DNA of 33,275 nt, taken from the NCBI GenBank assembly GCA_017439425.1, contig JAFSJE010000087.1:1-33275 (forward strand). The letters are read 5' to 3'. This DNA is from Oscillospiraceae bacterium (GTDB lineage: Bacteria; Bacillota; Clostridia; Oscillospirales; Oscillospiraceae). The notes under the pieces are model-generated. The model saw nothing but the letters and a program-made list of their open reading frames with translations. It had not been told where the DNA came from and searched no databases. The position numbers were made by a program, and so were the translations under genes. Of the stretch, positions 1-33,275 are shown piece after piece. Position 1 is the stretch's first letter; every line of letters starts with the position of its first letter.

Positions 1-139
1 ATATATATATATAAGAAGAGAGTATAAGTGTTTTCAGGGTGTTCAGCTTCTTAAGCTTCTTAAGGGTGTTTTTACACTCTTACAGACGAATTATTTTGCA
101 GTAATTGCAAATAATACCTCCGGGAAGGAGGCTTGGACA

Positions 140-679
140 GTGAAAGCAACAGGCATAGTCAGAAAAATCGACGACCTCGGCAGGGTCGTTATCCCGAAGG
201 AGCTCCGGCGCACCCTGCGCATACGCGACGGCGACCCGCTCGAGATATTCACGGAGAAGGACGGCGAGGTCATATTCAAGAAATACTCGCCGATGGGCGA
301 GCTGGGCGAATACGCCGCCGGTATGTGCGAAACGCTCGGCAAGAGCGCGGGAGTGCCCTGCGTAATAACCGACCGCGACAGCGTTATCGCAGTTCAGGGC
401 GCCGCAAGGCGCGAGCTGATGGGCAAGGCGCTCAGCGAGGACTGCGAGAAGCTCATCTCGAGCCGCAAAAGCTACGTCCGCGGCGCAAAGGACAAGCGCG
501 TCGCCCTCGTGGACGGCGCTGAGAGGTACTCTGTAAACGCTCTCTCGCCCATACTGAGCGAGGGCGATATCCTCGGCGCGGTGGCGTTCATAACGGACTC
601 CGAGAGCGCGCCGCAGGAGTTTGAGGGCAAGCTCGCCGCCACGGTGGCGGGCTTCCTCGGCAAGCAGATGGAAGGCTGA
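140..679 (+). CDS. spoVT: Stage V sporulation protein T-like transcription factor
   Basis: A 179-aa protein with the AbrB-type swapped-hairpin DNA-binding domain at residues 1-50 (ATGIVRKIDDLGRVVIPKEL and following) and a GAF-like domain from about 55 to the end. This two-domain layout and length fit SpoVT, the late forespore regulator of sigma-G genes; plain AbrB proteins lack the C-terminal part. The start is GTG at 140, chosen because GGAAGGAGG lies at 123-131 with normal spacing. The 139 bases upstream hold AT repeats, a doubled CTTCTTAAG and an imperfect palindrome near 91-115, but no clear promoter. The gene is followed by a strong terminator at 708-741, so it is probably transcribed alone. 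The assignment is from motif recognition and is quite secure. Confidence 0.9.
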   Translation: MKATGIVRKIDDLGRVVIPKELRRTLRIRDGDPLEIFTEKDGEVIFKKYSPMGELGEYAAGMCETLGKSAGVPCVITDRDSVIAVQGAARRELMGKALSEDCEKLISSRKSYVRGAKDKRVALVDGAERYSVNALSPILSEGDILGAVAFITDSESAPQEFEGKLAATVAGFLGKQMEG

Positions 680-707
680 AAAATTCGGTGATTTGCAGGT
701 GAATAAA

Positions 708-741
708 TCCGGTGATTTCGATTGAAGTCACCGGACTTTTT
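708..741 (+). terminator. Rho-independent terminator after spoVT
   Basis: TCCGGTGATTTC (708-719) pairs over all 12 positions (one T-G wobble) with GAAGTCACCGGA (724-735) around a GATT loop and is followed by CTTTTTTG. It separates spoVT from folD. Confidence 0.85.
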
Positions 742-779
742 TGCTATTATAGAGAAAAAACTATCAGGGAGTGGTAAAT

Positions 780-1631
780 ATGGCAACACTGCTCAAGGGC
801 GCGCCGGTGGCAAAGGAGATAGCGGCTCTGACTGCCGAGAGGGCGGCGAAGCTCGCGGAGGAGGGTATCACCCCGACTCTCGCGCTCGTTCGCGTGGGCG
901 AGAGCGACGCCGACGTCTACTATGAGCGCGCGGCAATGAAGCGCTGTGAGGCGTGCGGCATCGCAGTGCGCAACTATACGTTCCCCGATAAGGTCGAGGA
1001 GGACGAGCTCATACTGCGGATACGTCAGCTGAACGTCGATGACAGCGTTCACGGGGTGCTAATCTTCCGCCCGCTTCCGAAACACATCTCGGACGCGCGC
1101 GTGCGCGCTTCGCTCGACGTCAGAAAGGACGTGGACGGCATAACGGACGCCTCGCTCGGCGGCATTTTCACCGGCACAAGAGTTGGCTTCAACCCCTGCA
1201 CAGCCGAGAGCGCGCTGTCCATACTGCGCTACTACGGAGTAAAGCTCGAGGGCGCGAGGGCGGCGGTCATCGGCCGCTCGCTCGTCATAGGAAAGCCCGT
1301 GAGCCAGCTTCTGATGAACGAGAACGCGACTGTAACCGTCTGCCACTCTAAAACGAAGAATCTCAACGAGGAGCTGCGGCGCGCCGATATCATCGTCACG
1401 GCGGTCGGCAAGCCGGGAACCGTCACAGTCGGCGCAGTGCGCCCGGGTCAGGTCATCGTGGACGTCGGAATTGCGACCGACGAGAACGGCAATATGGTCG
1501 GGGACGTGGAGTTTAACGATTGTGCGCCGTTTGTGGGCGCGATAACGCCGGTGCCGGGCGGTGTGGGAGCCGTTACGACGGCGATTCTGGCGTACCATAC
1601 GGTGCAGGCGGCGATAAGAGCGAGAGGGTAA
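780..1631 (+). CDS. folD: Bifunctional methylenetetrahydrofolate dehydrogenase / cyclohydrolase
   Basis: A 283-aa cytosolic protein of normal FolD length that interconverts 5,10-methylene-, methenyl- and 10-formyl-tetrahydrofolate using NADP. Visible signatures are the catalytic-domain Tyr/Lys region (about 40-60), the Rossmann motif GRSLVIGKPVSQLL about two thirds of the way along, and the C-terminal PVPGGVGAVTTA, where the family usually has PVPGGVGPMT. ATG at 780 is preferred over an in-frame GTG at 771 because AGGGAG at 766-771 is the ribosome binding site and would overlap the GTG. It is a single gene between the spoVT terminator and the palindromic element at 1661. No purine-synthesis or other folate gene lies next to it. 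Confidence 0.93.
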   Translation: MATLLKGAPVAKEIAALTAERAAKLAEEGITPTLALVRVGESDADVYYERAAMKRCEACGIAVRNYTFPDKVEEDELILRIRQLNVDDSVHGVLIFRPLPKHISDARVRASLDVRKDVDGITDASLGGIFTGTRVGFNPCTAESALSILRYYGVKLEGARAAVIGRSLVIGKPVSQLLMNENATVTVCHSKTKNLNEELRRADIIVTAVGKPGTVTVGAVRPGQVIVDVGIATDENGNMVGDVEFNDCAPFVGAITPVPGGVGAVTTAILAYHTVQAAIRARG

Positions 1632-1660
1632 GAGATATGGCGGGTCCGTGGCGCGGGGGT

Positions 1661-1786
1661 TTTAAAGGCTCCCTTTCACAAAGGGAGCTGTCGCCCTCGA
1701 GGGCGACTGAGGGTTCGGATGCAGACTGCCCCTCTAACCCTCCGGCGCTGGCGCGCCACCTCCCTTTACAAAAGGGAGGCTTTAAA
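1661..1786. repeat. MITE-like palindromic intergenic element
   Basis: A 126-bp unit bounded by 16-bp terminal inverted repeats that differ at one base: TTTAAAGGCTCCCTTT at 1661 and the inverse of TTTAAAGCCTCCCTTT at 1786. Each end is itself a small hairpin (GCTCCCTTT-CACA-AAGGGAGC; CCTCCCTTT-ACAA-AAGGGAGG), and there are internal palindromes (CGCCCTCGAGGGCG; GGCGCTGGCGCGCC). It encodes no protein. I recall similar GGCTCCCTTT...AAAGGGAGGC units as dispersed repeats in gut Clostridia; that is memory, not a search. Confidence 0.7.
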
Positions 1787-1866
1787 AGGGCGGTGGTAAT
1801 CCGTAGTGCTTTTCTTGGTCACTTTTGCAGTTTACGCGGTAAAAATCGCAGTTTGCGTTGTTCTTG

Positions 1867-1895
1867 TTGCACAACTACCGCCGACATTATATTAT
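1867..1895 (+). promoter_or_regulatory. Sigma-A-type promoter for the GH2-GPH operon
   Basis: TTGCAC (1867-1872), a 17-bp spacer and TATTAT (1890-1895) lie 35 bases before the GH2 start. I see no operator palindrome over it. Confidence 0.5.
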
Positions 1896-1929
1896 GGTAT
1901 CATAAGAATTTTCAGCACGGAGGGGTAAA

Positions 1930-3831
1930 ATGAGAAAGTTCGTAAAGCTTATGACCGACTGGCGCTTCACTCTGACCGGCAAGGAGCCGGTTTCCGTAGA
2001 CCTCCCGCACACCTGGAACAACGTCGACGGGCAGGACGGCGGCAACGACTACTTCCGCGGCACAGGCGTCTACGTCAAGACCTTCGCAAAGCCGGAGCTC
2101 AGCGCAGGCGAGCTCTGCTGGCTCCAGTTCGACGGAGTGAACTCCGAATGCGAGGTATTCCTGAACGGCGAGAAGATATGCGCCCACGAGGGCGGCTACT
2201 CCACCTTCCGAAAGGAGATAACCCCGCTTCTTAAGGACTCGAACGAGCTCACCGTCAAGGTAACGAACGCGCCCAACGACCGCGTTTACCCGCAGAAGGC
2301 GGACTTCACCTTCTACGGCGGCATCTACCGCGACGTCACGCTCGTCATAGTGCCGAAGGAGCACTTCGAGCTCGACCATTTCGGAACGCCCGGCATCAAG
2401 GTCACCGCAAAGCCCGTTGAGGGCAGAAAAAAGGCTCACGTCACGGTTGAGACGTGGCACAACGCCGCGGAGGTCGAGATCACCGTAAACGGCGAGACGA
2501 AGAGAGTTAAGGACAAGGCTGAGTTCACCATAAACGACGTGCGCCTCTGGAACGGCGTTGTTGACCCCTATCTCTACACCGCGTCAGCGAAGCTCGACTC
2601 CGGCGACGAGGTATCGACCCGCTTCGGCGTGCGTGACTTCCACTACAACCCCAAGACCGGCTTTATACTCAACGGCAGGAATTACCCGCTCCACGGCGTG
2701 AGCCGCCATCAGGACAGAAAGGGTCTCGGCAACGCCATCACCGACAAGGAGCACCTTGAGGATATGGACATAATCTGCGAGATGGGCGCGAACACCATCC
2801 GCCTCGCGCACTATCAGCACTCGCAGTACTTCTACGACCTGTGCGACGAGCGTGGAATGGTCGTCTGGGCTGAGATACCGTACATCTCCGAGCATATGCC
2901 GAACGGCAGAGAGAACACCATTTCCCAGATGAAGGAGCTCATCACCCAGTGCTACAACCACGCCTCCATCGTCTGCTGGGGCGTCTCGAACGAGATAACC
3001 ATCTCGACGAAGGACAATAAGGATATGCTGGACAATCACCGCGTCCTCAACGACCTCTGCCACAAGATGGACCCGACGCGCTTCACGACCCTCGCCTGCT
3101 ACGCGATGTGCGGCCCCTTCAACCCCGTAGCGCACATCACCGACACCGTATCGTGGAACCTCTACCTCGGCTGGTACGTTCCGGGACTGTGGCTGAACGA
3201 CGTGTGGATGAACTTCTTCCACACCGTCTACCCCGACCGCTGCCTCGGCTACTCCGAGTACGGCTGCGAGGGCATGCCGAACCTGCACTCCGAGCACCCG
3301 CACCGCGGCGACCACACCGAGGAGTATCAGGCTATCTATCACGAGTATATGCTCCGCTGCTTCGAGCGCCATCCGTGGATGTGGGCGACCCACGTCTGGA
3401 ATATGTTCGACTTTGCCGCCGACGCGCGCGACCAGGGCGGCGAGCCGGGCATGAACCACAAGGGTCTCGTCACCTTCGACCGCAAGACGCGCAAGGACAG
3501 CTTCTATCTCTACAAGGCGTACTGGTCGAGAGACCCGTTCGTGCATATCTGCTCCAAGCGCTTCGTTGACCGCACGGGAGATAAGATAAAGGTCAAGGTC
3601 TACTCAAATCAGAACGAGGTATCGCTCTTCATCGACGACGATAAGGTAGATACGAAGGTCGGCAGCCACATCTTCGAGTTTGAGGTGCCGCTCACCGCTG
3701 AGACGAACGTCAAGGTCGCAAGCGGAAATCTCATAGACAAGGCGGTGTTCCGCAGGGTCAGCGTTCCCAACGAGAGCTACGTTCTCAAGGACGCCGGCGA
3801 CAAGGGCGCCAACTGGACTAATAAAGAGTAA
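1930..3831 (+). CDS. Glycoside hydrolase family 2 (beta-galactosidase or beta-glucuronidase)
   Basis: A 633-aa GH2 enzyme with no signal peptide, hence cytoplasmic. It has a jelly-roll sugar-binding domain (about 1-145), an immunoglobulin-like domain (about 150-235) and the TIM barrel. The acid/base is Glu355 in WGVSNE and the nucleophile is Glu443 in YSEYG. Residues 509-512 read NHKG, matching the NxKG motif that holds the glucuronate carboxylate in beta-glucuronidases, but NDKG-type variants also occur in some beta-galactosidases, so the substrate is open. The start has GGAGGGG just upstream. A GPH-family transporter follows after 11 bases, so imported glycosides are probably cleaved inside the cell. 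No dedicated regulator gene is adjacent. Confidence 0.88.
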   Translation: MRKFVKLMTDWRFTLTGKEPVSVDLPHTWNNVDGQDGGNDYFRGTGVYVKTFAKPELSAGELCWLQFDGVNSECEVFLNGEKICAHEGGYSTFRKEITPLLKDSNELTVKVTNAPNDRVYPQKADFTFYGGIYRDVTLVIVPKEHFELDHFGTPGIKVTAKPVEGRKKAHVTVETWHNAAEVEITVNGETKRVKDKAEFTINDVRLWNGVVDPYLYTASAKLDSGDEVSTRFGVRDFHYNPKTGFILNGRNYPLHGVSRHQDRKGLGNAITDKEHLEDMDIICEMGANTIRLAHYQHSQYFYDLCDERGMVVWAEIPYISEHMPNGRENTISQMKELITQCYNHASIVCWGVSNEITISTKDNKDMLDNHRVLNDLCHKMDPTRFTTLACYAMCGPFNPVAHITDTVSWNLYLGWYVPGLWLNDVWMNFFHTVYPDRCLGYSEYGCEGMPNLHSEHPHRGDHTEEYQAIYHEYMLRCFERHPWMWATHVWNMFDFAADARDQGGEPGMNHKGLVTFDRKTRKDSFYLYKAYWSRDPFVHICSKRFVDRTGDKIKVKVYSNQNEVSLFIDDDKVDTKVGSHIFEFEVPLTAETNVKVASGNLIDKAVFRRVSVPNESYVLKDAGDKGANWTNKE

Positions 3832-3842
3832 GGAGTGTTAAA

Positions 3843-5357
3843 ATGGAAAATCAGGGCATAAACCGCGCAAAGCCGTATCAGCTCGTGCTGTTCCCGCTGA
3901 ATAACGGCGCAACGAACGTCTATTACGTTCTCATTCTCACCTACATAGCGACCTTCGGCTCCTCCGTTCTCGGAATCGCCGCGGTGTTCGCGTCCTTCAT
4001 GGTCACAGGAATGCGCGTTTTCGACGCGATAACCGACCCGATAATCGGCGCACTTATGGATAAGACGAACGGCAGGTTCGGCAAATTCCGCCCGTTTATG
4101 GTCATCGGCTCGGTCATCATGGCAATTTCCGTCATCTGCCTCTACGTTCTCACACCGTTCGTTCCCGCGGATATGATGTGGCTTCGCTACACGCTCTTCA
4201 TCGTCCTCTACGCGGTATGGGTCATCGGCTACACCTTCCAGACCTCCGTCACAAGAGCCGCGCAGGCTGTTCTTACGAACGACCCCAAGCAGCGCCCGCT
4301 CTTCACCATCTTCAACACCGTCGGCTCCCTCGCCGGTATGGGTCTTATGCAGTTCATCGGGCCCATCCTCGCCCGCGACAACATCTTCGGCGACTATAAC
4401 CAGAGCTGGTTTGCCGCTATGACGCCCATCGGCATCGTCATCTCCGTCGCGCTCACCATTCTCGCCATCATCGGCATCTGGGAGAAGGATCAGCCCAAGT
4501 ACTTCGGTCTCGGCGGCAAGCAGGAGACAGTCAAGGTCAGCGAGTACATCTCCATCATCAAGGCAAACAAGCCCCTCCAGCGCCTTATGATCGCCGGCGG
4601 CGGCTGCAAGCTCGCGCTCTCCATCGCTACGAACATCACCGTTCTCATCATGCTCTACTCCTGCATGATGGGCGACTATGACGGACTTTATCTCCCGATG
4701 ATGATCGTCGGCTACGTTTTCGCAGTTCCGTTCTTCGCTCTCACAGTCCGCACAAGCCAGAAGAAGGGTCAGAAGGCAAGCCTTATGACCTACGTCGCAG
4801 TCGCGTTCGTGTGCTACATCGGCGTGCTTGCGCTTCTGCTCCTCTGGAACCCCGACACCGCCATGCACATGGTGTTCAAGCTTGACGGCGGTCTTCAGAC
4901 GAACCTCTACACCATTCTCTTCGTTCTCTTCTTCGGCGTCGGCTACGGCGCTTACTACGCCACCGCAGATATGCCCATCCCGATGGTCGCAGACTGCGCC
5001 GACTATGAGACCTATCGCTCCGGCAAGTTCATCCCCGGCATCATGGGAACGCTCTTCTCCCTCGTTGACAAGCTCGTGTCGAGCCTCTCCGCCACCGTCG
5101 TCGGCGTCGCCGTTACGCTTATCGGACTGAACACGCTTCCGACCAAGACGACCCCGTACACTCCCGGCATGAACTGGCTCGTGATCATCCTCTTCTGCGT
5201 CGTTCCGATGTGCGCCTGGGCGCTCACGCTGTGGAGCATGAAGGGCTACGAGCTCGACGGCAAGAGAGTTAAGGAAATCCAGGCTGTCAACGCTCAGCGC
5301 CGCGAGGCGATCGCCAAGGGCATGAGCCTTGAAGAGGCTATGGAAAAGTACAAATAA
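3843..5357 (+). CDS. GPH-family glycoside/glucuronide:cation symporter
   Basis: A 504-aa polytopic membrane protein of the major facilitator MFS_2 type (glycoside-pentoside-hexuronide family; relatives include MelB, XynB/XynP and UidB). About 12 hydrophobic helices are visible. The GPH signature DAITDPIIGALMDKTNGRFGKFRP follows helix 2, and a second-half loop has the conserved MVADCADYETYRSGK motif. It should import a glycoside with Na+ or H+. The gene starts 11 bases after the GH2 stop with its own AAGGAG, so the two are co-transcribed. The last ~35 residues are a charged cytoplasmic tail. The hexuronide branch of this family would suit a glucuronidase partner, but the sequence does not settle the sugar. 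Confidence 0.88.
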   Translation: MENQGINRAKPYQLVLFPLNNGATNVYYVLILTYIATFGSSVLGIAAVFASFMVTGMRVFDAITDPIIGALMDKTNGRFGKFRPFMVIGSVIMAISVICLYVLTPFVPADMMWLRYTLFIVLYAVWVIGYTFQTSVTRAAQAVLTNDPKQRPLFTIFNTVGSLAGMGLMQFIGPILARDNIFGDYNQSWFAAMTPIGIVISVALTILAIIGIWEKDQPKYFGLGGKQETVKVSEYISIIKANKPLQRLMIAGGGCKLALSIATNITVLIMLYSCMMGDYDGLYLPMMIVGYVFAVPFFALTVRTSQKKGQKASLMTYVAVAFVCYIGVLALLLLWNPDTAMHMVFKLDGGLQTNLYTILFVLFFGVGYGAYYATADMPIPMVADCADYETYRSGKFIPGIMGTLFSLVDKLVSSLSATVVGVAVTLIGLNTLPTKTTPYTPGMNWLVIILFCVVPMCAWALTLWSMKGYELDGKRVKEIQAVNAQRREAIAKGMSLEEAMEKYK

Positions 5358-5370
5358 GTGAGTAACACAA

Positions 5371-5400
5371 AGCGGACGGGTTTTCCCGTCCGCTTATTTT
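5371..5400 (+). terminator. Terminator between convergent genes
   Basis: AGCGGACGGG (5371-5380), loop TTTT, CCCGTCCGCT (5385-5394), then TATTTTAT. It ends the GH2-GPH operon; the stop codon of the opposing radical SAM gene begins inside its T-rich tail. Confidence 0.8.
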
Positions 5401-6002
5401 ATAACGTAATTGAATAGATCGAGGCTCTTTACGCCCATTTCTCTGAGCTTTTCGGCACTTTTTTTCTGACTTTCCGCATCTGCGTACCCCGGAATGACCG
5501 GCACGCGGACTGTTATTCTGTCGCTCCCGGCAAGGCTTAAGAGAAGCCTGAGATTATCCTCAAAAACCGCCTCCTCACCGCCTGTATAGCGGAAGTAGAC
5601 CGCAGGGTCGAGGGTCTTGCAGTCCACGATGAAGCGGTTGACGCTCTCTGCGGCAAGGCGCACGTTTTCACTCGGCACGTTGAGGCTCGTTTCGGCGTTT
5701 ATCGTCCACGGGCAGAGCTTGCGGAATTCGGAAATAAACTCTGCGTGCAGTAAGCTCTCGCCGCCGCCGAAGGTCACGCCGCCGTTTGTCGCGCGAAAGT
5801 AGAGATCGTCGACCTTAACACGCTCATATAGCTCCCGCGCTGTCACAGGCTTCGGCTTTTTCTCGGCAAGCAGGCGCTTGTTTATGCAGTAAGCGCATGA
5901 GAGCGTACACCCCGCGCCTGCGATAAGCGTGGTCACGCCCTCGCCGTCAATGCCCATTCTGTGCCGCGACAGACCGAGAAGAGGATAGACCGCCTCACTC
6001 AT
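5394..6002 (-). CDS. Small radical SAM enzyme, activase-like, partner of the Cys/repeat protein
   Basis: A 202-aa protein with the radical SAM cluster motif CX3CX2C at Cys32, Cys36 and Cys39 (GCTLSCAYC) and a GGE-like SAM-binding motif GGGES (79-83). It opens with LGLSRHRMGIDGEGVTTL. It consists of the radical SAM core alone: no SPASM, B12 or ferredoxin extension, in the size range between NrdG and glycyl-radical activases. Its ATG overlaps the last 8 bases of the upstream gene, so it is probably translated by coupling with that partner. No glycyl-radical enzyme lies nearby, which argues against a simple activase role. I infer a modifying enzyme acting on, or together with, the upstream protein. 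The radical SAM call is firm; the function is unknown. Confidence 0.85.
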   Translation of the reverse strand: MSEAVYPLLGLSRHRMGIDGEGVTTLIAGAGCTLSCAYCINKRLLAEKKPKPVTARELYERVKVDDLYFRATNGGVTFGGGESLLHAEFISEFRKLCPWTINAETSLNVPSENVRLAAESVNRFIVDCKTLDPAVYFRYTGGEEAVFEDNLRLLLSLAGSDRITVRVPVIPGYADAESQKKSAEKLREMGVKSLDLFNYVIK

Positions 6003-6588
6003 TCTGAGGCTCTTCCTCCGGGAAGTACGCCACGTCGCCCATAAGCGGCTCCGGCTCCTCGGGCGGCATCGGGAACTTGCCCATCAGCACCTCCGGCTCC
6101 TCGGGCTCTGTCTCTATAGCGGGCTCGCCTGCAAGGGGCTCGGGATACTCGACCTCCTCACCGGTCAGCTCCACTGTTTCTGTGGGTTCTATCTCTATCG
6201 CCGGCTCGCCTGCGTGCTCGACCGGAGGCTCGTCGGGAATCTCGACCTCCACGGCTTCCTCGGCAGTCTCTGTCTGCGGCGTGGGAATATTCCCGGTGGT
6301 CTGCTGTGTGATGATCGGCGCGCTGCTTTCCGGCGCGTCTATTGGGGTGCAGGCGCTTGCCGACATCGCCATTCCGGCGCAGAGAGCCGCCACCGCGACG
6401 CTTTTCCCGAGCGCCTCGCGCCGTTTGAGCTCATTTTCGAGGTATTTCAGCTCCTCCTCGCACTTCGGGCAGGTGCCGGAGCACTCGCCCTGGTAGGTGC
6501 ATTCTCTTGTGACGTACGGGATATCGTTCTCATCGGCTATCTTCTGACGAATTTCCTTTAAAATTTTGCATTTGCTCTTTCCGCGCAT
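5995..6588 (-). CDS. Cys-motif membrane protein with acidic Leu-X-Gly repeat tail; possible radical SAM substrate
   Basis: A 197-aa protein of unknown function in three parts. Residues 1-60 are a charged, probably helical region with Cys30-X5-Cys36-X3-Cys40-X2-Cys43 (core CSGTCPKC), which could bind a metal or Fe-S cluster. Residues 62-79 are one hydrophobic stretch ending in SASAC80, a weak lipobox-like site. Residues 81-197 are Pro/Glu/Thr-rich, probably outside the membrane, and hold spaced units starting HAG (125), LTG (141), LAG (152), LMG (168) and LMG (182), most followed by a Pro/Glu-rich linker. ATG 6588 has GGAGG just upstream. The stop overlaps the start of the radical SAM gene. 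I believe I have seen this Cys leader beside the same radical SAM type in other gut Clostridia, but know no named family. Confidence 0.75.
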   Translation of the reverse strand: MRGKSKCKILKEIRQKIADENDIPYVTRECTYQGECSGTCPKCEEELKYLENELKRREALGKSVAVAALCAGMAMSASACTPIDAPESSAPIITQQTTGNIPTPQTETAEEAVEVEIPDEPPVEHAGEPAIEIEPTETVELTGEEVEYPEPLAGEPAIETEPEEPEVLMGKFPMPPEEPEPLMGDVAYFPEEEPQNE

Positions 6589-6639
6589 AGCTTCCGCCTC
6601 CTTTTTATTATTTGACTCTGTAAATCGGTAAAAAGTTCC

Positions 6640-7776
6640 TCAGATAAGTATAGGATTCGTCGTCCACTCGGTTCCCGCCGCAGAGTCGAGCGCGAGACGG
6701 TAGATATCGGTGCATTTTGCCTCAAAGGCAAGCGCCTCCCTGCTGCTTGCGGGCTTCGTGATTATCGGGAGAGCGGCGGTCTTTTTCGCTTCGTGCAGAA
6801 CCTCGGCGCCGCGCCTTGTGAAGCCGAGCACGCGCAGATACGCGGGCGGTTTTGCCTGCATTCCGGCGGTTATGCCGAGGAGAGAATGGAGCGCAAGGCG
6901 GCGGATGCGCGCGTGAGCATAGCGCTTGGTCTTAACTGCCTCGATTACCTCGGAAACGCTCCCTCCCGCCCTCGCGCAGTCGCGGAAGCGCCGCCAAAGA
7001 CCCTCGCCGGAGTCCGGGAGAGCCTCAAATTCCGCATCTGTCATAGTACGGAAACGGTAAAGAAACGCAACCTCTAATTTTGAGGGGTCGGAAATCGGCG
7101 CATCAACGGGGCATGGAAGAAAGGCGGAGGCGTCCTCACCGGCTCTGAGAAGCTCGCGTATGCGGCTTGCCGAGGCGTAGCCGCCGCCCTCGCCGCCGTC
7201 GTGCTCAACACCGAGGCGCTTTATTGTGTATGGCGTAATATTGGGTTTTTCAAGAGTGCTTACAGCCTTGAGATATTCTATGCCGAGAATGTTATTCGGA
7301 GCTTTCAGAATATCCGCCCTTTCACGAAGAACTGCCCGCACAGCCCTTTCACGCGCCGAGGCGTAGGAAATACCCGCCTTCAGCTCTAAAGCTATCGCTG
7401 CATGAACTGCGTCGCTCAAGAGGAAATCAGAAATCTCCTGCATAGCCTCAAGGTCGCCGCATTCTGACGCAAAGGAAAGCGTTATGGGAAGTCCGAGCGC
7501 GCTGAGAAGCTCAACTCCCGCGCGCGCGAAGCGCTCTGCTCCCGCTGTCGCAAGCTCCGTCGGCAGCTCAAGGACAAGGTCGGCGCCGCCTCTGAGAGCC
7601 ATTTCGGCGCGAACGTGCTTCGGCAGTATCGCCGCCTCGCCGCGCTGGACGAAATTCGGGCTCATAACGCAGACAACTGCGCCGTCGGTGCCTATTTGTA
7701 ACCTCGTCGCGGCGATGTGTGCGGCGTGACCTGTATGAAATGGGTTGTACTCGCAGATAATTCCCGCAATTTTCAT
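6640..7776 (-). CDS. tmcAL: tRNA(Met) cytidine acetate ligase
   Basis: A 378-aa cytosolic enzyme with the nucleotidyltransferase-fold motif NPFHTGH at residues 11-17 and the conserved MSPNFVQRGEAA segment shortly after. This is the TmcAL (YlbM/DUF795) family, which activates acetate with ATP to form N4-acetylcytidine at the wobble position of elongator tRNA-Met. ATG 7776 (MKIAGIICEYNPFH) is chosen over an in-frame TTG at 7788 because it matches the family N-terminus; GGA lies about 10 bases upstream. It is divergent from ackA, which also handles acetate. It reads in the same direction as the Cys/repeat protein 51 bases downstream, so co-transcription is possible. Confidence 0.9.
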   Translation of the reverse strand: MKIAGIICEYNPFHTGHAAHIAATRLQIGTDGAVVCVMSPNFVQRGEAAILPKHVRAEMALRGGADLVLELPTELATAGAERFARAGVELLSALGLPITLSFASECGDLEAMQEISDFLLSDAVHAAIALELKAGISYASARERAVRAVLRERADILKAPNNILGIEYLKAVSTLEKPNITPYTIKRLGVEHDGGEGGGYASASRIRELLRAGEDASAFLPCPVDAPISDPSKLEVAFLYRFRTMTDAEFEALPDSGEGLWRRFRDCARAGGSVSEVIEAVKTKRYAHARIRRLALHSLLGITAGMQAKPPAYLRVLGFTRRGAEVLHEAKKTAALPIITKPASSREALAFEAKCTDIYRLALDSAAGTEWTTNPILI

Positions 7777-7796
7777 AAGTATGTCCAAACTTTCTA

Positions 7797-7825
7797 TTGT
7801 TTTTCAGTCGCTTTTCGATTATAAT
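7797..7825 (+). promoter_or_regulatory. ackA promoter
   Basis: TTGTTT (7797-7802), 17-bp spacer, TATAAT (7820-7825). A strong AGGGAAGG ribosome binding site follows at 7852-7859. The region is shared with the divergent tmcAL start. Confidence 0.65.
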
Positions 7826-7867
7826 AGTACAACAGAAAATAAAAAAATACAAGGGAAGGTACAATAA

Positions 7868-9064
7868 ATGAAAATTCTTGTCATTAACGCCGGCTCCAGC
7901 TCCCTCAAGTACCAGTTCATGAACTCCGAAACCGGAGAGGTCTACGCCAAGGGTCTCTGCGAGCGCATCGGCATTGACGGCCGCCTTACTCATAAGGTTC
8001 CCGGCCGCGAGGACTACGTCAGCGAGACAGCTATGCCCACCCACAACGAGGCTATCAAGTCCGTTCTTGACATCATGGTCGACCCGACCTACGGCGTGAT
8101 CAAGTCTGTCGACGAGATCGACGCTGTCGGCCATCGCGTGCTCCACGGCGGCCCGAAGTTCACCGCCTCCTGCATCATTGACGACGCCTGCATCGCCGCC
8201 ATCGAGGAGTGCATCCCCCTCGGCCCGCTCCACAACCCGGCAAACCTCATGGGTATCCGCGCCTGCCAGGAGCTTATGCCCACGAAGAAGCAGGTTGCAG
8301 TATTCGATACCGCGTTCCATATGACTATGCCCCCGAAGGCATACATCTACGCCATTCCCTATGAGTATTATGAGAAGAACAGCGTCCGCCGCTACGGCTT
8401 CCACGGCACCTCTCACCGCTACGTCTCCGCCCGCGCGCTGGATATGCTCGGCAGGAAGAACGCTCCCGAGGGCACGAAGATCATCACCTGCCACCTCGGC
8501 AACGGCTCCTCTCTCGCCGCCATCAAGGACGGCAAGGTAGTCGATACCACGATGGGTCTCGGGCCTCTCGCAGGCTTCCCCATGGGCACCCGCTCCGGCG
8601 ATATCGACGCCACCATTATGGAGTACCTCATGGGTATCTACGGCTACGATATCAAGACCATGATGAACATCCTCAATAAGAAGTCCGGCGTTCTCGGTAT
8701 CTCCGGCGTATCCTCCGACTTCCGCGACCTCGCCGCCGCCGCCAAGGAGGGCAACGAGAGAGCCCAGCTCGCGCTTGACAAGTTCATCTACGAGGTAACC
8801 AAGTTCATCGGCGCTTACGCTGCCGCCATGGGCGGAGTTGACGCCATCGTATTCACCGCCGGTGTCGGCGAGAACGACTTTAGGCTCCGCGAGAAGGTCA
8901 TCGACTCCCTCGGCTATATGGGAGTCAAGATGGATAAGGCAAAGAACGACGGCTGCCGTGTTGAGGCTGACGTCTCGAGCGCTGATTCCAAGGTCAAGGT
9001 CTTCGTTATCCCCACGAACGAGGAGCTTATGATCGCCATGGACACCGAGGCGCTCTGCAAGTAA
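7868..9064 (+). CDS. ackA: Acetate kinase
   Basis: A 398-aa protein of full family length that interconverts acetyl phosphate + ADP and acetate + ATP in fermentative energy metabolism. ASKHA signatures are clear: INAGSSSLKYQ at the N-terminus, HRVLHGG, FDTAFHMTMP, the FHGTSH loop, HLGNGSS and a C-terminal VFTAGVGEN. The start has AGGGAAGG seven bases ahead. The usual partner phosphotransacetylase (pta) is not adjacent. The gene stands alone between its promoter and the terminator at 9079. Codon choice is strongly biased to C-ending codons, as expected for a highly expressed gene here. Confidence 0.96.
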   Translation: MKILVINAGSSSLKYQFMNSETGEVYAKGLCERIGIDGRLTHKVPGREDYVSETAMPTHNEAIKSVLDIMVDPTYGVIKSVDEIDAVGHRVLHGGPKFTASCIIDDACIAAIEECIPLGPLHNPANLMGIRACQELMPTKKQVAVFDTAFHMTMPPKAYIYAIPYEYYEKNSVRRYGFHGTSHRYVSARALDMLGRKNAPEGTKIITCHLGNGSSLAAIKDGKVVDTTMGLGPLAGFPMGTRSGDIDATIMEYLMGIYGYDIKTMMNILNKKSGVLGISGVSSDFRDLAAAAKEGNERAQLALDKFIYEVTKFIGAYAAAMGGVDAIVFTAGVGENDFRLREKVIDSLGYMGVKMDKAKNDGCRVEADVSSADSKVKVFVIPTNEELMIAMDTEALCK

Positions 9065-9078
9065 TTTCATTAAACACA

Positions 9079-9110
9079 AATACCACCGCGCCAATGCGGT
9101 GGTATTTTGA
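9079..9110 (+). terminator. ackA terminator
   Basis: AATACCACCGC (9079-9089) pairs with GCGGTGGTATT (9096-9106) and runs into TTG. Confidence 0.75.
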
Positions 9111-9140
9111 CATAACTCGTTGTAATTGGAGAAATGCACT

Positions 9141-10274
9141 ATGATTTCTGCTCTCTACGCCGAGGTTTATCTCGTCTGCTTTACCGTTGTCGCGCTGATG
9201 CTATACTGGGTCAAGCGCGGCGACTTCCGCTCAAAGGCGTATAAGCTGCTCAGTAAGCTCTTTATTGCCGTGCTGTTCAACTTCGGCGCGAATCTCATGT
9301 TCACTGTTTCGACGTCGCCGGGTCTGTACAGCCCGGAGACGAGCCTTGTGAGCTATGCGCTGAAAACCATCTACCACGTTTCGCTCGCCACGATGGTGCT
9401 TCTGTGGGCGTACTATGCCGAGAGTGAGGAGAGAAGCGGGCTTATGAATATGAAGGCGCCGCGCAATATGGTGTTCACACTCATCTCGATCCCGATAGCT
9501 TCCGCGCTCATAAATCCGTTCACACATTGGCTCTTTGAGCTGGGACCGAACGGCGAATACCGCCGCGGGCCGATGTTTCAGGTCGAGATGGCGGTGCTGC
9601 TTTTCATCACCTGTTTTGCCGCGGTCAGACTTATAATGCGCGTAAGGAGCGAGCCTGATCCGGTGAGGTCGCGCTATCTAAAGGTCATCGCCTCGTTCCC
9701 GCTGTCGATCCTCGCAGCCTGGGTGCTGTCGTTCATGGGCGAAACTGTGCCGGTAATATGCGTGAGCATAATGGTGGAGCTTCTGTGCATCTTTATGGGC
9801 ACGGTGCGGCTCAGCATCGCGCTCGATCCGCTCACGGGGGTCAATAACCGCCAGAATCTCAAGAGCTACGTCGAGCACGTCCTCAGGACTACGCCGGAGG
9901 AAATATACGTCCTCATGATGGACATTGACAAGTTCAAGCACATCAACGACACCTACGGCCATCTTGCCGGCGATGAGGCGCTCGTGCGCGTCGCTCAGGC
10001 AATAAAGGACGCCTGCGGTGAGATGAGAAAGCGCCCGTATATCGCGCGCTACGGCGGCGATGAGTTCGTCATTGTCGCTCAGAGCGAGGACAGCGAGATG
10101 AACGCGCTGTGCAGGCGCATTGATGATAATCTCAGTAAATGCGGCGAGCCCTTCGCCCTGCGCGTGAGCATCGGAAGCGCAAAGCTCGGCGAGGGAATGG
10201 ACGGCGAACAGCTCTTCGCCGCCGCCGACTCTGCTCTGTACAGCATCAAAAACGCGCGCAGAAGCGCTGAATGA
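9141..10274 (+). CDS. Membrane GGDEF protein (probable diguanylate cyclase)
   Basis: A 377-aa protein with about seven hydrophobic helices in the first ~215 residues and a GGDEF domain in the rest. The active-site motif RYGGDEF is intact (GGDEF near 305-309), as are DIDKFKHINDTYGHLAGDEAL and the C-terminal AADSALYSIKNARR. It should make cyclic di-GMP from GTP. The RxxD inhibitory site expected just before GGDEF is absent, so product inhibition through it is unlikely. ATG 9141 is chosen over TTG 9126 because GGAG at 9128-9131 is correctly placed. The membrane part is a putative sensor with no domain I can name. An HD-GYP protein that could degrade the same messenger is encoded at 14275-15618. 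Confidence 0.87.
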   Translation: MISALYAEVYLVCFTVVALMLYWVKRGDFRSKAYKLLSKLFIAVLFNFGANLMFTVSTSPGLYSPETSLVSYALKTIYHVSLATMVLLWAYYAESEERSGLMNMKAPRNMVFTLISIPIASALINPFTHWLFELGPNGEYRRGPMFQVEMAVLLFITCFAAVRLIMRVRSEPDPVRSRYLKVIASFPLSILAAWVLSFMGETVPVICVSIMVELLCIFMGTVRLSIALDPLTGVNNRQNLKSYVEHVLRTTPEEIYVLMMDIDKFKHINDTYGHLAGDEALVRVAQAIKDACGEMRKRPYIARYGGDEFVIVAQSEDSEMNALCRRIDDNLSKCGEPFALRVSIGSAKLGEGMDGEQLFAAADSALYSIKNARRSAE

Positions 10275-10280
10275 ACAAAA

Positions 10281-10304
10281 GCCGCCCGTATCGGGCGGCT
10301 TTTT
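10281..10304. terminator. Bidirectional terminator between GGDEF gene and queH
   Basis: GCCGCCCG (10281-10288), loop TAT, CGGGCGGC (10292-10299), flanked by AAAA on the left and TTTTT on the right. It can serve both convergent genes. Confidence 0.85.
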
Positions 10305-10908
10305 CAATGCTCCATGGCCTCGTGCGAGAAGGTGCAGCCGCACCAGCACTGGCGATAGATATCATACTCACGGCTAAGCTCTATCGAACGGAGATAGCCG
10401 TTTTTCTTTTTAAAGTCGCTGTGAAGCCAGCTGACGCCCTCGTTTTTAGCAAGCTCCTCACCGATGGCGTTGATGAGCGGGGCGTTCTTGTGCGGCGAAA
10501 CAGTCAGAGTTGTTGCGATACGCTCGATTCCGAGGCGCTTAGCCTCCTTCGCCGTCTCACCGAGGCGCAGAGTGAAGCAGTCGCCGCAGCGCGCTCCGCC
10601 CTCCGGCTCAAGCTCCTTGCCCCTTGCGGCGGAGTAGAAGCGCTCCGGGTCGTAATCTCCCCAGATAAGCTCGACATCCGTCATTCCGGAGGCGCGCAGA
10701 AGCTTTGGCAGCTCGTTTCCGCGTTTTACATACTCGTCATAGGGGTGCGTGTTCGGGTTGAAGTAGAACAGCACGATGCGAAAATGCTCATAGAGCCGCT
10801 CCAGCACCGCGCTCGAGCACGGCGCACAGCACGAATGGAGAAGAAGCGGAGGGCGGGAGCCCGAAAGCTCCGCTATCTCCGCCTCCATTATGCGATTGAA
10901 GTCCTCTT

Positions 10909-10912
<4 letters not shown>
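10304..10912 (-). CDS. queH: Epoxyqueuosine reductase QueH
   Basis: A 202-aa cytosolic protein of the former DUF208 family that reduces epoxyqueuosine to queuosine in tRNA, the cobalamin-independent alternative to QueG. Its cysteine pattern is complete: Cys28-Cys29-X2-Cys32 (HSCCAPC), Cys109-X2-Cys112 (RCGDC) and Cys189-X-Cys191-X-Cys193 (CWCGC), the iron-sulfur and second-metal ligands of the family. Its ATG overlaps the glnS stop as ATGA (10909-10912), so it is the second gene of a glnS-queH operon. Queuosine is not made for tRNA-Gln, so the pairing is a shared tRNA theme and not one pathway. Confidence 0.92.
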
Positions 10913-12570
<1,658 letters not shown>

Positions 12571-12631
12571 AAAGCTCAACTCCTTTGTGATAATCAAGTT
12601 ATTTTATCATAGCATAAACTAATTTGCAAGA

Positions 12632-12660
12632 TTGCATTTCAGATTATTGCGGTGTATAAT
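12632..12660 (+). promoter_or_regulatory. Promoter of the FMN riboswitch-ribU transcript
   Basis: TTGCAT (12632-12637), 17-bp spacer, TATAAT (12655-12660), about 20 bases before the riboswitch. Confidence 0.65.
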
Positions 12661-12681
12661 ACCAATACAATCAAATATTGC

Positions 12682-12792
12682 GTCTTCGGGGCGGGGTGAG
12701 AGTCCCCACCGGCAGTAAAGTCTGCGAGCCAACGGCTGACACGGTGCGATTCCGTGACCGACGGTATAGTCCGGATGGGAGAAGGCGAGCGG
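12682..12792 (+). promoter_or_regulatory. FMN riboswitch (RFN element)
   Basis: The conserved RFN core is readable in order: TCTTCGGGGCGGGGTGAGA, CCCCACCGGCAGTAAAG, GCGAGCCAACGGCTGA, GATTCCGTGACCGACGGTATAGT and CCGGATGGGAGAAGG. It binds flavin mononucleotide and is expected to switch off the downstream riboflavin transporter when flavin is plentiful. The right boundary is approximate. Confidence 0.95.
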
Positions 12793-12804
12793 TTTCTCCG
12801 CTTG

Positions 12805-12841
12805 TACACTCAGAGGCGCAAGCCTTGGGTGTATATTTTTT
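12805..12841 (+). terminator. Riboswitch-controlled intrinsic terminator
   Basis: TACACTCAGAGGC pairs with GCCTTGGGTGTA (one bulged A, two G-T pairs) around GCAA, followed by TATTTTTT. Its position between riboswitch and ribU suggests transcription attenuation. I did not resolve the matching antiterminator. Confidence 0.75.
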
Positions 12842-12882
12842 GTGGAAGCGTTGATCAAATCGCTTCCCGGGGAGGAATCTAT

Positions 12883-13467
12883 ATGTCAAAAACAGTACGC
12901 AATCTCGTTGTCACCGCAATGCTCACGGCTGTGAGCTTCATTCTCATGCTCCTCGATTTCTCGGTGCCGCTCATTCCGAACTTCGTGAAGATGGATATCT
13001 CGGAGTTTCCGGCTCTGCTCGCGGCATTTGCCCTCGGTCCGGTGTGGGGCGCGGGCGTGTGCCTGCTCAAAAACCTCCTGCACCTCACTGTAACCACCAC
13101 CGGCGGGGTCGGTGAGCTTGCGAACTTCCTGCTCGGCGCGGTATTTACCCTCGTCGCAGGAGCAATCTACAAGCACAAGCGCACCCGCACCGGAGCGATG
13201 ATCGCCTCAATCGCCGGCGCGTTCGCGATGGCGGCGCTGAGCCTGCCGATAAACTATTACATCACATATCCGTTTTACCAGAATTTCATGCCGCTTGACG
13301 CAATAATCGGCGCGTATCAGGCGATAAATCCCGGTGTTGACGGACTTTTCGCGTGCCTTCTCATATTCAACGTGCCGTTCACGTTTGTGAAGGGTATGCT
13401 GGACGTTATCCTCTGCGCGCTCATCTACAAGCGCATTAGCCCCTTGCTGAAAGGAAAGAGTAACTGA
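12883..13467 (+). CDS. ribU: Riboflavin ECF transporter S component
   Basis: A 194-aa hydrophobic protein with about six transmembrane helices. The N-terminal LVVTAMLTAVSFILMLLDF and the ISEFPALLAAFALGPVWGAGVCLLKNLLH segment are typical of RibU-type substrate-binding subunits of energy-coupling-factor transporters. The shared EcfA/EcfT module is not in the window. The start is ATG 12883 after GGGGAGGAAT; reading frames that start earlier would begin inside the riboswitch and are discarded. Control by the FMN riboswitch supports the riboflavin assignment. The SLOG-family gene starts two bases after the ribU stop. Confidence 0.92.
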   Translation: MSKTVRNLVVTAMLTAVSFILMLLDFSVPLIPNFVKMDISEFPALLAAFALGPVWGAGVCLLKNLLHLTVTTTGGVGELANFLLGAVFTLVAGAIYKHKRTRTGAMIASIAGAFAMAALSLPINYYITYPFYQNFMPLDAIIGAYQAINPGVDGLFACLLIFNVPFTFVKGMLDVILCALIYKRISPLLKGKSN

Positions 13468-13469
13468 CG

Positions 13470-13976
13470 ATGTACCGAACCGAGACTGCCTGCTTTACCG
13501 GTCACCGGCCGGAGAAGCTGCCGTGGGGCAGCGATGAGAGCGACCCGCGCTGCTATGCGCTCAAGGAGCGCCTTGGCGATATTGTCGAAGCGCTCTACGC
13601 GAGCGGGATACGCCACTTTATCTGCGGCATGGCGCGCGGCTGCGACACGTATTTCTGCGAGGCGGTGATCGCCCTGCGCGAGGAGCGTGAGGACGTGACG
13701 CTCGAGGCGGCTATACCCTTCGACGGGCAGAGCGGGAAATGGTCGGCGCAGGACAGGAAGCGATATTATTACCTCACCGCCCAGTGCGACCGGGAGACGG
13801 TTCTGCAGCACGGCTACTCGAAGGACTGCTTCCTGCGCCGAAATCAGTATATGGTCGATTCCTCGAGCGTGCTCGTCGCTGTGTTCGACGGCACCGCGGG
13901 CGGCACGAGCCAGACTGTCAGCTACGCCTCGCGCGAGGGGCTTGAGGTCATTTCGATAAATCCATACGAGCTTTAG
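13470..13976 (+). CDS. SLOG-domain protein (DUF1273/YpsA-like)
   Basis: A 168-aa soluble protein with the Rossmann-like SLOG nucleotide-binding fold. It opens with the characteristic CFTGHRPEKLPWG, has GMARGCDTYFCEAV near the middle and ends with VAVFDGTAGGTSQTVSYASREGLEVISINP. YpsA-type proteins have reported roles in cell division or stress in Gram-positives, but the ligand is unknown and I assign none here. It follows ribU after two bases and so shares its transcript and riboswitch control. No toxin or nucleotide-cyclase partner that would indicate a SLOG defence system is adjacent. Confidence 0.82.
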   Translation: MYRTETACFTGHRPEKLPWGSDESDPRCYALKERLGDIVEALYASGIRHFICGMARGCDTYFCEAVIALREEREDVTLEAAIPFDGQSGKWSAQDRKRYYYLTAQCDRETVLQHGYSKDCFLRRNQYMVDSSSVLVAVFDGTAGGTSQTVSYASREGLEVISINPYEL

Positions 13977-14138
13977 AGGGCGGTCTTGTGACCGCCCTCT
14001 CAGACTGTAGACAAAAAGGAAAAAGCGATGGATAAAGGAGGCGGGGATCTGTGAAGGGGCCGGCCGAGAGGCCCCTTCACGTCGCATCACCCGCCCGCAG
14101 GCGTCATATTTTGCGCTCAGATAGCGCAAAATATGTTC
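13975..14138. repeat. Cluster of palindromic repeats (REP-like)
   Basis: Three strong stem-loops lie in a row. AGAGGGCGGTC/GACCGCCCTCT is at 13975-14000. GTGAAGGGGCC/GGCCCCTTCAC is at 14051-14080. The 13-bp perfect CATATTTTGCGCT/AGCGCAAAATATG is at 14105-14135. The first is repeated base for base at 14165-14190. No convincing gene lies between them; an eight-codon ATG frame at 14028 has a purine-rich leader but no other support. Confidence 0.7.
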
Positions 14139-14164
14139 GATGCGGAGACTTTGTCGACGCATTG

Positions 14165-14198
14165 AGAGGGCGGTCTTGTGACCGCCCTCTGCGTTTTT
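14165..14198 (+). terminator. Terminator, second copy of the GGGCGGTC hairpin
   Basis: AGAGGGCGGTC (14165-14175), loop TTGT, GACCGCCCTCT (14180-14190), then GCGTTTTT. The copy at 13975 lacks the T-run, so this is the likely end of the ribU transcript. About 75 bases of unassigned sequence follow before the HD-GYP stop. Confidence 0.7.
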
Positions 14199-14274
14199 CT
14201 GTATCAGACTTGTTGAGAATATGCCTCAAAGCATCTTGCTTTGTCAAGGTATGGAGAGAGAAAGCTGCTGAGGC

Positions 14275-15618
14275 TCACTTATTCCGGATATTCGAGATAT
14301 CCTCCGTCGAGCCGCCGCCGTTATCGTCCGGCGCGCGCAGCTCACCCTTGTCGACGAGCCTCAGGAACGCGTCCACCACGTCGGCAGTGAGCTGAGTGCC
14401 GCGCACCTCACGAATTATCTCGCACACTCTGTCGAAGTTCATTCTCTTGCGGTAGGGCCGGTCTGAGTACATCGCGTCGAAGGTGTCCGCTACCGCGATT
14501 ATCTGCGCCACGCGCGGAATCTCGTCGCCCTTGAGCCCCATCGGATAGCCGCGCCCGTCCGGCCGCTCGTGGTGACTTCCGGCGCCGACGGCTATCTCCG
14601 GCATAAGGCTGATGTTCTTGAGCGCCTCATAGCCGCGGCGAGCGTGGGATTTGATTATATTGAACTCGTTATCGTCGAGCTTGCCGGGCTTGTTGAGCAC
14701 CTCGTCCGGTATGCCTATCTTGCCGATATCGTGCATAAGCGCGATGTTGTAGTAGTTCTCGACCGTCTCCTCATCGTAGCCGAGCTCGCGCGTGAGCATA
14801 GCGGTGTACCTTGCAACGCGGGTCGAATGACCCTGCGTGTAGCTGTCCTTAAGGTCGATTATCTTCGCAAACGACTCGACTATCTCGCGGATGAGCTGCT
14901 TATCGCGCTTCTGGCGCTCGATGTAGACGTCCATCTCGTCGGCTCTGTGGTAATTTATGGAAATTCTCGCGCCGAGGAACACGAAGAACGCAAGAAACAC
15001 CACGCCGACGACTGATACCATTATAATAAAGCGGTTCGTTATGTCGCGCAGGATCTGCATTGAAACGTCGGCTCCGGCGTAGCACACGCACCTGCCCGCA
15101 GAATCGTACACCGGCTCGTAGACTGTGAGGAGCCAGCCGTAGGCGTCGTTTGACTCGATGGGGTCGATGCGCCCGCCCTCTAAGAGGGTCGGCACGAGCG
15201 GAAGGAAGGTCGGGTCGAAGGGCACGACCTCGCGGAAGGAATCCGCCGCAAGTCCCTCGGTATCGAAGTCGAATACGACGTGGCAGCCGTCCTCAAGTAT
15301 CTGATAGACGTAGATGTACTCGACGTCGGGCGTGTCGCGCAGCATCCTCTCGAGGGCGGCGGCGGTCGCCTCATACTCCTCGTCAATGCCGTCAGTGAGC
15401 CAGTAATTTACCTTGTCGGCGTTTATGAAGTCCGCGGCGAGAAGCGCCATACCGCGGGCAGTCTGGGTCTTCATCTCACGCGCAGAGCTTGAGAATATGA
15501 GGTACGACGCGCCGGACAGAACTGCCGTCAGGCAGAACGCCAGCACCGTGACAATTATTATGAGTATTCTGTGCCGCTTTTCGCGCTTATGGGCTCCTGC
15601 CGCGTTTTTCATGTCCAT
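14275..15618 (-). CDS. Membrane HD-GYP domain phosphodiesterase
   Basis: A 447-aa protein with an N-terminal transmembrane helix, an extracytoplasmic region of about 150 residues (probably a Cache-like sensor; it contains VYEPVYDSAGRCVCYAGADVS), a second helix, and a C-terminal HD-GYP domain. Metal-binding motifs are intact: HSTRVARY, HDIGKIGIPDEVLNKPG, HHERPDGRGYP and ADTFDAMYSDRPYR. The family hydrolyses cyclic di-GMP to pGpG or GMP. ATG 15618 is chosen; an in-frame TTG at 15639 is possible and neither has a strong ribosome binding site. With the GGDEF protein at 9141 the window encodes both synthesis and breakdown of the messenger. Confidence 0.88.
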   Translation of the reverse strand: MDMKNAAGAHKREKRHRILIIIVTVLAFCLTAVLSGASYLIFSSSAREMKTQTARGMALLAADFINADKVNYWLTDGIDEEYEATAAALERMLRDTPDVEYIYVYQILEDGCHVVFDFDTEGLAADSFREVVPFDPTFLPLVPTLLEGGRIDPIESNDAYGWLLTVYEPVYDSAGRCVCYAGADVSMQILRDITNRFIIMVSVVGVVFLAFFVFLGARISINYHRADEMDVYIERQKRDKQLIREIVESFAKIIDLKDSYTQGHSTRVARYTAMLTRELGYDEETVENYYNIALMHDIGKIGIPDEVLNKPGKLDDNEFNIIKSHARRGYEALKNISLMPEIAVGAGSHHERPDGRGYPMGLKGDEIPRVAQIIAVADTFDAMYSDRPYRKRMNFDRVCEIIREVRGTQLTADVVDAFLRLVDKGELRAPDDNGGGSTEDISNIRNK

Positions 15619-15723
15619 TCGCTCTACCCCGCAGTACAATACTAACCCCTAATCAAAATCTTCAATTCGCGCGCTCGGCTAAAGCTTTTAATCAGGGATC
15701 AGTACAATCAAAAATACATATGG

Positions 15724-15751
15724 ATTATAGCATAAAGGGCGGTTTTGTAAA
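15724..15751 (-). promoter_or_regulatory. Promoter of the HD-GYP gene
   Basis: On the minus strand TTTACA (15751-15746), 16-bp spacer, TGC-extended TATAAT (15729-15724). A GGGAGGG/CCCTCCC hairpin at 15776-15795 lies further upstream, between this promoter and the SDR gene; it has no T-run. Confidence 0.65.
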
Positions 15752-15834
15752 GGATTATTTCACTTTTTTACAGATGGGAGGGTCAAGCCCCTCCCCTATA
15801 TGGTCGCGGTTGTCGTACAAGAGGGCGGGCGCAC

Positions 15835-16665
15835 TCACCGCCCCTTCTTGAATTCCCTGCCGTTCGTGCTTCCGCCGTCCACGAGGACGTCAACTCCGGC
15901 GAGGTAGCCGTTGCGCTCGTCCGCGACTGTGGCGATGGCGTAGCCGAGCTCTTCGGGTCTGCCCATTCTCTCCTCGGCGGTGAACGGTATAAGCGCGCCG
16001 CCCTCCTTCTCCTCGAGCCTTCCCATATCGGTGGCGATGAGTCCGGGCGAGAGTGAAACGACTCTTATGCCCCTTTTGCCGTACTCAAAGGCGCACTTGC
16101 GCGCGTACCAGCACACGAAGTTCTTACTCAGCGCGTAGGCGAAGCCCGCCTTCTGATAGTCTGTCTTGGCGAGATTCGCAAACTTCATAAGCCCTGCGAT
16201 GAACTTGGCTTCGTCCGTCTCGGCGTACTTGTAGCTTCTGCCCGCGAGCTTTGTGAGAACGCCGGGCAGGGCGTAGGCGGAGTTTGAGGAGATGTCGCAG
16301 ATAACGCTGCCCGCGCTCATGACCTTCGAGAACTCCTCGTTTACATAGACTGTGCCGAGGGCGTTGACTCTCAGGAGCTTCTCGCCGTCAGCCATATTCG
16401 GGCTCATACCCGCGGCGTTTATGACGTTTTTGACCTCTCCGAGGCTCCTTGCATACTCCGCAAGGGCGCGGACAGAGGCGCGGTCAGAGGTGTCGCAGGC
16501 GTGGGCGTAAGCGGTGAAGCCGAGGTCAGTGAGGGTCTTTACCGCGTTTTCGAGCTTCGATACTGTTCTGCCGGACAGGACGATTATCTTCTCCTTCGGC
16601 ATAAATTTTGCGGCCTCGAGCCCCATTCCGGAGCCTCCTCCGGTTATTACAGCTACGTTTGCCAT
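15835..16665 (-). CDS. Short-chain dehydrogenase/reductase
   Basis: A 276-aa classical SDR, NAD(P)-dependent. It has the cofactor motif TGGGSGMG (8-15), NAAG in the middle, a catalytic Ser in ISSNSAY (about 126-129), and Tyr177-X3-Lys181 (YALSK), followed by SPGLIATDMG. A 35-residue insertion between Ser and Tyr (about 132-170) is longer than in the smallest SDRs and is typical of 3-alpha-hydroxysteroid or carveol dehydrogenase-like members, but I do not assign a substrate. It starts 11 bases after the upstream SDR gene, with AAGGAGAAAG overlapping that gene's end. The two are an operon. Confidence 0.85.
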   Translation of the reverse strand: MANVAVITGGGSGMGLEAAKFMPKEKIIVLSGRTVSKLENAVKTLTDLGFTAYAHACDTSDRASVRALAEYARSLGEVKNVINAAGMSPNMADGEKLLRVNALGTVYVNEEFSKVMSAGSVICDISSNSAYALPGVLTKLAGRSYKYAETDEAKFIAGLMKFANLAKTDYQKAGFAYALSKNFVCWYARKCAFEYGKRGIRVVSLSPGLIATDMGRLEEKEGGALIPFTAEERMGRPEELGYAIATVADERNGYLAGVDVLVDGGSTNGREFKKGR

Positions 16666-16676
16666 ACTCTTTCTCC

Positions 16677-17690
16677 TTATGCGATTTTGCCCGTCGCCCT
16701 GAGCCAGGCGACTTCATCGCGTATTGTATCACGATATGAGCGCGTTGTATAGCCCAATTCGCGCTTTGCCTTCGAGGAATCGAAGTCGTTATTGCGCGCG
16801 AGATTGTAGACGGAGAAGGTGGTCATAAGCGGCCGCTTGCCGCTGCGCTTTGCCTGCTTCTCGAGGATGGAGGCGATGAAATTCGCCACGCCGATGGGCA
16901 GGAAGGTCTTTATCTCCTTCACACCCGCCTCGTCGGATACCATCTTCGCAAAGTCGCGGAAATTGACCTCCTCGTTGCCGAGGATATAGCACTCGCCCGC
17001 CCTGCCGTTATCTGCGGCGCGTATGGCGCCGTCGGCGAGGTCGCGCACGTCGCAGAGATTGAAGCTTCCGTCGATGCCCGCCGGCATTTCGCCGTTTATT
17101 ATCTGTATGAGCACCCCGGTCGTCTCGCCCACCGCAGGGTCGTTCGGGCCGAGAATGCCGCTCGGGTGGACTACGCAGGCGTTCAGCCCGCGGTTATGCA
17201 CCGCGTCGAGCACGAGCTGTGTCGCAATCGCCTTGCTCTCGGAGTAGCAGCCGAGCACCTTCGTGGAGTCGAAGTAGCTGACCTCGCGTATCTTTTTGCC
17301 CTTCGGCACCTCGGGTATCGCTCCCGTGGAGGAGCAGTAGACGAGCTTTCTGCACTCCGGGTGCTCTAGGCACAGGTCGATGATATTCTGCGTGCCGCCG
17401 ACGTTGACGTTCATTACAAGCGGGCTGTAATCGGGGTTTACGGTGACTACCGAGGCGATGTGCAGGCAGACGGTTTCCGTACCCTCCGGCACGGTGAAGA
17501 ACTCCCGCAGGCTCTCCTTATCCGTGAGGTCGCCCTCGAATATCTCGCACTCGCGGGGTACGAATTTCACCGCCGGGTCATTTTTCAGAACGAACGCGCG
17601 CACTCTGTCGCCTCTGTCGATGAGCTGGCGGGCGATGTTGCCGCCGAGAAAGCCTGCCGCGCCGGTGAGAAGATAAATTGTATTTTTCAT
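16677..17690 (-). CDS. Extended SDR / NAD-dependent epimerase-dehydratase-like reductase
   Basis: A 337-aa protein with an N-terminal Rossmann motif TGAAGFLGGNIARQL (from residue 9), ASVVTV, YCSSTGAIP and the catalytic YSESK. This layout fits NAD(P)-binding extended SDRs of the dihydroflavonol-reductase/3-beta-hydroxysteroid-dehydrogenase type more than sugar-nucleotide epimerases, because no nucleotide-sugar context exists here. ATG 17690 is chosen because GGAGG lies just upstream; longer in-frame extensions would pass through that site. It is first in a two-gene operon with the classical SDR downstream. The remnant TetR gene lies upstream on the same strand and may once have controlled it. 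Confidence 0.82.
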   Translation of the reverse strand: MKNTIYLLTGAAGFLGGNIARQLIDRGDRVRAFVLKNDPAVKFVPRECEIFEGDLTDKESLREFFTVPEGTETVCLHIASVVTVNPDYSPLVMNVNVGGTQNIIDLCLEHPECRKLVYCSSTGAIPEVPKGKKIREVSYFDSTKVLGCYSESKAIATQLVLDAVHNRGLNACVVHPSGILGPNDPAVGETTGVLIQIINGEMPAGIDGSFNLCDVRDLADGAIRAADNGRAGECYILGNEEVNFRDFAKMVSDEAGVKEIKTFLPIGVANFIASILEKQAKRSGKRPLMTTFSVYNLARNNDFDSSKAKRELGYTTRSYRDTIRDEVAWLRATGKIA

Positions 17691-17811
17691 GAGTTGAGCC
17701 TCCTTGTTTTTTCGTTGTGACAAGAGGGTAACTCAGCCTTGTTTCAGATATGTTTTTGAAATGTTTAGGTTTTGTTAAATGCGAAAAAATGTGTAGTGCC
17801 GCAGCGTGAAG

Positions 17812-17835
17812 AAAATGTGCCGGTGGCACATTTTT
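17812..17835. terminator. Hairpin with T-runs on both strands, after the TetR fragment
   Basis: AATGTGCC (17814-17821), loop GGT, GGCACATT (17825-17832), with AAA on the left and TTT on the right, so it can stop transcription either way. A second palindrome-rich stretch (GCCGCAGCGGC region, 17842-17862) follows. Confidence 0.65.
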
Positions 17836-17872
17836 AGCGTAGGCCGCAGCGGCTGCGCCGCGAGGAGGGAAG

Positions 17873-18067
17873 TCACGGGGTGCGGCGCTGCATCCCGGGC
17901 GGCAGAGCGTTCCAGATATCCTCCTTGCTCGCAAAGTGCTTATACAGCGCGCTCTTTACTATTCCGAGCGACGCCGCCAGCTCACGCACGTTCGTGCCGA
18001 AGTGCCCGTTTTGCGCGAAAAGCTCCAGCGCCCTTGCGAGTATTCTCTCCTTCGTATCCCTTGCCAT
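17873..18067 (-). pseudogene. Truncated TetR regulator (DNA-binding domain only)
   Basis: A 64-aa frame starting MARDTKERILARALELFAQN with a complete TetR-type helix-turn-helix (TNVRELAASLGIVKSALYKHF and SKEDIW). It stops right after that domain, where a TetR protein normally continues for another ~130 residues of ligand-binding and dimerisation domain. I looked in the other frames downstream and saw no continuation, so the loss looks like a deletion and not a simple frameshift. The start has GGAGG at proper spacing and the promoter-operator is intact (18087-18131), so the short product may still be made. A genuine mini-regulator is possible but less likely. Confidence 0.7.
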
Positions 18068-18086
18068 AATTACCTCCAAAGATAAA

Positions 18087-18131
18087 GTGACCACCCGTTC
18101 ACGTTATAGTGAACGCATGGTCACTTGTCAA
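18087..18131 (-). promoter_or_regulatory. TetR promoter with overlapping 16-bp inverted-repeat operator
   Basis: Arms GTGACCACCCGTTCAC (18087-18102) and GTGAACGCATGGTCAC (18109-18124) are complementary at 14 of 16 positions around GTTATA. On the minus strand TTGACA (18131-18126), a 17-bp spacer and TATAAC (18108-18103) form a near-consensus promoter whose -10 is the centre of the palindrome. Binding there would block transcription, so this is a textbook autoregulatory site. Confidence 0.82.
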
Positions 18132-18170
18132 TAGCATCTCTCCGGCGGGAGAGGTGCGGATCCTGTGCTT

Positions 18171-21041
18171 TTACTTCGACTTTTTATACTTTCTGAAGAT
18201 GAGATACGCTCCGCCGAGGATGAGGATTCCGGCGATAACGTCAACGGTTATGAGCGTCACCTTCCACGGCTCCATGCCGGTGGAGTAGTGCTCGGAGTCG
18301 TATGCCCAGCTGTTTACCGTGGTATAGAGGATGTTATGGGTCGCCTCACGCATATACTTTACGTTTGAAGCCGCGGTCTTGTCGGTGACCTGGTTGGGGC
18401 CGCCCGCAAAGGTTGAGAGCATTGCGTCAACGCCGTTTGCAAGAGCCTCGTCCGCGTTCATGAAGCCGTGGCCGTTATTGCGGAAGAAGTCGGAGACGAT
18501 GAAGCCGCGGAAGCCCCACTCGTCGCGGAGAATGGTCTTGTTAAGCGCGCTGCACTCGCCGACCCAGATATTGCCGATATATGCCCAGGACTCCATAACT
18601 CCGGTTGCGCCGCCGACCTTGACCGCGATCTCAAAGGGCTTGAGATATATCTCGCGCATGCTCTGCTCGGTCGCCCAGGCGCAGACCATCTTGCCGTTGC
18701 AGTCGTACATGGCGAAGTGCTTGATGGTGGAATAGACACCCTCGGTAAGCGCGCCGGCGACAGCGTCGGCTGCCATATATCCGGCGAGAACGCCGTCCTC
18801 GGAGAAGTACTCATAGTTGCGGGCGGTAAAGGCTGAGCGGTGGGTGTTCATAGCGGGAGCGTACCAGCCGGTGGAGCCGAGCTCCTTTGCCATAGCGCCC
18901 ATGATCCTGCCCCATTCGTTTGCAAGCTCGTGGCTCCATGTGCAGGTGATGACCACCTCGATGGGGTAGCCGATGGAGCCGCCGCCGGTGAAGTTGTTGT
19001 TGATTGCGGCAGGGCCGTCGGAGTCGACGTTCTGCACCTTTCCGATGGACTCTATCGCCGGAGTCTGGTAGCCGGAGAGAGCTATCATATCCGCCATCTC
19101 GTCAACGGTTACCTCGTCAAGGAGCTTATCCCACATGGGATCGTCATAAGCCTTGCCGCGAAGGTCGATAAGCATAACGCCGTTCTTTGCACCGGTGGTG
19201 GGCATAGTGTCTGCGGGGTTAATATACTTTGTCGGATCATAGTTCTGATTGAGGTGATAGCCTGCGATGTATTTCTCCGCCATGTTGAGGTCAGAGGGTA
19301 CTGCTGTCGCGGCTGCGAGGTTAGCAAATCCGCCCTTGCGGCTGAGGTACTCAACATCGCCTCTCGCGTCGCCGAGAACAGCGGTGGCAGTCTTATCGTC
19401 GCTCTTTCTTCCGTTGTCGCCAGAATATGTAATGGTATTCGCAACAGTATAGACCTTGCTGTCAAGGACTCTGTGGCTGTCGGCATTTACGCTTATAACG
19501 TAATCGCCCTTTTCAAGCACATAAGCGCCGGCGCCGAGATCGTCAAAGGACGCCATATCCTCCTCGTCAAGCTTTACGGTAATGGTCTGGCTCTCGCCGG
19601 GCTTGAGAAGCCTGGTCTTATCGTAGCGGACGAGGTTTGCGCTCGCCTTTTCAATTCCTCCGTCGGTGTAGGGAGGATCAAAATAGACCTCTACAACGTC
19701 CTTTCCGGCCTTGTCGCCGGTATTGGTTACGGTTACATCGAAGCTGATCTCGGTGCCGTTTACCCTGAGGTCGGACATCTTCTGGGTAAAGGTGGTGTAG
19801 CTGAGGCCGTAGCCGAAGGGGTACTGAACGGTGGCGTCGTAGTCTATAACGCCCTCCTTTGCGGCAGTCTCATAGAAGCGGTAGCCGACGTAGATGCCCT
19901 CGACGTAGTTTATAAACGAGGGAGCGTACTGAGTCGGAACGCCGGCGTTCATGCCGTCGACCGTCATATGGGTCATGTTGGCGTAGTCGTACTTCTCCGC
20001 GTTGTTGAAGTACGGAGCCTCGGACATTTTGTAAACAAAAGTATCGTTCGTTCTGCCGGAGGGGTTGACCTCTCCGTTCATGATCTCGCCGAGAGCGGCA
20101 AAGCCTACGTTGCCGGGGCCGGCTGCCCAGATAACGCCCTTGATCTCAGGATAATCCTCGCAGAAGCCGAGCTCGAAGGCGTATGCGCCGTTGTAGACGA
20201 CGACTACGTTTTCAAAGTTATTGCAGACAAGCTCCACCATAGCCTTCTCGGTGTTGTTGAGCTGGAGGTAGTGATCTCCCTCGTTCCAGTCCCTGTAATC
20301 CTCGGAGTTGTCAGTGTAGATCTCGCACTCCGCCATGTTCTGGGGAATATCGTTGTGACCCTCGCCCGCAAGGCGGGAGATAACGATGACAGCAGTATCG
20401 GAAAAGCTCTTTGCATTTGAAATAAGGCTGTCGGAGTAGTTCTTGACCGGCGGCTCGGGGAGATTCCAGTTCTGCGCCGTTATGGAAACGGCGGCGCGGT
20501 TCTCCGCAAAGCCGAGGTAGAAGTTTACAAGCTCCTCGTTGACCTCGAAGCCCGCGTTTTTAAGCGAGTCGATGAGGCTTATCTTCTCATAGAGGTCGTT
20601 GATTCCGCCGGAGCCGGCTCCGCCGTAGACGGGGTTTGTGGACGCCCAGCCGAAAAGGTTGAGCTTCTTTGTGCCGGTGAGCGGAAGTATGCCCTCGTTT
20701 TCAAGGAGAACAAAGCCCTCGCGTGCGATGTTCTTTGCGCTCTCGATTGCTTCAGCCGCAAGCGCGTCGGAAACTACCGTCGCAGTCTCAGTACCGGCGC
20801 CGCCGACAAGACTGAGAAGTGCGCTCATCGGGCCGAGGCAGATGAGATTTACGATGATGCAGAGCACCAGCAGAAATGCCATCCAGGTCTCGCCTCTGAG
20901 AAAGCTCCTGAATGCCCTGGGCTGCTTCTTAACGAGCACAGTCACCGCAATAGCTGCGGCAAGTGCGACCGCAATAGCGATAAAATAGGGAGTAAGTCCC
21001 TGAAGCACGCCTATGAGGTCTTCCATTTCAAATGTGATCAT
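18171..21041 (-). CDS. Membrane-anchored GH3 beta-glucosidase-type enzyme with permuted domain order
   Basis: A 956-aa protein with two N-terminal transmembrane helices (about 10-37 and 53-77), a catalytic region and a C-terminal helix (about 928-947) followed by RKYKKSK. The GH3 domains are in swapped order. The GH3 C-domain comes first (SAKNIAREGFVLLENEGILPL from about 100), then a fibronectin-III-like domain (about 430-520), then the TIM-barrel N-domain (about 620-900), whose nucleophile is Asp851 in GFIVSDFF. Such permuted GH3 enzymes are known from rumen Clostridia. It probably cleaves beta-glucosides or related oligosaccharides outside the cell. AGAGAGGG precedes ATG 21041. The divergent TetR gene may regulate it. 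Confidence 0.87.
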   Translation of the reverse strand: MITFEMEDLIGVLQGLTPYFIAIAVALAAAIAVTVLVKKQPRAFRSFLRGETWMAFLLVLCIIVNLICLGPMSALLSLVGGAGTETATVVSDALAAEAIESAKNIAREGFVLLENEGILPLTGTKKLNLFGWASTNPVYGGAGSGGINDLYEKISLIDSLKNAGFEVNEELVNFYLGFAENRAAVSITAQNWNLPEPPVKNYSDSLISNAKSFSDTAVIVISRLAGEGHNDIPQNMAECEIYTDNSEDYRDWNEGDHYLQLNNTEKAMVELVCNNFENVVVVYNGAYAFELGFCEDYPEIKGVIWAAGPGNVGFAALGEIMNGEVNPSGRTNDTFVYKMSEAPYFNNAEKYDYANMTHMTVDGMNAGVPTQYAPSFINYVEGIYVGYRFYETAAKEGVIDYDATVQYPFGYGLSYTTFTQKMSDLRVNGTEISFDVTVTNTGDKAGKDVVEVYFDPPYTDGGIEKASANLVRYDKTRLLKPGESQTITVKLDEEDMASFDDLGAGAYVLEKGDYVISVNADSHRVLDSKVYTVANTITYSGDNGRKSDDKTATAVLGDARGDVEYLSRKGGFANLAAATAVPSDLNMAEKYIAGYHLNQNYDPTKYINPADTMPTTGAKNGVMLIDLRGKAYDDPMWDKLLDEVTVDEMADMIALSGYQTPAIESIGKVQNVDSDGPAAINNNFTGGGSIGYPIEVVITCTWSHELANEWGRIMGAMAKELGSTGWYAPAMNTHRSAFTARNYEYFSEDGVLAGYMAADAVAGALTEGVYSTIKHFAMYDCNGKMVCAWATEQSMREIYLKPFEIAVKVGGATGVMESWAYIGNIWVGECSALNKTILRDEWGFRGFIVSDFFRNNGHGFMNADEALANGVDAMLSTFAGGPNQVTDKTAASNVKYMREATHNILYTTVNSWAYDSEHYSTGMEPWKVTLITVDVIAGILILGGAYLIFRKYKKSK

Positions 21042-21087
21042 GCTTTTTCCCTCTCTTTTTCATTTATTTGGGTTTTCCCTATGTTGA

Positions 21088-21116
21088 GAATAACGAAAAG
21101 TGAGAGAAAAATCCAA
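21088..21116 (-). promoter_or_regulatory. Possible promoter of the GH3 gene
   Basis: On the minus strand TTGGAT (21116-21111), 17-bp spacer, TTATTC (21093-21088). The -10 is weak. Confidence 0.4.
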
Positions 21117-21143
21117 TACACTTTTGGCATTTTGAAGAAAAGC

Positions 21144-21172
21144 TGGACATTTCCGTACAATCTGTCTATAAT
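21144..21172 (+). promoter_or_regulatory. Promoter of the TetR gene
   Basis: TGGACA (21144-21149), 17-bp spacer, TATAAT (21167-21172), 19 bases before the start. Confidence 0.65.
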
Positions 21173-21191
21173 GTTAATGAGGTGAATTACT

Positions 21192-21794
21192 ATGGCAGAT
21201 AAGCGGACGCAGATCACAAAGGAAGCTGTAAAAGAGGGCATGCTCGAGCTTCTCCGCTCGCAGGATTTTAACTCCATTACCGTCTCCGGCCTTTGCCGCG
21301 CGGCAGGAGTCGGGCGCGCCACCTTCTATACCCACTACACCGGGCTCACCGACGTGCTCGATGAGCTTGCCGATGACGCGATCGACGCGACGAACCGCTC
21401 CAAGGCCGAGGGGCTTTCCGGCGTTATCATGCTTGCCGAGAAAATGCGCAATACCACCGACCCGGAGGCGCTTGCGCCGTATATGGAGCTTTTGCCGGTG
21501 TGTCAGCGCGTTGCGGATAATCCGAAATACCGAGTTCTTTTCACCGACCCCTTCGTTTCCGATTATATTATCATGAACATTTACCGGCGCGAGCGCGAAT
21601 ATATGCAGCCGTTTATCACAAATAAGTACAACGTCACCGCCGAGGAGGCCGATAAGGTGTTCCTCTTTGCCATAATGGGCGCTTACGCCGTCAATCGCTC
21701 AATGGGCTGGAAGAAGGACGAGGCGTGGTACAACGTGCAAAAGGTGCTGCTGACCTTCCTCGAGGGTGGCTACGACGCTCTGAAAAAGCTGTAA
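21192..21794 (+). CDS. TetR/AcrR family transcriptional regulator
   Basis: A 200-aa full-length TetR-type protein. The N-terminal helix-turn-helix is clear (ITVSGLCRAAGVGRATFYTHY, residues about 27-47) and a helical C-terminal domain follows. It resembles the branch whose C-terminal domain (TetR_C type, with FAIMGAYAVNRSMGW) is common in Firmicutes. ATG 21192 has GAGGTG about ten bases ahead. It is divergent from the GH3 gene with 150 bases between starts, so control of that gene is a reasonable guess. The last codons and stop (AAGCTGTAA) begin a stretch that also follows the integrase gene at 29547, so its 3' end may have been rebuilt by recombination. Confidence 0.85.
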   Translation: MADKRTQITKEAVKEGMLELLRSQDFNSITVSGLCRAAGVGRATFYTHYTGLTDVLDELADDAIDATNRSKAEGLSGVIMLAEKMRNTTDPEALAPYMELLPVCQRVADNPKYRVLFTDPFVSDYIIMNIYRREREYMQPFITNKYNVTAEEADKVFLFAIMGAYAVNRSMGWKKDEAWYNVQKVLLTFLEGGYDALKKL

Positions 21795-21830
21795 AAACTT
21801 CCGCGCCTTAGACAAGAAAACGCCTCCGGC
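21786..21830. repeat. Copy of the sequence that follows the integrase gene
   Basis: AAGCTGTAAAAACTTCCGCG and the next five bases, CCTTA, are identical here and at 29547-29571, and similarity continues through the hairpin base ACGCCTCCGGCG. Here the stem is GCCTCCGGC (21822-21830) with GCCGGAGGC (21841-21849). It reads as the relic of a second element's integrase-side end. Confidence 0.6.
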
Positions 21831-21935
21831 GGACTTCCCTGCCGGAGGCAAAAAATTATGGAGCTTTTGAAAAAACTCTCCTCTTGAATACGGTTTTATG
21901 CTCTTTCGTCCGTCTGCCCGTTTCCTCTATCCGTT

Positions 21936-22079
21936 CCCGTGTGGGTCAGCGTGTGGGTCAGCAAAAAACCGGTCTAACTTTTTGAACCAGAATATAGCAA
22001 AAATTCCGGAAATCTTGCGATTTCCGGAACTTTCTGGAGCTGCTACCCAGATTCGAACTGGGGACCTCATCCTTACCAA
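21936..22079. repeat. Left copy of a ~145-bp direct repeat ending in tRNA-Thr sequence
   Basis: About 96% identical by eye to 30283-30427. It contains two GTGTGGGTC motifs (21939, 21951), a hairpin TTCCGGAAATC/GATTTCCGGAA (22004-22028) that would be the terminator of a minus-strand tRNA, and the tRNA 3' half at its right end. Identity to the other copy stops abruptly at 22079. Confidence 0.85.
22035..22079 (-). other. tRNA-Thr(GGT) 3'-half, attachment-site copy
   Basis: Minus strand reads from anticodon-loop position 32 (TTGGTAA, anticodon GGT) through anticodon stem, variable loop, T-arm (CCCAG-TTCGAAT-CTGGG), acceptor strand TAGCAGC, T and CCA. No D-arm or 5' acceptor strand is present upstream, so it is a fragment and not a working tRNA. 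The match to bacterial tRNA-Thr(GGU) is from memory of that sequence. Confidence 0.82.
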
Positions 22080-22405
22080 CCGCTCTTGAGGATGAATTCC
22101 AGTGGATTTGTGCCGTTTCCGGTGCTTTTTGTTCCGGAAAAGTTCGGATTTTCATACTTTTCATTCCGCCTGTTCCGCCGCAGTTTTTCCGCTGGTGGGT
22201 CTGTGTGTGGGTCAGAGGGGCAGTTCGCCGTTTTACGGACCGGGTTGACCCTTTTAAATTTCAGCGCTCGCTCCGGTGTTGTCTCCGGGCAGTCCTCGTC
22301 AAAGGTTATTGGCATATTCCTTGCCCTCTCAAGCTCCCTGAGCTCCTCGGCTGTAAACTGAAGGTCACGCCTTGTCTCGCTATTCATTTCAGTTAAATTT
22401 ACCAT
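22073..22405 (-). CDS. BrnA-like antitoxin, partner of the BrnT toxin
   Basis: A 110-aa protein whose N-terminal half (MVNLTEMNSETRRDLQFTAE and the PITFDEDCPETTPERALKFKR segment) resembles BrnA-type antitoxins encoded beside BrnT toxins in Clostridia. Its ATG (22405) lies inside the end of the toxin gene, a 17-base overlap; AAAGGGG is the ribosome binding site. The last ~45 residues are basic and low-complexity, look unlike an antitoxin, and are encoded by sequence with the GTGGGTC repeats and the element edge; the stop falls just inside the attachment copy. The C-terminus may have been reshaped by integration. Family call moderate, pairing strong. Confidence 0.62.
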   Translation of the reverse strand: MVNLTEMNSETRRDLQFTAEELRELERARNMPITFDEDCPETTPERALKFKRVNPVRKTANCPSDPHTDPPAEKLRRNRRNEKYENPNFSGTKSTGNGTNPLEFILKSGW

Positions 22406-22784
22406 AATAGATACCCCTTTCAAAGCTCGTCGCAAGCCTCGCTGAAATCAGCCTTGTCACTTCTATTTCTCTGCCGTTTTCCTCTAACGCAACTCGCTCG
22501 GTGTAAACAACAAACAGAATATCGTTTACAACTTTGCCGCTACTATGAAGGTTACCAATGATGGTCAGATTTCCCGAGGAGGTGTCGCCTATCGTGTCAT
22601 AGCGGTCTTCCTCGTTGCTATGCTCCTCATCGTACATTTCAATGCGGTCATAATCAAAGAATACACGCGCGGCGTTCCGAAAGGATATGCCGTGCTTTTC
22701 TATATTCTTCCTGTTTTTCTCCTCGTCATACTCAAATTCCATGCCTCCGAGAGTAAATCTGACAAGGCGTTCAGAGAAAGTCAT
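22389..22784 (-). CDS. brnT: BrnT family toxin
   Basis: A 131-aa protein with the BrnT core: FEYDEEKNRKNIEKHGISF near the N-terminus, ARVFFDYDR, and the C-terminal RLISARLATSFERGIYY, whose Arg/Tyr residues belong to the RelE-like ribonuclease fold. BrnT toxins cleave RNA and are neutralised by a BrnA antitoxin encoded just downstream, as here. The start at 22784 (MTFSERL) is chosen because an in-frame ATG at 22811 lies almost on the -10 box at 22814. A third choice, MEFEYD at 22742, has GGAGG only one base away. Toxin first, antitoxin second, overlapping frames: the standard BrnT/BrnA layout. Confidence 0.85.
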   Translation of the reverse strand: MTFSERLVRFTLGGMEFEYDEEKNRKNIEKHGISFRNAARVFFDYDRIEMYDEEHSNEEDRYDTIGDTSSGNLTIIGNLHSSGKVVNDILFVVYTERVALEENGREIEVTRLISARLATSFERGIYYGKFN

Positions 22785-22813
22785 ACCTATCGTCACCCGC
22801 TCTTTCCCCATTT

Positions 22814-22822
22814 ATTATAGCA
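22814..22822 (-). promoter_or_regulatory. Extended -10 promoter of the brnT operon
   Basis: Minus-strand TGCTATAAT, an extended -10 without a good -35. It forces the brnT start to lie downstream of 22811. Confidence 0.6.
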
Positions 22823-22845
22823 TATGTTTCCCTCAAATAAAAGCC

Positions 22846-22911
22846 CTATTTTGTATGCAATAATTTCCACGCCTGTAACGTTGATACCTGGTAAACTCGT
22901 TTCTCGCTCAT
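22846..22911 (-). pseudogene. 21-codon ORF, possible remnant of an acetolactate decarboxylase start
   Basis: ATG 22911 has AGGAGG nine bases upstream and encodes MSEKRVYQVSTLQA plus seven residues before a TAG. The segment VYQVSTLQA resembles the N-terminus of alpha-acetolactate decarboxylases (YQVSTM/LxAL), which run to over 230 residues. No continuation is visible because the brnT promoter follows at once. It is either a gene stump left by recombination or a small peptide; similarity is from memory and short. Confidence 0.35.
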
Positions 22912-22975
22912 AAGCATTTCCCTCCTAAGGAACGATCCGTCCATCCTTTGTAATCTTCATATAATGGTCTAAAGG

Positions 22976-24484
22976 TCATTGCCGTCCCCTGTACTCAACG
23001 CAGACCATCGTCAGGTCGTCAAACTGAGGCGCGGCGCCCACAAATTCGTCTACCGACGCACGAACAGTTCTGAGAATCTCTTTCGGCGTTGCTTCCGGCT
23101 TGCTGTTGAGCGCGTCGAGCATTCTGTCCGTACCGAACAGCTCCGTATTTGCGCTGGTCGCCTCGGGTACGACGTCGGTGTAGACAAAAATCTTGTCGCC
23201 TTTCTCAAGCTGGAGCTCATAGTCACTGTACCTTGCGCCCTCCATGCCGCCGAGCACGAAGCCGTGCTTGTCCTTATACAGCTCGAATTTTCCGTCATGA
23301 TAAATTGCGGGGTATTCATGTCCCGCGCTTGCGCAGGTCATCTTGCCTGTCGAAAGCTCCAGGATGCCGATCCACGTCGTTACGAACATCTCCATCTTGT
23401 TCTGTGCGCAAAGCGCGTCGTTCGCCTTTTTCAGGACCTCCGCCGCGCCGATTCCGAGCATGGCGAAGTTCTGGACCACCGTCTTGGAGATCATCATGAA
23501 AAGCGCAGCCGGTACGCCTTTTCCGCTTACGTCCGCGATGACGACGCCGAGGTGATCGTCGTCGATTATAAAGAAATCGTAAAAATCGCCGCCGACCTCC
23601 TTTGCGGGGTCCATGCTGGCGTACAGATTGAACTCCTCCCGATTCGGAAACGCCGGGAAAATCGAAGGGAGCATACTTGCCTGAATCTCCGTAGCCATGT
23701 TGAGCTCGATCTGCGTGGCCGCCAGCTTGCTACTCTTGTCGTTGAAGATGATGCAGTACATAATAATGAGAGACACTAGGATCATACCGTATTGGGATGC
23801 GTTGCCAAACGTCCCCCCTACCATAATGTAATTGATAAGCGGCAGGCAGATAAACGTGAGACCGGCCAGCTTCTGGCTGCGCGGGCTGTAGCTCCGGATA
23901 ATCAGGATTGCCGTAACGACCGAGACCACGACAAGGTAGACATCCTCCGCCGCGGAAGCCCCCGTCGCCTGATAGATCCCGTTCGCATCCACCAGAAACG
24001 TCGTCGGATAGAAAATGTTGGATAAGATGACCAGATTTTCCAGCACCAGCAGAACCGGGATGCCTTTGTCCGCCCAGTGCGCAAGCTTCCCCTTGAAATT
24101 GAGCGTTCTGCTCATGTATTGGTAGAAGAAATAGATCATTGCGAGGTCAAACAGCTTGCTGAGCATGACGAATACGAAGATGAGCGTTCTCTGCTCCGGC
24201 ACGCCGATTGTGTAATAAAGGAGAAAATTCGCTACGAAGCTTGCGCTGACAAACACGTTCAGGGTCCTAAATGCCTTTGCTCCGTCTCCCTCCTGCTTCC
24301 GGCAGCCAAAATACAGCGCCGCGGAGACCATCGCTCCCAGAGAATCCATGCCGCAGTCGTACAGAAACGTCTGCATCCTCTCATACGCCTGTTGATCGAG
24401 GTAAGCCACATAGGTCATTCCAACCGCAAACAGCGCGGATGCAATGGTAAAAATCAGTCCGATCACTATGCTGTGTTTTTTCAC
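22976..24484 (-). CDS. Membrane PP2C-type (SpoIIE/RsbU) serine phosphatase
   Basis: A 502-aa protein with about seven to eight hydrophobic helices (residues 5-250), a short linker helix (ATEIQASMLPSIFP) and a PP2C domain (about 270-502). Metal-site motifs are VGGDFYDFF, IADVSGKGVPAALFMM and the C-terminal FDDLTMV. The usual YTDGVTEA motif reads YTDVVPEA: the metal-ligand Asp is kept but the next Gly is Val, so activity may be altered. Such proteins dephosphorylate anti-anti-sigma factors; no STAS or anti-sigma partner is encoded nearby. The start is GTG at 24484 with a weak site, so it is less certain than the product. It sits between the attachment copies. Confidence 0.85.
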   Translation of the reverse strand: MKKHSIVIGLIFTIASALFAVGMTYVAYLDQQAYERMQTFLYDCGMDSLGAMVSAALYFGCRKQEGDGAKAFRTLNVFVSASFVANFLLYYTIGVPEQRTLIFVFVMLSKLFDLAMIYFFYQYMSRTLNFKGKLAHWADKGIPVLLVLENLVILSNIFYPTTFLVDANGIYQATGASAAEDVYLVVVSVVTAILIIRSYSPRSQKLAGLTFICLPLINYIMVGGTFGNASQYGMILVSLIIMYCIIFNDKSSKLAATQIELNMATEIQASMLPSIFPAFPNREEFNLYASMDPAKEVGGDFYDFFIIDDDHLGVVIADVSGKGVPAALFMMISKTVVQNFAMLGIGAAEVLKKANDALCAQNKMEMFVTTWIGILELSTGKMTCASAGHEYPAIYHDGKFELYKDKHGFVLGGMEGARYSDYELQLEKGDKIFVYTDVVPEATSANTELFGTDRMLDALNSKPEATPKEILRTVRASVDEFVGAAPQFDDLTMVCVEYRGRQ

Positions 24485-24689
24485 CTTCTGAATCTTTAAC
24501 TTTCACCCCTGTCAGTTTTGCAGGAAACAGGTCGAGCTTCAGCAGCTCGCAGATCAACCTTCAATGTCTTTGTATGCGCCTATGAAGACAACATTATATC
24601 AAAATTTAATGGTTTCGTTCCATCGCGGTTAAGGGGGGGTTCCAGAATGTCAAACCCTTTTTCAGAAAAAGTCGATAATCTCCTCTGCT

Positions 24690-25643
24690 TTACTCGATGC
24701 TAAGGACATCTTCCCCTTTAGTCGTCCTTGTCTCTAACTTAAACAGCATGGGATAGACGCCAAAGTCCACAAAGGCGATGATAGCATACCGCGCACATCG
24801 CACCAGCAGCGCGGCGGCGCTGTCGTTGGACAGAAATTCCTTGGAGAAGGGCAGCTTTAGCGCGGTATTCAGCACAAAATAGACCGCCAGCCCTCCCAGC
24901 ACACGGAAAATCATCCATAAGGGCTTGCGCGTATTCTCAAAATGCACGCAGCGGTCCTCCAGAAGCGTTCCGCCCATAAAGCCGATCATCAGTCCCATCG
25001 CGGTAAAGTAATCCGCGCTCTTGCAGTAGAAAAAGCCGGGAACGGAGGTGATGAGCATAATGCCGTACAGCGCGAGCGAATTCTTCACCCGCTCCTGTAG
25101 CAGCTGAATGATAAGCACGCTGACAACGCCCAGCAGCCAGCCGGCCAGTACATCCGTGGGATAGTGGGCGCCCACCACAAACCGGGAAAAGCCTGTGAGC
25201 AAAGGTATCACGATCGCAACCACCGTCACCCACCGTTTGCGCAGATTGACCGCCAGAGAGCCAAACACCGTCGTCGCATTGGTGGAGTGACCGCTCGGAA
25301 AGGAATATCCCTGGGCCGCGATGTCGTAAATGTCCGCCTCCGGCTCCACCACACGCAGTATTTTGATATTTTCGTGGTCAAAGTACGGTCTGCGACGCAG
25401 GACGATGTTCTTCGCCATGCTATTCCACGCAAGACCCATGATGGCGCTGAGCCCCATGGTCCTGCCCAGCTTCTTATCGTAGCTCCAATACACAAAGCCC
25501 AGGATCAGGATCATCAGCAGCTCCTCCCCGAACATGGAGAAGAAAGATATGATCGAGATCCCCACGCTGCCGATATTTGCCTGGAGCCATTCCATCAGGC
25601 TGACTTCCCATTGAAAGAAAAATGTGTTGCCGCTTATTGACAT
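24690..25643 (-). CDS. PAP2-family membrane phosphatase
   Basis: A 317-aa membrane protein with several helices and all three PAP2 signatures in order: KNIVLRRRP (KX6RP), PSGHS, and SRFVVGAHYPTDVLAG (SRX5HX3D). Members dephosphorylate membrane lipid phosphates such as phosphatidic acid or undecaprenyl pyrophosphate. The C-terminal third adds further helices not needed for catalysis. ATG 25643 is chosen because GGAGG lies eight bases ahead and overlaps the alternative ATG at 25658. It is upstream of the PP2C gene on the same strand with 205 bases between, including a possible separate -10 (TATAAT, 24598-24593), so the two may be separate units. The 24485-24689 interval holds no other gene I can support. 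Confidence 0.88.
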   Translation of the reverse strand: MSISGNTFFFQWEVSLMEWLQANIGSVGISIISFFSMFGEELLMILILGFVYWSYDKKLGRTMGLSAIMGLAWNSMAKNIVLRRRPYFDHENIKILRVVEPEADIYDIAAQGYSFPSGHSTNATTVFGSLAVNLRKRWVTVVAIVIPLLTGFSRFVVGAHYPTDVLAGWLLGVVSVLIIQLLQERVKNSLALYGIMLITSVPGFFYCKSADYFTAMGLMIGFMGGTLLEDRCVHFENTRKPLWMIFRVLGGLAVYFVLNTALKLPFSKEFLSNDSAAALLVRCARYAIIAFVDFGVYPMLFKLETRTTKGEDVLSIE

Positions 25644-25770
25644 ATTTTTAGCCTCCATATAGAGATCAGTTTCCGATTTTCACAGACGGGCAGGGCAATT
25701 TCAACGCGCCTGACGCTTTTCAAAGAAAGCCTTTTTAAATCGCGAATAGTCGCCGATGCGGATTTGTCTT

Positions 25771-25800
25771 ATTATATTGGCTTTTATTTGTTATCGTCAA
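25771..25800 (-). promoter_or_regulatory. Promoter of the PAP2 gene
   Basis: Minus-strand TTGACG (25800-25795), 18-bp spacer, TATAAT (25776-25771). The interval 25644-25979 otherwise holds this promoter and the hairpin at 25865; a short motif CAGAATGTCA occurs both here (25809) and at 24643, on either side of the PAP2 gene. Confidence 0.6.
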
Positions 25801-25864
25801 GGTTTTTTTCAGAATGTCAGACCTTTTTTTGCGGCGAAACGGATTTCAGCAGAAAACAAGGAGA

Positions 25865-25896
25865 CCCCCGACAAAATCAGGCTGATTTGTCGGGGG
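25865..25896. terminator. Hairpin after the 5'-nucleotidase remnant
   Basis: CCCCCGACAAA (25865-25875) pairs with TTTGTCGGGGG (25886-25896). It has no clean T-run on either strand, so it may be a weak terminator or simple palindrome. Confidence 0.45.
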
Positions 25897-25979
25897 GTAA
25901 GTTAATTATGCTGTTGCGTTTTAAGCGGCACTGTCCGGAACCGTCAGCGTCACCGCGGCTACGCAGCGTTCATCAGGCG

Positions 25980-27754
25980 TTACTCCGCACGGGAGAGCGT
26001 GTTGTCAGACAGCTCGACTTCGGAGAAGTTGAGCAGGATCTGCGCTGTCTCCGCGCGGGTGCCGCCGCTCTGCGGGTTCAAAACTCCGTTTTCGTCGCCC
26101 CTGAGGACGCGGTTCATAACCATCCAGTGCATCGCCTCGTCCGCGCCTTCGCTGATATCGGCGGCGTCGGGATTATTTAGCGGGAACATCCATGCCCCCG
26201 TAAAGCCCGCGCCAAGGCTCTTAGCATAGTTATAGAGCATGATGGCGAAGTCCTCGCGCTTGCAGGCGTCGCCGGGCTGGGCGCCCTCTGTGATGCCTTT
26301 GGAAATGCCGTTCTCCTCCGCCCACGCGACTGCCCTGTCATACCACTGATCACCCGCTGCGGGCGTGGTGTCAGCTCCCGCCATGTTGGCGATGAGCTTC
26401 ATGACCATGGCATAGGATATCTCGGTTTGCAGCTCGAACTTGTCGGCAGCGGTGCCGATCATTATCTCGTTGCGGGCGACATAACGCACCGCGGGGGCGT
26501 ACCACCGGCCCGCGTCCACGTCGGTATAAACGGAGATTGGATCCGGCTTGATGGTGACGCGGCCTGCGGGTTTCCCGTACCGTTCTGCGGTAATGACGCC
26601 GCCAAGCTCATCAACGATATAGTTAATCAGAAGCTCGTTGTCCAAAATGCCGCCATCCTGCAGGAGCTTGCTGCCGAGGAACATGGTGAACCCGTCACCG
26701 CCCTTTTTGAGATAATAATCGTGGCTTGCCAGCTTATAGTTTTTCTCCGGGTCGATGGGCTCGCCGACGATCATCACATCGCTCACGCGGCGCGCGCCGG
26801 CAACTTTAACGAACTCGCCCTTGTCGTTCTTGACAACGGTGGATGTTACCGAAGCGTCAATGGTAAAGGTCATTCCCGCCACATGGGGGAAGCCGCCGCT
26901 GTCCGCGGGATAATTGGCAACGCCCAGTTCAAGCGCGTCCAGAATCTGCTGGCCGGTGACCTCAGCAAGGCAGCCGCTGTTGCCATAGGGATGTACGTTG
27001 ATGATCTCCTGATATGTCACGTCCCCGGCGGCGATGTCGGCGCGGATGCCGCCGCCGTTTACGAAGCCTACGTCGCCGCCCAGAATGGTCTTGTACGCGT
27101 CGGCGACAAGATCGCCGAGATTGGTTTCGGTCTTGCGAATCACGCGCTTGCCGGTCTCTGGATCGTTGACGTTCAGCAGCACCTCCGAGGTGGCGACCAC
27201 CTTATTGAGGACAGCGTTGAATTCCTCCTCTGTTGCCGCCACAGCCGCGGCGATCTCCTCGTCCTCCGCCTTGCAGTCCGCGGCGGGGATAAGGCCGGCT
27301 TCGATCTTGCCCGTCTTCGCGTCGATCACAACCTTGCCGATATTGGCGAGCTTTGTTCCGGTCTGCTGTAGCACGACATCTTCGCCGTTTTTGTTGGCCA
27401 CCTCAAGGGTAAAGGCCTCGTGGGAGTGCCCGTCCAGCATTACGTCTATCCCGGTGGTGTTGGCAATTACGGCGGAGGATGTCCACTCGGCCGTGGAGCC
27501 CTCTATGCCAAGATGCGCCAAAGCGACCACGTACACAGCGCCCTCCGCCTTTGCGGCGTCAACGGCCTTCTGCACGGCTTTGTACAGGTCCTGACCCTCG
27601 TTCCCCTCAGAGAAGGTGTATATATACTTGCCGGTTGCATCCTGGAAATAGGTCGGAGTGGACTTGAAGAAGGTCTCCGGCGTGTCGATGCCCACAAAGC
27701 CGACCTTCATGCCGTTCAGCTCAACGACCTTATAGGCGTCAAAGAGCGGATTAG
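25980..27754 (-). pseudogene. 5'-truncated 5'-nucleotidase with three SLH domains
   Basis: The frame carries the C-terminal part of a metallophosphoesterase domain (VVALAHLGIEG, then DGHSHE with the last metal-binding GHSH), a full 5'-nucleotidase C-terminal domain (NLGDLVADAYK, NGGGIRADIAAGDVTY, GGFPHVAGMTF, KKGGDGF) and three SLH repeats from about residue 395, which would hold it to the cell wall. The signal peptide and first metal ligands (DxH, GD, GNHE) are missing. Reading upstream, homology continues in frame from the first ATG (27710) back to about 27754 (ANPLFDAYKVVELNG) and then meets an IS66-type fragment with a TAG. No ribosome binding site precedes the first ATG. I call it a dead remnant of a secreted nucleotidase. 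Confidence 0.8.
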
Positions 27755-27870
27755 CCTATGCCTTCACGTTCGCACCACGCTCTTACAGTCATACCACTTG
27801 ACCGGCACTGTGCCACCTTGGCGTTCCATTCGGCAAGCTGCACCTGGTGCTTTGCCTCCCACGCCGTCAT
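27751..27870 (-). mobile_element. Fragment of an IS66-type transposase accessory gene (tnpA/ORF1)
   Basis: A 39-codon frame from ATG 27870 reads MTAWEAKHQVQLAEWNAKVA, then QCRSSGMTVRAWCEREGIG and stop. The W..KV..CR.SGMTV..WC...GI pattern is the N-terminus of the small IS66-family accessory proteins, which normally continue with KTYYRW. It stops where the 5'-nucleotidase remnant begins, so an insertion or later deletion joined the two. No other IS66 gene or terminal inverted repeat is seen. Confidence 0.6.
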
Positions 27871-28354
27871 TTACATCACCACAAAAGAAAAATCCTGAGA
27901 ATTCTCAAGACGTCTTACGACTTCTCGAGATTTCTCAGGACATTGTCTCATATCTACACAGATTTTTATATACGTCGGTATGGTTTACGGTTACCCTGGC
28001 CGAGGCAGATAAGCCGCCTGAGCTCTTTTACAAGGAAGGTGAGGTAAGTACAGCCTGAGAGCTGAAACGCGATTTAAGAGCGGTTTTTGAGCGCCGTTCT
28101 TGGCAGCTTTGACGGAGCAAACCCCGTTCGAAAAAAGCACAAGATAAAGGAGCGGGCCGTTTTCACGGCCGCTCCGCCCACAAAGCCCCGCGGTGCGGTG
28201 CTTATCCAAAAGTAGAAAGCGAGCCGTTATTTTGAAAAAGGCAAAAAACGCGAGCCGTAAACGCCGGAAAGCCAAGCGTTTCAAGGCTTTCCGACGGTCA
28301 CCTTCCCGATTCGCAGATATATGTCCCAAATATGTTGTAGCTTTCAGAAAAGCT
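27871..28354. other. Non-coding interval before the integrase
   Basis: I see no supportable gene here. It contains a 9-bp inverted repeat TCCTGAGAA/TTCTCAGGA (27892-27942) enclosing smaller palindromes (GAATTC, AAGACGTCTT, CTCGAG) and a GC-rich stem GGAGCGGGCCGT/ACGGCCGCTCC (28157-28183). The left part may be the decayed end of the insertion sequence. Confidence 0.5.
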
Positions 28355-28382
28355 TTGTGGTATTGTCCGTGTTGAATATAAT
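28355..28382 (+). promoter_or_regulatory. Integrase promoter
   Basis: TTGTGG (28355-28360), 16-bp spacer, TATAAT (28377-28382), followed by ACGGAG before ATG 28401. The -35 is weak. Confidence 0.5.
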
Positions 28383-28400
28383 CTGAACGGAGATGAAGCA

Positions 28401-29555
28401 ATGGCAAAGCGAAGATCAAGCGGTGAGGGAAACATCCGTAAACGCTCCGATGGGCGCTGGGAAGGGCGTTACGTCGCCGGTCACGACGCTAACGGTAAGC
28501 CTATACGCAAAAACGTTCTCGGTAAAACCCAGGCAGAGGTCAAGGAGAAGCTCAAAAAGGCGCTCGAAGAGTCCCATATGATCGACGTCGGCAAGGCCGA
28601 GGACTACACAGTTGAAAAGTGGGTTCGCACCTGGTATGAAATCTACTCAAAGCCCAATCTGCGTGAGGCAACCCAGGAGCGCTACTGGAATCATATACAG
28701 TATCACATCATACCGGAGATCGGGCAAATAAAACTTACTAAGCTAACAAGCCGAGATATTCAGACAATGTACAACAACGTCCGTGATCACGGCAGGGTTC
28801 TCAAGGGACCCAACGATAAACGAGATAAAAGCCTCAGCGCTTCGTATATCGGCAGCCTGCACCGTATGCTGAAAATGTGCCTAGAACGGGCAGTAAAGGA
28901 GCAGTTGCTTGTCCGTAACCCTTGCGATAACGTGGTGCTTCCGAAAGAGGAAAAGAAGGAAATAAAAATACTCAAGCCCGATACAATAGGCGCATACCTC
29001 GCAGAAGCCGACCGTCGCGGTGTCCTGCCAATGTTCTATCTTGAACTCTGCTCCGGACTACGTCGCGGTGAATTGGTAGCCCTCCTTTGGACTGACCTCG
29101 ACACGACTAATAACACCATATCCGTCACCAAACAGGCAGTGCGGGTCAAAGGCGGCGGAGTCAAGACCTCAACGCCAAAAACTGCAACCTCTATCCGTCG
29201 AGAGGCAATACCTCAGGAGGCAGTTGACCTCCTCATAAAGGAACACGAAAAGCATCCAAATAATCCGTATATGTTCCCAAGCCCGGTCACAGGCGGGATG
29301 TACTATCCTGACAGCCTCGCCACGCTAAACGAAAAGATCCTCAAAGCCTGTGGACTGGAGTATATAAACTTCCATGCGCTCAGGCACACATTCGCAACTG
29401 TCGCCCTCCAGAGTGGCGTAGACATCCGCACAGTCAGCGGTATGCTCGGTCACGCCGACCCCGGCTTCACTCTCCGCACCTACACCCACGCGACAAATCC
29501 TATGCAGGTCAAAGCTGCAGCGACAGTCGGCTCGGTGATGGCGTCGAAGCTGTAA
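28401..29555 (+). CDS. int: Tyrosine recombinase / integrase
   Basis: A 384-aa site-specific recombinase of the Tn916/phage type common in Clostridia. It has an N-terminal arm-binding domain (GEGNIRKRSDGRWEGRY, 8-24), a SAM-like core-binding domain (about 68-172) and a catalytic domain with all active residues: Arg221 (SGLRRGE), Lys260 (TPKTATS), His325-X2-Arg328 (HALRH), His351 (LGHADP) and Tyr361 (RTYTHA). ATG 28401 has GGAG at good spacing. It lies 830 bases from the right tRNA-Thr attachment copy, the expected position for the enzyme that cuts there. No excisionase gene is visible beside it. It appears intact, so mobility of the flanked 8.3 kb is possible if the sites work. Confidence 0.94.
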   Translation: MAKRRSSGEGNIRKRSDGRWEGRYVAGHDANGKPIRKNVLGKTQAEVKEKLKKALEESHMIDVGKAEDYTVEKWVRTWYEIYSKPNLREATQERYWNHIQYHIIPEIGQIKLTKLTSRDIQTMYNNVRDHGRVLKGPNDKRDKSLSASYIGSLHRMLKMCLERAVKEQLLVRNPCDNVVLPKEEKKEIKILKPDTIGAYLAEADRRGVLPMFYLELCSGLRRGELVALLWTDLDTTNNTISVTKQAVRVKGGGVKTSTPKTATSIRREAIPQEAVDLLIKEHEKHPNNPYMFPSPVTGGMYYPDSLATLNEKILKACGLEYINFHALRHTFATVALQSGVDIRTVSGMLGHADPGFTLRTYTHATNPMQVKAAATVGSVMASKL

Positions 29556-29580
29556 AAACTTCCGCGCCTTATACAAAGAG

Positions 29581-29614
29581 AACGCCTCCGGCGAAGTAAT
29601 ACGCTGGAGGCGTT
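29581..29614. terminator. Terminator after the integrase
   Basis: AACGCCTCCGGCG (29581-29593) pairs with CGCTGGAGGCGTT (29602-29614), with one G-T pair, then TTAATT. The left arm and the 25 bases after the integrase stop also occur after the TetR gene at 21786. Confidence 0.65.
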
Positions 29615-29619
29615 AATTC

Positions 29620-29950
29620 CTATTGTGATAGCCATGTTCTACAGTGCAAAGCAAGCGCCGGTATATCATTGTACGCCGTTTCCCAAAGACGCTCTACATC
29701 AACCGATATTCCGCATACCTACAATTGACCGCCAAGGTATCTCCCCGGAGGTTTCTGAAACGAAATCTTTTGAAAGACGATTAGCAAACTCACCTATCTG
29801 CAAAATATTGAGGCAAGTGGAATCAATAAAATCTCTATCGCCGGCAAAAACCGTGAAATCTCTGTTTACTCGGTGTACTGTCCTTTCAATCCTCTCGCAA
29901 TGCCGTAGAATACACAAAAGCTGTCGTTCGTCATTGTCCTGAACACTCAT
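29620..29950 (-). pseudogene. hepT: HepT-like HEPN toxin, frameshifted with catalytic motif deleted
   Basis: From ATG 29950 the frame reads a HepT/DUF86 protein (CERIERTVHRVNRDF, DSTCLNILQIGEFANRLS, IPWRSIVGMRNI) and then stops at 29699. The missing C-terminus continues in another frame: VDVERLWETAYNDIPALALH down to the TAG at 29620. Between the two, where the family has R-X4-H-X-Y (MRNRLVHxYF), the Arg-Asn is followed at once by the later sequence. A small deletion of about 20 bases therefore removed the catalytic His and the modifiable Tyr and shifted the frame. The toxin is very likely dead. Its start overlaps the end of the intact mntA by 20 bases. Confidence 0.8.
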
Positions 29951-30254
29951 AAATCAAAATACCGTCTCTTTGAAGGCTCTCCCGAAATACTTCATTCTCA
30001 ATGAATTTGGGCGAGTCTGTCGTGATCAGGTCGATTTCTTTTTGAAAAGCGTCTTCAAGGTCAGCGTATAGTCCGCCCAGGGCAAGCAGGCTTTTCAGTC
30101 TCGGCGCATCAATACACAGATCGATATCGCTGTCAGCAGATGCTTCGCCTTTGGCGTAGGAGCCGTAAAGAAAAATCTTAGCGACCTCATGCTTTTCCGC
30201 CACAGGAGCGATTATATCACGAATTTCACCGATTGTATATACCTCAGGCACCAT
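29931..30254 (-). CDS. mntA: MntA-like minimal nucleotidyltransferase antitoxin
   Basis: A 107-aa protein with the polymerase-beta-like motif GSYAKGEASADSDIDL (31-46) and the third carboxylate in EIDLIT (Asp75). MntA proteins neutralise HepT by adding AMP to the toxin Tyr. The start MVPEVYTIGEIR at 30254 fits the family; a longer frame would run into the direct repeat at 30283. The ribosome binding site is weak. It overlaps hepT by 20 bases, so the two form an operon, but the toxin is broken and the antitoxin now has no target here. It sits between the integrase terminator and the right attachment repeat, an insertion of about 590 bases compared with the relic end at 21786-22079. Confidence 0.85.
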   Translation of the reverse strand: MVPEVYTIGEIRDIIAPVAEKHEVAKIFLYGSYAKGEASADSDIDLCIDAPRLKSLLALGGLYADLEDAFQKEIDLITTDSPKFIENEVFRESLQRDGILIYECSGQ

Positions 30255-30282
30255 TGGCAAGGACTCTTTTCCCCGAATTTTC

Positions 30283-30427
30283 CCCGTGTGGGTCTGCGTG
30301 TGGGTCAGCAAAAAACCGGTCTAACTTTTTAAACCCGAATATAGCAAAAATTCCGGAAATCTTGCGATTTCCGGAACATTTCTGGAGCTGCTACCCAGAT
30401 TCGAACTGGGGACCTCATCCTTACCAA
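30283..30427. repeat. Right copy of the ~145-bp direct repeat ending in tRNA-Thr sequence
   Basis: Matches 21936-22079 with only a handful of differences, including the GTGTGGGTC pair (30286, 30298) and the TTCCGGAAATC hairpin. Identity ends abruptly at 30427. Confidence 0.85.
30383..30427 (-). other. tRNA-Thr(GGT) 3'-half, second attachment-site copy
   Basis: Same 45 bases as 22035-22079, from anticodon-loop position 32 to CCA. The 5' half is again absent: upstream (higher coordinates) the strand reads AT-rich unrelated sequence. The complete tRNA-Thr would be expected further right, outside the window. Confidence 0.82.
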
Positions 30428-30542
30428 ATTTAAAATAGCCCTATCAGGCGGTATCTGCTCATACCATCCAATATCGAAAAAACCTAATGATATCAAGGCT
30501 TTGCGGGTCATCTGGTACCACCCTCTGACAGCCTGTATCAGG

Positions 30543-30627
30543 TGTAAGAAATTGTAAGAAAACCCATTTGTAAGAAAATTGTAAGAAGAAAAATGACCTA
30601 AAAATCGCTTCTTACATTCTTCTTACA
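30543..30627. repeat. TGTAAGAA iteron-like repeats
   Basis: Four direct copies of TGTAAGAA at 30543, 30553, 30569 and 30580 and two inverted copies (TTCTTACA) at 30609 and 30620. Copies in the paired sets are 10-11 bases apart, about one helical turn. They lie in the 300-base interval between the right attachment repeat and the TnpV-like gene, which is otherwise empty. Confidence 0.75.
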
Positions 30628-30727
30628 CAGGGATGCGGTCGCGAAATGCCGAAAAAATGATAGCTGCAATTCGTCCTCGCATCCAAAAGATGATACACAA
30701 TTTTTTTACTGAAGGAGAAACTCTATC

Positions 30728-31075
30728 ATGGAAAATATCTCATTTCACCCCTCAGGTGATTATCTCATCCCCGATCTCATAGCTCCGGAGAGTCCCAGAA
30801 TCGGTATCTGGGGCTACCGCAGAACGGAATATCTGCGAAAATATAAGAATCCGATCTATACCGCTCTGTTTCTCACCGGTAAACTCAACGCGCACCTCGA
30901 AGAAGATGACAGGCAGGCAAACGAAATGTTTGACCAGCTGATAAAAGAGTATGCCGCCCGCGAGGGCGTAACCGAAGAACTGAAGTCTAGAAATCAGTTG
31001 GAGTGGGTTGCAAAAATCAACGCAATCCGTGAGCGCGTCGAAGAAGTAATATTTGACGAACTATTTTATGCATAA
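30728..31075 (+). CDS. TnpV-like transposon-encoded protein
   Basis: A 115-aa protein that resembles the TnpV family found on clostridial mobilisable and conjugative transposons. It has the YLIPDL start, RRTEYLRKYKNPIYTALFLTG, GKLNAHLEEDDRQANEMFDQ and the EGVTEELKSRNQLEWVAKIN C-terminal part. The exact role of TnpV is not established; it is not a transposase by motif. GAAGGAG precedes the ATG by a normal distance. It has its own terminator and no other transposon gene beside it, so it is either a remnant or a cargo gene of a neighbouring element beyond the right attachment copy. The recognition is from memory but the match is extensive. Confidence 0.75.
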   Translation: MENISFHPSGDYLIPDLIAPESPRIGIWGYRRTEYLRKYKNPIYTALFLTGKLNAHLEEDDRQANEMFDQLIKEYAAREGVTEELKSRNQLEWVAKINAIRERVEEVIFDELFYA

Positions 31076-31078
31076 TGA

Positions 31079-31125
31079 AATCGAGCCTCTCTCCCAAATC
31101 CGGAAGAGAGGCTTGATTTGTTTTT
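31079..31125. terminator. Terminator between convergent tnpV-like and SLH genes
   Basis: AATCGAGCCTCTCT (31079-31092) pairs with AGAGAGGCTTGATT (31105-31118), with one G-T pair, then TGTTTTT. Confidence 0.8.
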
Positions 31126-31128
31126 AGC

Positions 31129-32055
31129 TTACTTTACGAAATATCTGTAGAGCATGGTTACAATCTGAGCGCGGGCGCAATTCTCATTGCTTCCGAACTT
31201 ATTGCCGCCAACGCCGTTAGAAATTCCGTTCTCCTTTGCCCACGCTGCCGCGTCGGCGTAGTAGGAGCCCTCGGGAACGTCAACGAAGCTCTCAGCAGTA
31301 GTCGCCTTGCCTTTCATCGCGCGCTCCATGAATGTTACCATCTGTGCGCGGTTGACAGTGTCGTTCATGCCGAACGTGCCGTCGCCGTAGCCGTTCGTGA
31401 CGCCGTTCTCAGCTACCCAAAGGACTGCCTTGAAGTAGAACGCTCCTTCCACAACGTCGGTGAACTCAGACTCGGTTGCCGTAGGCTCCGGACATCCCAG
31501 CGCTCTCCACAGGAAGGTCACTGCCTGCGCTCTCGTGCAGGTCGCATCCGGCGCGAAGTGCGTTTCGTCAACGCCGTTCGTGATGCCATTCTCTACCGCC
31601 CAGTCAACAGCCTTTGCATAGTAGCTGTTCTCAGGAACGTCAACGAACTTGACTTTCTTCTCGGTTACGATTTCGCCCCCGGAATAAGCCGTATAGTTAT
31701 TATAGGATATTGCGTAGGTTGAAAATCTGTTCGTGTAGACGTAGATAAGTTCGGCTGTTCTGTCAAGTTTGAACGTTCCGTCGGCCATGCTATAGCTTTC
31801 GGTCAGAGCTTCAGCCTTGTCATCGTGGTAGCGATAGAGCTTGATGCCGCTCTTGCCGCTGAAATCAAACGGAATAACGAGCTCAAGAACCTTACTCGTC
31901 TCGGTCATATGTTCCTCTGCTTCTTTATCCTTACCGTGGCACAGCGAGTGGATGGTCTGAGATATGGAAAACGCAGCAGCGGGATTCACGCAAAATCCAA
32001 CTGCTGCGTTGATGCTTTTTTGATGCTGGAGCAGTTTCCGGGCAAAAGAGATCAT
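31129..32055 (-). pseudogene. SLH-domain surface protein, probably 5'-truncated
   Basis: A 308-aa frame. Residues from about 165 to the end are three SLH domains (FVDVPENSYYAKAVDWAVENG and two more of the same type) that bind secondary cell-wall polymer. Before them, VLELVIPFDFSGKSGIKLYRYHDD...AELIYVYTNRFSTYAISY is the kind of beta-rich module that precedes SLH tails in large surface proteins, and it parallels the partial protein at 32447-33275. The first ~45 residues look unrelated, there is no signal peptide, and no ribosome binding site precedes ATG 32055. I conclude that the 5' part of a larger gene was lost. An intact short protein without export signal would not make sense for SLH domains. 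Confidence 0.72.
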
Positions 32056-32131
32056 ATTTGCAGGGTTTTAATTGTCTCGTACTATTTATCCCCAATTCTG
32101 CCTATTATGTTTGGTTTTCGGAACTTTTTAG

Positions 32132-32359
32132 TCAATTCCATGTTAAGTCATGTTGCGCAAAATCATCCCCGATACCTGAGATCGATCCGGCATTGACGGC
32201 CCACTGTACGCCGTTGTGAACCTGGGCTGCGGATTGGATGATACCTTCTCCAAAGTCGATAACGGAAATTTTCAGGAACGGCAGAGGCTCGGGAGCATCG
32301 GCGGCGCAGTATCCGTAATTAAAGCAGCGAGGCTCAGCGCAAACAGGATCGCGGAGCAT
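32132..32359 (-). pseudogene. Degenerate SLH-domain fragment
   Basis: The frame contains VHNGVQWAVNAGSISGIGDD, clearly a single SLH repeat (compare YHDGVHWALENEIISGYGGG in the neighbouring gene), but there is no second SLH, no signal peptide and no ribosome binding site. It looks like debris between two SLH genes. Confidence 0.55.
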
Positions 32360-32407
32360 ATTAAGAATAAATAAACCGTTCCTTCAACTCTATTATCGTC
32401 GTGATAT

Positions 32408-32440
32408 GGTCCGGCCCCCTTTCGGAGGCCGGACCTTTTT
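32408..32440 (+). terminator. Hairpin with plus-strand T-run
   Basis: GGTCCGGCC (32408-32416) and GGCCGGACC (32427-32435) followed by TTTTT. It lies just past the stop of the minus-strand SLH gene but its T-run faces the other way. Confidence 0.55.
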
Positions 32441-32446
32441 CAGGTT

Positions 32447-33275
32447 TTACTGCTCAAGTGCCGCGTAGCGCATGAGCATTGTCGCTACTTGTGCGCGGGT
32501 CGCTGAGGTCTTGGGACTGACGGTGCCGTTTCCGACGCCGTTGATTATGCCGGAATCGACTGCCCAGCGAATTGACTTGACTGCCCATTCGGAAACCGTT
32601 GCGGCATCATTAAAGCTGTTGAGCGGTTTTAGCTCTCCAGCACTCGTGTCTATGCCCTTGTATTTGGCATACCGACAGAGTATTGTGGCAAGCTGCTCTC
32701 TCGTAAGCGGATCGTTGGGTCCAAACTTTCCATCGCCGTAGCCGCTTACGATTCCGTTTTCTGTGGCCCAGCGGATAGCCTCGGAGTACCACGTGCCCTC
32801 CTCCACATCGGTGAAGGCAAGCTCGCCTGCGACCTTTGGCTCTCCCTCAAAGCGGTGGAGCATGGTGACGATCATCGCGCGGCTCGTAGCATCATCAGGA
32901 CCGTATTTGCCGCCGCCATAGCCGCTTATGATCTCATTCTCCAGCGCCCAATGTACGCCGTCGTGATACCAGGAGGTCATGTCGAGATCCGTAAACGCAC
33001 TCATCGGGCAATTCTCGTTCTTCTCACATTCGATAGGGTCAGAATATGCAAGCACATAGGTGGAGAAGTGTTTTACAACAAACCTCACGCTGTCTTTTGT
33101 AGCCGAAGTCCGATTCTTCTCCAGTGTTCCATCCTCTGCTACATACCAAACAGTGAAACCGCTGACCTTCTGCTCGGGTTTGGCCTTGTGCGCCAGCTCT
33201 ATGACCGCTCTGCCATTGCCGAAATCGGTGATGCGCTTGTCATTGCTTGTCAGATATATATCGTATATTGTCTGA
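32447..33275 (-). CDS. SLH-domain surface protein, C-terminal part (runs off the window)
   Basis: The frame is open from the window edge to the TGA-side end at 32447, at least 276 residues, so the 5' part is outside. An internal GTG at 33088 is not a start: coding sequence continues upstream in frame (DIYLTSNDKRITDFGNGRAV, then GFTVWYVAEDGTLEK). The order is a beta-rich module ending VVKHFSTYVLAY, then three SLH domains (FTDLDMTSWYHDGVHWALEN; FTDVEEGTWYSEAIRWATEN; FNDAATVSEWAVKSIRWAVD). It should be anchored to the cell wall surface. The module-SLH order parallels 31129-32055, so the two are paralogues. What the N-terminal part does cannot be told from here. Confidence 0.85.
   Translation of the reverse strand, partial: QTIYDIYLTSNDKRITDFGNGRAVIELAHKAKPEQKVSGFTVWYVAEDGTLEKNRTSATKDSVRFVVKHFSTYVLAYSDPIECEKNENCPMSAFTDLDMTSWYHDGVHWALENEIISGYGGGKYGPDDATSRAMIVTMLHRFEGEPKVAGELAFTDVEEGTWYSEAIRWATENGIVSGYGDGKFGPNDPLTREQLATILCRYAKYKGIDTSAGELKPLNSFNDAATVSEWAVKSIRWAVDSGIINGVGNGTVSPKTSATRAQVATMLMRYAALEQ

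Follow-up and report, generated by a model that had tools for sequence, protein, structure and literature searches.

A radical SAM enzyme related to glycyl-radical enzyme activases and a dedicated Cys-domain partner: a candidate two-gene modification system for surface lipoproteins of rumen and gut Clostridia

Two overlapping minus-strand genes of an Oscillospiraceae bacterium (GCA_017439425.1, contig JAFSJE010000087.1) encode a radical SAM enzyme and a small protein that combines a five-cysteine domain, a lipoprotein-like signal and a repetitive acidic tail. The genes lie in a stretch of 33,275 nucleotides (positions 1-33,275 of the forward strand), hereafter the window. We lean towards reading the pair as a modification system for a surface lipoprotein, in which the Cys domain would bring the enzyme to its client. 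The gene upstream on the same strand codes for a HIGH nucleotidyltransferase (PF05636), and an MFS sugar transporter (PF13347) is encoded by the convergent neighbour. The features of the cassette are as follows.

5394..6002, minus strand: radical SAM enzyme gene, 202 aa, a GRE-activase-like minimal core with CX3CX2C (C32/C36/C39)
5995..6588, minus strand: partner gene, 197 aa, with Cys adaptor domain, lipoprotein-like signal and repeat tail
5995..6002, minus strand: gene overlap of 8 bases, the same overlap being present in 23 of 74 homologous loci
6409..6588, minus strand: putative Cys adaptor domain, residues 1-60, with C7, C30, C36, C40 and C43 in invariant alignment columns
6349..6408, minus strand: hydrophobic stretch 61-79 and lipobox-like ASAC with Cys80, by lipobox pattern
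5998..6351, minus strand: acidic repeat tail, residues 80-197, the predicted exposed product, from motif statistics
6037..6039, minus strand: motif glycine G184 (LMGDVAYFP), the copy nearest the family consensus by eye
6079..6081, minus strand: motif-like glycine G170 (LMGKF), from the tail motif search
6127..6129, minus strand: motif glycine G154 (LAGEP), invariant in five close relatives
6160..6162, minus strand: motif-like glycine G143 (LTGEE), invariant in five close relatives
6597..6603, minus strand: AAGGAGG ribosome-binding site of the partner gene, by eye
5370..5395, minus strand: terminator-like hairpin at the cassette end (-22.3 kcal/mol, z -5.6)

A preliminary description of this DNA had noted the 8-base overlap, the CX5CX3CX2C arrangement and acidic repeat tail of the partner, and the minimal radical SAM core of the downstream product. 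All are borne out: bases 5995-6002 are common to both open reading frames (ORFs), the partner carries C30-x5-C36-x3-C40-x2-C43 plus C7 followed by a hydrophobic stretch (approximately residues 61-79), Cys80 and the acidic tail, and the enzyme with its Cys32/36/39 matches PF04055 at 5.8e-13. The partner has no Pfam match up to E 1.

The pairing of the two genes is real and goes beyond chance. Among 60 related genomes searched, the partner is present in five, the window's own genome counted, and the enzyme in the identical five. A single pattern-based scan across species genomes recovered 201 partner relatives, from which the best 80 were kept; these were chosen by the window query, so that the sample favours the window-type architecture, and according to their record titles they come mainly from rumen and gut Clostridia. 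An enzyme match is found in 75 of these 80 homologous loci, lying downstream of the partner in 74 and upstream in one (L077). Counts of spacing rest on the analyst's choice of start codons; by that choice 41 of the 74 downstream enzyme genes overlap the partner gene, 23 of them by exactly 8 bases, which is the most frequent spacing, and six are more than 60 bases away. At L039 and L065, which have no enzyme match, the sequence stops near the partner, and the genomes of L042, L039 and L065 yielded no enzyme; in the genomes of L049 and L085 it is located elsewhere, adjoining a stand-alone Cys-domain protein. At L051 (4524-5125, plus strand) the enzyme gene is in two reading frames, a possible pseudogene or assembly error, and was counted as present.

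Wider sampling gave the same association. Of 391 genomes sampled across the class, 12 have the Cys domain, the window's own genome counted, and the 12 best enzyme scores (at least 163.7 bits) fall in exactly these 12 genomes, the next radical SAM score being 122.6 bits; the score line was placed at this gap after the gap had been seen, and 46 of the 391 genomes pass 1e-30. A phylum-wide sample of 398 genomes has the Cys domain in two, namely the window genome and G709. The system is sparse within the class, yet present across several families. Viral contigs returned 10 pattern matches, none of them a relative. No third gene is common to more than six of the 80 loci, judged from the longest non-overlapping ORFs of at least 90 codons, with a clustering that undercounts in that it grouped only 51 partners and 43 enzymes; two ORF families in 29 and 24 loci were judged by eye to be antisense shadows. 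The expectation that enzyme and partner are habitual neighbours thus holds across loci and genomes alike, and these data show the two to be dedicated partners.

Scored against NCBIfam, the window enzyme comes closest to TIGR02494, the GRE-activase subfamily model, but its 106.6 bits fall short of the cut-off of 174.35; for TIGR02493 it scores 73.5 bits against 231.75, so that the enzyme stays below the curated cut-offs shown. Thirteen models whose names refer to activases of GREs or ribonucleotide reductases match all 39 aligned enzymes, and the enzyme profile finds pyruvate formate-lyase activating enzyme (PFL-AE, 3c8f), the best solved relative, at 2.1e-25. The D/E-T and D-x-K region matters in the activase active site, and E104-T105 and D127-x-K129 of the window enzyme align with D104-T105 and D129-x-K131 of PFL-AE, with E104, T105, D127 and K129 being invariant in the 39 enzymes. 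C32, C36 and C39 of the SAM cluster are the sole invariant cysteines of the 39-member alignment, in which the C-terminal SPASM/twitch auxiliary-cluster cysteines are absent from the 202-aa enzyme. A maximum-likelihood tree built from 57 sequences separates 35 system enzymes and two enzyme-Cys-domain fusions from 16 GRE-activase-type and four NrdG2 sequences with support of 100/98; the tree is midpoint-rooted, places NrdG2 within the activases and has flagged long branches. The 35 system enzymes are in turn split from the two fusions (support 100/99). These comparisons show an enzyme clade that is, by sequence, related to GRE activases yet separate from them. Placement firmly inside a known activase family, which the preliminary description had named, together with a distant glycyl-radical partner, as evidence against its reading, is contradicted by both the tree split and the sub-threshold scores.

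The Cys domain, about 55 residues with five cysteines and genetically tied to the enzyme clade, has C7, C30, C36, C40 and C43 invariant in 41 aligned domains. It was found in six architectures, each with the same enzyme type adjacent or fused. In the window and the 80 loci it is N-terminal on repeat lipoproteins. Two genomes have it fused to the C terminus of the enzyme (L112, 676-1596; L113, 4707-5654), each fusion being followed by a short protein that by eye reads as an ordinary lipoprotein, with an ordinary signal and LMG or VVG; further fusions were found neither in the family and order of G172 (5 and 9 genomes) nor in the family of G066 (one genome). It stands alone in L156 and L157, is C-terminal on a tubulin/FtsZ-family GTPase in L117 (PF00091, 9.7e-24), and forms the C-terminal end of a 333-347 aa protein in L114 (4728-5729, minus strand) and L115 (4639-5682, minus strand), the L114 protein having no Pfam match. 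Lastly, a Segatella copri plasmid encodes two TonB_C proteins that carry it at the N terminus. The domain is the only part common to all of these architectures and is shown by them to be modular; occurring also fused to the enzyme, alone, and on TonB, tubulin/FtsZ-like and other proteins, it is more than a leader. Its occurrence on client, on enzyme or free is the pattern expected of a docking or cluster module.

Several of these loci have features of their own. The tubulin/FtsZ-like gene of L117 (2383-3606, plus strand) overlaps a gene for the same kind of radical SAM enzyme, and this odd client hints that modification is not confined to lipoproteins. At L115, the ending ENGTVAWY of an ORF further upstream (5954-6319) recalls the tail motif. 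The Segatella copri locus (L011, 3995-5861, plus strand), in which the two TonB_C proteins with Cys domain and a lipobox-like stretch are followed by the enzyme, is a plasmid-borne Bacteroidota version and the sole Bacteroidota case, from limited sampling of that phylum.

Modelled alone, the Cys domain forms a helix, a Cys loop and a second helix (pLDDT 71). Neither Foldseek nor VIA-align gave it a convincing fold match, which does not in itself make the fold new. The AlphaFold model of the L112 fusion as a monomer (pLDDT 90.2, pTM 0.88) has the PFL-AE entries 3c8f, 8fo0 and 3cb8 as best fold matches (TMt 0.85-0.87). Weak zinc-ribbon matches to PF08274 (8 of 41 domains, best 0.003) and a weak LysW match of L157 (0.0017) are in keeping with a domain that may bind a metal, either zinc or an Fe-S cluster. 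Matches of the partner to the ferredoxin-insert region of TIGR02494 (E 0.16 for the window, 0.027 for L014) had raised the idea that the domain is a homologue of this GRE-activase insert, which was rejected on a profile comparison with the inserts of four activases (probability 6%), and sequence matches in the PDB, mainly to GDNF (E 0.05-0.25), were taken as chance.

Following the Cys domain, a fit to the lipobox (PS51257-type pattern) comes after the hydrophobic stretch in 82 of 84 partners, the window's relatives among them, with the cysteine at position 80 in 77 of the 82; L123 (G416) is an exception without lipobox Cys. No lipobox was seen in the tubulin-like, L114/L115 and stand-alone Cys-domain proteins. 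The single hydrophobic helix of the preliminary description is present as a hydrophobic stretch, but its sequence fits the h-region of a signal peptide ending in a lipobox, and the partner is better read as a probable lipoprotein, with its signal after the 60-residue Cys domain, than as a transmembrane protein. A short positively charged N-terminal n-region is missing from the partner, the Cys domain preceding the signal instead, and a 60-residue domain in this position is unusual. Sec, Lgt and LspA are the usual machinery of lipoprotein export, lipidation and cleavage; because they could do the work, the lack of an adjacent protease or exporter would be accounted for.

The tails carry a repeated motif centred on glycine. 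The surroundings of the 752 glycines in 70 non-redundant tails show an excess of Leu at -2 (z 28), of Val at +2 (z 15), of Ala at +3 (z 12) and of Tyr at +4 (z 10). The motif LxG[DEAM][VIP], defined only after inspection of the tails, was counted 151 times in the 80 tails, 73 of which have it, whereas 200 shuffles gave 3.1 copies on average and 10 at most; for a looser form the count is 291 compared with 67.6 in shuffles, and 79 of the 80 tails have it, as do 43 of 80 on average after shuffling. Across 96 overlapping and non-independent homologue pairs, the motif Gly is conserved at 309 of 411 aligned sites, compared with 368 of 717 for other Gly and 3106 of 7728 for other residues, and the -2 residue at 246 of 402 compared with 103 of 230 for other leucines, whereas positions +2 (Val), +3 and +4 are conserved at 46, 40 and 39%, hardly or not above the background of 40%. 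In a single pairwise comparison (window versus G028), dN/dS is 0.01 for partner residues 1-80, 0.17 for the enzyme and 0.35 for the tail. A conserved leader with repeats varying in number, as the preliminary description had proposed looking for, is what the alignments contain: residues 1-80 are conserved, and tail length and repeat number vary.

Some tails depart from this pattern. L081 (2991-4501, plus strand) has three tandem partners, of which two have short tails without the strict motif and one of these also lacks the loose motif. An extra C-terminal region of about 130 aa follows the motif region, by eye, in L019, L022, L023, L024, L038, L040, L041 and L045, as well as in L050, L054 and L059; the partners of L024, L045 and L059, the three scanned, have no Pfam match. 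As general rules, two chemistries were rejected, thioether formation in that the lipobox Cys is the only cysteine in 43 of 80 tails, and aromatic crosslinking in that G-x-[VILA]-x-[YW] sites are found in only 53 of 80. The likeness of the LxG motif to the GRE loop, which reads RVSGYAV (L127, L128, L130) or RVAGYSA (L129) in four other system genomes, is confined to hydrophobic-x-Gly, the +1 residue being mostly acidic or Ala and not Tyr.

In the reading we prefer, the Cys domain would serve as the docking adaptor between the radical SAM enzyme and its client, and docking through this domain is very likely. Placed on the client, on the enzyme or free, the adaptor may itself hold a metal or Fe-S cluster. 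The docked enzyme would then, in the cytoplasm, abstract hydrogen atoms from the client tail, which is probably the substrate. Within the tail, attack would most plausibly fall on the alpha-carbon of Gly in the repeated LxG[DEAM][VIP], the kind of position that the enzyme's relatives attack in GREs, although glycine as the attacked residue is put forward tentatively. The product could be a modified or crosslinked peptide. Export by Sec, lipidation of Cys80 and cleavage by LspA would finally remove the adaptor like a leader peptide, a fate for which we have a slight preference, leaving a lipid-anchored, modified acidic tail at the cell surface. The preliminary description had proposed a membrane-tethered substrate or an electron- or cluster-handling partner; the dedicated pairing upholds the partnership, the lipobox corrects the tether to a lipoprotein, and both roles may be true, of different parts of the partner.

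A broader reading is possible, if doubtful: that an activase has been repurposed to form alpha-carbon radicals on the LxG glycines of lipoprotein tails, with a detachable five-Cys adaptor moving among clients and enzyme, the clients comprising repeat lipoproteins, TonB-like proteins and tubulin-like GTPases.

The invariance of all five cysteines, the weak zinc-ribbon or LysW-like matches, the stand-alone and enzyme-fused forms, and an enzyme that retains just three cluster cysteines would suit a Cys domain that is an electron- or cluster-delivery subunit on an uncleaved membrane helix, with the tail acting as a sensor or spacer and the substrate lying elsewhere. That account leaves the repeated LxG motif and the lipobox unexplained, and in the two fusions the Cys domain is off the lipoprotein, yet a lipoprotein-like gene still adjoins; we regard it as unlikely. 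The tail motif is also left unexplained if the Cys domain is itself the target of the enzyme, C7 being one possible site, and becomes an active redox or regulatory module with tails and other domains as effectors. The presence of this domain in every architecture and the extreme purifying selection on it in the one pair tested are points in its favour, but an enzyme-fused domain would have to be its own substrate, and we consider this proposal improbable.

There is, in addition, the prospect that the enzyme is an ordinary GRE activase lying by chance beside a membrane protein and acting on a distant GRE or on NrdD. Its consistent matches to activase-named models (39 of 39 enzymes), the rank of PFL-AE as best solved relative and the presence of PF01228 proteins in 13 of 17 system genomes are all consistent with such a role. 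However, PF01228 has no match in the window genome (G000) or in G021, G026 and G028, the genomes being 95 (95.5), 86, 98 and 84% complete, respectively, and in these four and in G034 the sole TIGR02494-type match at 1e-20 is the system enzyme. NrdD, which is also a GRE, is present in the window genome, and a second radical SAM gene adjoins NrdD in G000, G026 and G028, identified in G000 and G028 as NrdG2 (205 bits against a cut-off of 131). Because no PF01228 protein was found and NrdG2 lies beside NrdD, a PFL-type client is unlikely in the genomes without a PF01228 match and NrdD is already served by its own activase, and a distant GRE partner was accordingly rejected for the window genome. 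With the enzyme also far under the family cut-offs and in a separate tree group, an ordinary activase is a highly improbable explanation.

The pair suggests that surface proteins of bacteria may be chemically modified in a new way. If our preferred reading is true, radical chemistry would extend to surface proteins of rumen and gut bacteria, and if an activase has indeed been repurposed, surface proteins of anaerobes would be subject to post-translational modification of a class yet to be described. The gene anatomy points to both the client and a candidate residue, and the adaptor could be put to use in targeting a radical SAM enzyme to proteins of choice. The open-licence literature searched, which included parts of PMC8326336, PMC10352776 and PMC11528403, yielded no account of the two genes together, and this is weak evidence of novelty.

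Among the closest known systems, GRE activases are familiar from textbooks and have a single kind of partner. The PFL-AE/GRE activases (TIGR02493, TIGR02494) share with the system enzyme the radical SAM core, the E/D-T and D-x-K residues and the fold of the L112 relative, and possibly an attack on Gly in a short peptide motif. The window enzyme differs from PFL-AE in being about 40 residues shorter at the C terminus and in having no ferredoxin insert, and the system enzyme differs from GRE activases in adjoining a Cys-domain client, forming its own tree group and occurring in genomes in which PF01228 was not found. The rSAM/lipoprotein systems TIGR04133/TIGR04134, reportedly from Haft and co-workers, have enzymes that carry SPASM and likewise place a radical SAM gene beside a putative lipoprotein in gut anaerobes. 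Window-type enzymes lack the SPASM cysteines of TIGR04133-type enzymes; TIGR04133 is not among the 25 listed of 30 families for the window enzyme or the 25 listed of 33 for the 39-member set, and TIGR04134 is not among the families listed up to E 1 for 10 system proteins, the window partner included.

Radical SAM RiPP maturases with RRE and SPASM/twitch (CteB, SkfB and epimerases; PMC8326336) have in common with the pair a conserved recognition part with a variable core and, possibly, C-alpha chemistry, and by sequence a candidate precursor with conserved leader and variable core does adjoin the enzyme here. In contrast to these maturases, the system enzyme has no SPASM cysteines and is too short for an added RRE, recognition would be by a Cys domain without known family, and the expected product is a lipid-anchored tail rather than a secreted peptide. 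The system would thus work like a RiPP or rSAM/lipoprotein system, yet we provisionally place it in neither because it has no SPASM cysteines, no TIGR04134 match and scores under the curated cut-offs shown. For aminoacyl radical enzymes and their activases, the clients are full GRE homologues (PMC11528403), whereas here the client would be a set of short repeats in an acidic tail.
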